Source: Pseudomonadota bacterium (lineage in GTDB: Bacteria > Pseudomonadota > Gammaproteobacteria > Burkholderiales > Thiobacillaceae). From it: 64,000 nt of DNA. Below, piece after piece: positions 1-64,000 of the stretch. Location of the stretch: positions 62,001-126,000 of the forward strand of contig JAJZRU010000004.1 of assembly GCA_021802555.1 (NCBI GenBank). The letters are read 5' to 3'. How positions within the stretch are numbered: position 1 is the stretch's first letter; each line of letters opens with the position of its first letter. The position numbers were made by a program, and so were the translations under genes. Under the pieces are notes generated by a model that worked only from the letters and a program-made list of their open reading frames with translations, was not told the DNA's origin and made no database searches.

Positions 1-1239
1 GCCATCCAGGCGCTGCGTCAGCCAGTCGCGCAGAGTGCCCGGCGCTATGGCAGCGCAGGCTTCCAGCGCGAAGGCGTGCGTGAGCATGGCGCGTGCCTGG
101 ACGTCGCCGATACCGCGCGAGCGCAGATAGAACACTTGGCTCTCGTCCAGCCGCCCCACCGTGGCGCCGTGGCTGCATTTGACGTCGTCGGCATAGATTT
201 CCAACTGCGGCTTGGCGTCGATTTCGGCTAGCGGCGAAAGCAGCAGATTGCGGCTGGACTGACGCGCATCGGCCTTCTGCGCGCCCGGACGCACCACGAT
301 GAGGCCGTCGAACACGCCGCGCCCGCGCCCTGCGGCGATGCCGCGGAAGGCTTCCCGGCTTTGCGTGTGCGCAGCCGTGTGCTCAATGCGGGTGTGGTGA
401 TCCACATGGCTGCGGCCGCCGGCGAGGAAGCAGCCGTTCAGGGTCGCGCCGGCGCCCGCGCCGGCCAGATCGAGCGCGATGTCCTGGCGCGTGAGCTGAC
501 CGCCCAACGCCAGCGACAGGACATCCAGACGGCTGTCCTGCTCCTGGCGGGCGAAAAGTGCCCCGGTGTGGATGGCCGCGGCGCCATCCTCGACCAGCTT
601 CACATACGACAGGTGGGCCCGGGCGCCGACGAAAATCTCCGTCGCCGCATTGCGCCAATAATCGCCGCGGCCGTTGCACAGCTCCACGACCGTGGCCCGG
701 GCGCCGGGTTCCAGCACGATCAGGCTGCGTTCATGCACCATGGCGCCGTCTTCGTCTATGGTGCGCACGATGAATATCGGCTCATCGACGCGCCATTGCG
801 CCGGCACATGCAACACGACGCCCTCGCGCCACAATGCCGTATCGAGTGCGACCAGGGCCGATTCGCGCCCGGCCAGCGTGCCGAAGCGGGCCGCCGCGGG
901 CAGGGTAGTGTGCGCCAGCGCGACATCCAGGCGGCCGAGCATGCCCTCCGGCAGCGAGGTGGAGCGGCTCAGCGCGTAGCCGTTGCCATAGGTCAGAAGA
1001 TGTCCGGCAGGCAGGCTGTCGGGCAGGAACTCGGCGCCCGGCGCAGGGCTGTGCAACCGGCGCTTCTCCAGGGCAGTGAGCGAGGTGTATTTCCACGCTT
1101 CCTCGCGGCCCGGAAACCCCGCGCGGAAAAAGCTCTCCAGCGCCTCGTGGCGGCCCAGCTTGAGCCAGGACGGACCGGCCTCCATGGCGCTGCGCCCGGC
1201 CGCGAGATAGGCGGCGCGTTCTTCCTGCGCGATTCTCAT
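1..1239 (-). CDS. sufD: Fe-S cluster assembly protein SufD (partial, C-terminus beyond window)
   Basis: SufD is the SufB paralogue that completes the SufBC2D scaffold on which Fe-S clusters are built in the cytoplasm. The reading frame starts at an ATG that overlaps the sufC stop (ATGA) and stays open to the window edge, giving 413 codons, close to full length. The N-terminal region contains the PGREEAWKYTSL signature typical of SufD, and the visible end reads FALEACAAIAPGTLRDWLTQ, typical of the C-terminal beta-helix/helical part of the family. The gene is fourth in the run regulator-sufB-sufC-sufD, so co-transcription is expected. The identification is from family recognition; only the last few residues are missing from view. 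Confidence 0.93.
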   Translation of the reverse strand, partial: MRIAQEERAAYLAAGRSAMEAGPSWLKLGRHEALESFFRAGFPGREEAWKYTSLTALEKRRLHSPAPGAEFLPDSLPAGHLLTYGNGYALSRSTSLPEGMLGRLDVALAHTTLPAAARFGTLAGRESALVALDTALWREGVVLHVPAQWRVDEPIFIVRTIDEDGAMVHERSLIVLEPGARATVVELCNGRGDYWRNAATEIFVGARAHLSYVKLVEDGAAAIHTGALFARQEQDSRLDVLSLALGGQLTRQDIALDLAGAGAGATLNGCFLAGGRSHVDHHTRIEHTAAHTQSREAFRGIAAGRGRGVFDGLIVVRPGAQKADARQSSRNLLLSPLAEIDAKPQLEIYADDVKCSHGATVGRLDESQVFYLRSRGIGDVQARAMLTHAFALEACAAIAPGTLRDWLTQRLDG

Positions 1240-2003
1240 GCGCGCGCCCTCCGGGCCTCTGGAGCGGCCTCCAGCCAGCCGTAGCCGCGTTCTTCCAATT
1301 CCAAGGCCAACTCCGGCCCGCCGCTTTTCACCATGCGGCCGTCGGCCAGCACATGCACCCGGTCGGGACGGATGTAGTTGAGCAGGCGCTGGTAATGGGT
1401 GACCAGCACCATGGCGCGCTGCGGGCCGCGCAAGGCATTGACTCCGTCGGCCACGGCCTTGAGGGCATCGATGTCCAGACCCGAGTCGGTTTCGTCCAGG
1501 ATGGCCAGGCGCGGCTCCAGCACCGCCATCTGCAAAATCTCGTTGCGCTTTTTCTCGCCGCCGGAGAAGCCTTCGTTGACGGCGCGATAAAGCAGTTCCT
1601 CCTTCATGCCCACGAGGCCTAAGCGGCTTTGCACGTAGTCGAGGAAATCCATGGCATCCAGTTCCGTTTCGCCGCGTGCGCGGCGCACCTGGTTGAGCGC
1701 GGATTTCAGCAATTGGATGTTGGCCACGCCGGGAATTTCCACGGGATATTGAAACGCCAGGAAGATGCCCGCCCGGGCGCGCTCCTCGGGCGTTTGCCCG
1801 ATCAAGTCCTGGCCCAGATAACGAATTTCGCCGGCGGTCACGGCATAGCCGGGGCGCCCGGCGATGACATGGGCCAGCGTGCTCTTGCCTGAGCCGTTGG
1901 GCCCCATGACGGCGTGCACTTCGCCGGCCTGCACGCTGAGATCGACGCCCTTCAGGATGGGCTTGCCATCCACGGCGACATGCAGATCAGTGATTTCCAG
2001 CAT
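1236..2003 (-). CDS. sufC: Fe-S cluster assembly ATPase SufC
   Basis: SufC is the ABC-type ATPase of the SufBC2D complex; ATP hydrolysis drives the conformational change needed for cluster assembly. The 255-residue product begins MLEITDLHVAV and carries Walker A (GPNGSGKSTL near residue 35), a family-typical signature segment (GFSGGEKKRNEILQMA), Walker B (LAILDETDSGLD) and the H-loop region (LVTHYQRLL). The start at 2003 was chosen because it lies behind a strong AAGGAG ribosome site and gives the usual family length; a longer open frame upstream is only overlap with sufB. It ends in a 4-base overlap with sufD. Confidence 0.96.
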   Translation of the reverse strand: MLEITDLHVAVDGKPILKGVDLSVQAGEVHAVMGPNGSGKSTLAHVIAGRPGYAVTAGEIRYLGQDLIGQTPEERARAGIFLAFQYPVEIPGVANIQLLKSALNQVRRARGETELDAMDFLDYVQSRLGLVGMKEELLYRAVNEGFSGGEKKRNEILQMAVLEPRLAILDETDSGLDIDALKAVADGVNALRGPQRAMVLVTHYQRLLNYIRPDRVHVLADGRMVKSGGPELALELEERGYGWLEAAPEARRARA

Positions 2004-2014
2004 TGCGTCTCCTT

Positions 2015-3463
<1,449 letters not shown>

Positions 3464-3464
3464 A

Positions 3465-3902
3465 TCATTTCTCCAAGCGTTGCAGGCGCACGGTGGCCGC
3501 CCTCGGGACGGTCATGTCCGCCAGGCTCACCGCATCCAGCGCCACTTGCAGCGCATGGCCGATCAGCTGCCAATGCGGCCGCGTGGCGCAGCCCTTCTCC
3601 ATGTCGCACACACCCCGCCCCAGCGCGCATTCCGTGACCGCCAGCGGGCCTTCCACGGCGGCCAGTATCTGCGCCATGGAAATGCGCTCCGGCGCACGCG
3701 CCAGCCCATAGCCGCCGGCCGCACCGCGCTGGCTCGTGAGCAACCCCTCGCGCGCCAGCAGCTTCAGCAGCTTGGCCACCACCGGCGGCGGCAGGCCGGA
3801 GCGCTGAGCCAGCCCGCGCGCACTGTGCGTCTCGAACGGTGCGCGCGCCATGTGCATGAGCAACAGGGTGGCGTAATCGGTGAGCTTGCTGATTCTCAGC
3901 AT
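3465..3902 (-). CDS. Rrf2-family regulator of the SUF operon (SufR-like)
   Basis: This 145-residue protein is an Rrf2-type winged-helix transcription factor. It begins [20 protein letters not shown], the standard Rrf2 opening, has a helix-turn-helix around residues 27-57 and the wing [12 protein letters not shown], then three cysteines at residues 92, 99 and 105, the usual positions for holding an Fe-S cluster in IscR-like regulators. It is the first gene of the suf operon, one base before sufB, the arrangement of the 'SUF system Fe-S cluster assembly regulator' subfamily. It probably senses cluster supply and represses its own operon; a palindrome just upstream is a candidate operator. An in-frame upstream start is excluded by a stop codon. 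Confidence 0.9.
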
Positions 3903-3927
3903 GACGGTTTCAGCATGGCGAACATCA

Positions 3928-3948
3928 ATAGGACTGATTAAGTTCTAT
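3928..3948 (-). promoter_or_regulatory. Candidate Rrf2 operator upstream of the suf operon
   Basis: A 21-base imperfect palindrome: ATAGGACT and AGTTCTAT are inverted copies (7 of 8 matching) separated by GATTA. It lies 26 bases before the start codon of the Rrf2 regulator. The layout resembles IscR type-1 sites, which are AT-rich palindromes with a GACT/AGTC core. A -35-like TTGAAC lies beside it on the minus strand. Autoregulation is inferred. Confidence 0.55.
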
Positions 3949-4030
3949 ATAGTTCAAGCATGCGCCAACGCAAGAGGATTCACTCGGCGACCAGGAAAGC
4001 CCGGCTTTTCAGCGCGGCGCGCCAGGCCGG

Positions 4031-5446
4031 TCAGCGACGCGGGGCCGGCATGCCCCGATATACCCAGCGCAGCAGGGCATCCTGCGCCGCCGCAGCGTCG
4101 GCGGCATCGTTGGCGTTGACCAGGAACACCACCACGACGCGCTGCTTGTTCCTGTCCAGCACATAACCGGCGATGGCCTTGGCGTTTCGGAGCGTGCCGG
4201 TTTTGAGATGGGCGCGCCCCGCCAGCGGCGTGTCCTGCATGCGATGGCGCAGCGTACCGTCCAGGCCGAGAATGGGCAGGGCGGACTCCAGTTCGCCGTA
4301 CACCGGACTGCGGTAGGCATGCCTCAGCAGCTGCGCCAGCGTCAGGGGTGCGACGCGCTCGCGGCGCGACAGGCCGGAGCCGTTCACCAGCACCAGGCCG
4401 GGGTGGGCAATGCCCAGGCGATCGAGCCAATCCTCCACGCGCGTCGCCGATTTGGCGGCATCGGCGGGCGGGTCGTCGGCCGAGAGGTCGAGAAATATCG
4501 TCTTGGCCATGACGTTGTTGCTGTACTTGTCCATGGCGCGGACCACGTTCATGAGCGGCGCCGAAGGCCAGGCGAGCAATGGCCGCGCGCCCGGCGCCAG
4601 CGCCCCCGGATGCACCGTGCCCGCCATCTTGCCGCCCAGTTCGCGCCACAGCGTCTCGAAAAGCCCCGCCGTGGTCGCCAGGGGCGCGCCCAGATTGACG
4701 CCCTGCATCTGGCTGCCGCAGGCCGCCGGATAGCGCCCCGCCAGGGTGAGCGTGCCGGCATCGAGCTGCAAACTCAGGCCGTCGCCCCAATCGCCGCAAG
4801 GGCCGTCTGCCAGTTGCAGCCGATTGGCCACGGTCAGATTGGCCGGCTGCGGGTCCATCTGCACCAGCACGGTGTCTGCCTGCGGACGCAAATACAGCCA
4901 ACTGGCATTGAAATTGGTCAGCAACGCCGAGGGCGGTGCATTGTAAGGCTCGCGCGGCGCGTCGTCGAAGGCGCCGGGATCGTCGGGCTGGGGAGCGAAC
5001 AGGCTGTCATCCAGCACCACGTCGCCGTCGATGTCTCGCACTCCGGCCAGGCGGATGGCGCGCAGCATGCGCCACAAACGGTCGAAGGTGAGATAGGGGT
5101 CGCCGCCGCCCACGAGATAGAGGTTGCCTTTGAGCGTTCCATGTTCGATGGGGCCGTCGGCGTACACGCGCGTCTGCCAGCGATAGGCAGGCCCAAGGAG
5201 ATCAAGGGCCGCCAGGCTGGTGACGAGCTTCATGGTGGAAGCCGGCGCCATGGCCTCGTTGGCGTGCAGTGCGAGCATCGGACGCTGGCGATCCACCGGC
5301 CACACCACGATGCCGACATCGGCCAGCGGGATGTGCGCCGTCCGCAACGCGCTCGCCACCGGGGCCGGCAGGCGCGCCGCCTGCGCCGCTCCTGCCCACA
5401 ACAGCAGAAGCGTCAGCAGAATGCGCTCAGCCCAGGTGCGCGACAT
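4031..5446 (-). CDS. dacB: D-alanyl-D-alanine carboxypeptidase / endopeptidase, PBP4 (DacB) type
   Basis: A class C low-molecular-weight penicillin-binding protein that trims or cleaves peptidoglycan peptides in the periplasm. The chosen start gives a clear signal peptide (residues 1-23, hydrophobic [15 protein letters not shown]). Active-site motifs are visible: STMK at residues 70-73 (nucleophile serine and lysine), YSNN (the SxN motif) in the middle, and KTGTL near the C-terminus. The large insertion between the first and second motifs is typical of PBP4/DacB. At 471 residues it has normal family length. Its start lies inside the end of the upstream epimerase gene (20-base overlap), indicating translational coupling with the sugar-nucleotide genes. 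Confidence 0.93.
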
Positions 5447-6455
5447 ACCAGTCCATCGCTTCGCGCAGGCCTTCGCGGATGCGATGGCTGGGCGCGTAGC
5501 CCAGCAGGGTCTTGGCCTTGGTGATGTCGGCCAGCGAATGGCGCACGTCGCCCTTGCGGAAGTCTCGGTAGGTGGGTTGGAAGTCCAGCAGATGAGGATA
5601 GCGCTGCGCCAGGTTGGCGCGGATGGCCTCGAACAAGTCATTCAGCGTGGTGCGGTCGCCCACCGCCACGTTGTACACCTGGTTCACCGCATCGGGATTG
5701 GCCGTGGTGGCAGCCAGCAGATTGGCCTGAATGACATTGTCGATGTAGCAGAAGTCGCGGCTGGTTTCGCCGTCGCCGTTGATATAGACCGGCTCGTTCT
5801 TGATCATGCTCGCCACCCATTTGGGCACCACTGCGGCATAGGCGCCATTGGGATCCTGGCGGCGGCCGAAGATGTTGAAGTAGCGCAGGCCGAGGGACTG
5901 GGTGCCGTAGCTGCGGCCGAACACGTCGGCGTAAAGTTCGTTCACGTACTTGGTGACGGCATAGGGCGACAACGGCTTGCCGATGACGTCCTCCACCTTG
6001 GGCAGGCCGGGATGGTCGCCATAGGTGGAGCTGGATGCCGCGTAGACGAAGCGTTGCACGCCGGCATCGCGCGCCGCCACCAGCATGTGCAGAAAGCCGG
6101 TGTTGTTGGCGGCGTGGGTGGCGAGGGGATCCTCCAGCGAGCGCGGCACCGACCCCAGCGCCGCCTGGTGCAGCACGTAGTCCACGCCCTTGCAGGCGGC
6201 CTGGCAGTCCTCCAGCTTGCGGATGTCGCCGCGGATGAAGCGGAAATTGCCCCAGCGCGCGGCCCCGACGGACTCACGCACTTCGTCGAGATTGCGCTGG
6301 TGCCCGGTGGCGAAATTATCCAGCCCGATGACGCGCTGATCGAGATTGAGCAGCGCTTCCGCCAGGTTGCAGCCGATGAAGCCGGCGGCGCCGGTGACGA
6401 GCCAGGTCTTCGGCGCCGCGCGCAGATTTGCGCAGGCCGCCGCGTAGGCGGACAT
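5427..6455 (-). CDS. UDP-N-acetylglucosamine 4-epimerase (WbpP/TviC-like, SDR family)
   Basis: An extended short-chain dehydrogenase that interconverts UDP-GlcNAc and UDP-GalNAc, or the corresponding uronic acids, for surface polysaccharide. The 342-residue protein has the NAD-binding TGAAGFIG motif near residue 23, a catalytic SSSTYG serine and a [10 protein letters not shown] Tyr-x3-Lys. Its length and sequence resemble WbpP of Pseudomonas and TviC of the Vi antigen locus. The start overlaps the stop of the UDP-HexNAc dehydrogenase (ATGA), the same pairing as wbpO-wbpP and tviB-tviC. Exact substrate preference cannot be read from the sequence. Confidence 0.9.
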
Positions 6456-7735
6456 CAAAGCCTCCAGAGGGTGAATCCCGCGCCCGTTACGGTGGCCGGA
6501 TCGTAAGCCGATTTCACGTCCGTGAACACGCCGCCCTTGCCGAGCTTGGCGGTGAGTTGGGCGAAGCCCATGTCCAGGTATTGCTTGTGCGCCACCGCCG
6601 CCACGATCGCGTCGCACTGCGGTAATTTTTCCCAGGGCGTGAGGCTCACGCCGTATTCATGTTCGGCTTCCCTGGGCTCGCCCAGCGGGTCGTGCACGCT
6701 CACCACGCAGCCGAAGGATTGCAGTTCGCGGATCACGTCCACCACCTTGGAGTTGCGCAGGTCGGGACAATTTTCCTTGAAGGTGAGGCCCAGCACGTTG
6801 ACCCTGGCGCCCTTCACCTGCACGCCGTTCTGGATCATGGCCTTCACGGTTTCCTGCGCGACATAGGCGCCCATGCCGTCATTGATGCGGCGCCCGGCGA
6901 GGATGACTTGCGGGTGGTAGCCCAGCATGTCGGCCTTGTGCGTCAGGTAATACGGGTCCACGCCGATGCAGTGGCCACCCACCAGGCCGGGGCGGAAAGG
7001 CAGGAAGTTCCACTTGGTGCCGGCGGCCTTGAGCACTTCCAGAGTGTCGATGCCGAGCTTGTGGAAGATGAGCGACAGCTCGTTCATGAGCGCGATGTTC
7101 AAGTCGCGCTGCGTGTTCTCGATGACCTTGGCCGCCTCCGCCACCTTGAGCGAGCTGGCCTTGTGCACGCCGGCGGTGATGACCGAACTGTACAGGGCCG
7201 CGACTTTTTCCAGGGTGTCGGCATCGTCGCCGGACACCACTTTGAGGATTTTCGTAATGGTGTGCTCGCGGTCGCCCGGGTTCACGCGCTCGGGCGAGTA
7301 GCCCACATGGAAGTCGCGCATCCACTTCATGCCGGAATGCTTTTCCAGGATGGGAATGCAGACCTCCTCGGTGGCGCCGGGGTACACGGTGGATTCGTAC
7401 ACTACGATGGCGCCCTTCTTCATGTGCTTGCCCACGGTGGTGGAGGAACCCACCAGCGGGGAGAAATCGGGAATATGTGCCTCATCCACAGGCGTGGGCA
7501 CGGCGATGATGATGAAATCCGCTTCCTTAAGGCTGGCCGGATCGGTGCTTACGCTAAGGTGCGTAGCAGCTTTCAGGGCCTCCGTTGATACTTCGCCGGT
7601 GGGGTCGCAAAATCGGCGGTAGCTTTCCACCTTTTCGGCCGACAGATCGTAGCCGATGGTTTTGTATTTCCTGCCGAACTCCACTGCCAAGGGCAGGCCC
7701 ACGTAACCCAGGCCCACGACGGCCACGACGCTCAT
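6455..7735 (-). CDS. tviB: UDP-N-acetyl-hexosamine 6-dehydrogenase (TviB/WbpO-like)
   Basis: A nucleotide-sugar dehydrogenase that oxidises the 6-OH of UDP-GlcNAc or UDP-GalNAc to the uronic acid, using two NAD+. The 426-residue sequence starts with the Rossmann motif [12 protein letters not shown], has the [11 protein letters not shown] segment, a catalytic cysteine in [12 protein letters not shown] and the C-terminal NAD/UDP domain with [16 protein letters not shown]. It starts behind a good AGGAG site and is the first gene of a three-gene overlapping unit with the 4-epimerase and the PBP4-like gene. The product would feed a capsule, exopolysaccharide or O-antigen; no glycosyltransferases are in view. 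Confidence 0.92.
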
Positions 7736-7807
7736 GAAAGGTCTCCTGAAATGTTAGGTCGGACGAAGGTATTAGGCGGATTCTACCGAAACTCGCTCCC
7801 CCGCCGG

Positions 7808-8611
7808 ATGCCACCAAAGCCATATGCCTGGGCCATTTGGTGCAAACTTTGGGCCCGCGCCCTGCTGCTGCTCTTGTTGCTGCCCGCCGGCCAGGCTGCC
7901 GGCGCCGATGTGGCCGACGCCGTCATGGGCATCAAGCCCGCGGTCGTGGGCGTGGGCACTTACCGCCCGACCGGCGCCCCCCAGGCCAATCTGGAAGGCA
8001 CCGGCTTCGCCGTGGGCAACGGGCTCTATATCGTGACCTGCGCGCATGTCGTGTCCAAGCCGCTGGATTATGCGCACAACGAATCCTGGGCCATCTTCTA
8101 TCGCCAGGACGGCCAAACCCGCTACCGCGTGGCCCAGTTGGCCGGAGTGGACCGCGCGCACGACCTCGCCGTGCTGAAAATCCCCGGCCCGCCCCTGCCC
8201 ACCCTGGCCTTGGGCGATTCCAAGAACGCGCGCGAGGGCTGGACGTTTTATTTCACCGGCTTCCCCATCGGCGCCCTGCTGGGCCTCTACCCCGCCACCG
8301 CGCGCGCGGGACTCTCCGCCATCGTGCCCATCTTCACGCCCGTGCTGCGGGCGTCCGAACTGACCGCGCGCGCCATCCAGGCCGCCGCCCATCCCTACCG
8401 CATCTTCCAGCTCGACGGCATCGCCTACCCCGGCAACTCCGGCAGCCCTTTGTGGTATCCCGAAGACGGCAAGGTGTACGGCGTGGTCAATGCCGTGTAC
8501 GTGAAAGGCTCCAAGGAAGCCGCGCTGAGCCACCCCACCGGCATCAGCTATGCGATTCCTTCCGATTATGTGATCAAGCTGTTGCAGAAGGTGGGGGTGC
8601 CGGGGTATTGA
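7808..8611 (+). CDS. Exported trypsin-like serine protease (S1/HtrA-like fold, no PDZ)
   Basis: A small periplasmic or secreted serine peptidase. All three catalytic residues are visible: His in TCAHVV, Asp in HDLAVL and Ser in GNSGSPLW. A hydrophobic signal sequence (ARALLLLLLLPAGQAAGA) precedes the domain. There is no PDZ domain, so it is shorter than DegP/DegQ; closest in style are stand-alone trypsin-like peptidases. The start is uncertain: an upstream ATG at 7751 would add 19 residues but falls in the leader region of the divergent dehydrogenase gene and puts a long charged tail before the signal peptide, so 7808 is preferred. Substrate unknown. Confidence 0.82.
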   Translation: MPPKPYAWAIWCKLWARALLLLLLLPAGQAAGADVADAVMGIKPAVVGVGTYRPTGAPQANLEGTGFAVGNGLYIVTCAHVVSKPLDYAHNESWAIFYRQDGQTRYRVAQLAGVDRAHDLAVLKIPGPPLPTLALGDSKNAREGWTFYFTGFPIGALLGLYPATARAGLSAIVPIFTPVLRASELTARAIQAAAHPYRIFQLDGIAYPGNSGSPLWYPEDGKVYGVVNAVYVKGSKEAALSHPTGISYAIPSDYVIKLLQKVGVPGY

Positions 8612-8733
8612 GGGTGGATGGGGGCAGCACAGCCACCGGCTCCCAGCCCTGTGGACGTCCTCCCCTATACATGGGCACAGCCGAACAGGATGGTGAGGGA
8701 TGCGTTAATGCAAGACCCCATTTTTCCTTTCTT

Positions 8734-9195
8734 TCAGCGCCTGAGCAATCTCAGGTCCGTAAAGAAATCCTGCGGCGCGCCGACCTCGATCTTGGAGAAG
8801 GCCGGATGCAGCGGGTTCAGCAGATAGTTGGATTCCGCCGGGATCACGGCGCTCGGCACGGCCAGCACGGCGCCGGTGCCGCGCCTGGCCCACTCGCTGC
8901 CCAAAGTTTGCAACTCCTGCCTGGCCGCAGCCTCACGCCAGTGGCCGGGGAGTTGCTCCGGAGCGATGCGCTCGATTTTCATGCGGCTGGGCAGGATCGC
9001 GGAGATCATGACGTATCGGGCCCTGAGCGGCTCATCCTGCACCAGCATTTCCAGCATGGCCAGCGACTGGCTGCCGGCAGTGTAAACCAGGGGGGTACCT
9101 TTGCGATTCCAACGCCCACCGTAAAGCCGGGCGCCCTCACCCGTGAACGCGGCCTGCGCGAACCGAGCCGTGACCAGGCGCCAGAGCGTGCGCAT
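8734..9195 (-). CDS. RES-domain toxin of a type II toxin-antitoxin pair
   Basis: The 153-residue product has the RES signature: the Arg-rich start RLVTARFA, the Arg-Tyr-Gly region around LYGGRWNRKGTPLVYTAGS, a mid-protein Glu in LAMLEMLVQ, and the Ser-containing SAVIPAESNYLLNP block. RES toxins (MbcT/ParT type) degrade or modify NAD+ or related cofactors. The partner antitoxin lies upstream on the same strand at 9449-9883, but about 250 bases separate them, whereas such pairs are normally adjacent or overlapping. The ATG at 9195 abuts one arm of an inverted repeat that bounds this gap; TTG at 9198 is an alternative start. Confidence 0.88.
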   Translation of the reverse strand: MRTLWRLVTARFAQAAFTGEGARLYGGRWNRKGTPLVYTAGSQSLAMLEMLVQDEPLRARYVMISAILPSRMKIERIAPEQLPGHWREAAARQELQTLGSEWARRGTGAVLAVPSAVIPAESNYLLNPLHPAFSKIEVGAPQDFFTDLRLLRR

Positions 9196-9442
9196 CAACC
9201 CGGGTATTTCACCGGATCGCGGGATGATGGCGAGGCAATGTGCGAGCAGATTTGCGCATCCCGCGACAAACCAATAGCCAGCCTATTGGCGCGAAGCGGG
9301 GGTGCAAAGATGCCGCACATTGTCCGCCAGCGCCCGCGAAGGCCAGCGGCACAAATTGGCTTTCAGTCCGATTTCCAGGAAATCCCATATTCATGCGCTT
9401 TTTCATCATCTTCGGGGCCGGTCTGGTGAAATATCCGGGTTG
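9196..9442. repeat. 247-bp segment bounded by 20-bp inverted repeats, between antitoxin and toxin
   Basis: The left arm at 9196-9215 and the right arm at 9423-9442 are inverted copies of each other, matching at 18 of 20 positions. Inside lie further palindromes: a perfect 10-base pair of TCGCGGGATG and CATCCCGCGA (about 9216-9266), and CCAATAG/CTATTGG with a 5-base loop. No convincing ORF is present and no target-site duplication is evident. The arrangement resembles a small non-autonomous element (MITE-like) or a large structured leader. It sits exactly where the toxin should follow the antitoxin. Confidence 0.6.
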
Positions 9443-9448
9443 GACTCG

Positions 9449-9883
9449 TCAGGCGAATACGCCGTGTTCGATGCGCCCCAGGGTGTCCAGCACGGTTTCT
9501 GCGCCGATCTCGGTATCCAGCAGCGACAGCGGCGTGGCTCCCGACAGGGCCGCGTTTCCGGATTTCAGCCAATCCAGCGCCGCATCCGGGTTCTCGAAGA
9601 CAGCTTCCGCCCGCTCGATCACGCGGGCCAGCCGCACCAGCTTGGCCGATTCCTCGCTGTTGAGCAGACCTGCCTTCTTGCGCCGCGCCAGCGTGCGTTC
9701 GGGAATGGCCAGTACGGTGGCCAGTTCGGATTGGGTCATGTGCATGGCCTTTGCAAGCGAATCGACCGCCGCCGAGGGAATACCTTGGCGGATGACCGAA
9801 ATCCATTGCAGAGCGGTACGAGGGTGGACAGGCAGAACCTGTTTGCCGCCCAGCAGGGTTTCGAGCGCAAGCGCGTGAGTCAT
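9449..9883 (-). CDS. Xre/MbcA/ParS-type antitoxin (DUF2384 toxin-binding domain)
   Basis: A 144-residue antitoxin with an N-terminal Xre-like helix-turn-helix region (SLAKAMHMTQSELATVLAI, then PERTLARRKKAGLL) and a C-terminal MbcA/ParS/Xre antitoxin domain (VFENPDAALDWLKSGNAALS, then LDTEIGAETVLDTLGRIEHG). Such proteins neutralise RES toxins and usually repress the pair. The ATG at 9883 was chosen because GGAG lies 7 bases upstream. The cognate RES gene is downstream on the same strand, beyond a 247-base inverted-repeat segment. Confidence 0.9.
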   Translation of the reverse strand: MTHALALETLLGGKQVLPVHPRTALQWISVIRQGIPSAAVDSLAKAMHMTQSELATVLAIPERTLARRKKAGLLNSEESAKLVRLARVIERAEAVFENPDAALDWLKSGNAALSGATPLSLLDTEIGAETVLDTLGRIEHGVFA

Positions 9884-9954
9884 GGCCAAGCTCCTTGATA
9901 CGCCATTTGGCAGACAGTATACACAATAATGGCATCCAGAAACCCTTCTTCCCT

Positions 9955-9988
9955 TGGGGGCAGGTGGCGCGCAACGCCGGATGAGGGC
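9955..9988 (-). repeat. Dispersed GC-rich intergenic repeat (family B copy)
   Basis: On the minus strand this reads CCCTCATCCGGCGTTGCGCG followed by a CACC-rich tail. Close relatives occur at 17348-17366, 17381-17423 and 26960-27002, all in intergenic DNA. It is one of several repeats in the toxin-antitoxin island. Confidence 0.55.
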
Positions 9989-10035
9989 AGGTTGGATGGG
10001 CGCGGCACAAGATGCGGGAAAAAATTCGAAAAATT

Positions 10036-10105
10036 AGGGTCAGACACCAAATACAGCCCCAAACCTAGCCAAAAAGCGGCCAGCAAAAAAATGGTGCTGA
10101 CCCCT
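10036..10105. repeat. Imperfect inverted repeat with GGTCAG core downstream of hicB
   Basis: AGGGTCAGACACCA at 10036-10049 and TGGTGCTGACCCCT at 10092-10105 are imperfect inverted copies (one shifted base). The GGGTCAGAC core resembles the remnants left by REP-associated transposase elements. It lies just beyond the hicB stop. Confidence 0.4.
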
Positions 10106-10114
10106 TTCCCCTCC

Positions 10115-10438
10115 CTATGCCGCCAGTTTGGCGCTTGCCAGCCGGTTGAGGCTCACACCTTGTTCGGCCGCCTGCAAAGCCAGGGAACGATGCAACTCGG
10201 GCGGAATCCGTACGCGGAATTCGCCGCTGTAATGTTTTTCCGCCAAGGCCTCGGGCACCGGCTCGCCATGCTTCTGCAAGTCCGCCACCACCTCGGCCAC
10301 TATTTGGCGTATCCCCGCAAGCGCGGCTTCGGGGCTTTCCGCCAGCCAGCTCAGCGAGGGAAATTCCACACACAGCCCGACGTGCTCGCCGTCCTCTTGC
10401 GACCAAGTGACGCGGTAGGTGTAGTGATTAATGCTCAT
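10115..10438 (-). CDS. hicB: HicB-type antitoxin
   Basis: A 107-residue antitoxin with the partial RNase H fold of HicB at its N-terminus (YRVTWSQEDGEHVGLCVEFP, then SWLAESPEAALAGIRQIV) and a ribbon-helix-helix segment at its C-terminus (FRVRIPPELHRSLALQAAEQ, then LNRLASAKL). HicB binds and inactivates the HicA RNase and represses the operon. Its ATG overlaps the hicA stop by 4 bases, giving the order hicA-hicB. The chosen start removes about 54 upstream residues that merely overlap hicA. Confidence 0.92.
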   Translation of the reverse strand: MSINHYTYRVTWSQEDGEHVGLCVEFPSLSWLAESPEAALAGIRQIVAEVVADLQKHGEPVPEALAEKHYSGEFRVRIPPELHRSLALQAAEQGVSLNRLASAKLAA

Positions 10439-10680
10439 GACTTTATCTCCAATTTGTCCAGCGCCAGCAGAACTTGCCTGACCTGGTAGGGCTTGGCCTT
10501 GTCTCCGGCATTTTGAATGTTGATGCGTGGATCGCCCGGCCAGGGTGTCTTGAACATCAGATGGCTCCCTGCCTGGCGCGGCTTGCCAAAATACCCGACA
10601 CATACCCGCTTGAGGTCCGCGTAGCGGACATTGGCCGGCTCGCGGCGCATTTGCTCAAGAATCTTGCGGATGTCTTGCAT
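10435..10680 (-). CDS. hicA: HicA-type mRNA interferase toxin
   Basis: An 81-residue double-stranded-RNA-binding-domain-like toxin. Conserved features are the early DLKRVCVGYFGKPRQAGSHL segment, with the catalytic histidine in GSHLMFK, and a C-terminal helix (KPYQVRQVLLALDKLEI). Members cleave mRNA in a ribosome-independent way. It sits upstream of and overlaps hicB. The length is typical and no damage is visible, so the pair is probably functional. Confidence 0.92.
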   Translation of the reverse strand: MQDIRKILEQMRREPANVRYADLKRVCVGYFGKPRQAGSHLMFKTPWPGDPRINIQNAGDKAKPYQVRQVLLALDKLEIKS

Positions 10681-10787
10681 TTATGCATGGTGCCAATATA
10701 GGCACCATTCGTCAATCCGCCGCCGCGCCGTTTTTCCCGCGCCCAAGCCAGGCCCGCCGCTGCTGGAAAAGGTGGAAAAGGATTATC

Positions 10788-10835
10788 AGACTCCATTTTA
10801 GAGGTGTTGCGCCGGACTAACGAAAAATGGAGTCT
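10788..10835. repeat. 12-bp perfect inverted repeat upstream of hicA
   Basis: AGACTCCATTTT at 10788-10799 and AAAATGGAGTCT at 10824-10835 are perfect inverted copies 24 bases apart, followed by TTGACCCCATTT. Together with 10036-10105 they bracket the hicAB genes, as expected for REP-like debris. Confidence 0.5.
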
Positions 10836-10873
10836 TGACCCCATTTCATCCTAGATGCGCGCGCCCGGCATAA

Positions 10874-10902
10874 AAAAACGGGCGCTGTGCGCGCCCGTTT
10901 TT
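10874..10902 (-). terminator. Intrinsic terminator of the porin gene
   Basis: A perfect 7-base stem (ACGGGCGC/GCGCCCGT type) with a 5-base loop is flanked by A- and T-runs on both sides, 33 bases beyond the porin stop on the minus strand. The symmetric A/T tracts would also stop plus-strand transcripts. Confidence 0.85.
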
Positions 10903-10935
10903 GCCTGACTCGGAGCGGCTTGTGGCCGCGGGAGA

Positions 10936-12105
10936 TCAGAAGGTGTGGACGATGCCCACGGCGATGATGGAAGGGTCGTTGCCGGCCGCGCCAGTGGTGC
11001 CGCCAGCGTAACCACCATTGCCCACAGCGTAGTAGGAGGAACCGCCGCCGAAATTCACGCCATAGGTGCCGGCGCTGTCGTTGCTAATCTTTTGGTACTG
11101 GGCGATCAGCTTGGTGCGCTTGGAGAACACGTAGTCCGCGCCCACGGCATAGCTATTGGCACCGCTGTTGCTGACGTTGCTCAGGCTGCCGGCATGGCCC
11201 CAGGCAGCCTTCAGCACGATGTTGCCGGTGACGTTGTAAGCACCATCCAAGTAATAGGCCGTGCGGGAGTTGTTACCTAGCGAGCTGGTGGTGTCCAGAG
11301 TGGCATTTTCATAAATGAAACCGACTTTGCCGGGCCCGAAGTCGTAACCCACGCCCGCTTTCCAGGCATGGTTATTCATTGTGCCCAAGGCTATGGTGGC
11401 TGGGGTGCCGCCGGTAAAGTACGTGTAACCGGTCACGTTGTTCTGCTTCTCATAAGCCAGGGTGGCATAGATCGGGCCATTGCTGTACATGCCGGCCACG
11501 GACCAGGCATTGGCATTAGAAGCTGTACCGTTGCCGGCCGGATTGCCGGCCACATAGGCAACGGCGCCGGCGAAGCCCATCATGTTGGGGGTCATGTAGA
11601 CAATGACGTTGCCGGGGCGCTGCGCGAACACAGAAATACCGGCGACGTTGCCGATGATGTTGCGGTAGTCGGCCGGCTCGTTGCCGAACACGTCCAGACG
11701 AGCAGTGGACGTCTTATAGGGCGTGTCGATCTTGCCCAGCAGCACGGTGCCGAAATCGTTGCTCTTCATGCCGACGAAGGTGTTGCGATAGATGAAGGTG
11801 TTGGTGCCGGCCAGCGAGCCGGTCTTGGTCATGTTGCTGTTGCCGCCGCTCACGTCGAAGCCGACTTCCAACTGGTAGACGGCTGCCAGGCCGCCGCCCA
11901 GGTTTTCGTTGCCCTTGAAGCCGATCCAGGATTGGTCGGAGGATACCTGATACAGGGTCTTGTCCTGGCCGACGACGCTGGTGTCGGTGTTCAGCACGTT
12001 ATAGGTGGCGGCGACGCGGCCGTAGATGTCCACATTGCTGGTGGCCGCGAAGGCGGCCGGGGCGGCGAAGGCAGAGGCCAGGGCCGCGACGAGTATCTTT
12101 TTCAT
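10936..12105 (-). CDS. Gram-negative general porin (OmpC/PhoE-like, betaproteobacterial type)
   Basis: A trimeric outer-membrane diffusion porin. The 389-residue product starts with a signal peptide (MKKILVAALASAFAAPAAFA) and continues as SNVDIYGRVAATYN, the usual first beta-strand. Alternating aromatic/hydrophobic beta-strand patterns follow, including DQSWIGFKGNENLGGGLAAV, the YGVNFGGG loop and the C-terminal strand ending in VHTF, with the terminal Phe needed for BAM recognition. The start at 12105 has an AGGAGA ribosome site; a longer upstream frame lacks a signal peptide. A strong terminator follows. Pore specificity is not readable from sequence. Confidence 0.93.
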   Translation of the reverse strand: MKKILVAALASAFAAPAAFAATSNVDIYGRVAATYNVLNTDTSVVGQDKTLYQVSSDQSWIGFKGNENLGGGLAAVYQLEVGFDVSGGNSNMTKTGSLAGTNTFIYRNTFVGMKSNDFGTVLLGKIDTPYKTSTARLDVFGNEPADYRNIIGNVAGISVFAQRPGNVIVYMTPNMMGFAGAVAYVAGNPAGNGTASNANAWSVAGMYSNGPIYATLAYEKQNNVTGYTYFTGGTPATIALGTMNNHAWKAGVGYDFGPGKVGFIYENATLDTTSSLGNNSRTAYYLDGAYNVTGNIVLKAAWGHAGSLSNVSNSGANSYAVGADYVFSKRTKLIAQYQKISNDSAGTYGVNFGGGSSYYAVGNGGYAGGTTGAAGNDPSIIAVGIVHTF

Positions 12106-12551
12106 GTAAATCTCCTGCGAAAAGTAGGATTTTGAATCATGCCGCCGCGGCCTTGGGCCCCAACGGACGAGGCAAGTATGGCCAAAGAACATGCCCGCCG
12201 CGAGACATTCGTTGCTTTTTTGATATTTTCTTACTTTAAGCGTGGCTTGCGCGCAACGAATCGGCCTACTATCATGATATTTCAGCGTATTATTTTCCTG
12301 CCGCCACCGGGAACGGGGCGCCGGGGCGCGCCGCGGGCGGGTCTTACCCCGGCCGGGAAACGGGCCTATGCTGGGGAAACCGGGGCCTGCCCGCCCCGGC
12401 GGGGCGAACGGACAGGGCGAATCGCCGCTCCAAAGCAGGAAGCGCTCCTGCCGCCCGGTCCGTTCGCTCGCCCCTCCGGGAGAAGGCGGCGCGCGGCGCC
12501 GGATAAGGGGGACGCGGCAACGCTGCGCGTTGTTTCAACTGAAGGAGGCCC
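12106..12551. other. Intergenic region: porin leader side and repeat family A copy
   Basis: No gene is supported here. The part next to the porin (12105-12310) is AT-richer than the surroundings and should hold the porin promoter, though I cannot pick one hexamer pair with confidence. The remainder is occupied by the dispersed repeat described at 12406-12537. Confidence 0.6.
12406..12537 (+). repeat. Dispersed repeat family A, copy 1
   Basis: The last 30 bases of this segment are identical to 24395-24424. Upstream, both copies contain an ACGGACA / TGTCCGTT-like inverted pair flanking GGCGAATCGCCGC. Related shorter versions occur near 14856-14925 (opposite orientation) and 44420-44475. Copies lie in gene-free DNA, close to starts or ends of genes. 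Confidence 0.65.
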
Positions 12552-12932
12552 ATGAAGGAAAAGCCGCCGTCGGACATCTACACCAAGTCGGTCGAGGTGG
12601 ATTTCGACGACCCGCGCATCCAGGAGCTCTTGCGCAAAACCGAGTCCCTGCGCCTGGACCAGCGCGGCCAGCTCGCGACCCGGGCCGCCCTGGTGCGGCG
12701 CGCCGCGGACCCGCACGATCCCGGCGTCGGCGCCACGCAGATCGGCCCGGAGACGGCCGGCCGGATCATCCTGGCGGCCGAGCAGATGTTCGCTCCCGGC
12801 GAGGATCTGGTGCTGCATTTCCGCGGCGAGGGCCGGGGCGGAATCTACCGCGTGGAGACCTCGCGGCCGGGCCGCCGCCAGGAAGACGCCGCGCAGCATA
12901 TCTTCATCACCTATGCGCTGCGCCAGGCCTGA
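12552..12932 (+). CDS. Hypothetical protein, 126 aa
   Basis: I do not recognise the family. The frame opens with ATG 5 bases after an AAGGAGG ribosome-binding site, the strongest evidence that it is real. The protein is mostly polar and soluble with no signal peptide or membrane segment; a central helical segment (GPETAGRIILAAEQMFAPGE) is followed by a beta-rich stretch ending in FITYALRQA. A longer antisense frame covers the same DNA but lacks a ribosome site. It stands alone, upstream of the HU gene, and begins directly at the end of a dispersed repeat, which may have supplied its leader. Confidence 0.65.
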   Translation: MKEKPPSDIYTKSVEVDFDDPRIQELLRKTESLRLDQRGQLATRAALVRRAADPHDPGVGATQIGPETAGRIILAAEQMFAPGEDLVLHFRGEGRGGIYRVETSRPGRRQEDAAQHIFITYALRQA

Positions 12933-13107
12933 ATCGGCCCGCACGAAAAAAAGTCGCTCCGCGACGACAGAATTGGCCGCAAAGGCTTGCCCTGCCTGGA
13001 ATCACCCGACATAATGCATGCGACGGTTGCGCCTGCGCCCGCGTGGGCAACCTTCTAACCGGTGATAATTCATCCGGGCCCATCAACGACCTCATCAAAG
13101 GAACCCA

Positions 13108-13404
13108 ATGAACAAGTCCGAATTGATTGAAGCCCTGGCAGACAAAGCCGAACTCTCCAAGGCCGCCGCTGCGCGCGCGCTGGACGTGGCGATCGACGAG
13201 ATCGTCAATGCCGTCGCCGGCGGCGACACCGTGACCCTGGTCGGCTTCGGCACCTTCAAATCCTCCGCACGCGCTGCCCGCGAAGGCAAGAACCCGCGCA
13301 CCGGCGAGAAGATCAAGATCGCCGCGACCACGGTGCCCAAGTTCACCGCCGGCGCCGGCTTCAAGGAGCGCGTGTCCAAGTCCAAGCCCAAGAAGAAGAA
13401 GTAA
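13108..13404 (+). CDS. HU-family nucleoid DNA-binding protein with Lys-rich tail
   Basis: A small histone-like protein that bends and wraps DNA. The 98-residue sequence begins MNKSELIEALADKAELSKAA, has the GFGTFKSSARAAREGKNPRT block that forms the DNA-binding arm, and continues KIKIAATTVPKFTAGAGFKE. The C-terminus is extended by a run of lysines (SKSKPKKKK), which is more basic than in E. coli HU and common in beta-proteobacterial HU variants. A GC-rich stem-loop lies just downstream. It is monocistronic. Confidence 0.95.
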   Translation: MNKSELIEALADKAELSKAAAARALDVAIDEIVNAVAGGDTVTLVGFGTFKSSARAAREGKNPRTGEKIKIAATTVPKFTAGAGFKERVSKSKPKKKK

Positions 13405-13419
13405 CCGCCCCACCCCACC

Positions 13420-13443
13420 GCCGGCGCCCGGTGCGGCGCCGGC
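13420..13443 (+). terminator. Stem-loop after the HU gene (no T-run)
   Basis: A perfect 9-base stem (GCCGGCGCC / GGCGCCGGC) with a 6-base loop begins 15 bases past the HU stop. There is no U-tract after it, so it may stabilise the 3' end or assist Rho-dependent stopping rather than act as a classical terminator. Confidence 0.5.
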
Positions 13444-13549
13444 AAGCAAGCTCCCTCGCGCACCCGCCATTTCCGGCAGGCTCCGCGCCCCGGCGCGGCA
13501 CACGCCTCCCCGCCAACACGCCCGCCCGATCAGGCGGCCGCCCCGCGCC

Positions 13550-13759
13550 CTACCCCGTCAGTTTGCCTGCGCCGGCCTTGCGCCTGGAGATTTCCTGCTC
13601 GGCCGCGAGCCAGTCTTCCAGCTCGTGCCCGGGGGCGAAGCCCCTGGCCTCGGCCTTGAAATAGGCGGCCAGGGCGATGCGCCCCCGCTGCTCCGCGGGC
13701 GCGCCCGCCGTGGACTCGATGCGATGCTCTGCCTTCGTGGGTTTGCGGCTGCCGGTCAT
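13550..13759 (-). CDS. DUF2934 domain protein
   Basis: A 69-residue protein whose core (RIALAAYFKAEARGFAPGHE followed by LEDWLAAEQEI) matches the DUF2934 pattern: a Y-x-A-E-x-R-G-F segment followed by a DW-x2-AE motif. The function of DUF2934 is unknown; members are short, soluble and often close to stress genes. The N-terminus is basic and the C-terminus Lys/Gly rich. It is alone on this strand between HU and the PfkB-type kinase. Confidence 0.8.
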   Translation of the reverse strand: MTGSRKPTKAEHRIESTAGAPAEQRGRIALAAYFKAEARGFAPGHELEDWLAAEQEISRRKAGAGKLTG

Positions 13760-13786
13760 CTCTTCATCTCCATCTGCATGATCGAA

Positions 13787-13806
13787 GCCCCTCGCCTCGG
13801 AGGGGC
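13787..13806. other. Perfect stem-loop between DUF2934 gene and PfkB-type kinase
   Basis: GCCCCTC and GAGGGGC form a perfect 7-base stem with a 6-base loop, followed on the plus strand by ATTTTC. It could weakly terminate readthrough from the HU side or act in the leader of the DUF2934 gene. Function unknown. Confidence 0.4.
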
Positions 13807-13912
13807 ATTTTCATAGTAATAAATCCTTCCCGAAGCGCAAAGAAAAAGCCGGCGGCAATTCCTGCGCCCGGCCATCTTCGCTAAGATGGCGCTTTTTTCC
13901 GGCTCCAGCGCC

Positions 13913-14854
13913 ATGCGCACGCTCATCTGCGGTTCCCTCGCCTTCGATTCCATCATGGTCTTCCCGGACCAGTTCAAGCGCCACATCCTGCCCGACAAGA
14001 TTCACATGCTGAACGTCTCCTTCCTGGTGCCGGAGATGCGCCGCGAGTTCGGCGGCTGCGCGGGCAACATCGCCTACAGCCTGAAACTGCTGGGCGGCGA
14101 GCCGGTCATCATGGCCACGGTGGGGGACGATTTCGCCCCCTATGCCGACCGCCTGGATCAGCTGGGCCTCACGCGCGAATGCGTGCGCCGCCTGCCCGGC
14201 ACCTATACGGCGCAGGCCTTCATCACCACGGATCTGGACGACAACCAGATCACCGCCTTCCATCCGGGGGCGATGAATTTCTCCCACGAAAACGACGCCG
14301 CGGCGGCGCACGGCATCGTGCTGGGCATCGTCTCGCCGGACGGGCGCGAAGGCATGCTCGCGCACGCGCGCCAGTTCCATCGCGCGGGCATCCCCTTCGT
14401 GTTCGATCCGGGCCAGGGCATGCCGCTGTTCGACGCGGCGGAGCTGCTCGAATTCGTCGAGCTGGCCGATACCCTGACGCTCAACGACTACGAGGCGGAG
14501 CTGCTGCAAAGCCGCACCGGCAAGGCCCTGGAGCAGCTGGCGACGCGGGTGCGCTGCCTGGTGGTGACGCGCGGCGCGGAGGGCGCGCGCTTTTTCGTCG
14601 ACGGCACCTGCCTCGCCATCCCGGCGGCGCCGGCCGCGCAGGTGCTGGACCCCACCGGCTGCGGCGACGCCTTCCGCGCCGGCCTGCTGTACGGCATCGC
14701 GCGCGGCTGGGACTGGCCAACCACGGGGCGGCTCGCCAGCCTGATGGGGGCGATCAAGATCGAGCACCGCGGCGGACAGAACCACGCGCCCGCGCGCGCG
14801 GACATCGCCGCGCGCTACCGTGCGGCCTGGGGCTGCGATCTCGCCGGGTTTTAA
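13913..14854 (+). CDS. PfkB-family carbohydrate / nucleoside kinase
   Basis: A ribokinase-fold sugar or nucleoside kinase. The sequence (313 residues from MRTLICGSLAFD) has the family glycine motif FGGCAGNIAYSLKLLGG, and the C-terminal signature DPTGCGDAFRAGLLYG with the catalytic Asp and anion-hole glycines. The opening GSLAFDSIMVFPDQF and the FVDGT region resemble the 'carbohydrate kinase family' group near adenosine kinase rather than fructokinase; the true substrate is not certain. The start at 13913 was preferred over an ATG nine codons upstream because conserved sequence begins there. It is convergent with gpsA across a copy of repeat family A. Confidence 0.85.
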   Translation: MRTLICGSLAFDSIMVFPDQFKRHILPDKIHMLNVSFLVPEMRREFGGCAGNIAYSLKLLGGEPVIMATVGDDFAPYADRLDQLGLTRECVRRLPGTYTAQAFITTDLDDNQITAFHPGAMNFSHENDAAAAHGIVLGIVSPDGREGMLAHARQFHRAGIPFVFDPGQGMPLFDAAELLEFVELADTLTLNDYEAELLQSRTGKALEQLATRVRCLVVTRGAEGARFFVDGTCLAIPAAPAAQVLDPTGCGDAFRAGLLYGIARGWDWPTTGRLASLMGAIKIEHRGGQNHAPARADIAARYRAAWGCDLAGF

Positions 14855-14855
14855 C

Positions 14856-14924
14856 GAGAAACCACGCGCGGCGTTGCCGCGCCTCCCTCGCCCTCCGGGA
14901 AAGGGCCGGGGCGAGGGGCGCGGC
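14856..14924 (-). repeat. Dispersed repeat family A, partial inverted copy
   Basis: Read on the minus strand, this stretch contains the same GAGGGCGAGG...CGCGGCAACGC...GTTTC order as the copy at 24305-24424. It fills the whole 70-base gap between the convergent kinase and gpsA genes. Confidence 0.5.
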
Positions 14925-15917
14925 TCAGGCGCCCTGCTCGGCCTTCAGCTCGCGCCGCATGAGCTGCTGCACTTCCGCGGCGGGCGAGGCGCCTTCGTAG
15001 AGTATTTCGTACACCGCCGCGGTGATGGGCAGTTCGACTTTCAGGCGCTGCCCCAGCGCGCGCGCCTCGCGCACGCTGTGCACGCCCTCGGCCACGTGGC
15101 CCAGGCTTTCCAGCACGTCGCCCAGCCTGCGCCCCTGCGCCAGCGCCAGGCCCACCTGGCGGTTGCGCGATAGATCGCCGGTGGCGGTGAGGATCAGATC
15201 GCCCATGCCGGTCAGGCCCATGAAGGTCTCCTGCCGGCCGCCCAGGGCATGCCCCAGGCGCGCCATTTCCGCCAGCGCGCGGGTGAGCAGCGCCGCGCGC
15301 GCGTTGTGGCCCAGGCCCAGGCCGTCGGAAATCCCGGCGGCGATGGCCATGACGTTCTTGAGCGCCCCGCCCACTTCGACGCCCACCACATCGGTGCTGG
15401 TGTACAGGCGCAGGCGCTCGGTATGCAGATCGGCCGCCAGATGCGCGAGATAAGCGGGGTCGGCGCCGGCCAGGGTGAGCGCCGTGGGCAGCCCCGCCGC
15501 CACTTCCTGCGCGAAGCTGGGGCCGGAGAGCACGGCGCGCGGCACGGCCGCGGCCGGGGTCTGGGCCACCACTTCGTGCGGCAGCAGGCCGCTCACGGGC
15601 TCGAAGCCCTTGCACACCCACAGCAGGGGCTCGAGGCCGGGGCCTTGCGCCAACCGCTGCAGCAAGGGGCGCAGCGCGGCGCTGGGAGTGGCGAGGAGGT
15701 AGAGGTCGGCTCCGGCGCAGGCGGCGGCGAGATCGGCGCTCACGGCCAGGGACGGCGGCAGCGCCTGGCCCGGCAGGTAGAGGCGGTTTTCACGCCTTGC
15801 CGCCATGTCGGCGGCCTGCTGCGCATCGCGCGCCCACAAGCGCACCGCGTGGCGTTCCGTAAGCACCGCGGCGAGGGCCGTGCCCCAGGCACCGGCCCCC
15901 AGCACGGCGAGCTTCAT
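14925..15917 (-). CDS. gpsA: NAD(P)+-dependent glycerol-3-phosphate dehydrogenase
   Basis: Reduces dihydroxyacetone phosphate to sn-glycerol 3-phosphate for phospholipid synthesis in the cytoplasm. The 330-residue product has the N-terminal GAGAWGTALA dinucleotide motif, the WVCKGFEP segment, the LSGPSFAQEVAAGLPTALT signature, the catalytic lysine in GGALKNVMAIAAGISDGLGL and the LTGMGDLILT motif. The start overlaps the SH3-protein stop by 4 bases. It is the last gene of the rhodanese-grxC-trxC-secB-SH3-gpsA run; in E. coli the same core order is yibN-grxC-secB-gpsA. Confidence 0.96.
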   Translation of the reverse strand: MKLAVLGAGAWGTALAAVLTERHAVRLWARDAQQAADMAARRENRLYLPGQALPPSLAVSADLAAACAGADLYLLATPSAALRPLLQRLAQGPGLEPLLWVCKGFEPVSGLLPHEVVAQTPAAAVPRAVLSGPSFAQEVAAGLPTALTLAGADPAYLAHLAADLHTERLRLYTSTDVVGVEVGGALKNVMAIAAGISDGLGLGHNARAALLTRALAEMARLGHALGGRQETFMGLTGMGDLILTATGDLSRNRQVGLALAQGRRLGDVLESLGHVAEGVHSVREARALGQRLKVELPITAAVYEILYEGASPAAEVQQLMRRELKAEQGA

Positions 15918-16342
15918 ACCCCCCACAAGGCGCCGAGCCGCAGGTACCCCGTGGCGCCGTTGGGCAGCTTCACCTGCGCCCAGCCGCCGCTTTGCCCGAG
16001 CAGGGGAAAGGCCACGCCCTGGTTGGCCTGGAACAGGGCCGGCGAAGCGCCGCCGGGCTGGGCATGGATGGTCGCCTGCGGCACGTTCACCATGACGGTA
16101 GGCTGAGCGCCCAGGGCGCCGGCCGCGATCCATTCGATGGCGCCGGTGGCGTCGCGCACCTTGACCCAGTCCTGCAAGCGCACCAGCACTTCCAGCGGAT
16201 AGCCCGCGCTCACCACCGCGACCTTGTTGGCCTGGCTGGCGGGCGCGTCGTAGAGGATGGCGGCCTGGTCGGTGGAAGCGAATTCCAGCGCCCAGGCGGG
16301 CGTGGCGGCAACGGCCAGGACCAGCGGCAGCAGGCGCTTCAT
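15914..16342 (-). CDS. Exported bacterial SH3-domain protein
   Basis: A 142-residue periplasmic protein with a signal peptide (MKRLLPLVLAVAATPAWA) and a first SH3-type domain visible in AAILYDAPASQANKVAVVS followed by VLVRLQDWVKVRDATGAIEW, then a second, weaker repeat in the C-terminal half (ATIHAQPGGASPALFQANQG followed by GGWAQVKLPNGATGYL). Such domains often bind peptidoglycan or protein partners. It lies between secB and gpsA with a 7-base gap and a 4-base overlap, so it is co-expressed. This family is a frequent guest in beta-proteobacterial secB-gpsA operons; the role is unknown. Confidence 0.85.
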   Translation of the reverse strand: MKRLLPLVLAVAATPAWALEFASTDQAAILYDAPASQANKVAVVSAGYPLEVLVRLQDWVKVRDATGAIEWIAAGALGAQPTVMVNVPQATIHAQPGGASPALFQANQGVAFPLLGQSGGWAQVKLPNGATGYLRLGALWGV

Positions 16343-16349
16343 GGCCGCC

Positions 16350-16799
16350 TCAATGCGTGCTGTGGCCGGCCTGCTGCTGCGTCTGCTGCTGCATGAACAT
16401 GGCCTCGAAGTTCACCGGGTTGAGCAGCAGGGGCGGGAAGCCGGCGCGGATCACCACGTCGGACACGGTCTCGCGCAGATAGGGGAAGACGATGTTGGGG
16501 CAGCCGATGCCCAGCACCATGGGCATCTGCTCCTGCGGCACGCCCAGGATGCGGAAGATGCCGGCCTGGGTGCATTCCACCAGGAACAGGGTCTTGTCCT
16601 CCGCCTTGGCGGTGATGGTGACGGTGATGCGGGTTTCGTAGGCGTCCGCGGCCAGCGGGCTGGACTGGGTGTTCAGTTGCACCTCGATCTGCGGCTGGGC
16701 CTGCTCCAGAAAGACGGCGGGCGCGCCGGGCACTTCGACGGACAAATCCTTGACGTAGAGCTTCTCCACGTTGAATGTCATTTGCTGTTCTTCAGCCAT
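16350..16799 (-). CDS. secB: Protein-export chaperone SecB
   Basis: Tetrameric chaperone that keeps pre-proteins unfolded and hands them to SecA. The 149-residue protein has normal length with the family-specific segments FNVEKLYVKDLSVEVPGAP, the CTQAGIFRI strand, LGIGCPNIVFPYLRE and FPPLLLNPVNFEAMF. The Gln-rich tail (MQQQTQQQAGHSTH) is commonly seen. The ATG at 16799 was chosen to exclude upstream sequence out of the family. It lies between trxC and the SH3 protein on one transcript. Confidence 0.97.
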   Translation of the reverse strand: MAEEQQMTFNVEKLYVKDLSVEVPGAPAVFLEQAQPQIEVQLNTQSSPLAADAYETRITVTITAKAEDKTLFLVECTQAGIFRILGVPQEQMPMVLGIGCPNIVFPYLRETVSDVVIRAGFPPLLLNPVNFEAMFMQQQTQQQAGHSTH

Positions 16800-16867
16800 A
16801 GCGGTTCCCGGACAGGTAAAGACGCTTATTCTACTGGAGGAATGTGACTGCCGCCCCCGCGCCGCCC

Positions 16868-17299
16868 TCAGGCCGCTCGGGCTGCGGCCGCCAGCCAGGC
16901 TCTCAGCCGGCCGGCATCCAGGGCGCCGGGCTGGCGCGCCACTTCGCGTCCCGCGCGGAACACCACCAGGGTCGGGATGCTGCGGATGCCGTAGCGCGCC
17001 GCCAGTTCCTGTTCCTGATCGGTTTCCACCTTGGCGAAACGGAACGAGGTGTTGAGTTCGTGCGCCGCCTGGGCGAACACGGGCGCCATCATCTTGCAGG
17101 GGCCGCACCAAGAGGCCCAGAAATCCACCACCACGGGCAGCTCGCTGCGGGCGACGAATTTGTCGAAACCGGCCGTCCCGAGATCGACGGGCGCGCCCGG
17201 CAGCAGCGGCGCCGAGCATTTGCCGCATTTGGGATCATCGCCCAGGCGCTCCGCGGGAACGCGGTTGACGGCGCCGCAACGGGGGCAGACCAGTTCCAT
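16868..17299 (-). CDS. trxC: Thioredoxin 2 (TrxC) with N-terminal zinc-binding domain
   Basis: A disulfide reductase distinguished from TrxA by an added zinc domain. The 143-residue protein has two CxxC pairs at the N-terminus (CPRCGAVNRVP, then CGKC), and the active site WCGPCKM, followed by the cis-Pro loop SIPTLVVF. Members respond to oxidative stress and are often under OxyR control; no OxyR site was identified here. It is inserted between grxC and secB, a different order from E. coli. A ribosome site GGAGAG precedes the start. Confidence 0.95.
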   Translation of the reverse strand: MELVCPRCGAVNRVPAERLGDDPKCGKCSAPLLPGAPVDLGTAGFDKFVARSELPVVVDFWASWCGPCKMMAPVFAQAAHELNTSFRFAKVETDQEQELAARYGIRSIPTLVVFRAGREVARQPGALDAGRLRAWLAAAARAA

Positions 17300-17532
17300 G
17301 ATGGCTCTCCAAGGTTGTGCGCTGGCGGAACCGCCAGGCCGCCGCGGCCCTCATCCGGCGCTGCGCCCGCCTGACGGCGGCCCTCATCCGGCGCTGCGCG
17401 CCACCTTCTCCCCGAGGGAGAAGGTTTAAAGCCCCTCTCCTTCGGGGAGAGGGGTGGGGGTGAGGGCGCCGCTGCGCGATTCCCACGCACGGAGTACATG
17501 GGGATGCATCGCGCAAAACTCAAGGGAGCGCT
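17300..17532. repeat. Intergenic repeats between trxC and grxC (family B, two copies)
   Basis: The gap holds CCCTCATCCGGCGCTGCGC at 17348-17366 and again at 17381-17399, 33 bases apart, the second followed by the ACCTTCTCCC tail. A further palindromic run, CCCCTCTCC / GGAGAGGGG around TTCGG, at 17433-17452 could fold as a stable hairpin inside the operon mRNA. No gene is supported. Confidence 0.6.
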
Positions 17533-17793
17533 TCAGGAACCCGCCAGCAGCGCGTCCAGTTCGCCCGCGGCATTGAGCGCGGACAGATCGTCGAAGCCGC
17601 CCACGTGCGTGTCGCCGATGTAGATCTGCGGCACGGTGCGCCGCCCGGTGCGCTGCATCATTTCCTCGCGCAGCTCGGGCTTGAGGTCGACGCGAATTTT
17701 TTCCACTGCGCCCACGCCCTTGGCGCTGAGGAGTTTTTCCGCCGCCACGCAGTAGGGGCAGACGGCCGTGCAATACATGGTCACTTGAGGCAT
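17533..17793 (-). CDS. grxC: Glutaredoxin 3
   Basis: A dithiol glutaredoxin that uses glutathione to reduce disulfides and ribonucleotide reductase. The 86-residue protein has the CPYC active site (MYCTAVCPYCVAAEKLL), the TVPQIYIG cis-Pro segment and the GGFDDLSAL glutathione-binding end. The ATG at 17793 behind GGAGAG gives the typical length; the in-frame extension to 17838 is not conserved. It lies between the rhodanese gene and trxC, as part of the conserved yibN-grxC-secB block. Confidence 0.95.
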   Translation of the reverse strand: MPQVTMYCTAVCPYCVAAEKLLSAKGVGAVEKIRVDLKPELREEMMQRTGRRTVPQIYIGDTHVGGFDDLSALNAAGELDALLAGS

Positions 17794-17824
17794 GAAGCTC
17801 TCCGGTAATGGCGCTGCCGCCGGA

Positions 17825-18244
17825 TCATTTCCGGGCAACGGGCAGATTGGCCTGCTGCCAGGCCGACATGCCGCCCGCCAGGTTGTAGAGCTTCTGGAAG
17901 CCCAGCTTCTTCAGCACGCGGCAGCCGTGCGCCGAGCGGCTGCCGCTCTGGCAGTTGATGACGATGGGATGGCCCTTGTACTTCTCCAGCTCGCCGGCGC
18001 GCGCCTTGAGCTGGCTCAAGGGAATGTGCCTGGCGCGCGGGATGTGCCCGGCCGCCCATTCCTTGTCTTCGCGCACGTCCAGGATCACCGCATCCTCGTT
18101 GAGCAACCGGGTGGCTTCCGCGGGGCCGACGCTGGGGATGCCGGAAACGCGGTCGGCGACGGTGGTCCACACCAGCATGCCGCCGCTCACCGCGGCCAGG
18201 CCGATGAGCATGTAGTTCTGCTGCACGAATTCCATGGGGGTCAT
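17825..18244 (-). CDS. Membrane-anchored single-domain rhodanese (YibN-like)
   Basis: A 139-residue sulfurtransferase with an N-terminal membrane helix (MLIGLAAVSGGMLVWTTVA) followed by a complete rhodanese domain: AVILDVREDKEWAAGHIPRA and the catalytic loop NCQSGSRS, with active-site Cys. In E. coli the homologue yibN heads the grxC-secB-gpsA operon, as here. It starts 10 bases after the DUF2892 gene; that pairing of DUF2892 and rhodanese recalls YgaP, where the two domains are fused. Sulfur donor and acceptor are unknown. Confidence 0.9.
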   Translation of the reverse strand: MTPMEFVQQNYMLIGLAAVSGGMLVWTTVADRVSGIPSVGPAEATRLLNEDAVILDVREDKEWAAGHIPRARHIPLSQLKARAGELEKYKGHPIVINCQSGSRSAHGCRVLKKLGFQKLYNLAGGMSAWQQANLPVARK

Positions 18245-18254
18245 GTAACCAGTC

Positions 18255-18470
18255 TCAGAGAGAGCAACCCTCTTTCACACCCAAGCGCTTGAGGATGCTG
18301 TCCAGCGGGCACAAGCGGGTGAAGCCGGACTGGAACAGATTGATCCCCACGAAAGCGGTGAACCAGAGAAAATTGCTGTTGACGAAAAGCGGGCTGCCCT
18401 GCACGCCCAAGGCGAGGGACAACAGGACGAAAAAGCCGGCGACGATGCGGACGATGCGTTCTACGGTCAT
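18255..18470 (-). CDS. DUF2892 inner-membrane protein
   Basis: A 71-residue protein with two hydrophobic helices (IVAGFFVLLSLALGV and FLWFTAFVGINLFQSGF) and the typical CPLDSILKRLGVKEGC end with two cysteines. DUF2892 is the membrane domain attached to rhodanese in YgaP; here it is a separate gene directly preceding a rhodanese. It begins 21 bases after the RND permease stop, joining the efflux operon to the secB-gpsA operon. Confidence 0.9.
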   Translation of the reverse strand: MTVERIVRIVAGFFVLLSLALGVQGSPLFVNSNFLWFTAFVGINLFQSGFTRLCPLDSILKRLGVKEGCSL

Positions 18471-18491
18471 GAAAATGCTCCAGGTTGAAGT

Positions 18492-21400
18492 TTACGACAT
18501 TGAAGACGGCGGCGGGTTCTTCACCCTGACCTGCCAGAGGTAGTACAGCAAGGGAATCACCACCAGCGTCAGCACGGTGGAGGCGAAGGTGCCGAAGATC
18601 AGGGACACGGCCAGTCCTCCGAACACCGGATCGGTGACCATGACGGCGGAGCCCAGCACGATGGCCAGCGCGGTGAGCAGGATGGGGCGCAAACGCACCG
18701 CGCCGGCCATGGCCACCGCCTCCTTCAGCGCATAGCCGCGCGCGCGGTAGTCGAGAATGAAGTCGATCAGCAGCAGCGAATTGCGCACGACGATGCCGGC
18801 CAGGGCGATGACGCCTATCATCGAGGTGGCCGTAAAAGCCTGGCCGGTGAGCCAATGGCCGGGGAACACCCCCACGAGCGTGAGCGGGATCGCCCCCATG
18901 ACGATCATGGGCAGGATGAAGGATTTGTAATAGGCCACCAGCAGCAGATAGATGAACACCAGCGCCACCATGAAGGCCGAGCCGAGGTCGCGGAACACGT
19001 CCAGGGTCAGGCGCATCTCGCCGCCCCAGAGCAACTGATAGCCCTTGAGCCCGTCGGCCGGCGTGTCCTTAAAGCCCAGGTTGCCGGTGGTGAAAGTCAC
19101 GCCCGAGGGCAGCGGTTTTTTGTCCAGCATCTTGTCCAGGCTCAGCACGGCATACACCGGGCTGGAGCGGACCATCTCGCCGCCGACCATAACCACCGGG
19201 TGCTGGTCGCGCGTGTAGATGGGCTTGGCCGCGGTGACGCGCTCGACCGTGGCGATGGCCGACAGCGGAATAACGCGGCCCTGCGCGTTCTGCACGGGGA
19301 TGTTCAGCAGGTCCTGCGGCGACTGCCGGTCGGCGCGCGGAATGCGCACGACGATGCTCACCGGCTCCAGGGCCGAGTCGTCGTGGATGGCGCCGATGGC
19401 GAGGCCCGAGACATAGTCATGCAAAAGCTGCGCGACCTGGCCCGGGACGATGCCCGACAGGGCGGCCTTCTCGCGATTGACCACGATGCGGTACGCGTCC
19501 GTGGTCGCGGTGACCGAGTCGTCCACGTTCATGAGTCCGTAGACTCTGCGGAAGTCGGCCTTCACGTCCTGCGCTGCCGCACGCAGTTTGGCATAATCGG
19601 GCCCGTACAGCTCGGCCATGACCTGGGCGCGCACCGGCGGGCCGGGCGGAGTTTCGAACAGTTTGATGCGGGTGTGCGGATACTTTTCCCGCAGCGGCGC
19701 CAGCTGTTCGTAAAGCCGCTGCACGATTTCATGCGAGGATTCCGCGCGTTCGCCCTTGCCCACCAGGTTGACGCGGATCTGGGCGAAGTTGTCGCCCCGC
19801 TTCATCATGTCGCCGCGCACCAGGGCAGCGAAATCGATGGGCGCGGGGATGCCCGCGAAGGTCTGGTAGTCGGTGACGTAGGGATTCTGCGCCAGCACGT
19901 CGCCCACCGCGCGCGCCACAGTGTCGGTCTGTTCCAGCGGCGTGCCGGCCGGCGTATCGATCTGGACGAGAAAGGTATTGGTGTTGTCGTTGGGCAGCAT
20001 CTTGAGTTCGACGCCCATGGGCGAGAGCGGGCCGTTCATGCCGGAGGGGCGGATGAACTGCCAGGCGGGCATGAGCATGGCGCCCAGGAGCAGCAGGAAG
20101 ACCGCGACGAACATGACATTGCGCCGGCTGCGGTTCTCGATGAGCGGCGTGAACAGCCTGAGGTAGCTGCGGTGCAGAAAATCCTGCTCGTGCGCGCCGC
20201 GTTCCTCCAGCGTCTCGCTGTGCGCCAGCGCCGCCTGCTCGGCTTTCTTGCTCAGCCACAGGCGCGCCGCCCAAGGCACCACGGTGTAGGCCAGGAACAG
20301 CGAGGCGAGCATGGCCACCGGCACGTTGATGGGAATGGGGCGCATGAACGGCCCCATCATGCCGGTCACGAAGGCCATGGGGATGAAGGCCAGGATGACC
20401 GCCAGCGTGGCCATGTTGGTGGGGTTGCCGATCTCGTTGGTGGCGGCGATCACGGTGTAATTGAAATTCTTCACCGGGCCGCCGTGCAGGTGGCGGTGGA
20501 TGTTCTCGATCACCACGATGGCGCCGTCCACCAGCAGGCCCAGCGAAAGGATCAGGGCGAACAGCGTGATGCGGTTGATAGTCTGGCCGAAGATCAGGTC
20601 CACCACCAGCACCACGAACAGCGTCAGCGGCACGGTGAGCGTGACGATGCCGGCTTCGCGCCAGCCGAGGAAGAACCACATGAGCAGGGACACCGTGAGG
20701 ATGGCGATGCCCAGGTGCTCGACCAGTGTGTTCACCGCATCGTTGGCCTTGGCGCCATCGTTGCGCGTGACCGTGACATGCACGCCCTGCGGCAGGGCAT
20801 AGGCCTCGATGGCGTGCAGTTTCTTGAGCACGTTGTCGACCACGACGACCGCATTGGTGCCGGATTTCTTGGCGACGGCGATGGTGACCGCCGCCATCTC
20901 CCGGCCGCGCGGCTGGTTCTTGGCCGCCGGCCCATAGGCGAAGTGGGAAAGGTAATCGACCTGCTTCGGCCCGTCCTCGATTCTTGCGACATCCCTGAGG
21001 TACACCGGCTTGCCGTCGGGCGCGCCGATGATGATGTCGCCCACCTGGCGCGCATCGCCCAGGAAGCTGTCGATGCGCACCGGGGAGACCTGGTTGCCGT
21101 TGACTACGTTGCCGATGGGCGCCGCGGCATTGTTGCCCTGCAGGATCTTGTCCACCTGCTCCAGCGAAATGCCCGCGGCGGCGAGCTTGGCGGGCGAGAT
21201 CCACACGTTCACCGCGCGCGGCGCGCCGCCGACCACTTCGGTGAAGGACACGCCCGGCACGCCGCGCAGGTGCACCAGCATTTTTTCCGCGATTGCGCGC
21301 AGGGCCGTGCCGTCCAGGCGCGCCGAGGACAGGGTCAGGGTGAGGATGGGAACGTCGTCGACGTTGATGGGCTTGACCACCGGCTGCATGGCCCCGGGCG

Positions 21401-21785
21401 GGATGCGGTCGAGGTTCTGCATGAGCTGGTTGTAGATTTTCACCAGGCTTTTTTCCTGGTCCTCGCCCACCTTGAACTGCACCGTGACGACGCCGAAATC
21501 ATTGGCGGCATAGCCGTAGGTGTGATCCACCCCGGCCTGCGCGTTCATGATGGCTTCCAGCGGCTTGACCACCAGGTTCTCGATCTCGCGCGGGCCGGCG
21601 CCCGGCTTGGCCACCAGGATGTTGGCCGCGGGCACCACGATCTGCGGGTTGTATTCGCGCGGCGTGATGAACAGCGCGAGCAGGCCCGCCAGGGTCGCCG
21701 CCAGCATGATGAGGGCGGTGATCTTGGAATCGATGAAGGCGCGCGCGAGCCTGCCGGCGATGTTCATGGGCATAGGCTCAGCCAC
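18492..21785 (-). CDS. RND efflux permease (AcrB/HAE-like)
   Basis: A large inner-membrane proton-driven efflux pump subunit, 1097 residues. The N-terminal helix is IDSKITALIMLAATLAGLLA and the second large hydrophobic block begins around residue 350, with the hallmark duplicated membrane/periplasmic layout. Conserved segments include the VNVWISPAKLAAAGISLEQV porter segment, the LLVDGAIVVIENIHRHLH helix IV-type motif and the IGVIALAGIVVRNSLLLIDF C-terminal motif. The sequence reads PREYNPQIVVPAANILVAKP at the start and resembles the group found in sulfur-metabolising and other beta-proteobacteria rather than AcrB itself. The substrate is unknown. It overlaps the adaptor stop by 8 bases. Confidence 0.93.
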   Translation of the reverse strand: MAEPMPMNIAGRLARAFIDSKITALIMLAATLAGLLALFITPREYNPQIVVPAANILVAKPGAGPREIENLVVKPLEAIMNAQAGVDHTYGYAANDFGVVTVQFKVGEDQEKSLVKIYNQLMQNLDRIPPGAMQPVVKPINVDDVPILTLTLSSARLDGTALRAIAEKMLVHLRGVPGVSFTEVVGGAPRAVNVWISPAKLAAAGISLEQVDKILQGNNAAAPIGNVVNGNQVSPVRIDSFLGDARQVGDIIIGAPDGKPVYLRDVARIEDGPKQVDYLSHFAYGPAAKNQPRGREMAAVTIAVAKKSGTNAVVVVDNVLKKLHAIEAYALPQGVHVTVTRNDGAKANDAVNTLVEHLGIAILTVSLLMWFFLGWREAGIVTLTVPLTLFVVLVVDLIFGQTINRITLFALILSLGLLVDGAIVVIENIHRHLHGGPVKNFNYTVIAATNEIGNPTNMATLAVILAFIPMAFVTGMMGPFMRPIPINVPVAMLASLFLAYTVVPWAARLWLSKKAEQAALAHSETLEERGAHEQDFLHRSYLRLFTPLIENRSRRNVMFVAVFLLLLGAMLMPAWQFIRPSGMNGPLSPMGVELKMLPNDNTNTFLVQIDTPAGTPLEQTDTVARAVGDVLAQNPYVTDYQTFAGIPAPIDFAALVRGDMMKRGDNFAQIRVNLVGKGERAESSHEIVQRLYEQLAPLREKYPHTRIKLFETPPGPPVRAQVMAELYGPDYAKLRAAAQDVKADFRRVYGLMNVDDSVTATTDAYRIVVNREKAALSGIVPGQVAQLLHDYVSGLAIGAIHDDSALEPVSIVVRIPRADRQSPQDLLNIPVQNAQGRVIPLSAIATVERVTAAKPIYTRDQHPVVMVGGEMVRSSPVYAVLSLDKMLDKKPLPSGVTFTTGNLGFKDTPADGLKGYQLLWGGEMRLTLDVFRDLGSAFMVALVFIYLLLVAYYKSFILPMIVMGAIPLTLVGVFPGHWLTGQAFTATSMIGVIALAGIVVRNSLLLIDFILDYRARGYALKEAVAMAGAVRLRPILLTALAIVLGSAVMVTDPVFGGLAVSLIFGTFASTVLTLVVIPLLYYLWQVRVKNPPPSSMS

Positions 21786-22854
21786 GCGCGCCTCCGCTCA
21801 CCTTCACGCCGTTTTCCAGCGCCGCCGTGTCCGATACGGCGATGGTCTCGCCGCCGGCCAGTCCGGCCTGCACCGCGACTTGGCCGCCGCTCGCCGCGCC
21901 CAGGCGCACCAGGCGGAAATGCGCCGTGCCGTCCTTGCCCACCACGAACACGCCGGTCATGCCGGCGCGCTCCACCACGGCGCCCGCCGGTATCATGAGG
22001 GCCGGCGCGCTGCCCGTGGCGAAGCCCACGCGCACGAAGCTGCCGGAATCCAGGCCGCTGCCGGCGGGCAGATCGATTTTCACCAGATGGGTGTGGCTGA
22101 CCGGATCGGCCGCCGCCACCGCGCGCACCACCGTGCCGGTCAATGTGCGGCCCTGGGCAGTGATGCTCACCGGCGCGCCGATCTTGACGTAGGCGTACAC
22201 GGCGTCGCTGACCTGGGTTTGCACTTGCAGCTCGCCCGGGCTTTCGATCACCACCACCGGGCGGCCCGGCGCCGCCAGGTCGCCGGCATGGGCCAGCTTC
22301 TGCACGACGATGCCGCCGATGGGCGCCGTGACCGAGGAATAGCGCAACTGCGCGCCGGCCGTGCCGTAGCCCGCGCGCGCCGCGGCGAGCTGCTCGCGCG
22401 CCACGTCATGGCGCAGCTTCACCTGATCCCATTGCTGACGCGGAATGGCCTCTTCGCGGTAGAGCTTGCCGAAGCGCTCGTAGTCGGATTGCGCGTTGGC
22501 GAAGTTCGCCTGCGCCTGCGCCAATCCCGCGCGCGCCTGCGCCACCTGGCCCTGCACGTCCGTGGGATCGACCACGAACAGGAGCTGCCCCGCTTTCACG
22601 GTCTCGCCCTCATGCACCTTCAACTCACGGAGGTAGCCCATGAGGCGGGAGGCCACTTGGACCTGCCGGGCGGCGACCACCACGCCGGGCAGATCCGTGC
22701 GGCTGACCTGGTCGGCCGCAGTGAGCGTCAGGGTGCGGGCCGCTACGCTGCGCGCGGCGGCGGGCGCCGTGGCGCTTTCCTGGTGGCCGCAGGCTGACAG
22801 CAGCGCGGTCGCGGCGAGGACGAGCATGCGTTGGAAGCGGGGTAAGGTGTTCAT
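21778..22854 (-). CDS. RND periplasmic adaptor (membrane fusion lipoprotein)
   Basis: The 358-residue adaptor bridges the RND pump to the outer-membrane channel. A lipoprotein signal is visible (LVLAATALLSACGHQ). The lipoyl/hairpin region has VHEGETVKAGQLLFVVDPTD, a coiled-coil hairpin (AQARAGLAQAQANFANAQSD), then a beta-barrel segment with VTAPIGGIVVQKLAHAGDLA. The start at 22854 overlaps the TolC stop by 4 bases; the open frame continues upstream but only in the TolC gene. Operon order is outer membrane factor, adaptor, pump. Confidence 0.93.
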   Translation of the reverse strand: MNTLPRFQRMLVLAATALLSACGHQESATAPAAARSVAARTLTLTAADQVSRTDLPGVVVAARQVQVASRLMGYLRELKVHEGETVKAGQLLFVVDPTDVQGQVAQARAGLAQAQANFANAQSDYERFGKLYREEAIPRQQWDQVKLRHDVAREQLAAARAGYGTAGAQLRYSSVTAPIGGIVVQKLAHAGDLAAPGRPVVVIESPGELQVQTQVSDAVYAYVKIGAPVSITAQGRTLTGTVVRAVAAADPVSHTHLVKIDLPAGSGLDSGSFVRVGFATGSAPALMIPAGAVVERAGMTGVFVVGKDGTAHFRLVRLGAASGGQVAVQAGLAGGETIAVSDTAALENGVKVSGGARG

Positions 22855-24230
22855 GGCAGATGTCGCGTATCCAGTTGTCCGAGGGCGAGCTTGAGGGCGG
22901 CGCGCTGCAGGTTGACCTGGGCGTGCGCGGCCACCAGGTCGGCGCGGGCGCGGTCGAGTTGCGCCTGGGCGCCCTGCATTTCCGCCAGGGTGGCCAGGCC
23001 GCCGGCATAGCGCTTGGCGACGATGCCGGCGGCCTCTGTGCTTTGCGCGGCCGCCAGGCTGCGCACTTCCACCTGGCGCTGCGCCTCGCGCGTCTTGCGG
23101 TAGGCCTCCTGCACGCGCATCGCCAGCTCGGCCTCGGCCTGGCGCAGCTTGGCGGCGGTTTCCATGCGCGCGGCCTGGGCCTGATCGATGGCGCCGCGCG
23201 TCACCCCGGCGTCGAACACGGTCCAACTCAACTGCCCGCCCAGGGTGTAGCTGGGCGCCGCAAAACCCAGATGGGGATCGTTCCAGTCGTAGCGCGCCAA
23301 CAGCCCGACCTGGGGATAGAGGTCGGCGCGCGCCACCGTGACCTTGTCGCCTGCGGCGGCCAGTTGATGGCGCAGGGCGGCGATCTGCGGGTTTTGAGCC
23401 TGGGCCTCGCGTGCCCAGGCGGCCGGATCGCCGGCGGGCATGCTCACGTCCACGGCGGGCCCTAGTTCGATCCGTTCCTCCAGCGGCAGACCCAGCACGA
23501 CATGCAGGCCGTCCATGGCGCGGGCTTCGAGGTCGGCCGCCTCGTCCTGCTTGAGTTTCATGTCTTCGACGTTGACCTGCGCCGACAGCAGATCGCTTTT
23601 CACCACCACCCCTTGGCGGTACAGGCTTTGCACTATGCGCAACTGGCTTTGCGCGGCCTGCAAGGCCTGGGCGGTGACGGCCTGGTAGGCGCGCGCGGTG
23701 TAAACCCCGTCATAGGCCTCCAGCACGTGGTAGATGACCTGCTGCTGCGCGGCCGCATCGCCGGCCTGGGCGGCGCGCACCATGGCCTCGGCCTGGCGCA
23801 GGTAGCCGGTCAGCTTGCCGCCCGTGTACAGCGGCAGCTGCGCTTCCAGCCGGGTGTCGAAGTTGTTCACCGCCCCAGGGTAGTTGAGATTTTGCGGCGC
23901 GATGCCCAGAGCGGACGGACCGCTGAACTGGGCCGCGCCAAAATCGTTGAAGGTCGCGCGGCGCTGGGCGAGCTTGAGGCCGAAGGCGTTGAGGGCGTCG
24001 TCGGTGCGCGTGGCGTTGAGAGAGGCAACCACCTTGGGGAAGCGGGCGCCTTGGGCCTGGGCCAGCCCGGCACGCGCCTGCGCCTCGGCGGCCTGGGCGG
24101 CCATGAGAGAGGGATTCTGGCGCAGCGCCACAGCCACCGCCTGGCTGAAATCCAGGGTGGCCGCGCCCGCAGGCCACGGCAGCAGCCCGATCAACGCAAA
24201 TACGGCAAACCTTGACAGCGCCCAGCTCAC
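22851..24230 (-). CDS. TolC-family outer membrane efflux protein
   Basis: An outer-membrane channel of the tripartite pump, 459 residues. A GTG start at 24230 was chosen because GGGAGGG lies 5 bases upstream and a signal peptide follows directly (LSRFAVFALIGLLPWPAGAA); the ORF extends to an ATG at 24290 without such a site. Two OEP repeats are visible, each beginning with a conserved segment (FSQAVAVALRQNPSLMAAQA and, in the second half, the PAAWAREAQAQNPQIAALRH stretch), plus a long coiled helix (LRQAEAELAMRVQEAYRKTR). It is the first gene of the efflux operon. Confidence 0.92.
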   Translation of the reverse strand: MSWALSRFAVFALIGLLPWPAGAATLDFSQAVAVALRQNPSLMAAQAAEAQARAGLAQAQGARFPKVVASLNATRTDDALNAFGLKLAQRRATFNDFGAAQFSGPSALGIAPQNLNYPGAVNNFDTRLEAQLPLYTGGKLTGYLRQAEAMVRAAQAGDAAAQQQVIYHVLEAYDGVYTARAYQAVTAQALQAAQSQLRIVQSLYRQGVVVKSDLLSAQVNVEDMKLKQDEAADLEARAMDGLHVVLGLPLEERIELGPAVDVSMPAGDPAAWAREAQAQNPQIAALRHQLAAAGDKVTVARADLYPQVGLLARYDWNDPHLGFAAPSYTLGGQLSWTVFDAGVTRGAIDQAQAARMETAAKLRQAEAELAMRVQEAYRKTREAQRQVEVRSLAAAQSTEAAGIVAKRYAGGLATLAEMQGAQAQLDRARADLVAAHAQVNLQRAALKLALGQLDTRHLP

Positions 24231-24304
24231 AAACGCCCTCCCAATCAATTCGCGTCCCGCCCGTTCCGCGGGGCGGCGCACGCCGCGCATTTTCGAGTGA
24301 TCCT

Positions 24305-24424
24305 AACGGACATGGCGAATCGCCGCCCCAAATCATGAAACGCTCTTATCGCCCTGTCCGTTTCCCTCACCCCAGCCCTCTCCCAGAGGGCGAGGGGGAC
24401 GCGGCAACGCTGCGCGTTGTTTCA
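24305..24424 (+). repeat. Dispersed repeat family A, copy 2
   Basis: It shares 30 identical bases at its 3' end with 12508-12537 and the same ACGGACA ... TGTCCGTT boundary pair further upstream, with a diverged middle. In both copies the element finishes GCGTTGTTTCA. Position: directly upstream of the tolC gene on the opposite strand. Confidence 0.65.
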
Positions 24425-24632
24425 CGCTAAATACCTCACCGCAGAGGCGCGGAGAAATAGCAAAAACCGACAGCTTGCCAGGGCTTGATCCCTTGCCCGC
24501 CAGCCGCGCCTCGCATGGCGCCCCGGTTTCCGCAAAGGCCGCAATTTGCCGGATAATATGCATTCGGCACAGAGCAGCTTTGTTCCGGAGAGTATATATT
24601 AGTAAATAATAATATTTCAATATGACAGGCGT

Positions 24633-24655
24633 AAAAAAGGCGGCCGACGGCCGCC
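24633..24655 (-). terminator. Intrinsic terminator of the small basic exported protein gene
   Basis: On the minus strand, GGCGGCCG and CGGCCGCC form a near-perfect stem with almost no loop, followed by six T residues. It lies 24 bases after the stop of the 24679-25011 gene. Confidence 0.85.
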
Positions 24656-24678
24656 CGTGCCGGCGAACGACTTGCCGG

Positions 24679-25011
24679 TTATTTGCCGATGCGATGGCTG
24701 ATGCGATTTTCCTGACGATTGAGGCGGGCCTGCTCGGGGCGCGTGATGATGCCGTGATGACGCGCGGCGAAGCGCCGCTCTTCCAGACGCACGCGGCGGT
24801 CGGCGCGGTGCAGCCGCATGGCCTTGGCGCGGCCCATCTCACCTTCCCTCACTTCATGATGGATGCGGCGATGCTGCATCTGCAGGCGGTCGTTCACCTG
24901 GTCGCGGCGGGGGTGCTGGGCCGCAAAGGCGGTGTCGGCATAGGCCGAGGGCAGGGCGCCGGCCCCCAGCAGGGCGGCAAAGGCGATGACGGCGAGTTTG
25001 GTGGCTTGCAT
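24679..25011 (-). CDS. Small basic exported protein of unknown function
   Basis: I do not recognise the family. The 110-residue product has a clear signal peptide (ATKLAVIAFAALLGAGALPSAYA) and a mature part very rich in Arg and His: QHPRRDQVNDRLQMQHRRIH, then RLHRADRRVRLEERRFAARH, ending NRQENRISHRIGK. The repeating RxxxR/H-x-R helix pattern suggests an amphipathic basic helical protein, similar in style to small periplasmic stress proteins. The ATG was chosen at 25011 because GGAG precedes it and the signal peptide starts there. A strong terminator follows; it is transcribed alone, divergent from NDH-2. Confidence 0.7.
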   Translation of the reverse strand: MQATKLAVIAFAALLGAGALPSAYADTAFAAQHPRRDQVNDRLQMQHRRIHHEVREGEMGRAKAMRLHRADRRVRLEERRFAARHHGIITRPEQARLNRQENRISHRIGK

Positions 25012-25199
25012 GACGGCTCCTTCGATACGGTTGAGAGGGGTTTGAACCTTTTGTCCGGGTTCATGCCCATCAACGGTGGGGGCGCCGCGCCGTTGACGCG
25101 GCCTTGTAAGCGGCCTGTTACGGGTTGTAACCCGGATATTTCCGCGCACCAAGCGAGCACCCGGGGCGTACAGCGTCTTCTACAGGAGGTTTACGCACC

Positions 25200-26615
25200 A
25201 TGACCGAATTCCACAGCAATGTGTTCCCCGAGCGCGCCGCGCCGCTCGACTTCCTGCCGCGCGGCGACGCGCCTACGGGCGAACTGGGCGGCAAGCTGCT
25301 GGCGCGGGAGAGCGACCTGCACCGCATCATCGTGGTGGGCGGCGGCGCCGGCGGGCTGGAACTGGTCACCCGGCTGGGGGATACGCTGGGCCGGCGCGGC
25401 CAGGCCGAAATCTTCCTGGCGGACAAATATCTGCACCATCTCTGGAAGCCCCTGCTGCACGAAGTGGCCGCCGGCACCCTGCGCCTGGAAGACAACGAAG
25501 TCACTTATCTGGGCCAGGCGCGGGCGCATCATTTCCGCTTCCGCTTCGGCACCATGGAAGGGATGGATCGCACCCGGCGCGAGATCTATCTGGCCCCCAC
25601 CCTGGACGAGGACGGCAACGAGGTCAGCCCGCGCCGCATCATTCCCTACGACACCCTGGTGCTGGCCGTGGGCAGCGTCACCAACGATTTCGGCATCCCC
25701 GGCGTCAAGGAGTACGCCTGGCCGCTCAACGAGCCGCGCGACGCCCGCCGCTTCCATCGCCGCCTGCTGGCCGCGAGCGTGCACTGCCAGATCCTCGACG
25801 GCCAGGAGCCGCTGGACATCGTCATCGTCGGCGCCGGCGCTACGGGCGTGGAGCTGGCCGCGGAGCTGCACCAGACGGTGCGCGAGTTCGTATCCTACGG
25901 TCTGGACAAGATCGACCCCGGCCGCATCCGCATCACCCTGGTGAGTTCCACGCCGCGCATCCTGCCGGGATTGCCGGAAGCGCTTTCGGCGGCCGTGCAC
26001 GCCAAGCTCGCCAGCCTGGGCATCGAAATCCTGTGCAACGAGCGCGTCGTGAAAATAGAGAAGGACGCGGTGCTCACCGCCAGCGGCAAGCGCCTGCCGG
26101 CACTGGTGACGGTGTGGGCCGGCGGCATCAAGGCCCCGGATTTTCTCGCCCATCTGGGCCTGGAAACCAACCGCATGAACCAGCTGGTGGTCGATGCCAC
26201 CTTGCGCACCGGCCAGGACGAACACATTTATGCGCTGGGCGACTGCGCCGCCGCCCCCTGGCTCGGGCGCGAGCCCGGCACCCTCGTGCCGCCGCGTGCG
26301 CAGGCCGCGCACCAGCAAGCCACGCTGCTGGCCAAATCCCTCCAACGCCAGCTCACGGCGCGCAAGCCCGCCTTGGAGTTTCAATACCGCGATTTCGGCT
26401 CCCTGGTTTCGCTGGGGCGCTACGAAGTGCTGGGCAACCTGATGGGCAAGGTCGGCGGCCGAGGCATGATGGTGCACGGCCTGTTCGCCCGCTTCATGTA
26501 CTGGTTCCTGTACCAGAAGCACCTCATGGTGCTCAATGGCGTTAGCCGCGTGTTCCTGAGCCTGCTCGCGCGCATGATCGCCCGCTCGACGCAGCCGCGA
26601 GTCAAACTGCATTGA
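25200..26615 (+). CDS. Type II NADH:quinone oxidoreductase (NDH-2)
   Basis: A peripheral-membrane flavoprotein that passes electrons from NADH to quinone without proton pumping. The 471-residue product has two dinucleotide motifs: IIVVGGGAGGLELV near residue 43 (FAD) and IVIVGAGATGVELAAELHQT near residue 209 (NADH). The active-site-like AAGTLRL, IPYDTLVLAVGSVTNDFGIP and GDCAAAPW segments and the PPRAQAAHQQA quinone-site helix are typical. C-terminal amphipathic helices (MMVHGLFARFMYWFLYQKHL) anchor it to the membrane. The start has a strong AGGAGG site 8 bases upstream. Confidence 0.93.
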   Translation: MTEFHSNVFPERAAPLDFLPRGDAPTGELGGKLLARESDLHRIIVVGGGAGGLELVTRLGDTLGRRGQAEIFLADKYLHHLWKPLLHEVAAGTLRLEDNEVTYLGQARAHHFRFRFGTMEGMDRTRREIYLAPTLDEDGNEVSPRRIIPYDTLVLAVGSVTNDFGIPGVKEYAWPLNEPRDARRFHRRLLAASVHCQILDGQEPLDIVIVGAGATGVELAAELHQTVREFVSYGLDKIDPGRIRITLVSSTPRILPGLPEALSAAVHAKLASLGIEILCNERVVKIEKDAVLTASGKRLPALVTVWAGGIKAPDFLAHLGLETNRMNQLVVDATLRTGQDEHIYALGDCAAAPWLGREPGTLVPPRAQAAHQQATLLAKSLQRQLTARKPALEFQYRDFGSLVSLGRYEVLGNLMGKVGGRGMMVHGLFARFMYWFLYQKHLMVLNGVSRVFLSLLARMIARSTQPRVKLH

Positions 26616-26625
26616 CGACGGGTGG

Positions 26626-26663
26626 TGTCGACTTGCCTTACAGACTTGTCGGCTTTCTTTACA
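26626..26663 (+). promoter_or_regulatory. Tandem 17-bp direct repeats, probable activator site upstream of the PEP-CTERM gene
   Basis: TGTCGACTTGCCTTACA at 26626-26642 and TGTCGGCTTTCTTTACA at 26647-26663 match at 14 of 17 positions and are 21 bases apart, two helical turns. Each has TGT...ACA ends. They lie about 65-100 bases upstream of a -24/-12 promoter, the expected position for an enhancer-binding protein. PrsR-type activators are known to control PEP-CTERM genes; assigning PrsR here is inference. Confidence 0.55.
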
Positions 26664-26727
26664 TCCCAATCCCGGGCAGGCTCGCGGCGCCGTTCTCAAC
26701 CTATTGTTTCAACGAGAATATTAAAGC

Positions 26728-26743
26728 TGGCCGGATTAATGCT
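26728..26743 (+). promoter_or_regulatory. Candidate sigma54 (-24/-12) promoter of the PEP-CTERM gene
   Basis: TGGCCGGATTAATGCT has the invariant GG at -24 and GC at -12 with the required 10 intervening bases. Predicted transcription start is near 26754, 28 bases before the ATG. A TATAAT at 26761 lacks a matching -35, so the -24/-12 reading is preferred. Confidence 0.6.
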
Positions 26744-26781
26744 TAAGCATCGGATATCCCTATAATCGCGGAGAATTACAC

Positions 26782-26940
26782 ATGAAAATCTGGGCGACGC
26801 TTCTGCTTTCCTTGGTGTCCCTGAATTCCTGGGCAGCCTTCCTCCCGCAACCCCATACCATACCCGAGCCGGCCACGCTGCCGCTGGTGGGCCTGGGGAT
26901 AGTGGTGCTGCTCATCGCCCATCGCAGGCGGAAAAAATAG
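26782..26940 (+). CDS. Minimal PEP-CTERM sorting-domain protein, 52 aa
   Basis: The product consists of a signal peptide (MKIWATLLLSLVSLNSWA), about eleven residues (AFLPQPHTIPEP), and a PEP-CTERM sorting signal: PEPATLPL, a hydrophobic helix (VGLGIVVLLIA) and a basic tail HRRRKK. PEP-CTERM proteins are recognised by the EpsH/exosortase and are tied to extracellular polysaccharide export. Almost nothing remains once both ends are removed, so it may act as a peptide or sorting tail rather than an enzyme. The ATG follows GGAGA. Upstream are a -24/-12 promoter and tandem repeats. No exosortase gene is in the window. Confidence 0.8.
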   Translation: MKIWATLLLSLVSLNSWAAFLPQPHTIPEPATLPLVGLGIVVLLIAHRRRKK

Positions 26941-26959
26941 CCCCACCCGCGTGCGGCAT

Positions 26960-27002
26960 CCCTCATCCGGCGCTGCGCGCACCTTCTCTCAGGAAGAGAA
27001 GG
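26960..27002 (+). repeat. Dispersed GC-rich intergenic repeat (family B copy)
   Basis: CCCTCATCCGGCGCTGCGCG plus an ACCTTCTCTC tail, as at 17381-17423. It lies 20 bases after the PEP-CTERM stop; the AGGAAGAGAAGG that follows pairs with the tail and could act as a weak terminator. Confidence 0.55.
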
Positions 27003-27089
27003 GATACCCCCTCCGGCTGAAGGGAGAAGTCAAGCGGCCATGGCGCGCGCTTCATGGGCCATACGATCGCGCGCGGACTGAAGTAAAAT

Positions 27090-27106
27090 CCGAGTCTTTT
27101 ACTCGG
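27090..27106 (+). other. Hairpin before the aminotransferase start
   Basis: CCGAGT and ACTCGG form a perfect 6-base stem with a CTTTT loop ending 8 bases before the ATG at 27115. It would sit over the ribosome-binding region, and no other Shine-Dalgarno sequence is obvious, so it may affect translation. Confidence 0.4.
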
Positions 27107-27114
27107 GTTTGGCC

Positions 27115-28266
27115 ATGATGACTGCTCCCAAGATCGCTTCCTTCCAGCCCCCGCGCCGCGTCCTCATGGGCCCCGGCCCCTCCGACGTGCCCCAGCGCAT
27201 CCTCGATGCCATGGCCCGCCCCACCATCGGGCATCTGGACCCGCGCTTCGTGGATCTGATGGAGGAGATCAAGGCCATGCTGCGCTATGCCTTCCAGACC
27301 GAGAATGCGCTCACCTTCCCGGTGTCCGCGCCCGGCTCGGCCGGCATGGAAATGTGCTTCGTCAATCTCATCGAGCCGGGCGACAAGGTGATCGTCTGCG
27401 TCAACGGCGTCTTCGGCGGCCGCATGCTGGAAAACGTCAAGCGCTGCGGCGGCGTGCCCGTGGTAGTGGAAGACGCCTGGGGCGCGCCGGTCGACACGGC
27501 CAAGATCGAGGCCGCGTTTGCCGCCCATCCGGACGCAAAGCTCCTGGCCTTTGTCCACGCCGAAACCTCCACCGGCGCGCAGAGCGACGCTGCCGAACTG
27601 AGCCGCATCGCGCAGCGGCACGGCGCGCTCACGATCATGGACTGCGTCACCTCGCTGGGCGGCACGCCGGTGCGCATCGATGCCTGGGGCATAGACGCGG
27701 CTTACTCGGGCAGCCAGAAATGCCTGTCCTGCACGCCGGGACTCTCGCCCGTGACTTTTTCCGAAAAAGCGATCGCCAGGATCAAGGCCCGCAAGACTCC
27801 GGTGCAGAGCTGGTTCCTGGATCTGAACCTGGTGCTGGGCTACTGGCAATCCGCCGGCAAGCGCACCTACCACCATACCGCCCCCATCAACCCCATGTAC
27901 GGCCTGCACGAAGCCCTGGTCATGCTGTGCGAGGAGGGCCTGGAGCAGGCCTGGCAGCGCCATGCCCGCAACCACGAGAAACTCAAGGCCGGGCTGGAAG
28001 CGCTGGGGCTCAGGTTCGTGGTCGCGGAACCCTATCGCCTGCCCCAGCTCAATGCAGTGAGCCTGCCGGAAGGCGTGGACGATGCCGCCGTGCGCAGCCG
28101 TTTGCTCGACGAGTTCAATCTGGAGATCGGCGCCGGCCTGGGGGCACTCGCCGGCAAGGTCTGGCGCATCGGCCTCATGGGTCATGCCAGCCGCGGAGAG
28201 AACGTCGATTTTTGCGTGGACGTGCTGGGCAGGGTTCTGCGCACCCGGCGCAGCGCAGCCGCCTGA
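27115..28266 (+). CDS. Alanine/serine-glyoxylate aminotransferase family protein (class V, PLP)
   Basis: A fold-type I PLP aminotransferase, 383 residues. The opening [20 protein letters not shown] followed by GHLDPRF, the PLP lysine in [15 protein letters not shown], the [15 protein letters not shown] block and the C-terminal [17 protein letters not shown] segment are typical of the AGXT/SPT group that converts alanine or serine plus glyoxylate to pyruvate or hydroxypyruvate plus glycine. Preferred amino donor is not readable. Two adjacent ATGs (27115, 27118) both work; the first is used. It stands alone between the PEP-CTERM gene and copA. Confidence 0.88.
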
Positions 28267-28288
28267 ATTCTCGGCAGCAAAAAAGCGC

Positions 28289-28319
28289 TTGACCTTCCTG
28301 CCGAGGGAAGGTGCATGCT
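28289..28319 (+). promoter_or_regulatory. CueR-type copper-responsive promoter of copA
   Basis: A -35 TTGACC and a -10 CATGCT are separated by 19 bases, the long spacing used by MerR-family regulators. Centred in the spacer is a perfect inverted repeat ACCTTCC-N7-GGAAGGT (28292-28312), the classic CueR operator. Predicted start is about 28326, 26 bases before the GTG of copA. Confidence 0.85.
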
Positions 28320-28351
28320 GGCAGCGTACCCACCCAAATTGAAGTAACCCC

Positions 28352-30733
28352 GTGAACACGCGAGCACATTTCGCCTCCGCCCCAGCCCCCATCGTGCTGC
28401 CCATCGAGGGCATGACCTGCGCCTCCTGCGTGGCGCGCGTGGAAAAGGCGCTGGCGCGGGTGCCGGGGGTGAGCAAGGTCAGCGTCAATCTCGCCACCGA
28501 AGCCGCTACGGTGGAAGGTGCGGCCGACGCCGGCGCCCTGGCGCGCGCCATCGAAACCGCCGGCTACCAAGTCGGCGAGGTGGAAACCAGCCTGTCCATC
28601 GAAGGCATGACCTGCGCGTCCTGCGTGGCGCGCGTGGAAAAGGCCCTGCTGAAAGCCCCCGGCGTGAAGAGCGCGAGTGTCAACCTGGCCACCGAGTCGG
28701 CGCGCGTGCGCCACCTGCCCGGCCTGGACATCGATGCCTTGCTCGCCGCCGTGGCGCAGGCAGGCTATGCCGCGCAGCCGCTGGCGGAAGACCAGCCCGC
28801 AGCCGCCCCGCATCATGCCGGCGAAGGCCGCGCCGTGGCCTTGGCGGCGCTGTTCTCCCTGCCTCTGCTGGCCCCCATGCTGACGCTTCCTTTCGGCGTA
28901 CATTGGATGCTGCCGGGCTGGCTGCAATTGCTGCTCGCCACCCCGGTGCAGTTCTGGCTCGGCGCGCGTTTCTATATCGCCGGCTGGAAGGCGGTGAAGG
29001 CCAAAAGCGGCAACATGGACCTGCTGGTGGCGCTGGGCACGAGCGCGGCCTGGGGGTTGAGCGCTTATCTGCTGTTCAAAGGTGCCGACCCTCATCACCT
29101 GTATTTCGAGGCCTCGGCCGTGGTCATCACCCTGGTGCTGCTGGGCAAATGGCTGGAAGCCCGCGCCAAGCGCCACACGGCGGATGCCATCCGCGCGCTG
29201 CAGGCCTTGCGCCCGGACGCGGCGCGCGTGCGCCGCGATGGCGCCGAAGTCGAAGTGCCGCTCGCCCGCCTGCAAATCGGCGACGTGATGGTGATCCGGC
29301 CGGGCGAGCGCATTCCTGCCGATGCGAGGGTCACCGAAGGCACCAGCCATGTGGACGAATCCCTGCTCACCGGCGAGCCCCTGCCCCGCTCGCGCGGCAT
29401 GGGGGATTCCCTGACAGGCGGCGCCATCAACGGCGAAGGGCTGCTGGCCGCGGAAGTGACCGCCGTGGGGGCGGAAACCACCCTGGCGCGCATCATCCGC
29501 CTGGTGGAGAACGCGCAGGCCGCCAAGGCCCCCATCCAGCGCCTGGTGGACAAGGTCAGCGCCGTCTTCGTCCCGGTGGTGCTGATCATCGCCCTGCTCA
29601 CCCTGCTGGGCTGGCTCTTGAGCGGCGCGCCCGCTCAGCAGGCCATCATCCATGCCGTTTCCGTGCTGGTCATCGCCTGCCCTTGCGCCCTGGGGCTCGC
29701 CACGCCCGCCGCCATCATGGTGGGCACCGGAGCGGCGGCGCGCCGCGGCATTCTCATCAAGGACGCCGAGGCGCTGGAAACCGCGCATCGCGTCAAGGTC
29801 GTGGTGTTCGACAAGACCGGCACGCTCACCGCCGGCCAGCCCGAGGTGGTGGCGATCGAAGCGGCGCCGGGTGTCACGTCCGAGCGCGTTCTGGAACTGG
29901 CCGCGGCGCTGCAACAGGGCAGCGAACACCCGCTTGCACGGGCTGTGATGCGCGCGTTCGGGGCGGATAAACGGCCCCTGTCCGTGCAAGGCTTCCGCGC
30001 CCTCCCCGGACGCGGCGTGGAGGGCGAGGTCGAGGGCGCAGCCTTGCGCCTGGGCAGCCGCCGCCTGCTGGCGGAAACGGACATCTCCGGCGCCCCGCTG
30101 GAGGCGGCGGCGCAAGCCCTCGAACGCGAAGGCAGGAGCCTTGCCTGGCTCAGCCGAGACGGATCGCTGCTGGGCCTCATCGCGTTCGGCGATCCGGTCA
30201 AGCCCGGGGCGGCCCAGGCCGTGTCCGAACTGCACAAGCTGGGCGTCAAAACCGCGCTGCTCACGGGCGACAACCACGGCAGCGCCGCGGCCGCCGCCCG
30301 TGCCCTGGGCATAGACGAAGTGCACGCGGAAGTGCTGCCGGAAGGCAAGGCCGAGGTCGTGGCGCAGCTCAAGCAGAATGGCACCGTGGTGGCCATGGTG
30401 GGCGACGGCATCAACGACGCGCCGGCGCTGGCCGCGGCCGACGTCGGTCTGGCCATGGGCAGCGGCACCGACGTCGCCATGCACACCGCCGGCATCACCC
30501 TCATGCGCGGCGACCCGCGCCTGGTGCCCCAGGCCCTGGACATCGCCCGCCGCACGCGCGCGAAAATCCGCCAGAATTTATTTTGGGCCTTCGTCTACAA
30601 CGTCGTGGGCATCCCGCTCGCGGCGCTGGGCTATCTGAGCCCCGTGGTCGCCGGACTGGCCATGGCGGCCTCCAGCGTGAGCGTGGTAAGCAACGCCCTG
30701 CTGCTCAAGCGCTGGCGTCCGGCGAACGAGTAG
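28352..30733 (+). CDS. copA: Copper-exporting P1B-type ATPase CopA
   Basis: Pumps Cu(I) out of the cytoplasm using ATP. The 793-residue protein has two N-terminal heavy-metal-associated domains, each with a GMTCASC motif (Cys pairs at residues 23/26 and 88/91). It then has the transport-site [14 protein letters not shown], phosphorylation motif DKTGTLTAG, actuator LTGEPLP, the SEHPLARAV nucleotide-site HP, and hinge [20 protein letters not shown]. Length is normal. The start is GTG (28352), placed 26 bases after the predicted transcription start of a CueR-type promoter. It is convergent with metF with an 11-base gap. Confidence 0.96.
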
Positions 30734-30744
30734 AAAAACAAAGT

Positions 30745-31572
30745 CTACAATCCCAGCCGCCGCCAGATCTCCAGCGTCGGGCCGGCCTGGTTCATGGTGT
30801 AGAAATGCAGGCCCGGCGCGCCGCCCTCCAGCAGGCGGGCGCACAGATCGGTCGCCACGTCGAGGCCCAGCGCCTTGATGGATGCGGTGTCGTCGCCCAG
30901 GCTTTCCAGCTTCTTGCGCAGCCAGCGCGGGATTTCCGCCCCGCAGGCATCGGAAAACCGGGCGAGCTGCATGTAATTGTTGATGGGCATGATGCCCGGC
31001 ACGATGGGGATGTGCACGCCGCGTTTCCCGGCTTCGTCGACGAAGCGGAAATAGCCGTCGGCGTTGAAGAAATATTGGGTGATGGCGGAGTCGGCGCCCG
31101 CCTTCACCTTGCCGGCGAAGTGCTGCAGGTCGGCCTCGTAGTTGCGCGCCTGCGGATGGACTTCGGGGTAGGCGGCCACTTCGATGTGGAACCAGTCGCC
31201 CGTGGTTTCGCGGATATAGGCCACCAGTTCGTTGGCATAGTTGAATTCCCCCACGCCCACCATGCCCGAAGGCAGATCGCCGCGCAGAGCCACCATGTGG
31301 CGGATGCCGCGGCTTTGATAGGTGGCGAGCAGCTCGCGTATGCCTTCGCGGCTGGAGCCGATGCAGGACAGATGGGGGGCGGCGGCAAGGCCTTGCGCCT
31401 GGATTTCCAGCACGGTTTCCAGGGTGCGATCGCGGGTGGAGCCGCCAGCGCCGAAAGTCACGGAGAAGAACTTGGGCGCCAGGCGCGCCAGGGCGTCGCG
31501 CGTGGCGCGCAGCTTGTCCACGCCTTCCGGCGTCTTGGGGGGGAAGAATTCGAAGCTGAAGGTGCGGGACAT
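30745..31572 (-). CDS. metF: Methylenetetrahydrofolate reductase
   Basis: FAD enzyme that reduces 5,10-methylene-THF to 5-methyl-THF for methionine synthesis. The 275-residue TIM-barrel protein begins MSRTFSFEFFPPKTPEGVDK, and shows SVTFGAGGSTRDRT, ALRGDLPSGM, the FFNADGYFRFVDEAGKRGVH segment, PGIMPINNY and a C-terminal LHFYTMNQ. It follows priA on the same strand after a 45-base gap. Confidence 0.96.
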   Translation of the reverse strand: MSRTFSFEFFPPKTPEGVDKLRATRDALARLAPKFFSVTFGAGGSTRDRTLETVLEIQAQGLAAAPHLSCIGSSREGIRELLATYQSRGIRHMVALRGDLPSGMVGVGEFNYANELVAYIRETTGDWFHIEVAAYPEVHPQARNYEADLQHFAGKVKAGADSAITQYFFNADGYFRFVDEAGKRGVHIPIVPGIMPINNYMQLARFSDACGAEIPRWLRKKLESLGDDTASIKALGLDVATDLCARLLEGGAPGLHFYTMNQAGPTLEIWRRLGL

Positions 31573-31617
31573 GGGCAGTCCGGGTTCGTGATTGCCGTAG
31601 GCATTCTACCCGGAGCC

Positions 31618-33807
31618 TCAGGAAAACAGCGGATCCACTTCCAGATGCCAACGGGCCACCTGCGGGCGCAACGTCTCCAGCACCGGGCGCCAGGATTCCA
31701 GGTAACGGTGCAGGGCCGCGCGATCGGCCGCCTGCACCAGCAATTGCGCGCGCTCCAGACCGCCCAGCCGGGGCATGCCGGCGGGTGCCGGCGCGAGCAG
31801 GCGCACGCCGCGCGGCGCCGTCGCCGCATCCGCGGCGCGCGCCAGAAAACGCATGGCGTTTTCCATGCGCGGCGCCTCGGCGCGCAGCACCGCCTGGTGC
31901 ATGAAAGGCGGCAAGCCCAGGCGCGCGCGCTCGGCGAGCTGGCGGCGCGCGAAGGCCGCGTAGTCGCCGGCCAGCCATTCGGCATACAGCGGGTGCTGGG
32001 GAAAGGCCGTCTGCAGCAGCACATGGCCTGTCTCGCCATGCCTGCCGGCGCGTCCGGCAACTTGCAGCAGTTGGGCGAACAGGCGCTCCTCGGCGCGGAA
32101 ATCTGGGCTGTACAGCGCGCCGTCCGCGTCCAGGATGACGACCAGCGAGAGGGCGGGGAAATCGTGGCCCTTGGCCAGCATCTGCGTACCCACCAGCACG
32201 TCGATCTCGCCGGCACGCATGGCCTCACCGAAGCCGGCCCACTCCCGCCCGGCCATGCTGTCGCGGTCGATGCGGCGAATGCGCGCACGGGGGAGCAGCT
32301 CGGCGAGGGCCTCTTCCACGCGCTGCGTGCCCTGGCCCAGCAGCACCAGATCGGGCTGGCCGCACTGCGGGCAGGCCGCCGGCACGGCCTCCTGGTGTCC
32401 GCAATGGTGGCACTTGAGGCGCGCGCTGGAGCGGTGCCAGACCAGGCGCGCGGAACAGCGGTGGCAGGGCAGCACGTAGCCGCATCCCGGACAATAAAGC
32501 ACGGGCGCATAACCGCGCCGGTTGATGAACACGAGGCTTTGCCTGCCGGCGTGGAAATTTTCCTGCAAGGCCTCCCGCACCGGCGCCGCCAGGCCGCCCG
32601 TGCAGGGCTCGCGGCGCAGGTCGACCAGGCGCGCGCGCGGCGGCAGCGCCCCGGGCACGGCGCGCTGCTCCAGCGTGAGGCGGCGGTAGCGCCCGCGCTC
32701 GGCCTGCTGCCAACTTTCCAGCGAGGGCGTGGCGCTGCCCAGGACGACGGGTATACCGGCCTGGCGCGCGCGCACCACGGCCAGGTCGCGCGCCGAATAG
32801 CGCAGGCCTTCCTGCTGCTTGAAGGAGGCATCGTGCTCCTCGTCCACCACGATCAGCCCCAGGCGCGGCAGAGGCGCGAACAGCGCCGAGCGGGTGCCCA
32901 GCAGGATATCGGCCTCGGCGGCAGCCAGCCAGTGCTCGGCGCGCGCGCCTTCGCTCAGTCCGCTATGCAGGGACACCACGCGCCGCCCCGGAAAGCGCGC
33001 CCGCATGCCCGCCTCGAATTGCGGCGTGAGGGCGATTTCCGGCACCAGCACCAGGCCCTGGCGGCCTTGGCCCAGCGCGCTTTGCAGCAGCCGCAAATAG
33101 ACCTCGGTCTTGCCGCTGCCGGTGACGCCGTGCAAAAGATAGGCGCCGAAGCGCCCCAGGCCTTCCTCCAGCACCGGCAGCGCGGCGGCCTGCTCCGGCG
33201 TGAGCGGCGGACCGGTGCTGTCCGCCGGCGCCGCCGCGGCCGCAGCCGCCGCGCGCGCGAGCCAGCCCAGCCGCTCCAGTTGCGGCAGCAACGCCGCGGC
33301 CCTCGGCAGGGCCGCACGCAGCTGTTCGCGCGTCGCGCCGGGGTGCTGCGCCAGCCATTCCAGCACGCCGCGGCGCGCCCGCGCGCGCGCGGGCAGGCGC
33401 GCAAGCGCCTCGCGCCCGGCGGCGGTGAGCGACACGTGCGCGCGCACGGGGCGGTAAGGCTTCGGATCGCGCAGGCGCGGCGGCAGCGCGGCGGCGAGCA
33501 CTTCGCCCATGGGGTGGTGGTAATAGCGCGCGCAAAACGCCGCCAGATCCATGAGCGCGGGCGCAAGAACGGGACGGTCGGTCAGCGCTTGCTCGATGGG
33601 CCGGATGCGGGCGGCATCGATCTGTGCAGCCACGCCGCTGGCGACCACCACGCCCACCGTGCGCCGGCGCCCCAGCGGCACCGCCACCAGCGTGCCGGGT
33701 GCCAGCATGGCCGGCGCCCGGTAATCGAAAAACCGATGCAGGGGCGCATCCACGGCGACGCGGACCAGAACCTCAGAAGTTAGGGGCGACTCCTGCGCCA
33801 ATTTCAC
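31618..33807 (-). CDS. priA: Primosomal protein N' (replication restart helicase PriA)
   Basis: A 3'-5' DNA helicase that restarts stalled forks. The 729-residue product has Walker A (LLHGVTGSGKTEVYLRLLQ), the DEEH box (IVVDEEHDASFKQQEGLRYS), the zinc-binding Cys region in the middle (YCPGCGYVLPCHRCSARL followed by CHHCGH and CPQCG) and helicase motifs V/VI (GTQMLAKGHDFPALSLVV, LLQVAGRAGRHGE). The start is GTG at 33807. It is followed by metF and preceded by an AT-rich intergenic region. Confidence 0.96.
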   Translation of the reverse strand: MKLAQESPLTSEVLVRVAVDAPLHRFFDYRAPAMLAPGTLVAVPLGRRRTVGVVVASGVAAQIDAARIRPIEQALTDRPVLAPALMDLAAFCARYYHHPMGEVLAAALPPRLRDPKPYRPVRAHVSLTAAGREALARLPARARARRGVLEWLAQHPGATREQLRAALPRAAALLPQLERLGWLARAAAAAAAAPADSTGPPLTPEQAAALPVLEEGLGRFGAYLLHGVTGSGKTEVYLRLLQSALGQGRQGLVLVPEIALTPQFEAGMRARFPGRRVVSLHSGLSEGARAEHWLAAAEADILLGTRSALFAPLPRLGLIVVDEEHDASFKQQEGLRYSARDLAVVRARQAGIPVVLGSATPSLESWQQAERGRYRRLTLEQRAVPGALPPRARLVDLRREPCTGGLAAPVREALQENFHAGRQSLVFINRRGYAPVLYCPGCGYVLPCHRCSARLVWHRSSARLKCHHCGHQEAVPAACPQCGQPDLVLLGQGTQRVEEALAELLPRARIRRIDRDSMAGREWAGFGEAMRAGEIDVLVGTQMLAKGHDFPALSLVVILDADGALYSPDFRAEERLFAQLLQVAGRAGRHGETGHVLLQTAFPQHPLYAEWLAGDYAAFARRQLAERARLGLPPFMHQAVLRAEAPRMENAMRFLARAADAATAPRGVRLLAPAPAGMPRLGGLERAQLLVQAADRAALHRYLESWRPVLETLRPQVARWHLEVDPLFS

Positions 33808-34121
33808 GATTTAACGGGTAATGAATTGTCTTGTATCGGCTTTTTTAGCTTACTCACAGATTCTGTGGGTAATTTTGTGGGCTATTCGCTGGAAATCCTT
33901 CCAAACGGCTTGAACAAGCCACTCGTGCCCTGAGCCGAAAAAATGTGCTCGCAAAAAAACCAATAACAATCATATAGATATAAACAAGCACGGATGTCAA
34001 TAGCATTGCAGAAATTTTTTTCCCGCAAACAGGTGTTTGTGTATAAGTGAAGTTCGATATGCCCGGTTTTAGTGCCATTCGGCAGGCCCGAGCATCCCTG
34101 CGGGGCGACGCGGAACCGGAA
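33808..34121. other. AT-rich intergenic island between hemE and priA, with DnaA-like boxes
   Basis: This roughly 310-base gap is strikingly AT-rich compared with the GC-rich window. It contains an imperfect 23-base palindrome at 33850-33872 whose two halves resemble DnaA boxes (TTACTCACA; TGTGGGTAA, one mismatch each from TTATNCACA), a perfect TTATACACA box on the minus strand at 34038-34046, and A/T tracts between. The priA promoter must also be here. A 74-codon open frame is discounted (see rejected items). Confidence 0.5.
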
Positions 34122-35186
34122 TCAGGCGTGGTAGGCGGGGCTCAATCGGCGCACCGCATCGACCAGCGCCGAGACGTTTTCCGGCACCGTGTATTGGGAG
34201 ATGCCATGTCCCAGATTGAAGACATGGCCGCTGCCTTGGCCGTAGGCGGCCAGCAGGCGCGCCGCTTCGCTCTCCGCTGCCTGCGCACCGCCCAGCAGCA
34301 CGGCGGGATCGAGATTGCCCTGCAAAGCCACTTTGTCCCCGACGCGCCGACGCGCGCTGCCCAGATCCACGCTCCAGTCCAGCCCGAGCGCATCGCAGCC
34401 GATGGCGGCCATGTCCTCCAGCCACAAGCTGCCGCCCTTGGTGAAAATGACGCTGGGCACCCGCCGGCCCTCGCGTTCGCGCTTGAGGCCGTCGAGTACG
34501 CGCCCCATGTAGGCGAGGGAAAACTCCCGGTAGGCATGAGGCGTGAGGGCTCCGCCCCAGGTGTCGAATATCATCACCGCCTGGGCACCCGCCTCGATCT
34601 GGGCGTTGAGATAATCGGTCACCGCGCGGGCGTTCACTTCCAGGATGCGGTGCAGCAGGTCGGGGCGGCGGTAGAGCAGCGTCTTGGTATGGCGGAAATC
34701 ACTGGAGCTCTCGCCTTCGACCATGTAGCAGGCCAGGGTGTAAGGGCTGCCGGAAAAGCCGATGAGGGGCACCGCACCGTCCAGCGCGCGGCGGATCTGG
34801 CGCACCGCATCGAGCACGTAGCCCAGATGCGCGACGGGGTCGGGCGCGCGCAGGTCGCGGATGGCCCATTCCTCCCGCAGCGGGCGCTCGAAGCGAGGTC
34901 CTTCGCCTTCGACGAAATAAAGCCCCAGGCCCATGGCGTCGGGCACGGTGAGGATGTCGGAAAACAAAATCGCCGCGTCCAGCGCAAAGCGCGCCAGCGG
35001 CTGCAGCGTGACCTCGGTGGCCAGATCGGGATTGCGGCACAACGCGAGAAAGCTGCCGGCGCGCGCACGCGTGGCATTGTATTCGGGCAAGTAGCGGCCC
35101 GCCTGGCGCATGAGCCAGACTGGCGTGTAGGCGACGGGTTCGCGCAGCAGCGCCCGCAGCAAGGTGTCGTTTTTCAGGGCGCTCAT
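34122..35186 (-). CDS. hemE: Uroporphyrinogen decarboxylase
   Basis: Removes four carboxylates from uroporphyrinogen III in heme synthesis. The 354-residue product has the [20 protein letters not shown] signature, the [20 protein letters not shown] segment, [16 protein letters not shown], the [10 protein letters not shown] motif and [15 protein letters not shown] at the end. The ATG at 35186 gives the family length; a TTG 15 bases earlier is possible but less likely. It lies downstream of a Nudix hydrolase on the same strand (24-base gap). Confidence 0.97.
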
Positions 35187-35210
35187 GACTGGCTCGGTCA
35201 AAATCCCATT

Positions 35211-35759
35211 TTATCCGCCCGCGCCCTCGCGCAAAAGCAGCAAGCCCGCCACGCTCTTGGCGTCGCAGATGCCGCCGTCGCGTATCCAGGCCAGGGCTTG
35301 CGCGAAAGGCAGGCGCAGCACTTCCAGAAATTCGTCGTCGTCGCGCCGCGGCGCCCCGGCTTGCAGGCCTTCGGCGACGAAATACACCAAGCGCTCGTCG
35401 GAATAGCCGATGCAGGGGTAGAGGGTGGCGAGGCGACGCCAGGACGCCGCGGCGTAGCCAGTCTCTTCCGCCAGTTCGCGGCGCGCGCAGTCCTCCGCTT
35501 CCTCGCCGGGGCCCAGCTTGCCGGCCGGCAGCTCGAAGAAATCCCGGTGCAGGGCATAGCGGTGCTGGCGCTCCAGCAGCACGTCGCCGTTGTCGAAGCG
35601 CGCAAGGATGACCACGGCGCCCGGATGCACGATGTATTCGCGCGTCGATTCCGCGCCGTCGGGCAGCCGCACACGGTCGCGCTTGACGTGCAGCAGGCGT
35701 CCCTGGAACACCGTTTCCGATTGCAGCGTATGTTCGGCGAGGTCGGCGGGTTTGCTCAT
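35211..35759 (-). CDS. ADP-ribose-type Nudix hydrolase
   Basis: A 182-residue nucleotide-sugar pyrophosphatase. The Nudix box GX5EX7REUXEEXGU is fully visible in GKLGPGEEAEDCARRELAEE followed by TGY. The preceding RFDNGDVLLERQHRYALHRD and FFELPAGKL blocks and the YIVHPGAVV strand resemble NudF/ADP-ribose diphosphatase. The start at 35759 is chosen because family similarity begins there. It heads a unit with hemE, downstream of a hairpin-rich leader with an intrinsic terminator. Confidence 0.9.
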   Translation of the reverse strand: MSKPADLAEHTLQSETVFQGRLLHVKRDRVRLPDGAESTREYIVHPGAVVILARFDNGDVLLERQHRYALHRDFFELPAGKLGPGEEAEDCARRELAEETGYAAASWRRLATLYPCIGYSDERLVYFVAEGLQAGAPRRDDDEFLEVLRLPFAQALAWIRDGGICDAKSVAGLLLLREGAGG

Positions 35760-35829
35760 GGCTGGGAAAACCGCGTCGCGCGGCGTCCGTGCGCGGAATT
35801 GCGCATGCCGGCGTATGATAACCGCGCAC

Positions 35830-35905
35830 AAAAAAAAGCCGAACCCTTGGGGGGCTCGGCCAACCGGAGGAGACGGCTAGGCGCCGTCTCGTTGCGGAGA
35901 ACTAG
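35830..35905 (-). ncRNA. Candidate small structured RNA or terminated leader upstream of the Nudix gene
   Basis: Read on the minus strand, a perfect 8-base stem GAGACGGC/GCCGTCTC with a 5-base loop (35870-35890) is followed by CTCCTCCGG, then a second hairpin (GCCGAGCCC / GGGTTCGGC, 35838-35860) and eight T residues. This is a complete intrinsic terminator, yet no gene lies upstream on that strand. The Nudix start is about 70 bases further on, so it is either an independent sRNA or an attenuated leader. The CCTCC stretch matches the anti-Shine-Dalgarno sequence. It vaguely recalls the Betaproteobacteria toxic small RNA family, from memory only. Confidence 0.45.
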
Positions 35906-36052
35906 CATGCACATGCACGCTGATATGCATCGTAGAGAGGCCTCGGGCGATGCGCCATATCTCTTTCGTGGTAGCGCGCGCCTCTTGCTACACTTGCACG
36001 CCATGGCCAATCACGCCACGGCCAACACCATGGACTCTGGAGATTCCGCGGC

Positions 36053-36712
36053 ATGAAAATCCTGCTCGCCGACGACCACCCGCTGTTCCGCGATGGCGTG
36101 CGCCATGTGCTCAGCCAACTGGACGCGCGCGTGGAGATACTGGATGCACCCGATTTCCCCGGCGTGTTCCGCATCGCGGCCCAGCATCCCGACCTGGATC
36201 TCGCGCTGGTCGATCTCTACATGCCCGGCATGCCCGGCCAGGAGGCCGTGGCGGCCTTCCGCCAGCAGTTCCCCGAAATCCCGCTGGTGATCCTGACGGC
36301 GTCGGAATCCGTGCGCGACATGAAGTCGGTGATGGCCGCGGGCGCGCTCGGCTACATTCCGAAATCCTACCCGGCGCCCATCATGCTGGGCGCCCTGCGC
36401 GGCGTGCTCGGCGGCGGCATGTTCGTGCCCGAGGCGCCGGCCCTGACCGGCGAAGAGGCCAGCCGGCCGGAAAGCGAGCAGGTCGGCCTCACCACGCGCC
36501 AGCGCCAGGTGCTCGCGCTGCTGACCGAAGGCAAGCCCAACAAGGTCATCGCGCGCGCCCTGGATCTCACCGAAGGCACGGTAAAAATCCACATGGCTGC
36601 CATATTCCGCGCGCTGGGCGTCAGCAACCGCACCGAGGCGGTCATCGCCGCGCGCCGCCTGGGCCTGGTCGACTCCGGCTCCCACCGGCCCTATCCGGGA
36701 CGCCGTGCCTGA
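36053..36712 (+). CDS. NarL/LuxR-family response regulator
   Basis: A two-domain transcriptional regulator, 219 residues. The receiver domain begins MKILLADDHPLFRDGVRHVL with the phospho-acceptor Asp in LALVDLYMPGMPG and the conserved Lys in GYIPKSYPA. The LuxR-type helix-turn-helix is LTTRQRQVLALLTEGKPNKV followed by EGTVKIHMAAIFRALGVSNR. The gene immediately precedes and overlaps (8 bases) a hybrid histidine kinase, its likely partner. An upstream 49-codon open frame ends across this ATG, which may be chance. Target genes are unknown. Confidence 0.93.
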   Translation: MKILLADDHPLFRDGVRHVLSQLDARVEILDAPDFPGVFRIAAQHPDLDLALVDLYMPGMPGQEAVAAFRQQFPEIPLVILTASESVRDMKSVMAAGALGYIPKSYPAPIMLGALRGVLGGGMFVPEAPALTGEEASRPESEQVGLTTRQRQVLALLTEGKPNKVIARALDLTEGTVKIHMAAIFRALGVSNRTEAVIAARRLGLVDSGSHRPYPGRRA

Positions 36713-38648
36713 GCCGCGCGCGACGCGGCGCCGGCGCCCGTGGAACGGCATCCGCTTCCGCATTCTCAGCATCGTCGTCATACCCCTGCTGTTCACCGCG
36801 GCGACGCTCACCCTGTTCTTCAGCAACCGCAGCGTCACGGCCACCGAGCGCGAGGCCGGCGTGCGCGCCGTGCAGGCCGCCCACCTGCTGGCCGCGAATG
36901 CCCAATACGCGCTGTTCAGCGGCGAATTCGCGCTGCTCAGCCGGGTGGTGGGGGAGGAGCGCCGCCAGGGCAGCCTGGCCTTTGCCGCCGTGCTGTCCAA
37001 AAGCGGCGAGACGCTGACCTGGGCCGGCACGCTGCCGCCGGGAGGAGTGCCGGCACGGCTGCTGCATGAAGGGCGCCAGACCACGCGCAACATGATCTAC
37101 GCCGCGCAGCCCATCCGCCTGCCGCCGCCCGCGCCGCTCGCCGACTTCGACCGCCGCGGCTCCGGCGCGCCGCAGACCCTGGGCTATGCGCTGGTGGGCA
37201 TAGACACGGTGCCCATCGCCGCCTACAAGACGCGCACCCTGATGCGCGCCGGCGGCGTCATGCTGATCGTGCTGACCCTTGCCGCGCTCGTCGCCTGGCA
37301 GCTCTCCACCCGCCTGACGCAGCGCATCCGCGGCATCTCGCGCGCCGTGGACCGCATCGCCGGAGGCGAGCTGGCGGTGCGCGTGCGCGAAGGCGAGAGC
37401 GGCGAAATCGGCGTGCTGGCCGAGGGCATCAACCGCATGGCCGAAGCGCTGCAGGCGCACCAGGCCGACCTGGAGGTGCGCGTGGCGCACGCCACCGCGC
37501 GCCTGGCCTCCGAAAAAGAGGCGGCCGAACGCGCCAACATGGCCAAATCGCGCTTTCTCGCCTCGGCCAGCCATGACCTGCGCCAGCCTCTGCACGCCCT
37601 CACCCTGTTCGTCGAAGCCCTCAAGGCGCGCATCAACTACCCGGAAGTGCGCACCCTGGTGGAACACATCGAAGCCTCCGCCGCCGCCATGGAGACCTTG
37701 TTCAACACCCTGCTCGACATCTCGCGCCTCGACGCCGGCGTGATCGAGGTGAAACCCGAGCACTTCGCCGCCGACCGCCTGGCCGCGCGCATCCGCCAGC
37801 AATTCGCCGCCCTGGCCGCGGAGAAGGGCCTGTGCCTGCGCATCCGTCCGGCGCCCTTCCATCTTTACGGCGACCCCCTGCTGCTGGAGCGCATTCTTTT
37901 CAACCTGGTGTCCAACGCCATACGCTACACGGAAAAAGGCGGCGTCCTGGTGGGCTGGCGCCGGCGCAGCCGCCAGATCCGCATCGAGGTGTGGGACAGC
38001 GGTCTGGGCATCCCGCAGGACAAGCTCGAAATCGTCTTTCAGGAATTCGTGCAGCTGGGCAATCCGGAGCGCGACCGCACCAAGGGCCTGGGCCTGGGGC
38101 TCGCCATCGTGTCGCGCCTGGGGCGCCTGATGGGCTGCCGCGTCGAAGTGCATTCGCGGCCGGGGCGCGGCTCGGTGTTCTCCCTGGCGGTGCCGCTGGG
38201 ATCCGCCGAACTGACGCACGAGGTGCGCATGCCTGCGGCAGACGCCGGCTTCCCGGCCGACACCCTGGTGATGCTGGTGGACGACGAGCAGGCCATCCTT
38301 CAGGGCATGCAGGAGTTGTTCGACGCCTGGGGCGTGGACCTCATCGCCGCCCAGAACCCTGAAGACGTGCTCGCCACCGCCGAGCTGGCGGAACGCATGC
38401 CCGACCTGATTCTGTGCGACTTCCGCCTGCCCGGCGCGCGCAACGGCATCGAAGTCGTCAACTTCCTGCGCGAGCGCCTGGCCAGCAAGGTACCGGCCGT
38501 GATCCTCACCGGCGACACCGCGCCGGAAACCATCCAGGCGCTCAGCGCCGGCGGCTTCACCGTCCTGCACAAACCGGTGCGTCCCGCGCGCCTGCGTGCG
38601 CTGCTCATGCACATCCTCAACCAGAACAAGCGCAAAACCGCAGCGTGA
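36705..38648 (+). CDS. Hybrid sensor histidine kinase / receiver protein
   Basis: A membrane sensor kinase, 647 residues. Two membrane helices (ILSIVVIPLLFTAATLTLFF near residue 20 and VMLIVLTLAALVAWQLS near 190) flank a periplasmic sensing domain of about 150 residues, followed by HAMP (QRIRGISRAVDRIAGGELAV). The H-box is FLASASHDLRQPLHALTLFV, N-box NLVSNAIRYTEKGG, and the G boxes VWDSGLGIP and GLGLGLAIVSR. The C-terminal receiver domain carries Asp in LILCDFRLPGARNG and Lys in VLHKPVRP. The start is GTG. It forms a phosphorelay-like pair with the NarL regulator just upstream. The signal is unknown. Confidence 0.92.
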   Translation: MPEPRATRRRRPWNGIRFRILSIVVIPLLFTAATLTLFFSNRSVTATEREAGVRAVQAAHLLAANAQYALFSGEFALLSRVVGEERRQGSLAFAAVLSKSGETLTWAGTLPPGGVPARLLHEGRQTTRNMIYAAQPIRLPPPAPLADFDRRGSGAPQTLGYALVGIDTVPIAAYKTRTLMRAGGVMLIVLTLAALVAWQLSTRLTQRIRGISRAVDRIAGGELAVRVREGESGEIGVLAEGINRMAEALQAHQADLEVRVAHATARLASEKEAAERANMAKSRFLASASHDLRQPLHALTLFVEALKARINYPEVRTLVEHIEASAAAMETLFNTLLDISRLDAGVIEVKPEHFAADRLAARIRQQFAALAAEKGLCLRIRPAPFHLYGDPLLLERILFNLVSNAIRYTEKGGVLVGWRRRSRQIRIEVWDSGLGIPQDKLEIVFQEFVQLGNPERDRTKGLGLGLAIVSRLGRLMGCRVEVHSRPGRGSVFSLAVPLGSAELTHEVRMPAADAGFPADTLVMLVDDEQAILQGMQELFDAWGVDLIAAQNPEDVLATAELAERMPDLILCDFRLPGARNGIEVVNFLRERLASKVPAVILTGDTAPETIQALSAGGFTVLHKPVRPARLRALLMHILNQNKRKTAA

Positions 38649-38675
38649 GCCTCCTGCCGGAGGCGGCCCCGGGTC

Positions 38676-38799
38676 GGCGGGGATAGCCCCGGCGCCGGGC
38701 GCGGCCTGGAAGCGGCCTTGCTCAGCCTCTGCGCATGAAGTCGAAGAACTCGGCGTTGTTCTTCGTTGCGCGGACTTTGTCCAAGAGAAATTCCAGCGC
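38676..38799 (-). pseudogene. Duplicated 3' end of rho (fragment)
   Basis: About 124 bases here match 38843-38966, which includes the true rho C-terminus, at a 167-base offset. The fragment would encode an ending like rho ([15 protein letters not shown]), but with DFMRRG in place of DSMRRG, preceded by unrelated sequence. It has no start and is a non-coding remnant of a tandem duplication. The flanking GC-rich segment (GGCGCCGGGCGCGGCCTGG) is duplicated with it. Confidence 0.85.
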
Positions 38800-38888
38800 T
38801 GGAAGGTGCGCCCGGAAGCCGCCGCGAGAGGGGCCCCGCGCCAGCGGGGATCGAGCCGGCGCCGGGCGCGGCCTGGAAGCAGCCTTGC

Positions 38889-40148
38889 TCAGCCTCTGCG
38901 CATGGAGTCGAAGAACTCGGCGTTGTTCTTCGTTGCGCGGACTTTGTCCAAGAGAAATTCCATCGCTTCCAGGTCGTCCATCGGATACAGCAGCTTGCGC
39001 AGCACCCAGACCTTCTGCAGGATGTCGTGCGGCATGAGCAGTTCCTCGCGGCGCGTGCCCGAGCGGTTGACGTTGATGGCGGGGTATAGACGCTTTTCCG
39101 CCATGCGCCGTTCAAGATGGATTTCCAGGTTGCCGGTGCCCTTGAATTCCTCGTAGATGACGTCGTCCATGCGCGAACCGGTGTCGATGAGCGCGGTGGC
39201 CAGGATGGTGAGCGAGCCGCCCTCCTCGACGTTGCGCGCGGCGCCGAAGAAGCGCTTGGGCTTTTGCAGCGCGTTGGCATCGACGCCGCCGGTGAGCACC
39301 TTGCCGGAAGCCGGCTGCACGGTGTTGTAGGCGCGCGCCAGGCGGGTGATGGAGTCGAGCAGAATGACCACGTCCTTCTTGTGCTCGACCAGGCGCTTGG
39401 CTTTTTCGATGACCATTTCCGCCACCTGCACGTGGCGGTTGGCGGGCTCGTCGAAAGTTGATGCCACCACTTCGCCGCGCACGGTGCGGCTCATTTCCGT
39501 GACCTCCTCGGGGCGCTCGTCGATGAGCAGGACGATGAGCACCACGTCGGGATGATTGGAGGTGATGGCATGCGCGATGTGCTGCAGCATGACGGTCTTG
39601 CCGGATTTTGGCGAGGAAACGATGAGGCCGCGGGAGCCTTTGCCTATCGGGGCGACGATGTCGATGATGCGCCCGGTGATGTTCTCCTCGGCGCGGATGT
39701 CGCGCTCCAGCTTGAGCGGCTTGTCCGGGTGCAGCGGCGTGAGGTTCTCGAACAGGATCTTGTTCTTGGTGGCCTCGGGCGCCTCGCCGTTCACCGTGTC
39801 CAGCTTGGTGATGGCGAAATAGCGCTCGTTGTCGCGCGGGATGCGTATCTCACCTTCGATGGTGTCGCCCGTGTGCAGGTTGAAGCGGCGGATCTGCGAG
39901 GGGCTGACGTAGATGTCGTCCGGGCTCGCCAGGTAGGACGTGTCGGGCGAACGCAGGAAGCCGTAGCCGTCCGAAAGCACCTCCAGGGCGCCGCCGCCGT
40001 AGATCGTCTCGCCCTTCTTGGCATGATCCTTGAGCAGGGCGAAGATCAGCTCCTGCTTGCGCAGACGGTTGGCATTGTCGATGCCGTTGGTGGTGGCCAT
40101 ATCCACGAGCTGGGTCACGTGGTACTGCTTGATTTCGGAAAGTCGCAT
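38889..40148 (-). CDS. rho: Transcription termination factor Rho
   Basis: Hexameric RNA helicase that ends transcription. The 419-residue protein has normal length, begins [18 protein letters not shown], has the RNA-binding cold-shock domain ([20 protein letters not shown]), Walker A ([12 protein letters not shown]), Walker B ([12 protein letters not shown]), the SASGK-type Q-loop ([20 protein letters not shown]) and [20 protein letters not shown]. The ATG at 40148 excludes 30 upstream non-family residues. It follows trxA on the same strand after a 107-base gap. Its 3' end is tandemly duplicated downstream. Confidence 0.97.
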
Positions 40149-40255
40149 GGACGGAGTGCCGCTGGACGCGGAAGGTAAGAAAGGGGATGCGGTCAGGAAG
40201 GGCCGCCCGGAACCGCCCGGAACGGGCGGCGGAGGCAAAACTAGATTAACGGGGT

Positions 40256-40582
40256 TCAGATGTTGCTGTCAACAAAGGCGGTGAGCTGGGATTTGGACAG
40301 CGCGCCGACCTTGGTCGCCTCGACGTTGCCGTTCTTGAAGATCATCAGGGTCGGTATGCCGCGGATGCCGTACTTGGGGGGGGTCTGCTGGTTCTCGTCG
40401 ATGTTGAGCTTGCACACCTTGAGCTTGCCGTTGTATTCGCGCGCCACCTCGTCCAGCACGGGCGAAATCATCTTGCACGGCCCGCACCAGTCGGCCCAGT
40501 AGTCCACCAGGACCGGCAGATCGGCTTGCAGCACCTCCTGCTCGAAACTGTTGTCGGAAACGTAATGGATGTGCTCGCTCAT
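40256..40582 (-). CDS. trxA: Thioredoxin 1
   Basis: General protein disulfide reductase, 108 residues. The active site is [20 protein letters not shown], followed by the cis-Pro loop [20 protein letters not shown], and the conserved [16 protein letters not shown]. The start at 40582 removes 8 residues. It is in the common trxA-rho order. Confidence 0.97.
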
Positions 40583-40784
40583 GCTGTACCTCGCTGTGAT
40601 AGGCAAAAGGCTGGAAAGGGAAAAACCCGTTCCCCGGCCTGAGAGCCGTCGGGCAACGGTAGCTGGAATAATGGGGAAACCAAGGATGTGCCGGCGAACG
40701 CCTGGGGTTTTACGGAGCTACTCCGCTATGCTAAGTAAGGCGGCTGGCGGCGTCAATGGTTTGCATGACCCGCCCCTCCCCGCT

Positions 40785-41225
40785 TCACAGATAGGCGCAG
40801 CCGGCCAGCAGATCGACCAGCTCGTGCTCGTTCGCCGCAGTGTAGTCCTTGTCCACGCTGCCGGTGACGAGCTTGCGCACGCCGTCGCTGAGATGGGCCT
40901 TGAGGCGCCCGATGAAGGGCGTGGACGCCACCAGGATGAGGCGCTCGTAATGGTTTTTTACCCTGCCGTCCTCCAGCAGCCGCCCCAGTTCCAGCGCGAA
41001 ATGGTCTGCGGCATTCTCCTTGGGCGAAACGGCGGGCACGAAGGAGCCGTGTTCGTTGCCATGGCCCTGGTTGCTGCCCGGCCGGTCGCTCACCAGATCG
41101 ATGCCCTTGCCCCGGCTCTCGGGGTGCTGATGCTGGCTGAGCAGCGCCACGCCTTTGTTGACGCCATGATTTGCGTACAATTTGGCGAGCCCCGAGTTGG
41201 CGACAAGTATCCAGGTCGTTGCCAT
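40785..41225 (-). CDS. Host attachment protein family (PF10116-like)
   Basis: A 146-residue soluble protein. The opening [19 protein letters not shown], the [20 protein letters not shown] block with catalytic-looking acidic residues, and [20 protein letters not shown] match the 'protein required for attachment to host cells' family, an RNase H/eRF1-like fold; the name comes from a plant-bacterium mutant and is not a proven function here. A short ATG at 41225 is chosen over an upstream in-frame one at 41243. It is divergent from the ferredoxin gene. Confidence 0.85.
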
Positions 41226-41365
41226 GCTACCCCCTGAAAACAAAGACGAAACGCCTTCCTGTTGTTAAAGCTAGCCGGTGGCGCCGGGCTGTCAAGTCGG
41301 CGGCGCCGCGCCAATGCCGACTCGCCCTGCTACAATTTTTTTATTTCCTGCCACCTGCCTGCACC

Positions 41366-41689
41366 ATGACTTACGTCGTCACCGAAAGCTGCATCAAGTG
41401 CAAATACACCGATTGCGTGGACGTGTGCCCCGTGGATTGCTTCCGCGAAGGCCCCAACTGCCTGGTGATCGATCCGGATGAGTGCATCGACTGCACCCTG
41501 TGCGTGGCGGAATGCCCGGTGGAAGCGATTTATGCCGAGGACGACGTGCCGGAAAACCAGCGCGCCTTCATCGCCCTCAACGCCGAACTGGCGCGCACCT
41601 GGAAGCCCTTGGTGGAAAGCAAGGATCCCCTGGCCGACGCCGACGAATGGGCGAAGGTGAAGGACAAGCGCCACCTGCTGGAGAAATAA
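41366..41689 (+). CDS. fdxA: 7Fe ferredoxin FdxA
   Basis: A 107-residue seven-iron ferredoxin that carries electrons in the cytoplasm. The first cluster motif is [18 protein letters not shown] and the second is [16 protein letters not shown], with the Azotobacter ferredoxin I-type C-terminal tail ([13 protein letters not shown]). The start at 41366 is the only one consistent with the family; the frame upstream is not. It precedes the AddB-like gene by 24 bases and may be co-transcribed. Confidence 0.95.
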
Positions 41690-41713
41690 GCCGGCGGTAT
41701 CCGCCGGAACGCC

Positions 41714-44344
41714 GTGGATCCCGCCGAGTTCTGGGCGCAAACCCTGCTGCAGGCGGAAGGCCGCCGCCTGCCGGACCTCTCCGGCATCACCGTTGTCGTC
41801 CCGCACCACGCCGCCGGCGCCGCCTTGGCGCGCGCGCTGGCCAAGCGCGCCGACCTGCCCGCGCTGGCGGCGCCGCGCCTGCTGCCGCCGGCCCAGTGGG
41901 CGGCGCAAGCGCCCGCCGCCGAGCCGCCCGCGCCCGCCAGCCTGCGCCGCGCCCTGCTCTATCGCGCCCTGCAAAACCGCGGCTGGTTCGACCCCGGCGC
42001 CTTGTGGGCCGTGTGCGGCGAGCTCCTGCAGCTGCATGAGGAGCTCACCCTGGAGTGCGTGGCGCTGCCGCGCGCCGACGCCGATCTGCACGCGGCCCTG
42101 GCGGCCGCCTATGCGGCCCCGGCCGGCGCGGCCTTCGAATTCGAAGCGCGCCTGGTGCATAGCCTGTGGCAGGCGTTGGCCGAGACGCGCAGCCCGGCGG
42201 CGCAGCACCTCGCCGGCCTGGCCTGGCTGGCCGAGCATGCCGAGGGGCCGCTGTATGTTCTGCCGGGCGCGCTCTCGGGCTCCGCCGAAGAACGCTTTCT
42301 CGCCCGCTACGCAGAGCGCCAGCCGGTATGCAAATTGGCCTGGCCGCAGAGCGCAGCGCGCCGGGCGCTCGATCTGGCCTGGGACGACGCAGCGCCGCTG
42401 CGGCAGCGCGGACGCGCCGCCGCAGCGCAATGGAGCGCCAGCCCGCTGGCGGGGCGGCTGAGTCTTTACGCCGCGCAAAACCTGGAGGACGAGGCGCGCG
42501 CCGCTGCCGTCCAGGTGCGCCTGTGGCTGGCCCAAGGACGCCGCGCCATCGTAATCGTGGCGCAGGATCGCCTGGCGGCCCGGCGCCTGCGCGCGCTCCT
42601 GGAGCGCGAGCGCATCCTGGTCGCGGACGAGACCGGCTGGAAGCTCGCGACCACGGCCGCCAGCGCCGCCGTCGCCGCCTGGCTGGACGCGCTGGCGGGG
42701 AATTTCCGCCACCAGCAGCTGCTGGACTTGCTCAAATCCCCTTATCTGCTCGCCGATCTGACGCCGGCGCAGCGCCGCGCCGGCTTGGCGGCGGTGGAAT
42801 TCCATCTGCGCCGCTACGGCCCCGCCGACAGCCTGGCGCAGTTGCAAAGCCGCCTGCGCGCCGACCCTGCAGCGCACGCCTTGCTGGCGCGCCTGGCCGA
42901 GGCCGCCGCGCCCCTGCTGCCGCTGCGCCCGCGTACGGCGGCGCGCTGGATCGCGGGGCTCAGGGACAGCCTCGTGCGCCTGGGTGCCTGGGCGGCGCTG
43001 GAAGGCGACGCCGCCGGCGCCCAATGGCTGGCATGGCTGGCGCGCCTGGAACGCGCATGGGCGCCCGATGCGGCACGCTACAGCTTCGCGCAATGGCGCG
43101 GCGGGCTGGCCGCCGACCTGGAAGAGACAAGCTTCATCGATCGCGGCATCGCCAGCCCCATCGTCTTCACTCATCTGGGCGGCGCCGCGGCGCGTGCTTG
43201 CGACGCCGTGCTCGTCCTGGGCGCCAGCGCCGCGCGCCTGCCCGCTCCCGGCCGGATCAGCCCCTTTTTCAACCAGCGCGTGCGCCGGAGCCTGGGGCTG
43301 CCCACCTGGGAATCCGAAGCCGCGCTGCAGCAAGCCCATCTGGCGGCACTGCTGGCCCATAGCCCGGCCGCCACCGTCACTTGGCAGACCCGCTCGCGGG
43401 CCGGCGAAGAACAGGCGGCGAGCCCGTGGATCGAGCGCCTGGAAAGCTTCCATCTGGCGGCCTGGGGCTCGTCCCTGATGAGCGGCCATCTGCGCCGGCC
43501 GGTCGATCCGGGGGTTGCGCCGTCGACGCCGGCCGCCGCTCCGGCGCCGGCCGTTGCCGCGCACCTTCCGCGCCGCATCAGTCCGAGCGGAGCGCAAACC
43601 CTGCTCGACTGTCCCTACCGCTATTTCGCCCAGAACGTGCTGGGCCTGGCGCCGTTGGACGACATCAGCGCGCAGTTGGAAAAGCGCGACTACGGAGCCT
43701 ACGTGCACCGCATCCTGCAGGCCTTCCAGACCCGCTTCCCGCTCCTGGGAGACACGCCGGACGACGTGCTCATCGCGGCGCTGGAAGGGGGGACGCAAAA
43801 GACCTTCGCCCAGGCGCTGGAGGCCCATTACCTGGGGCGCGCCTGGCTGGCGCGCTGGCGCGCGCGCATTCCCGCCTGGATCGCCTGGCAAAAGGAACGC
43901 GAGGCGCAAGGCTGGCGCTATGCCGGCAGCGAAGCCGTGCTCCAGACAACGCTCGCAGACGGCCTGGAACTCGCCGGACGCCTGGACCGCCTGGACGCCA
44001 AGGAAGGCGCCTGGGCGGTGCTGGATTACAAAACCCAGACCGCCCAGGCGCTGCGCGACAAGATCAACGCCCCGCAGGAAGACGCCCAGCTCGCGCTCTA
44101 CGCCCTGCTGGCCGGCCCCGGCCGCGTGTGCCAAGCCGCCTATGTCGGGCTGGAAGAGAGCCCTCTGCGCGAATACGCCCTGCCCGAAGGCGCGCTCGCC
44201 GCCCTGGCGCAAGCGCACGGCGCGCGCCTGGCTGAAATCTTCGCCCAGCTCGGACAAGGCGCCGGCCTGCCCGCCAACGGCACCGAGGCCGTCTGCGCCC
44301 GCTGCGACATGCGCGGCCTGTGCCGCAAGGATTACTGGGCCTGA
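41714..44344 (+). CDS. AddB-like helicase/PD-(D/E)XK nuclease ('probable DNA repair protein')
   Basis: An 876-residue protein of the beta-proteobacterial group related to AddB, the partner of AddA in double-strand-break repair. The C-terminus holds a nuclease domain: SGAQTLLDCPYRYFAQNVLG, then GRLDRLDAKEGAWAVLDYKT with the D and DxK catalytic residues, and a terminal cysteine cluster CARCDMRGLCRKDYW; the four Cys (one in LLDCPYRYF plus three at the end) fit the Fe-S cluster of AddB-like nucleases. The N-terminal helicase part is degenerate, with no clear Walker A. GTG start, 24 bases after fdxA. AddA begins 19 kb downstream at 63736. Confidence 0.85.
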   Translation: MDPAEFWAQTLLQAEGRRLPDLSGITVVVPHHAAGAALARALAKRADLPALAAPRLLPPAQWAAQAPAAEPPAPASLRRALLYRALQNRGWFDPGALWAVCGELLQLHEELTLECVALPRADADLHAALAAAYAAPAGAAFEFEARLVHSLWQALAETRSPAAQHLAGLAWLAEHAEGPLYVLPGALSGSAEERFLARYAERQPVCKLAWPQSAARRALDLAWDDAAPLRQRGRAAAAQWSASPLAGRLSLYAAQNLEDEARAAAVQVRLWLAQGRRAIVIVAQDRLAARRLRALLERERILVADETGWKLATTAASAAVAAWLDALAGNFRHQQLLDLLKSPYLLADLTPAQRRAGLAAVEFHLRRYGPADSLAQLQSRLRADPAAHALLARLAEAAAPLLPLRPRTAARWIAGLRDSLVRLGAWAALEGDAAGAQWLAWLARLERAWAPDAARYSFAQWRGGLAADLEETSFIDRGIASPIVFTHLGGAAARACDAVLVLGASAARLPAPGRISPFFNQRVRRSLGLPTWESEAALQQAHLAALLAHSPAATVTWQTRSRAGEEQAASPWIERLESFHLAAWGSSLMSGHLRRPVDPGVAPSTPAAAPAPAVAAHLPRRISPSGAQTLLDCPYRYFAQNVLGLAPLDDISAQLEKRDYGAYVHRILQAFQTRFPLLGDTPDDVLIAALEGGTQKTFAQALEAHYLGRAWLARWRARIPAWIAWQKEREAQGWRYAGSEAVLQTTLADGLELAGRLDRLDAKEGAWAVLDYKTQTAQALRDKINAPQEDAQLALYALLAGPGRVCQAAYVGLEESPLREYALPEGALAALAQAHGARLAEIFAQLGQGAGLPANGTEAVCARCDMRGLCRKDYWA

Positions 44345-44419
44345 AGCGGCACGGCACGCGAAACTTTTTGGCGCGATGCGCCTCCATTTGCTAGAAAGAG
44401 AAAACCCGCAACGGCTTCT

Positions 44420-44475
44420 TTCCCCCGCCTGCGGCGGAGGCGGAAGGGGCGGCGTTGCGCGTCGTTTCACTCTTA
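44420..44475 (+). repeat. Repeat family A-like copy upstream of small exported protein
   Basis: GGCGGCGTTGCGCGTCGTTTCA in this gap resembles the shared 3' end of family A (GCGGCAACGCTGCGCGTTGTTTCA). The GCCTGCGGCGGAGGC run before it could form a hairpin. Confidence 0.4.
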
Positions 44476-44490
44476 ACCGAAAGGAGCGCG

Positions 44491-44913
44491 ATGATGCATA
44501 AGAAAATTCTTTCCGCTTCCCTGTTCTTGCTGCTGGGCCTCGCTCCGTTCGCGGCGCGCGCCGGCGAACTCCCGCAGGTGCGCACCCAGGGCGACGTCAG
44601 CTACGTCACGGGCGGGGTGGGCGAGGAGCATGCCCAAGCCATGCAGGCCGTGCGCGACGACTATCCGCTGTCGCTGCTGTTCGTGCGCAAAGACAAACCC
44701 AAGAATGCCTATCTCGCCGACATCCCCGTCACCGTCAAGGATGCCCGCGGCAAGGTGGTGCTGGACGCCACCTCCGGCGGCCCTTTCCTGTACGTGAAGC
44801 TGCCGCCGGGGCGTTACACCGTGAGCGCCACCCATGAGGGCAAAACCCGCACGGCGAGGGTGTACGTGCCGCGCAACGGGCACAGGCGCATGGTGTTCGA
44901 GTGGGCTGAATAA
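44491..44913 (+). CDS. Small exported carboxypeptidase-regulatory-like domain protein
   Basis: A 140-residue periplasmic protein with a signal peptide (ILSASLFLLLGLAPFAARAG) and an immunoglobulin-like beta-sandwich: AYLADIPVTVKDARGKVVLD, then FLYVKLPPGRYTVSATHEGK, the pattern of carboxypeptidase-regulatory-like folds. An AAGGAG ribosome site precedes the ATG at 44491. It is transcribed ahead of an ABC exporter but with an 83-base gap. Function unknown. Confidence 0.75.
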   Translation: MMHKKILSASLFLLLGLAPFAARAGELPQVRTQGDVSYVTGGVGEEHAQAMQAVRDDYPLSLLFVRKDKPKNAYLADIPVTVKDARGKVVLDATSGGPFLYVKLPPGRYTVSATHEGKTRTARVYVPRNGHRRMVFEWAE

Positions 44914-44996
44914 ACCCGCCCAGGCTGCGCAAAGGGCACCCCCGGGGGGCCTCCAGTGTATGCTGAGCGCGTCGTTTATTCCGTATTGCCCAAGCC

Positions 44997-46796
44997 GTGC
45001 CTGAAACCAGCCTCAAAGCCCTGTTCGGCGAGTTCTTCGCCATCGCCAAGCCCTATTGGAAATCTGCCGAGCGCTACGGCGCCGGGCTGCTGCTCGCGGT
45101 CATCGTCGGCCTGAATCTCTTTCAGGTTTATTTGAGCGTGTTGTTCAACCAATGGAACAACGCGTTCTACAACGCGCTGCAGAACAAGCAGCTCGACGTG
45201 TTCTGGCACCAGCTCCTGGTCTTCTCCGGCCTTGCGGCGGCCTTCATCACCACGGCCGTGTACCAGTATTACCTGAACCAGATGCTGCAAATCCGCTGGC
45301 GCCGCTGGATGACCGACCAGTTCCTGGAACGCTGGATGGACAACCAGGCCTACTACCGCATCCAGCTCAAGGGCCAGAGCTCCGACAACCCGGACCAACG
45401 CATCGCCGACGACGTGCGCCTGTTCATCTCCTACTCCCTGAACTTGGGGCTGGGCCTGCTCAGTTCGGTCGTGACGCTGGTGTCCTTCGTCGCCATCCTG
45501 TGGGGGCTGTCCGGCACCCTCACGGTCGCGGGCTATGCCATCCCCGGCTACATGGTATGGGTGGCGCTGGTCTATGCCGTGGTAGGCAGCTATCTGGTGC
45601 AGTTCTTCGGCAAGCCGCTCATCCGCCTCAATTTCGACCAGCAGCGCTACGAGGCCGATTTCCGCTTTTCCATGGCGCGCCTGCGCGAGAATACCGAAGC
45701 CGTGGCTTTCTATGGCGGCGAGAAGGACGAGACCGGGCATTTCCGCGAGCGTTTCGCGCACGTGTTCGCGAACTGGTGGGCCATCATGAAGCGGCAGAAA
45801 ACCCTCATCTGGTTCCAGTCGGGCTACAACCAGTTGGCCATCATCTTCCCCGTGCTGGCGGCCGCGCCGCGCTATTTCTCCGGCGCCATCCAGCTGGGCG
45901 GGCTCATGCAGACCGCCTCCGCCTTCGGCCAGGTGCAGGGGGCCATGAGCTGGTTCGTGGGGGCTTACACCGAGTTTGCCGAATGGCGCGCCACCGTGCA
46001 GCGGCTGAGCCAGTTCCGCAAGGCGCTCGCGCTGGCCGGCACGGAAGGCGGCGAACTGAAATTCGGCAACGCCGCGGCGGCGGAACTCACGGCCGACATC
46101 GCCGAAGTGCGTCTGCCCGACGGCGCGCTGCTGCATCCCGCCCTGAGCCTGGCCCTGGCGCCGGGTGAGCGGGTGCTGCTCACCGGGCCCTCGGGCGCCG
46201 GCAAGAGCACCTTGCTGCGCGTGCTCGCCGGCATCTGGCCCTATGCGCGCGGCAGCATCCACATCCCAGCCGGCACGCGCACGCTGTTCCTGCCGCAAAA
46301 GCCCTATTTGCCCGTGGGCAGCCTGAAGGACGTGCTCATCTATCCCGAGCGCGAACGGGCTTTCGACGAAGCGGAATTGCGCGCCGCGCTCACCGACTGC
46401 GGCCTGGGCGAACTCGCCCCGCGCCTGCACGAGACCGCCCCCTGGCATTTGCAGCTCTCGCTGGGCGAGCAGCAGCGCCTGGCTTTCGCGCGCGCCTTGC
46501 TGCTCAGACCGGACTGGCTGTTTCTCGACGAGGCCAGCTCGGCCCTGGACGAAGCCGCCGAGGCGCAGCTCTACGGCCTGCTGTCCGCGCGCCTGGTGCA
46601 CAGCGGCATGCTCAGCGTGGGTCATCGCTCCAGCCTGGCGGCGCTGCACGGGCGCAGCCTGACCCTGGCCGCGCTGCATGGGCAGGCCCACGAATCCGCC
46701 GTGCCGCACGCGGTTCAGCCGCTGCCGCATGCCGACGCCGTCGCCGGCGCCTATCAACCGGCGCCGGCATTCTCGCCGCTCTCCGACAAGGCCTGA
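44997..46796 (+). CDS. ABC exporter with SbmA/BacA-like membrane domain (fused ATPase)
   Basis: A 599-residue half-transporter. The membrane part includes FFAIAKPYWKSAERYGAGLL, helices around LLLAVIVGLNLFQVYLSVLF and YYLNQMLQIRWRRWMTDQFL, typical of the SbmA/BacA/YddA and ABCD-type family, which imports or exports peptides or lipid-like molecules. The ATPase domain has Walker A (TGPSGAGKSTLLRVLAGIWP), signature LSLGEQQRLAFARALLL and Walker B DWLFLDEASSALDE. The start is GTG. It is convergent with the sucrose synthase gene 5 bases away. Confidence 0.9.
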   Translation: MPETSLKALFGEFFAIAKPYWKSAERYGAGLLLAVIVGLNLFQVYLSVLFNQWNNAFYNALQNKQLDVFWHQLLVFSGLAAAFITTAVYQYYLNQMLQIRWRRWMTDQFLERWMDNQAYYRIQLKGQSSDNPDQRIADDVRLFISYSLNLGLGLLSSVVTLVSFVAILWGLSGTLTVAGYAIPGYMVWVALVYAVVGSYLVQFFGKPLIRLNFDQQRYEADFRFSMARLRENTEAVAFYGGEKDETGHFRERFAHVFANWWAIMKRQKTLIWFQSGYNQLAIIFPVLAAAPRYFSGAIQLGGLMQTASAFGQVQGAMSWFVGAYTEFAEWRATVQRLSQFRKALALAGTEGGELKFGNAAAAELTADIAEVRLPDGALLHPALSLALAPGERVLLTGPSGAGKSTLLRVLAGIWPYARGSIHIPAGTRTLFLPQKPYLPVGSLKDVLIYPERERAFDEAELRAALTDCGLGELAPRLHETAPWHLQLSLGEQQRLAFARALLLRPDWLFLDEASSALDEAAEAQLYGLLSARLVHSGMLSVGHRSSLAALHGRSLTLAALHGQAHESAVPHAVQPLPHADAVAGAYQPAPAFSPLSDKA

Positions 46797-46801
46797 TCCC
46801 G

Positions 46802-49180
46802 TCAGGCCGCGGGCACGGCCTGCGCGAGCGGGCGGTAGAGCAAATGGTAGAACATGTCCAGGTAGCGCTGGGTCTCCTCGCGCTCCAGATTGTTGACGAA
46901 CTTCCAGAAGCCGTAGATGCGCGCCAGCGTCATCATGCGTTCGGCATAGCGCTGCCAGGTGTAGCGGCTCTGCACGCGTGCAACGGCGCCTTGCGATATG
47001 GCCTGCCACACCCCTGGGTCGTGCTCGCAGCGCTGCAGAAACCCGCTGATCTGCGCGGCGGCGGCGGCCCCGTCATTGGGGTCGATATGGAACCCCGATT
47101 CGCCGGGGCGGATGATTTCCAGCGGCCCGCCGTAGCAGGTGGCGAATACCGGCAGGCCGGACGCCATGGCCTCGATGACGGTGAGGCCGAAGGCCTCGAA
47201 CAGCGCCGGCTGCACGAACACCCCGCGGCCGTCGGCGATGGTGCGATAAAGCTCCCCCGCCAACTGCTTGTCCAGGCGCCCGCCGATCCAACGGGCACAA
47301 CCGTCCAGTCCGTGGCGGTCGAAAATTTCGTGCATGCGGCCGATTTCCGCCCGCTCCTCCGCGTCGCTCGACGCCGCTGCGTCGATATAGCCGCCGACGA
47401 TCAGCAGCTGCGCCTGTGCGCGCAGCCGCGCATGGCTGCCGTACCACTCCGCCAGGCCCGTCAGATTCTTGATGCGGTCCAGCCGCGCCAGCGTGAAGAT
47501 AATGGGCCGCCCGAGATCCAGCGGCCCGCCGCGCAAGGAATAGGCGCCGGCCTCGTCGCCCAGCAGATGTCTTATCTCCTCCTGCAGATGCGGCAGCCGG
47601 CGATCCTTTGCGCCGCAGGGAAAATAAATCTCGGCATCCGCCCCGGGCGACACGATGTTGAATTTCGGATCATAGACATCGATGCCGTGCGTCACGCGAT
47701 ACAGCCCCGGCAGGCTGTAGGCTCCGTAGCTTTCATACTGGCCGATCACCTCGCGCGTGCCGGCGATCTCCTGGTAAGTGCTGGTGATGATGAAATCCGC
47801 GCTGTTCATGCTGATGAGGTCGGCGGTGTACTGGCAGGCGAAGTGATAGCGCTCGTCCATGTCCTTCCAGTACAAATCCGAATAGAGATACTTGGTCTTC
47901 TCCAGGGCGTGCGCGATGTTGCACTGGGTGATTTTCAGCTCGCGGCTCAGCAGGCTGGCCACCAGGTTGCCGTCGGAATAGTTGCCGACGATGAGATCAG
48001 GCAAGCCGCCCAGGCCGGCCATCGCCTCGCGCTTCACCTCGGCCGCATAGCTTTCCAGATAGGGCCAGATTTCGAAGCGCGAAATCCATTGCGGCACGAT
48101 GTCGCCGTCGGCCTTGCGGAAAGGCACGCGCAGGATGTAGCTGTTGCCCGTGCCCCAGATCTTTTCCAGCACCTGGTCGCAGCGCGTACCGTCCGCCTCG
48201 GGGATGAGCCGGGTGGCGACGACGATCTTGGGGCAGACGTCCACGCCTTGGCTTTGCAGGCGCTCGCGCATCTCTTTTTCCAGCGCACGCACCTGGTCGA
48301 GGATATATACGACCTGCCCGCCGGTGTCGGGACGGCCGAGCACATTCTCCTGGCCGAAATAGCCATGCGGCGACAGGATGAGCAGGCGCGAGATCATGGG
48401 GATGCGCGCCAGGAAAGCCTCCAGGGCCTCGGCCGAGGGCGCCTCCAGAACGTCCAGCAGCAGCCCCAGGGTATCCAGGCAGCGCCCGGCGGTATCGCCC
48501 CAGCCGGGCGCCAGACCCAAGGGCTGAAGCAGCGGCGCGCAGACCTCCCAGGGCGTCTGCGCCTCCAAGGCCTCCAGGCGCGCGCTGGCCTGCTGCAGGG
48601 CGCGCCGCAGGGCGGCGGCATCGGCGAAGCCGGCATATACGAGCAGGGGCTGGCCTTCCAGGGCGTGCACGCTCAGGAAGCGCAGCAGCTTGTGCTCCAG
48701 AATTTCCGGACGGGCGATGAGGCGGCCGGCCAACTGGCGATTGAGGAACAGCACGCCCTGGCCGATGGAGCGCACCTCGGTCATGCGCGGAAAGCCGCGG
48801 TTGAAAGGCGCGAAATCGACTTCGAGCACGGCTTCATTCGTCTGTCCGACGAGCGCTTCCTTGACCGCCAGGAATTCGCCGACGGATTCCATGTCCACTT
48901 CCAAGTGCTCGACATGGGCACGGTAATGCTGCCAGGCGGCGACCCCGTGGCGCACGGCGAAATGGCAGGCGCCATCCTGCACGACGGCTTCCTGCAAGAG
49001 TTTGATCCAGGTGCCCAGGGCGCGCTCGCCGGGCCCCAGTTCGGCGCTCGCGGCCAGCCAAAGGGCACGCAGGTCGCTCTGCAGCAGAAGCGCCCGGCCC
49101 ACCTGGCGGCAGCGATAAAGCCAGTCGTGCCAAATGCGCGGATGCTGTTGGATGTAGGATTTCAGCTCATCGCAATTCAT
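46802..49180 (-). CDS. Sucrose synthase
   Basis: Reversibly makes sucrose from a nucleotide-glucose and fructose. The 792-residue protein has normal length for this family; the N-terminal regulatory part is followed by a GT4 glycosyltransferase domain with ILSPHGYFGQENVLGRPDTG near residue 270, the NIAHALEKTKY block, and the FVQPALFEAFGLTVIEAMAS nucleotide-sugar site. The start at 49180 is preferred over upstream in-frame codons. It lies 21 bases after the SPS gene, completing an operon with fructokinase and SPS. Direction in vivo (synthesis or cleavage) is not decided by sequence. Confidence 0.95.
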   Translation of the reverse strand: MNCDELKSYIQQHPRIWHDWLYRCRQVGRALLLQSDLRALWLAASAELGPGERALGTWIKLLQEAVVQDGACHFAVRHGVAAWQHYRAHVEHLEVDMESVGEFLAVKEALVGQTNEAVLEVDFAPFNRGFPRMTEVRSIGQGVLFLNRQLAGRLIARPEILEHKLLRFLSVHALEGQPLLVYAGFADAAALRRALQQASARLEALEAQTPWEVCAPLLQPLGLAPGWGDTAGRCLDTLGLLLDVLEAPSAEALEAFLARIPMISRLLILSPHGYFGQENVLGRPDTGGQVVYILDQVRALEKEMRERLQSQGVDVCPKIVVATRLIPEADGTRCDQVLEKIWGTGNSYILRVPFRKADGDIVPQWISRFEIWPYLESYAAEVKREAMAGLGGLPDLIVGNYSDGNLVASLLSRELKITQCNIAHALEKTKYLYSDLYWKDMDERYHFACQYTADLISMNSADFIITSTYQEIAGTREVIGQYESYGAYSLPGLYRVTHGIDVYDPKFNIVSPGADAEIYFPCGAKDRRLPHLQEEIRHLLGDEAGAYSLRGGPLDLGRPIIFTLARLDRIKNLTGLAEWYGSHARLRAQAQLLIVGGYIDAAASSDAEERAEIGRMHEIFDRHGLDGCARWIGGRLDKQLAGELYRTIADGRGVFVQPALFEAFGLTVIEAMASGLPVFATCYGGPLEIIRPGESGFHIDPNDGAAAAAQISGFLQRCEHDPGVWQAISQGAVARVQSRYTWQRYAERMMTLARIYGFWKFVNNLEREETQRYLDMFYHLLYRPLAQAVPAA

Positions 49181-49201
49181 GGCAAGGCTCCGGCGCAATA
49201 A

Positions 49202-51382
49202 TCAGGGAACGCAAGCTTTCAACCCCGCGGCGGTGGGCGCCGCGACGGCGGACGCAAACCCCGGAAAGCCGTAATGGCGTACGCCTTCCAGGATGCCCGC
49301 CGCGTGATGGGCGCGTGCCATGTAGACACGCTCATGGCCGGCCAGATCGGCGATCTCTTCGCTGTGGTTGCCCACCACCACCGCGAGGGTATCGCCCACC
49401 AGCATCTCGCGGTCGTTGCCGGAATCTCCCGCCACCAGGATGCGCTCCAGCGGCAGGCCCCAGCGGTAGGCCAGATAGCGGATGGCCTGCCCCTTGGAGG
49501 CGCGCACCGGCAGCACGTCCAGAAAAATACGCTGCGAGTGGATGAGGCGCGCATAAAGCCGGTGGCGCGACAGTTCGGCGCGGATTTCGCGCAGATCGGG
49601 CGCGTGATCGCTCTCCAGATAATAGCTCAGCTTGAATTCGCGCTGGTTCTCCGCCGGCTGCAGGCACAGCCCCGGCAGGTGATCCAGCAGCTGCTGCACT
49701 TCCGCGCGGCGCCAGCGATAGCGGATGTGGCTGGCCCAGCCCAGATCCTGCTTCAGCGTGCGCCCGTAATGGATCTCCGAACCCACCGAGCTGATGAGGA
49801 TGTCGGGGCGCCTGACCTTCCACTGGCGCAGGATCTTGAGGGTGGTTTCCAGGCTGCGCCCGGTCGCCACCGCAAAGCCCATCTGGCGATGGGCCTCCAG
49901 CCAGGCCATGAGTTCGCGCAGGCTGGCGGCATCCCCCAACAGGGTATTGTCGATATCGGATACCAGCAGGGACGCCACGAGCGGAAGATCGACTCCTTGG
50001 GTGAAGGCCACTTGCTCGCGCCGCAAGCGTTTGCGATGCCGGCGCAACAGGATGTCCGTCTGCCTGAGATATTTGTCCACGTGCGCCTGCCAGGTGTAAT
50101 GGCGCCGCACCCCTGCCCGCCCGCTGCGCACCCAGCCCTGCCAGCGGCGGCGATCGGTCAGGGCGTCCAGCAGGGCAGCCGAAATTTCCGCCGTATTCAG
50201 GGGATCGACCAACAGGCCGTTGCGGCAGTTGGCGACGATGTCCTGGGGGCCGCCGTCATGAGTGGCGATGATGGGCAACCCGCTGGCCGCCGCCTCGATC
50301 AGCGTCAGGCCGAAAGGCTCCGTCAAGGCGACGTTCACGAACACCCCGCCGCTGCGGGCCGCGGCCCGATAGTAGTCGGCCACTTCGCTTTGCTCATGAT
50401 GCTTGGGCAGAGCCATGCTGCCGTACAAATCGTGCCGATCCAGCGCCAGCAGCAACTGCGTATAAATCTCCTTTTGCTCCTCCGGCAGAGCGCTGATGTC
50501 GTCGCGATTGCCGCACACGATCGCCAGATTGGCGCGCGCTCGCAAAGCCGGGCTTGCCGCATAGGCCTCCACCAGGCGGATCAGATTCTTGCGCGCGTCC
50601 GGGCGCGCAATGGCCAATATCATGGGTTTGCCCGGATCGCGCAGGAACGGCGCTACGGCGTTGCGCACCGATCGCCCCTGCCAGCCGACGCCCGGCGGGC
50701 TGAAGCGGCTCGTGTCGGTGCCGGGCGGAATGACGACAAACGCGCCCTCGGGGAAATTGTCGTACAGGCCCCACTGGCGGGAAATCTCCTGGCGCGTGCT
50801 GGTGACGATGAGGTCCGCCTCGCGCAGCACCTCTTCTTCCGCCGCAAAGCGGCGCGGAAACTGGTAGAGATGATCTATGCGGCCCGCCTTGCGGCCGGCG
50901 TCCAGCAGGCGCCGGCGCTTGCAGCGCCCGAGCGAATGGCCGGTGTGGATCAGGGGCAGCCCGGTGAGGTGGGAAAGCTGCACGCCGACATAGCCCGCAT
51001 CCGCATAGTGGCCATGGATGACGTCGGGCAGGCGCTGCTGCTGCCGCAGGTAATGCAGCACACGATCGACCGCATGGTCGAGATGCGGCCACAGGGCCTC
51101 CTTGCGCAAATAGCGCTGCGGCCCGAAGGGAAGGCGCACGATGCGCACCTTGTCGCTCAGCCGCTCTTCCTCGCGCGCATAGTCTTCCGCCAGCGCCGGA
51201 TCGATCACCTGGCGCGTCACCAGATCGACGCGGCCGACGTCGTCCTGCTCGCCCAGCGCGCGCGCGAGATCCAGCACATAGGTGACCTGCCCGCCGGTAT
51301 CCTCGTCGCGCCCCAATTCGACTGCGGTGCCGCGTATCAAGCCGTGCAGGCTCAAGAGAAGGATATAGCGGCCTTCACTCAT
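49202..51382 (-). CDS. Sucrose-phosphate synthase with C-terminal phosphatase-like domain
   Basis: Makes sucrose-6-phosphate from a nucleotide-glucose and fructose-6-phosphate. The 726-residue protein has an N-terminal GT4 domain (LLSLHGLIRGTAVELGRDED, then THDGGPQDIVANCRNGLLVD) and a C-terminal HAD domain of the sucrose-phosphatase type (SDIDNTLLGD; AVATGRSLETTLKIL; GDSGNDREML), so both steps may be in one protein, although the phosphatase activity of such domains varies. The ATG at 51382 overlaps the fructokinase stop by 8 bases. Confidence 0.95.
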   Translation of the reverse strand: MSEGRYILLLSLHGLIRGTAVELGRDEDTGGQVTYVLDLARALGEQDDVGRVDLVTRQVIDPALAEDYAREEERLSDKVRIVRLPFGPQRYLRKEALWPHLDHAVDRVLHYLRQQQRLPDVIHGHYADAGYVGVQLSHLTGLPLIHTGHSLGRCKRRRLLDAGRKAGRIDHLYQFPRRFAAEEEVLREADLIVTSTRQEISRQWGLYDNFPEGAFVVIPPGTDTSRFSPPGVGWQGRSVRNAVAPFLRDPGKPMILAIARPDARKNLIRLVEAYAASPALRARANLAIVCGNRDDISALPEEQKEIYTQLLLALDRHDLYGSMALPKHHEQSEVADYYRAAARSGGVFVNVALTEPFGLTLIEAAASGLPIIATHDGGPQDIVANCRNGLLVDPLNTAEISAALLDALTDRRRWQGWVRSGRAGVRRHYTWQAHVDKYLRQTDILLRRHRKRLRREQVAFTQGVDLPLVASLLVSDIDNTLLGDAASLRELMAWLEAHRQMGFAVATGRSLETTLKILRQWKVRRPDILISSVGSEIHYGRTLKQDLGWASHIRYRWRRAEVQQLLDHLPGLCLQPAENQREFKLSYYLESDHAPDLREIRAELSRHRLYARLIHSQRIFLDVLPVRASKGQAIRYLAYRWGLPLERILVAGDSGNDREMLVGDTLAVVVGNHSEEIADLAGHERVYMARAHHAAGILEGVRHYGFPGFASAVAAPTAAGLKACVP

Positions 51383-52307
51383 GGCTCTCCTCCCCCCATT
51401 CCCGCAGGGTTTCCCGATAGATGCCATGGTCCTGGGGCACCGCCCCGCGCACGCGCAGCATGCGCCGCGCGAAGCGGTCGGCGCGCGCCAGCATCACCGG
51501 CAGGCGCCAGCCTTCCAGCAGGCCGTGGATGGCAACGGCGGCAAAGGCGTCGCCCGCCCCCACGCTGTCGACCAGCGGTTCATCGAGAGGCGCGCCCGGC
51601 AGATCGAACACCTGGCCGTCCAGCGTCGCCGCCTGGGCGCCCTGTGCGCCGCGGGTCAGCAGCAGCATGCGCAGATCGTAGCGCTTCAGCAGACGATAGC
51701 TGACCGCCTCCGGGGAGCCGGCAAGCTTCAGCCAGTCGCGCAGCACTTCCAGTTCGTGCAGATTCAGCTTCACCACCTGCGCATGGCGCAGCAGCCACTC
51801 CACGATGCTGCGCTCGTACCAGGGCGCACGCAGGTTCACGTCCATGAATTTGAGCCCCGGGCTCAGGCGCAGCACCCCCTGCAAGGCGCGCCGCGTCGTC
51901 GGCCCGCGCGCCGCCAGGCTGCCGAAGTAGACCGCCCGCGGATGCGCCGACAGCGCGGTGAGCCGCGCCAGCCCGGCGTGGATATGGTCGTAAGCCTGGT
52001 CGGGAAGGATATCGAAGACGGGCTCGCCGGGTTCCAGGTTGACCATGACTTGCCCGGTGGGATGACGCGGATCGAGCTGCAGGCCGCGTACTTCCATGCC
52101 GAACTGGTTGCAGGCCTCCAGCACCGGAGCCAGGCGCTGATCGCGCCCCACGCGGCTGATGAGCAAGGCGCCGCTGCCGAAGCCGGCCAGGTGGCGAGCC
52201 ACGTTGAACGGCGCGCCGCCAAGAACTTCCGCATCGGGAAAGATGTCGTATAGCACCTCGCCGAAGACGAGCACCGAGTTGTGCAAAGCCGCAGACTGTT
52301 GGTTCAT
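51375..52307 (-). CDS. Fructokinase (PfkB family)
   Basis: A 310-residue ribokinase-type sugar kinase. It has GEVLYDIFPDAEVLGGAPFN near the start, with GGAPFNVARHLAGFG as first motif, and DSVGAGDAFAAVAIHGLLEG, the C-terminal catalytic signature. With SPS and sucrose synthase it makes a sucrose module as described in methylotrophs and Nitrosomonas, in which the kinase recycles fructose. It is the first gene of the operon; a gene-free region with an inverted repeat lies upstream. Confidence 0.92.
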   Translation of the reverse strand: MNQQSAALHNSVLVFGEVLYDIFPDAEVLGGAPFNVARHLAGFGSGALLISRVGRDQRLAPVLEACNQFGMEVRGLQLDPRHPTGQVMVNLEPGEPVFDILPDQAYDHIHAGLARLTALSAHPRAVYFGSLAARGPTTRRALQGVLRLSPGLKFMDVNLRAPWYERSIVEWLLRHAQVVKLNLHELEVLRDWLKLAGSPEAVSYRLLKRYDLRMLLLTRGAQGAQAATLDGQVFDLPGAPLDEPLVDSVGAGDAFAAVAIHGLLEGWRLPVMLARADRFARRMLRVRGAVPQDHGIYRETLREWGEESHE

Positions 52308-52425
52308 TGCCTATGCCCCGAGGCCCGCGCGAGCGGACGATCGGCGATCTGAAAGGATAGGTGCTGCAGCGGTCCTCGGCCCGAAGGCCGGCGAAACAGG
52401 CTCAACTGCGCCCGCAGCAGTGGGT

Positions 52426-52516
52426 TTATTGATCCGGCATTATTGGACTTGGAAATGTACGGCGACACAAAAGCATGCGTGTCTCGATTTTCAGCAAGGA
52501 AAGGCCGGATCAATAA
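52426..52516. repeat. 91-bp element bounded by 13-bp perfect inverted repeats
   Basis: TTATTGATCCGGC at 52426-52438 and GCCGGATCAATAA at 52504-52516 are perfect inverted copies. The inner 65 bases have no ORF. It is either a miniature mobile element or a long hairpin in the leader of the sucrose operon. Confidence 0.55.
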
Positions 52517-52762
52517 CATTCAACCTCGGCTGGTTCGAGGCGGCCCAGTGGCCGTATTCAACGCCTCTACCGCACCAGGGTCGTTTCAAGTTTATAGGTG
52601 CGCCCCAATAATCTGATTTTCAAAGGTGACAGAAACCTTGCGCGCAAAGTTCCCGCCTCCGATGCGCGCCCTCCGTCGGCGCGGCCGCCATACCGCTCCG
52701 GCCCGGGCCGGGACCGATCACAGCGATTGACGAATATTGGTCATCTTAATCCCATCATGTGT

Positions 52763-52788
52763 GTAAGAAAACCGCTGCCTCGTTCGAC
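52763..52788 (+). promoter_or_regulatory. Candidate ECF-sigma promoter of the bufferin cluster
   Basis: GTAAGA and CGAC are separated by 16 bases, close to GTAACC-N16-CGAA, the motif of the ECF factor SigF that drives the Caulobacter bufferin operons. Predicted start is near 52795, 82 bases before the bufA-like ATG. The matches are imperfect (G for C, C for A in the final positions). Confidence 0.4.
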
Positions 52789-52876
52789 CAAGCTTCACAG
52801 GGCACAATGGAGCCGACAATATTGCGAGACTCGCACGCCAGCCGGCCGACTCCAACAAACCACAGGAGATCAACAC

Positions 52877-53221
52877 ATGGACAAACGCCGACTCATCGCC
52901 GCGACTTCGGTCTCGCTGCTCGCGTTGGGCATCCTCGCCGCCCCGCCTGCCAGCCGCGCCGCCGCGCTGGAAAAATGCTTCGGCGCCGCCAAGGCCGGAG
53001 AGAACGCCTGTGCCGGCGTGCACCATTGCGCCGCGCTTTCGGATCTGCACGGCTGCAAAGGCTCCAGCAAGGTGAATTACGATCCGGCCGACTTTCGGCT
53101 CGTGCCCGACAGCACCTGCGCGAAACTGGGCGGCCTGGACGAGCAGCAGGCCAAAGCCCTGCTCAAGCATCCGCGCGCAGTGCATGCCTTCGAAGCGCAA
53201 ATGCAAAAGCGCAATTCCTGA
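52877..53221 (+). CDS. Bufferin-type RiPP precursor (DUF2282-like), five cysteines
   Basis: The 114-residue product has a Sec signal (residues 1-30, cleavage after SRAAA) and a mature part of the DUF2282 type: LEKCFGAAKAGENACAG, a HHC motif and FRLVPDSTCAKLGG. Cysteines sit at residues 34, 45, 51, 60 and 81. DUF2282 precursors usually have four; the Cys60 in LHGCKGSSK is in an extra segment of about ten residues. A charged tail of about 28 residues after Gly86 is also longer than usual. Such proteins are exported, their Cys are converted to 5-thiooxazoles by the MNIO partner and they bind copper. Adjacent genes encode exactly the expected enzymes. Start follows AGGAGA. Confidence 0.85.
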   Translation: MDKRRLIAATSVSLLALGILAAPPASRAAALEKCFGAAKAGENACAGVHHCAALSDLHGCKGSSKVNYDPADFRLVPDSTCAKLGGLDEQQAKALLKHPRAVHAFEAQMQKRNS

Positions 53222-53250
53222 ACCAGCCCGCCGCCGACCCTCGACTGCTC

Positions 53251-54132
53251 ATGCCAGCCCCCCCTCTCCTCCACGGCATCGGCCTGCGCCAGCCGCACTA
53301 CCGGGAATTCCGCGCCCTGCGCCCTCCCCTGGGCTTCGTCGAAGTGCATTCGGAGAATTTCTTCAATCCACATGACGCGGCATCGCAAGTGCTCGCCGCC
53401 GTGCGCAAGGATTATCCCGTGAGCCTGCACGGCGTCGGCCTGGCGCTGGGCTCGGCCTGCGGGCTGGACGAGCATCACGTGCGCCAGCTCGCCGAGCTGG
53501 TTGCACGCATCGATCCGGTGCGCATCTCGGACCATGCCTGCTTCGCACGCGCGCCCTGGGGGCAGCGCGGCATCGTGCATGCCGGCGATCTTCTGCCCAT
53601 CGCCTACACGCACGCCTCGCTGGACATCCTGTGCGCCAACGTCGAACGCGTACAGGATCGCCTGGGGCGCCCGTTGCTGGTGGAAAATCTGAGCGCCTAT
53701 CTGGATTTTCCCGAGCGCGATTTCAGCGAGCCGCAGTTTTTCGCCGAACTGGGGCGGCGCAGCGGCTGCGGCCTGCTGCTGGACGTCAACAATCTCTACG
53801 TCAATGCGCTGAACGCCGCCGAGCCCGACCCGCTGCAAGCGGTGTGCGGCTGGATTTCCGAACTCGCGCGCGAAGCGCCGCCCGGCCTGGTGGGCGAAAT
53901 CCACCTCGCGGGCTTCAGCGAGCAGCAAGGGCTCATCATCGACGACCATTCCCGCCTCGTCGCGGAGGCTGTCTGGCAAGCCTATGTCCATGCGCTCGAC
54001 TGCCTGGGCCCGGTGTCCACCCTGATCGAGTGGGACGAGCATCTGCCCACCCTGTCCGTGCTGCTGGGCCAGGCCGAGCGTGCCGGTGCGCTGTGTGCCG
54101 CACGTTGCGAGACTGCGCAGGCCGCATCATGA
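53251..54132 (+). CDS. DUF692 multinuclear non-heme iron oxidase (MNIO, BufB type)
   Basis: A 293-residue TIM-barrel enzyme of the DUF692 family that modifies cysteines in RiPP precursors with O2. Conserved metal- and site-residue blocks are visible: VEVHSENFF, SLHGVGLALGS, SDHACFA, LLVENLSAYL, LLDVNNLYVNA, GEIHLAGFSE, IDDHSRLV and EWDEHLP. It follows the precursor gene by 29 bases and overlaps the next gene by 4 bases (ATGA). Within MNIOs it is closest by layout to BufB, because it is paired with DUF2282 and DUF2063 genes. Confidence 0.92.
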   Translation: MPAPPLLHGIGLRQPHYREFRALRPPLGFVEVHSENFFNPHDAASQVLAAVRKDYPVSLHGVGLALGSACGLDEHHVRQLAELVARIDPVRISDHACFARAPWGQRGIVHAGDLLPIAYTHASLDILCANVERVQDRLGRPLLVENLSAYLDFPERDFSEPQFFAELGRRSGCGLLLDVNNLYVNALNAAEPDPLQAVCGWISELAREAPPGLVGEIHLAGFSEQQGLIIDDHSRLVAEAVWQAYVHALDCLGPVSTLIEWDEHLPTLSVLLGQAERAGALCAARCETAQAAS

Positions 54133-54938
54133 GCGCCGCTACTCACACCACCGAACTGGAGCGCCAGCAGCGCCTGATCGCGGCCATCTTCGCGCCGCAG
54201 ATGGAGCCTGCCGCGTGCCCGGACGTGCTGCAGGACGGCGCGCGCCGGGAAGCGGGGCTGGCCGCCTACCGCGGCAACGGACTGGCGCACGCGCGCAATG
54301 CCCTGCGAGCGCAGTTCCCTACCGTGCTGGCCATGCTCGGCAACGACGCCTTCGACGTCCTGAGCGCGCGCTACTGGCGCGCCCGCCCGCCGCGGCGCGG
54401 CGATCTCGCCTGGGTGGGCGAGGAACTGCCCGCCTACATTGCGACCGTGGATAGCCTCGATGCCTGGCCCTGGCTCGCCGACTGCGCGCGCCTGGACTGG
54501 GCGATATGGCAGACGGCCGGCGCGGCACCGCCGCGCATGACGCACGCCGACCTGCAGCGCCTGGCGGCAGAAGACCCGGCCGGCCTGTCCCTGCGCCTTG
54601 CCGGCTGCACCGCGTACATTCCCTCTGCTTGGCCCATCGTCACCATCCACCTGGCACACCAGGACGAGGCCGCCGACTGGAGCATGGTCAGGCAGGCCAT
54701 CCTCGACGGCGGGGGCCAGACCGCCTGGGTCTGGCGCCCGCAGGGCGACGCAGCGGCCGAAGTGCGCACGATCGCCTTGGAAGACGCCGCCGCACGCTGG
54801 GTCGCGGCGCTGGCTGCAGGCGAGAGCATCGTCGGCGCCCTCGACGCTGCGGGCGAGGGTTTCGATTTCGCCGCCTGGATGCAAAAGGCGCTCGCCGAAG
54901 GCTGGCTCGACGGCGTTGCCGCCTTCGCGCCGCGCTGA
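54129..54938 (+). CDS. DUF2063 protein, RiPP recognition partner (BufC type)
   Basis: A 269-residue protein with the DUF2063 N-terminal domain (ELERQQRLIAAIFAPQM; YRGNGLAHARNALRAQFPTV; WVGEELPAYIA) and a less conserved C-terminal part. BufC-like partners bind the precursor peptide and help the MNIO; the domain is a RiPP recognition element relative. Translationally coupled to the DUF692 gene. No BufD (DoxX) gene or sigF/anti-sigma pair lies nearby in the window. Confidence 0.88.
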   Translation: MSAATHTTELERQQRLIAAIFAPQMEPAACPDVLQDGARREAGLAAYRGNGLAHARNALRAQFPTVLAMLGNDAFDVLSARYWRARPPRRGDLAWVGEELPAYIATVDSLDAWPWLADCARLDWAIWQTAGAAPPRMTHADLQRLAAEDPAGLSLRLAGCTAYIPSAWPIVTIHLAHQDEAADWSMVRQAILDGGGQTAWVWRPQGDAAAEVRTIALEDAAARWVAALAAGESIVGALDAAGEGFDFAAWMQKALAEGWLDGVAAFAPR

Positions 54939-55091
54939 CCGCCCGCCGCGCACCCTTCCCGTAGGGCGGAACTCCGCTCGGCACAGGCGGTCGCCTCGTG
55001 AAGCGCGCACGTGCGCGCAAATGCAGGCGCGACGACGCGCCGCGGCCGGGCGCGATCTGCCGCTGCTTCGTTTCTCAACACAGGAGGCTAC

Positions 55092-55658
55092 ATGAAATCA
55101 CCCACCTGGGAGCAAACCCTGACCTGGTTTCAGCACATCGATGCGCGGATTTTCGTGAGCGCGCTCGTTCTTCTGCTGTTCTGGCTCGCCGCGCGCATCG
55201 GCCGGCGCGCCCTGCGCGCCGGCCTCTCGCATCTGGGCCCGCACATCCAGATCGGCGAAGAACGCCGCCGGGTGCTGCAGAAAATCATCGATGCGACACT
55301 CTGGCTGCTCGCCCTGCTGGTGATTCTGGGCGTATGGGGCATACAGGCCAATGTCCTCTGGGCCGGACTCGCCAGCGTGCTGGCGGTCGCCGGCGTGGGC
55401 CTCATCGCCACCTGGGCCATGGTAAGCAATTGGACGGCCTGGATGCTCATCGTGCTCACGCGCCCCTTCCGCCCTGGCGACGAAGTGCAGATCCTGCCGG
55501 AAAATCTCTCCGGGCGGGTTGCGCGCCAGGGGCTGATGTTCACCGAACTGGATCAGGACGACGGCGGCTGCGTGGTAGTGCCCAACAATTTCTTCTTCCA
55601 GCGCATTTACGTGCGCCGTGCCGGCGCCCCGGAATCCGGCGGGCGCCAGGCGGCCTGA
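55092..55658 (+). CDS. Small mechanosensitive channel (MscS family)
   Basis: A 188-residue MscS-type protein. There are three likely membrane helices: FVSALVLLLFWLAARIG, LWLLALLVILGVWGI and the pore-lining SVLAVAGVGLIATWAMV, then the beta domain with RPFRPGDEVQIL and CVVVPNNFFF. The C-terminal alpha-beta domain is truncated relative to E. coli MscS. AGGAGG precedes the ATG. It lies 150 bases after the bufferin cluster; osmotic release of sucrose is a tempting but unproven link to the sucrose operon. Confidence 0.88.
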   Translation: MKSPTWEQTLTWFQHIDARIFVSALVLLLFWLAARIGRRALRAGLSHLGPHIQIGEERRRVLQKIIDATLWLLALLVILGVWGIQANVLWAGLASVLAVAGVGLIATWAMVSNWTAWMLIVLTRPFRPGDEVQILPENLSGRVARQGLMFTELDQDDGGCVVVPNNFFFQRIYVRRAGAPESGGRQAA

Positions 55659-55663
55659 GGCAC

Positions 55664-56173
55664 TCAGGAACACCAGCATTCGCCGCGCCCGCAGTTCTGC
55701 AGCCGGCTCTGCGTCGACCTCACCTTGCCGGTGGAAGCGTTGAACAGCACGTCGAAATAGGACGCCTCGTTCCATACGCTGCAGTAGGCCCACTCCCAGA
55801 CCAGTTCGCCGCGCGCCTTGAAATAAGCGGTCCAGGGCGCGTAAGGCGGGCCGATGAGATGCAGCACCTGGGTCTTGCTCATGCCAGGTTCGATGCGCGC
55901 GAAATGCCTCCCCGTGAGGACGTTGGCAATGCCCGCCAGCCTGCCGTCGGGGGCGATGGTGGCGAAATAGGTCTGGTAGCCCTCGGGCCCGCGCGGGTAG
56001 GCGAGCACGCGGCCGCCGTCGGCCCTGCGCCAGCGCAGGGCGGGCCGCCCCATGAGTCCGACGACATCGTGCTCGGTGGCGACTCCGGGCTTGAGCCCGG
56101 CGCCGTCGTAGGACGCGCAGCCCGATAAAAGCAGCGCCGCCAGTGCGGCTGGCAAGAAGGTGGCTGGCTTCAT
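55664..56173 (-). CDS. SmpA/OmlA (BamE-domain) lipoprotein
   Basis: A 169-residue lipoprotein: lipobox LLLSGC after MKPATFLPAALAALL, then GVATEHDVVGLMGRPALRWR and the second repeat EPGMSKTQVLHLIGPPYAPW, each resembling the BamE fold, here in duplicate. The C-terminus is cysteine rich (NCGRGECWCS). The start at 56173 is chosen because the signal peptide begins there. It is convergent with the MscS gene (5-base gap). Possible outer-membrane assembly or lipoprotein role. Confidence 0.8.
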   Translation of the reverse strand: MKPATFLPAALAALLLSGCASYDGAGLKPGVATEHDVVGLMGRPALRWRRADGGRVLAYPRGPEGYQTYFATIAPDGRLAGIANVLTGRHFARIEPGMSKTQVLHLIGPPYAPWTAYFKARGELVWEWAYCSVWNEASYFDVLFNASTGKVRSTQSRLQNCGRGECWCS

Positions 56174-56229
56174 GGCGGCAACCTGGTGACGATCTTGCCA
56201 ATACGACCGCGAATGGGGTGCGGCGTTCC

Positions 56230-57339
56230 TCAATAGAGGCGGTGGCGGAACAACCAGGCCGCGGTTGCCATGGTCAGCAGGCCGATGGCGGCCAGCGGCA
56301 GATACTGGCTCCATAGCAGCGACACGCCGTCGCCCTCCAGAAACACGCCGCGCAGGATCACGAGGAAATAGCGCATGGGGTTGAGGTAGGTCAGGTACTG
56401 CACCGCAGGCGGCATGTTGGCGATGGGCGTGGCGAAGCCGGACAGAATGACCGCCGGCACGAGAAAGAGGAAGGCGCCCAAAAGCCCTTGCTGCTGGGTC
56501 GCCGCGGCCGCCGAAATCATGAGGCCAACTCCAACCGCCGACATGAGGAAAAATATCAGCCCGAGATAAAGCGCGGCCAGGCTGCCCAGCAGCGGAACGT
56601 GAAACCACAGCACTGCGATGAGGACGATGCCCGTGCCTTCCAGGAGGCCCACGATCAGCCCCGGCAAGGCCTTGCCGATGAGGATTTCCAAGGGCCTATA
56701 GGGCGTGACCAGCAACTGGTCGAAGGTGCCCGCCTCGCGTTCGCGCGCTACCGACAGGCTGGTCACCACCATCGCCACCACCAGGGTCAGCAGCCCGACG
56801 ATGCCCGGCACGATGAACCAACGCGACAGCAAATTCGGGTTGTACCAGGCGCGGATTTTCAGCAGCGCGGGCGGGTGGTCCCAGCCGTGGTCGGCGGCCC
56901 ATTGCTCGTTGAAGCCCTGCACGACGGCGGACACGTAATTGAGCGCGATGCCCGCGGTGTTGGAATTGCGCCCGTCGATGATGACCTGCACGGGTGCCGA
57001 GCGATGCAGCAGCAGGTCGCGGGTGAAATGCGGCCCCAGGTGCAGCACCAGGAGCGCGTCGCGGCTTTCCAGCAGGCGCGCCGCCTGCGCGTCGCTGTTG
57101 ACTTCGGCGACCGGCCGGAATATCGAAGTGCCAGCGAAACGCGCAAGGAAGTTGCGCGCCGCGGCGCCGCTGTCCTCGTTGTAGATGGCATAGGGCACGT
57201 GATTGAGATCGAAGCTGGCGGCATAGCCGAACACCACCAGTTGCAGGATGGGCGGCACGATGAGCGCCATGCGGCTCACCTTGTCGCGCAGCAGGGCGAG
57301 AAACTCCTTCACCGTGAGAGCCCAGATGCGCGCCGGCAT
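56230..57339 (-). CDS. ABC-2 type permease (YbhR-like)
   Basis: A 369-residue ABC-2 permease. Six membrane helices are expected; clear ones are MALIVPPILQLVVFGYAASF, IVGLLTLVVAMVVTSLSV, VGVGLMISAAAATQQQGLLG and LLTMATAAWLFRHRLY. The large loop between helices 1 and 2 (YNEDSGAAARNFLARFAGTS) and the ABC-2 signature LLGAFLFLVPAVILSGFATP are typical. It is the last gene of a four-gene operon and lies next to a paralogous permease. Confidence 0.92.
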   Translation of the reverse strand: MPARIWALTVKEFLALLRDKVSRMALIVPPILQLVVFGYAASFDLNHVPYAIYNEDSGAAARNFLARFAGTSIFRPVAEVNSDAQAARLLESRDALLVLHLGPHFTRDLLLHRSAPVQVIIDGRNSNTAGIALNYVSAVVQGFNEQWAADHGWDHPPALLKIRAWYNPNLLSRWFIVPGIVGLLTLVVAMVVTSLSVAREREAGTFDQLLVTPYRPLEILIGKALPGLIVGLLEGTGIVLIAVLWFHVPLLGSLAALYLGLIFFLMSAVGVGLMISAAAATQQQGLLGAFLFLVPAVILSGFATPIANMPPAVQYLTYLNPMRYFLVILRGVFLEGDGVSLLWSQYLPLAAIGLLTMATAAWLFRHRLY

Positions 57340-57341
57340 GC

Positions 57342-58454
57342 TCAGTCCAGCCTTTTCCGGGACAGGCGCGCGACGATGCCGAGAAAGAACAGCGCCATGA
57401 CCAGCAGGGCGGCGCCGTTGGGCAGGATGACCGACCAGACGTTGCCGGCCAGGAATACGGTCTGCAGGATGGCGACGAAATAACGCGCGGCGATGACGTG
57501 GGTGATGACCTGTATGGGCTCGGGCATGGAACGGATGTCGAAGATGAAGCCCGAGAGGATGAAAGCCGGCAGGAAGGTGACGATGATGGCGATGAGCCCG
57601 GCCACGAACTGGCTCTTGGCCGCGGTCGAGATCAGCAGTCCCATGCCCAGCGCGGCGAGCAGGAACAGGGCAGCAGAGCCGAACAGCACCAGCGCCGAGC
57701 CGCGCAGCGGCACGTGGAAAAGCCACAGCGCCATGGCCACCGACAGCGCCATGCCGCCCATGCCCAGCACGAAGTAGGGCAGCACCTTGCCGAGCAGGAT
57801 TTCGCGCATGCTCACGGGCGTGGCCATGAGCGCCTCGTAGGTGCCGCGCTCCCATTCGCGCGCCACCACCAGGGCGGTGAGCAGCGCGCCGATGAGCGTC
57901 ATAACGACGGCGATGAGGCCGGGCACCAGATAGTCGCGGCTGCGCAGCGCCGGGTTGTACCAGATGCGGCTTTGCAACTCGACGGGCAGCGCCAGCCGGC
58001 CGCCGCGCAACCGCGCTTCGCGCGCCAGCCACTGCACCCACACGCCCTGCACATAGCCCTCCAGGATGCGCGCGTCGTTGGCGTCCACGCCGTTCACCGC
58101 GACACCGACCGGCGCATCGCCGGCGGTGAGCGCCCGGCGCGAGAAATCTCCGCGCAGCCAGACGATGCCGTTGATGCGGCGTTCCTGCATGGCCTCCCGC
58201 GCCGCCGCGATGCCGCCGTACTCGCGCACGTCGAAATACGGCGACTCGCGCATGCCGGCGACGAAGGCCTGCGTCTGCGGCGTCGGCGCATCCACCACCA
58301 CGCCCACCGGCACATGCTTGGCATCGAGCGAGACGCCGTAGCCGAAGATCAGCAGCAACACCACCGGCAGGACGAAGGCGATGGCGATGGCGGAGGGGTC
58401 GCGCACGATCTGCAGCACCTCCTTGCGCATGAGGCCGACCAACCGCGTGTTCAT
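57342..58454 (-). CDS. ABC-2 type permease (YbhS-like)
   Basis: A 370-residue ABC-2 permease paralogous to its neighbour. Features: LRKEVLQIVRDPSAI-type cytoplasmic start (GLMRKEVLQIVRDPSAIAIA), VLLLIFGYGVSLDA, extracellular loop with YFDVREYGGIAAAREA, LIAVVMTLIGALLTALVV and the FLPAFILSGFIFDIRSMP motif. It overlaps the ATPase gene stop by 4 bases (ATGA) and leaves only 2 bases to the next permease, implying a heterodimeric pump. Confidence 0.92.
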   Translation of the reverse strand: MNTRLVGLMRKEVLQIVRDPSAIAIAFVLPVVLLLIFGYGVSLDAKHVPVGVVVDAPTPQTQAFVAGMRESPYFDVREYGGIAAAREAMQERRINGIVWLRGDFSRRALTAGDAPVGVAVNGVDANDARILEGYVQGVWVQWLAREARLRGGRLALPVELQSRIWYNPALRSRDYLVPGLIAVVMTLIGALLTALVVAREWERGTYEALMATPVSMREILLGKVLPYFVLGMGGMALSVAMALWLFHVPLRGSALVLFGSAALFLLAALGMGLLISTAAKSQFVAGLIAIIVTFLPAFILSGFIFDIRSMPEPIQVITHVIAARYFVAILQTVFLAGNVWSVILPNGAALLVMALFFLGIVARLSRKRLD

Positions 58455-60157
58455 GCCGCGCTGCGCAAGCCCGCCTCGTGCTGCTCGATGAGCTCGACGA
58501 AGGCGTCTTCCATGCTGGGATGGGGCAGATCGTCCCGGACGGCGCGCGCACGAATCTGCGCGGGCGTGCCGGCAGCGAGCACTTCGCCCAGCGACATCAG
58601 CACCAGGCGATCGCAGTATTCCGCCTCTTCCATGAAATGCGTGGTGATGAGCACGGTCACGCCCGCGGCGGCGAAGGCATTGATGCGCTGCCAGAATTCG
58701 CGCCGCGCCAGCGGATCGACGCCCGAGGTGGGCTCGTCCAGAAACAGGATGTCCGGCTCGTGCATGAGGGCGCCGGCCAGGGCCAGGCGCTGCTTGTAGC
58801 CCAGCGGCAGATCGGCGGCATCGACGCACCGGTAGGGTGTCAATTCGAATTCGCACAAGGCCCGGGACAGGCGTTCCTTGCGCCGTGCGCCCGTGAGGCC
58901 GTAGGCGGCGGCAAAGAACGCCAGATTCTGCTCCACGCTCAGATTGCCATACAGAGAAAACTTCTGCGACACATAGCCGATGCGTCCGCGCGCCTGCGCC
59001 GGCGCGCTGCGCAAGTCCACGCCCGCCACGCTCAGGCTGCCGGAGGATGGCGGCAGCAGGCCGCACAGCATGCGGAAGGTGGTGGTCTTGCCCGCACCGT
59101 TGGCGCCCAACAGGCCGAACACTTCGCCGCGCCGCACGGCGAAGCTCACGCCTTTGACCGCTGCGAAGCTGCCGAAGCGCCGGCCGAGGTCCTGCACGCG
59201 GATGACTTCCCCGTCAGACGGCGGATCGACGGCCCGGGGTGCCGCGGGCAGGGCGCCGGCGGCCGCCGGCTTGAGCAGCGCCACGAAGGCGTCCTCGAAG
59301 CGCGGCGCCGCGGGCTGCGCACCCACCGGCGGTGCGCCTCCCTCTTTGAGCACCAGGCGCACGCCCTCGGCCTGGATCAGCGCATCCAGGACATCGGGGG
59401 CGCCCTCCAGGCTGCGCTGCAAGGCGCGCCGCTCGCCTTCCCCGGCCGGCACCATGTACACCCGCCCGGCCAGGGGCGCGGTGAACACCGCGGACCGATG
59501 CTGGCCGATGAGCCTGCCCTCGCGCAGCAGGACGACTTCGCGGCAGTGCTGCGCTTCGTCCAGATAGGCGGTGGACACGAGCACGGTGGTGCCGCCCTCT
59601 CGCACCAGGCGCTCGATGATGGCCCACAACTCACGCCGCGACACCGGGTCCACGCCCACCGTGGGCTCGTCCAGCAGGAGCAGGCGGGGCGGACGCACGA
59701 GGGTGCAGGCCAGACCCAGCTTCTGCTTCATGCCGCCCGAAAGCTGGCCGGCCAGGCGGGCGCCGAACGGCCCCAGCGCGGTCAGGCGCAAAAGTTCGGC
59801 ATAGCGTTGCGGCCGCTCAGGGTGCGGCAGGCTTTGCAAATCGGCATACAGGTCGAGGTTCTCCTGCACGGTGAGATCTTCGTACAGGCCGAAATGCTGC
59901 GGCATGTAGCCGATGGCGCCCTGCACGGCCGCAGCCTCGCGCCGGGTGTCGTGGCCGAGGACGACCACCCTGCCGGCGTCGGGGCGCAGCAGCCCGGCGG
60001 CCAGACGCAACAACGTGGTCTTGCCCGCCCCGTCCGGTCCGAACAGACCGACGATGCCGCCGGGCTCCAGCGTCAGGCTCAAGCCTTCCAACGCCGGCCC
60101 GGCGGCGCCGGAAAAGCGCTTGGTCACGTCCTCGAAAACGAGCATGGGCGGCGCCAT
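58451..60157 (-). CDS. ABC transporter ATPase with two nucleotide-binding domains (YbhF-like)
   Basis: A 568-residue fused ATPase. Domain 1 has Walker A GPDGAGKTTLLRLAAGLL, signature LSGGMKQKLGLACTLVRPPR and Walker B LLLLDEPTVGVDP; domain 2 has GANGAGKTTTFRMLCGLLPP, a less typical signature (LPLGYKQRLALAGAL) and LFLDEPTSGVDPLARREF. The pair of domains, HlyD-type adaptor and two ABC-2 permeases correspond to the YbhG-F-S-R system, which exports cationic drugs in E. coli. The start is ATG 60157; an internal ATG 12 bases in is also possible. Confidence 0.93.
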   Translation of the reverse strand: MAPPMLVFEDVTKRFSGAAGPALEGLSLTLEPGGIVGLFGPDGAGKTTLLRLAAGLLRPDAGRVVVLGHDTRREAAAVQGAIGYMPQHFGLYEDLTVQENLDLYADLQSLPHPERPQRYAELLRLTALGPFGARLAGQLSGGMKQKLGLACTLVRPPRLLLLDEPTVGVDPVSRRELWAIIERLVREGGTTVLVSTAYLDEAQHCREVVLLREGRLIGQHRSAVFTAPLAGRVYMVPAGEGERRALQRSLEGAPDVLDALIQAEGVRLVLKEGGAPPVGAQPAAPRFEDAFVALLKPAAAGALPAAPRAVDPPSDGEVIRVQDLGRRFGSFAAVKGVSFAVRRGEVFGLLGANGAGKTTTFRMLCGLLPPSSGSLSVAGVDLRSAPAQARGRIGYVSQKFSLYGNLSVEQNLAFFAAAYGLTGARRKERLSRALCEFELTPYRCVDAADLPLGYKQRLALAGALMHEPDILFLDEPTSGVDPLARREFWQRINAFAAAGVTVLITTHFMEEAEYCDRLVLMSLGEVLAAGTPAQIRARAVRDDLPHPSMEDAFVELIEQHEAGLRSAA

Positions 60158-60169
60158 ACAGAAGCCGCG

Positions 60170-61207
60170 TCAGGGCCGGCAGTCTGTCTCGGGCGCCGGC
60201 CCTGACGCATTGGCGCGCAAAGAAATGGTCACGGTCACGGGCATGCCCAAGCGCAGCGCACCCTCGGGGTTGCAGGCATACACGCGCGCCTGGTACACGA
60301 GCTGGGTGCGCAGCTCCGGGGTTTCCACCGTCTTGGGGGTGAACTCCGCCGTGGGCGAGACATAACCTATCCAACCCCTAAATCGGCGGCCGGGAAAGCT
60401 GTCGTTGGCGATGTCCGCACGCATGCCTGGGCGCACCCGGCCGAGCGCCGTCTCCGGCACGTAGACCCGCGCCCATACCGGATTGCTGAGCGCCAGGGTA
60501 TAGACCGGTGTCTGCGGGTTTGCCATGTCACCCGGCTCCAGGATGCGGTCGTCGATGACGCCGGACGCCGGCGCATACAGGCTGGTGTCGGCGAGCTCGC
60601 GCCGGGCCAGGGCGAGCGCGGCCCGGTCGGCTTCGAGCGCGGCGCGCGCGGCGTCGATGTCTTCCTTGCGCGGCCCCTTCACCGCCAGCGCCAGCGCCTG
60701 CCGGCGCGCGGCGAGTTCGGCGCGCGCGCCCTTGAGCGCGGCGGCGGCATTGTCCACGGCCTGGGGCGAGACGAAATCCTGCTGCGCGAGCGAGACTTGG
60801 CGGCGGTAAGTCGCTTCGGCATTGTCGAGCGCCGCCTGCGCCGCGGCCGCCTGGGCGCGCGCCTGGGCGATTTCCTCGGGCCGGCTGCCGGCCTCAAGGC
60901 GCGCCAGCACCTGGGCCTGGGCGGCCAGCCTGGACCGGGCCTGGGCCACCGCATCGGCATAGCGCACGGGATCGAGCCGGGCGACGAGTCGGCCCGCCTT
61001 GACCGCGTCGCCCTCGCGCACGGCCAGGCTCTGGATGCGTCCGCTGGCGTTGAAGGCCAGTTGAACTTCGCGGATGTCGATGTTGCCGTACAGCGTGAGG
61101 CGATGCGCGGGCGCCGCATGTTCCCGGCGCCAGAAGAAAACTGCCGCCGCCACTGCCGCCAGAAGGATCAAGGGCAGGAGCACGAGTCGCAGCTTCTTGG
61201 TATTCAT
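60170..61207 (-). CDS. HlyD-family secretion adaptor (YbhG-like)
   Basis: A 345-residue membrane fusion protein with one N-terminal membrane helix (RLVLLPLILLAAVAAAVFFW), a coiled-coil hairpin (ARSRLAAQAQVLARLEAGSR and beyond) and beta-barrel segments (NPVWARVYVPETALGRVRPG). It heads the four-gene exporter operon. The ATG at 61207 was preferred over 61237 because the membrane helix follows directly. Confidence 0.92.
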   Translation of the reverse strand: MNTKKLRLVLLPLILLAAVAAAVFFWRREHAAPAHRLTLYGNIDIREVQLAFNASGRIQSLAVREGDAVKAGRLVARLDPVRYADAVAQARSRLAAQAQVLARLEAGSRPEEIAQARAQAAAAQAALDNAEATYRRQVSLAQQDFVSPQAVDNAAAALKGARAELAARRQALALAVKGPRKEDIDAARAALEADRAALALARRELADTSLYAPASGVIDDRILEPGDMANPQTPVYTLALSNPVWARVYVPETALGRVRPGMRADIANDSFPGRRFRGWIGYVSPTAEFTPKTVETPELRTQLVYQARVYACNPEGALRLGMPVTVTISLRANASGPAPETDCRP

Positions 61208-61328
61208 GGGATGACGGGCGCCGGATTCAACCGCCATTAAAGCACATCGAGGATGACCCGCCCCATGGGCGAAAACCCGGCCGGTACTGCTACCATGCCT
61301 GGGTTTGCCTTACCTCGGGAGGACTATC

Positions 61329-61778
61329 ATGAACGCGAAAACCACAGCCCTGGGCATTGCGTGCGCATTGACGGCTGCGCCGGCCCTGGCCTTCACGACG
61401 CAAATGCAAATCCAGAGCGGCACTCTCCCGCAGGTGTACCAGATCCAGAAGCAGGAGGAAGCGATCTATTGGCGCCAGGTGGAGGAAATCGTCGCCGGGC
61501 GCCTGCGCCGCCTGCGCGTGGCCGAAGAACACACGGCCGCCACCGCGGCCGGCCACCCGGTCAAGCTGCCCACCGGACACTGCCAGGCCATCGCCGTCAT
61601 CCAGGCGGACGGCACGGTGACGCGCTCGGAACTCGGCCAGTGCAGGCACCGGGCCATCGGCGACGATTTGCTGAAAGCGCTGCAGCAATCCTCGCCGCTG
61701 CCGCCTTTCGGCCGCCCGATCAACATGACCGTCACCGTCAACGCCAACGAATCCTACCCCGGCAAGTACGGCAACTGA
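61329..61778 (+). CDS. Small exported protein with TonB/TolA C-terminal-like domain
   Basis: The 149-residue product has a signal peptide (TTALGIACALTAAPALAFTT) and a C-terminal region GHCQAIAVIQADGTVTRSEL followed by GQCRHRAIGDDLLKALQQSS and LPPFGRPINMTVTVNAN, the beta-alpha-beta layout and small-residue pattern of TonB/TolA C-terminal domains. The two cysteines (GHC, GQC) could pair. AGGAGG precedes the ATG. No TonB box or ExbBD neighbours were seen. Function unknown. Confidence 0.65.
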   Translation: MNAKTTALGIACALTAAPALAFTTQMQIQSGTLPQVYQIQKQEEAIYWRQVEEIVAGRLRRLRVAEEHTAATAAGHPVKLPTGHCQAIAVIQADGTVTRSELGQCRHRAIGDDLLKALQQSSPLPPFGRPINMTVTVNANESYPGKYGN

Positions 61779-61891
61779 ATCCCGGCGCCATGCGCTTCCC
61801 CGCGCGCGGCCGCCTGCAACGGCAGGCCGAACCGGGAGCGCAACACCGCGGAAATTCGGCAACTCGAATTTCCCCGCCATAATGGTGTGCC

Positions 61892-63739
61892 ATGCAGCGC
61901 ATCGACCCTGCCGTTCTCGCCTACACTGCCGACGGCACGCCTTACGCCCCCGCTTTTGACGACGTCTACCACGGCCGCGCCGGGGGGCTGGAGCAGGCGC
62001 GTGCGGTGTTCCTCGCGGGCAACGGACTGCCACGGCGCTGGCGCGACAAAGCGTGTTTCGTCATTCTCGAAACCGGCTTCGGCCTGGGCCTCAACTTCCT
62101 CGCCACCTGGGCAGCCTGGCGCGCCGACCCTGCACGCTGCGCGCGTCTGCATTTCGTCTCCCTGGAAAAGCACCCCTTCCGCGCCGCGGACCTGGAGCGG
62201 CTGCACCAACCCTGGCCGGAGCTCGCCCCCCTCGCCGCGCAGCTGCGCGCGCACTGGCCGATGCCGGTGCCGGGCGCCCAGCGCCTGCACTTCGAAGCCG
62301 GCGCCGTCACGCTGAGCCTCTTTTTCGGCGACGCGCAAGCGCTGCTGCCGCAGCTCAATCTGCGCGCCGACGCGCTTTATCTGGACGGCTTCGCGCCCTC
62401 CAAAAATCCGGAGCTCTGGAGCCCGGAGTTCCTCGCGCAAGCAGCCTCGAAAATGCGCCCCGGCGCTAGCTTCGCCACCTGGTGCGCCGCGGGCGACGTG
62501 CGCCGCGCGCTGCAAGGCGCGGGCTTTGCGGTCGAACGCCGAGCGGGCCACGCCGGCAAGCGCGAGATGCTGGGCGGCGCCTGCGGCGCGCCGGACAAAG
62601 ACACCGCGCCTGCATCCGCGCCGGCACGCGCCCTCGTGCTCGGCGCCGGGCTCGCCGGCACCGGCGCCGCCGAACGCCTTGCCGCGCGCGGCTGCGCCGT
62701 CACTCTGCTGGAGCAGGACGACGCGGTGGCGAGCCGCGCGTCGGGCAATCCGGCCGGCGCCTTCCGCCCCCTCGTGTCGAGGGACGACAACCGCCTGGCG
62801 CGCCTCTCGCGCGCCGCCTACTGCTATGCGCTGACGCGCTGGCGCGAACTCAAATCCCTGGGCCTGCGCATGGAGCAATGCGGCGTGCGGCAACTGGCGC
62901 AGAGCGATGCCGAGTTGCAGCGCTGGCACGCGCTTCTGGAGAACTTTCCGGACGATTATCTCGGCGCCGCGGAAAGCGGCTACCGCGTGCCGCAGGGCGG
63001 CTGGCTGGCGCCGGCCAGCCTGTGCCGTGCCCAATTGGCCGCCTGCGGCGACGCTCTGGATCTGCGCTTGGGCGTGCGCGTGGAAACGCTGCGCCGCGTT
63101 AACGAAAACTGGCTGGCCCTGGATGCCCAAGGCCGCGAACTCGCCCGCGCGCCCTGCGTGATCCTGGCAAATGCGCAAGACGCCGCACGCCTGGCTCCCG
63201 AACTGCCGCTGCGCAGCGTGCGCGGCCAGTTGAGCTATCTGCCCGCTGCGGCTCTGCCCATATTCCATGAGGTGCACGCACGCGAAGGCTATGTGCTCCC
63301 GCCGATCGACGGCCTGTGCGTGGCGGGCGCCAGCTATGATTTCGGCAGCGATGCGACCGAGCCCATCCAAAGCGCGCATGAGGAGAACCTGCGCCGCGTC
63401 GCCGCCATTTTCCCTTCGTTGAGGATCGGCCTTGATCCGGGGCAGTTGGGCGGGCGCGTGGCCTTCCGCGCCATGACCCCGGACCGCCATCCCGTCGCCG
63501 GGCCGCTGCCCGCGCCGCTGGCCGCACAAGAACCCGAGCAGCTCGCGCTGTGGCCGCGCCAGGAGGGGCTTTATGCGCTCACCGGCCTGGGCTCGCGCGG
63601 CATCGTCTGGTCCGCCCTGCTGGGGGAGCTCGTCGCCTGCCAGATCGGCGGCGAGCCCCTGCCTCTGGAGCAGGAGCTGCTCGACGCCATCGACCCCGCG
63701 CGCTTCACTTGGCGCGCGCACAAGCAGGTGCGTCCATGA
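61892..63739 (+). CDS. mnmC: tRNA U34 5-methylaminomethyl-2-thiouridine synthase MnmC (bifunctional)
   Basis: The 615-residue protein joins two enzymes acting on the wobble uridine of tRNA. The N-terminal SAM-dependent methyltransferase (about residues 1-240) has [18 protein letters not shown] and [20 protein letters not shown]; the C-terminal FAD oxidoreductase has the dinucleotide motif [20 protein letters not shown] and the ending [18 protein letters not shown]. The AddA gene begins within its stop codon (ATGA). Confidence 0.96.
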
Positions 63740-64000
63740 AGGCGTTCAACGCCGCCGCGCTCGATCCGGCGCGCTCCGTGGTGGTGGAAGCCTGCGCCGG
63801 GTCCGGCAAAACCTGGCTGCTGGTCTCGCGCATCGTGCGTCTGCTGCTGGACGGCGCCGAGCCCTCGGACATTCTCGCCATCACCTTTACGCGCAAGGCG
63901 GCAGGGGAAATGCGCGTGCGCCTGGACGGCTGGCTGCACAAGCTCGCCACCGCGCCCGACGACGAGGTGCGTGCCTTCCTGCGCGAGCGCGAAGTAGAAG
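63736..64000 (+). CDS. UvrD-type helicase AddA/RecB-like (partial, N-terminus only)
   Basis: The first 88 codons are in view. Walker A is in [20 protein letters not shown], followed by [20 protein letters not shown] and AAGEMRVRL, the Ia motif of UvrD/AddA helicases. The gene continues past the window. It overlaps mnmC by 4 bases. The AddB-like partner is 19 kb upstream at 41714, rather than adjacent. No nuclease domain can be judged from this fragment. Confidence 0.85.

Follow-up and report, generated by a model that had tools for sequence, protein, structure and literature searches.

The locus comprises three open and intact reading frames, all on the forward strand of the 64,000-nucleotide stretch of DNA that was analyzed (the window), which follow one another in the order bufA–bufB–bufC at exactly the positions given by the first-pass annotation. 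The first gene (52877–53221) begins with ATG, is preceded by a ribosome-binding-site-like AGGAGA, and encodes a bufA-like precursor of 114 amino acids. It is followed by the gene for a bufB-like MNIO enzyme of 293 amino acids (DUF692/MbnB_TglH_ChrH; 53251–54132) and, in the position of bufC, by that for a DUF2063 partner of 269 amino acids (54129–54938). The stop of the MNIO gene and the start of the partner gene overlap as ATGA (54129–54132), which agrees with the coupled start read there earlier. In a Pfam profile search, all three proteins scored above the cut-offs of the families originally assigned to them: the precursor matched DUF2282, the Buf1 family (PF10048; 49.7 bits, cut-off 22.4), the enzyme matched MNIO (PF05114; 282.5 bits, cut-off 25), and the partner matched DUF2063 (PF09836; 61 bits, cut-off 27.2).

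Upstream of the precursor and on the same strand, a pattern scan of the genome placed an ECF-type promoter-like motif, TGTAAGRA-N14..16-CGAC, at 52762–52788. Immediately 3′ of the trio lies the gene for a small MscS-type protein (55092–55658, forward strand; PF00924, 37.6 bits), whose membership in the operon is uncertain. The downstream order of a small MscS-type gene, a lipoprotein-like gene, and ABC-2 permease genes is common to the window and to the loci of two sister species of the genus (L069 and L070). The window and L070 also share a fructokinase-like gene upstream on the other strand, whereas L069 has an ABC-transporter-like gene in its place; the L069 region 5′ of the precursor is nearly identical to that of the window over about 380 bases. 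A simple σ70 scan of positions 52250–55200 returned a single promoter-like site (9 of 12; 0.2 in shuffles), along with three terminator-like sites (2.0 in shuffles).

The gene trio is conserved in relatives and the resemblance of the precursor to DUF2282 is clear, two points on which the first-pass annotation had made its reading depend. DNA was fetched around the best 80 of 394 precursor loci, many of them from close kin, so that counts refer to sequences and not to events, and an MNIO match was found near the precursor in 74 of the 80. When the three species of the genus were compared, dN/dS was well below 1 for precursor, enzyme, and partner (0.190/0.591, 0.104/0.579, and 0.229/0.741, respectively, between the window and L070). 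Because the MNIO match recurs at this rate and all three genes show dN/dS below 1, the trio is not a chance grouping.

Among the NCBIfam models, the enzyme is by far best described by NF050167 (MNIO_BufB), although its score of 293.6 bits falls below the cut-off of 310. The same holds for the enzymes of L069 (296.2 bits), L070 (298.2 bits), the related locus L072 (296.3 bits), and Thiomonas delicata (306.3 bits), as well as for the other MNIO of the genome, encoded on contig C18 (296.3 bits); the enzymes of L112 (Hydrogenophaga; 321.1 bits) and L128 (375 bits) lie above the cut-off. We read the shortfall as the mark of a side branch rather than of another function. Membership in the oxazolins/captophorins was rejected, as the precursor has no EGKCG-type repeat and the enzyme reaches 155.9 bits with the HvfB model (cut-off 360), and so was membership in the methanobactins, given 41.1 bits with the MbnB model TIGR04159 (cut-off 325). 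A sequence search of the PDB with the enzyme matched 3BWW, the enzyme chain of TglHI, and MbnB structures. Nine residues (H60, H95, E145, D178, H218, D231, H233, E260, and D262) are invariant in all 23 aligned enzymes. From MNIO structures and the motif, we take these to include the iron ligands, and D262 presumably corresponds to the catalytic base FonB-Asp249.

The predicted structure of the partner (pLDDT 92.9) has TglI and NGO1945, both established partners of MNIOs, among its three best PDB matches. It aligns with TglI (8hi7_A) over 295 alignment columns (Foldseek E 1.6e-6; TM 0.58) and with NGO1945 (3dee) over 234 alignment columns (Foldseek E 1.4e-3; TM by target 0.67), and PMC12452194 presents 3dee as a typical DUF2063-RRE partner. 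Judged by its model, the partner is thus of type 1, with a DUF2063 domain fused to a predicted RRE-type domain. A PDB sequence search with the partner found neither TglI nor NGO1945, returning two AmpR-type matches (E 0.14–0.15) that we took as unrelated. The family searches, the fold of the partner, and the order of the genes agree with the bufferin-type cluster proposed at the outset and support a genuine cluster of the Buf1 (DUF2282) type, whereas the enzyme score below the BufB cut-off speaks against it.

The precursor was originally described as Cys-containing, which is correct but an understatement: it possesses five cysteines (Cys34, Cys45, Cys51, Cys60, and Cys81), whereas descriptions of Buf1 give four. 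Its N terminus, read by eye, resembles a signal peptide, with MDKRR followed by a hydrophobic run and ASRAA. For alignment, 42 precursors, 41 partners, and 23 enzymes were picked from 85, 70, and 71 sequences, respectively, plus those of the window. Cys34, Cys45, Cys60, and Cys81 fall into invariant columns and correspond to the conserved four of Buf1, and Cys51 is extra. It is brought in by a six-residue insert between C45-A-G and L-S (codons 48–53, positions 53018–53035, forward strand), which reads VHHCAA in the window, VHHCAT in L069, and THNCAG in L070. All three species of the genus returned by the searches have the insert, and the four-Cys relatives lack it.

We next consider how unusual the insert is. 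In the fetched loci, 144 DUF2282 frames were detected with a profile built on the precursor of the window; 133 of them have four cysteines, nine have five, and two lie outside the first pattern. The nine comprise several counts of the gene in the window together with those of both sister species. Removal of identical sequences and use of a wider pattern left 121 distinct four-Cys precursors and three five-Cys precursors, and the query for the loci included three five-Cys sequences, which favors rather than hides such variants. Among the 121 DUF2282 matches listed for a class-wide sample of 369 genomes, the own genome included, two exceed the profile by three residues and only one, that of the window, exceeds it by six. 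In a tree of 44 rows, built from the precursors at loci through L108 and two own sequences, the three five-Cys precursors form a firm clade of their own (support 99/92).

A histidine precedes the third cysteine by two positions in 117 of the 121 distinct four-Cys precursors and never precedes the first, second, or fourth at this distance. A histidine also stands two positions ahead of the extra cysteine in all three five-Cys species, indicating that the insert reproduces the local surroundings of a central cysteine. The earlier view of the precursor as departing from the norm therefore holds, and the departure can now be named as an extra cysteine in the sequence context of a canonical modification site.

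A second feature is the C-terminal tail (residues 87–114; positions 53135–53218, forward strand), whose 28 residues are modeled as two helices with high confidence and which recurs in a paralogue on contig C47 and in Thiomonas-type relatives. The mature core is modeled with less certainty, and the first 20 residues and the region of Cys51 have low confidence, so the model is silent on the accessibility of Cys51. The precursor model had no match among solved structures in a fold search, nor did its alignment in a PDB sequence search. Literature listings for DUF2282, bufferins, and MNIOs contained no five-Cys Buf1 and no C-terminal tail, although supplementary figures or tables may show either, and a text search of PMC12452194 gave neither “five Cys” nor “additional Cys.” What appears to be new is thus a Buf1 precursor, found in this genus, with an extra cysteine that looks modifiable from its sequence, the family itself being already known.

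The first-pass annotation also stated that the cluster lacks BufD and sigF, and this is true of the locus but not of the genome. The genome has two detected MNIO genes (in the window and on C18), three DUF2282 genes (in the window, on C18, and on C47), and one DoxX gene, found by Pfam profile search. No DoxX (BufD) gene lies in the cluster of the window; the single copy directly follows the orphan precursor gene on C47, and we accordingly rejected the notion that a BufD-like gene is missing from the organism. The orphan precursor has four cysteines and no insert, is 64% identical to that of the window, and has no MNIO gene alongside. C18, by comparison, encodes a complete A-B-C set with its own MNIO pair, and its precursor is only distantly related to that of the window and differs in its C-terminal part. 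DoxX was found in the DNA around 54 of the 80 precursor loci (best 80 of 394); being frequent rather than universal, it was not taken as a defining feature of Buf1.

The split recurs in the sister species SKS3.bin47, which has both operons (L069 and L091). In BP6.bin38, a partial genome (80% complete), the five-Cys operon alone was seen and no orphan copy. An intact A-B-C-D cluster is carried by L072, a contig of a metagenome-assembled genome, whose enzyme (79.6%) and partner (55%) are the closest to those of the window outside the three species among the loci compared, and whose precursor and DoxX share 73 and 70.5% identity, respectively, with those of the orphan operon. In the simplest account of these sequences, the precursor of an A-B-C-D cluster may have been duplicated, with the four-Cys copy kept beside DoxX, while the insert was acquired by the copy that stayed with B and C. 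An origin from an L072-like cluster is not secure, because by bit score L073 and L071 are slightly nearer to the orphan precursor, and L071 and L076 slightly nearer to its DoxX, and because the grouping of the L072 precursor with that of the orphan (support 92/77) falls short of the level that the tree tool itself sets for firm support.

The two separated operons are connected by their upstream regions. The strict motif TGTAAGRA-N14..16-CGAC has exactly two matches in the 2.77-Mb genome, 5′ of the trio in the window and 5′ of the precursor–DoxX operon on C47, where a rough estimate with uniform bases gives ∼2 chance matches per genome; it is absent from C18, and a control with the reversed pattern had no match in the genome. 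As the motif was derived from these very sites, its presence there is by construction, and weight rests on its recurrence in relatives and its absence elsewhere. A looser form, GT[AC]AG[AG]A-N12..18-CGA, occurs in 45 of 87 regions upstream of precursors (43 of the 85 fetched, the window, and C47) and not in the other 42, compared with a mean of 0.47 and a maximum of 4 in 30 rounds of dinucleotide shuffling. Its spacing is 14 in 28 regions, 15 in 16, and 17 in one, and it mostly lies ∼85–140 bases ahead of the precursor start. The looser form is common in loci L069–L108 and rare in more distant ones. The strict motif resembles the Caulobacter σF site GTAACC-N16-CGAA, which is reported 5′ of DUF2282 operons in that organism (PMC3511200).

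A candidate for the factor that reads this motif was found on contig C24, a different contig from those of either MNIO gene. The genome has 16 matches to σ70 region 4, and 12 of these were compared with the flanks of the 80 precursor loci (best 80 of 394). Relatives of the C24 ECF sigma factor flank 45 of the 80 (median 123.8 bits), whereas relatives of the other 11 flank between 0 and 6, with at most 47.4 bits. Both the C24 sigma factor and one beside such a cluster in T. delicata pass the TIGR02943 cut-off of 162.2 (172.2 and 228.2 bits, respectively). The C24 gene is followed by one for a zf-HC2 protein, and NrsF, the Caulobacter anti-sigma factor, had no match in the genome at E 0.001. We infer that the C24 sigma factor may read the shared motif and thus act as a regulator in trans.

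Taken as a whole, these observations are best explained by a Buf1 operon that belongs to a split copper-buffering regulon and probably yields a three-thiooxazole bufferin, a reading that we consider likely. In Buf1, which has four cysteines, the central ones are reported to be modified and the outer pair to form a disulfide; copper binding is reported for Caulobacter Buf1 and an oxazolin (PMC12452194), and 5-thiooxazole peptides have been linked to copper detoxification (PMC13097082). By analogy to published Buf1, BufA would be made with a Sec signal peptide and bound in the cytoplasm by the BufB (MNIO)–BufC (DUF2063-RRE) pair, which would oxidize its central cysteines to 5-thiooxazoles. The modified BufA should then be exported by Sec to the periplasm, where the first and last cysteines would form a disulfide and the thiooxazoles should hold excess copper. 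With a second H-x-C site in the precursor of this genus, three modified cysteines (Cys45, Cys51, and Cys60) would be expected instead of two, giving a mass change of about −12 Da, compared with −8 Da for two, and perhaps a greater capacity for copper. Both operons would be switched on by the candidate ECF sigma factor, whose gene lies at a third site in the genome. Because a four-Cys paralogue and the only detected DoxX form a second operon with the same promoter-like motif, the BufB–BufC pair of the window probably also matures the orphan precursor in trans. The full combination, in which one BufB–BufC pair matures both a DoxX-linked four-Cys precursor and a genus-specific five-Cys precursor with three thiooxazoles under a single ECF sigma factor, is put forward tentatively, as possible rather than probable.

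The alternative nearest to this reading is an ordinary bufferin operon in which Cys51 stays unmodified, as a free thiol or in a disulfide, and the product carries two thiooxazoles. The insert is confined to three related species in the sets examined, the modification described in PMC12452194 is at the central cysteines of a four-Cys Buf1, and Cys51 of the window is followed by Ala-Ala, whereas the canonical site has [K/A]-G; residues around the cysteine are reported to matter in tests of FonBC (PMC13097082). The same source, however, reports that FonBC favors a small residue after the cysteine and that DUF2282 substrates show little conservation around theirs, from which tolerance would be expected. 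The H-x-C context is moreover kept in all three species, and the T-H-N-C-A-G of L070 closely resembles a stretch found in many relatives, T-H-S-C-A-G, so we regard an unmodified Cys51 as rather unlikely. Somewhat easier to entertain, if still short of probable, is that the window's enzyme serves the five-Cys precursor alone and that the orphan is matured by the MNIO pair of C18 or not at all. C18 does have a complete A-B-C set, and PMC12452194 does not settle whether orphan precursors undergo modification. Against maturation by C18, its own precursor is distant and has a different C-terminal part, it lacks the strict motif, the orphan shares its tail with the precursor of the window, and in L072 a four-Cys tailed precursor with DoxX stands beside the MNIO nearest to that of the window among the loci compared.

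The metal itself might be another, or the product might buffer a different stress (gold, chromium/cadmium, or oxidative stress). Related operons have been named GIG for their induction by gold (PMC12452194), and DUF2282-DUF692-DUF2063 operons in Caulobacter are under the control of σF, a factor investigated as a chromium/cadmium regulator (PMC3511200); yet the reported copper binders and the tie of 5-thiooxazole peptides to copper detoxification make a product that does not serve copper improbable. Least credible, and already largely refuted, is a decaying locus that has lost BufD and its regulator. Although no DoxX or related ECF gene was found in the examined flanks of L069 and L070, all three genes have intact frames under purifying selection, the upstream motif is conserved, the downstream neighbors are the same in three species, and DoxX is kept on C47. 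If the full combination put forward tentatively above is real, the copper stoichiometry or affinity of its five-Cys bufferin would be unlike that of known Buf1, and a modification site would have been gained naturally by a six-residue insertion. This raises the questions of whether BufB recognizes the local H-x-C context and whether an added site raises copper capacity. The genome would offer a simple test, with two precursors of one tailed subfamily, with and without the extra site, and two enzyme pairs.

Several known systems share parts of this arrangement. Methanobactin MbnB-MbnC and pearlin TglH-TglI belong to the same MNIO family, and the predicted fold of the window's partner resembles TglI; in contrast to the signal-peptide-like precursor of the window, methanobactin and pearlin precursors are described as having no signal peptide (PMC12452194). 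The captophorins/oxazolins (FonA-FonB-FonC and HvfA-HvfB-HvfC) likewise combine an MNIO and a type 1 partner with an exported precursor and have the thiooxazole chemistry that we infer by analogy for the window, but their precursors carry EGKCG repeats, whereas that of the window is a DUF2282 protein.

The Caulobacter DUF2282-DUF692-DUF2063-DoxX genes CC3254–CC3257 (PMC3511200) are taken here to be BufA1–BufD1. Like the window, this Buf1 cluster has a DUF2282 precursor, an MNIO, and a DUF2063-RRE partner in the order A-B-C, as well as an upstream promoter-like element of the form GTAA...CGA; its precursor has a signal peptide, which the N terminus of the window's precursor resembles. In contrast to Caulobacter Buf1, the precursor of the window has five cysteines, not four, and a helical C-terminal tail; DoxX accompanies a second precursor elsewhere in the genome, and the candidate sigma factor is paired with a zf-HC2 protein in a genome where NrsF was not found. 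The Thiomonas-type tailed Buf1 clusters (L071, L074, and L083, and also L072) differ from the window in their four cysteines and in DoxX following bufC in the same cluster, and L071, L074, and L083 also have a related ECF sigma gene in the flank. They share with the window the same kind of tail, related enzymes and partners, and the looser motif.

The genome from which the window derives carries a second bufferin set on contig C18 (L003:6796–8869, minus strand). Its MNIO scores 296.3 bits against the NCBIfam BufB model (NF050167), below the cut-off of 310. The accompanying DUF2282 precursor comprises 146 amino acids and differs from the window precursor in its C-terminal part, which is long.

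Contig C24 of the same genome encodes the candidate regulator of the window trio, a TIGR02943-family ECF sigma factor that is followed by a small zf-HC2 protein (L166:3314–4103, plus strand). Nine loci from the window's family (L026–L031, L035, L036, and L038) likewise have a relative of this sigma factor gene, in their case in the vicinity of an MNIO gene of a more distant kind (30–34% identity to the window enzyme).

Divergent from the trio, the window contains a gene (49202–52307, minus strand) for what we take to be a sucrose-phosphate-synthase-like glycosyltransferase with a phosphatase-like end; it adjoins a presumably fructokinase-like gene.

In two loci from different families, the MNIO and its DUF2063 partner are fused in a single open frame with Pfam matches to both domains, giving BufB-BufC fusion proteins (L082:6387–8093 and L065:1764–3242, both plus strand). 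Two other loci (L092 and L096) feature tandem DUF2282 precursors, one with a C-terminal tail like that of the window precursor and one short, preceding a single MNIO. A tailed precursor also occurs with DoxX in a metagenome-assembled genome labeled Rhodanobacter (L099:6001–6921, plus strand), where no MNIO gene was found within the flanks examined. In this arrangement, L099 resembles C47, the contig of the window's own genome that pairs an orphan tailed four-Cys precursor with DoxX.
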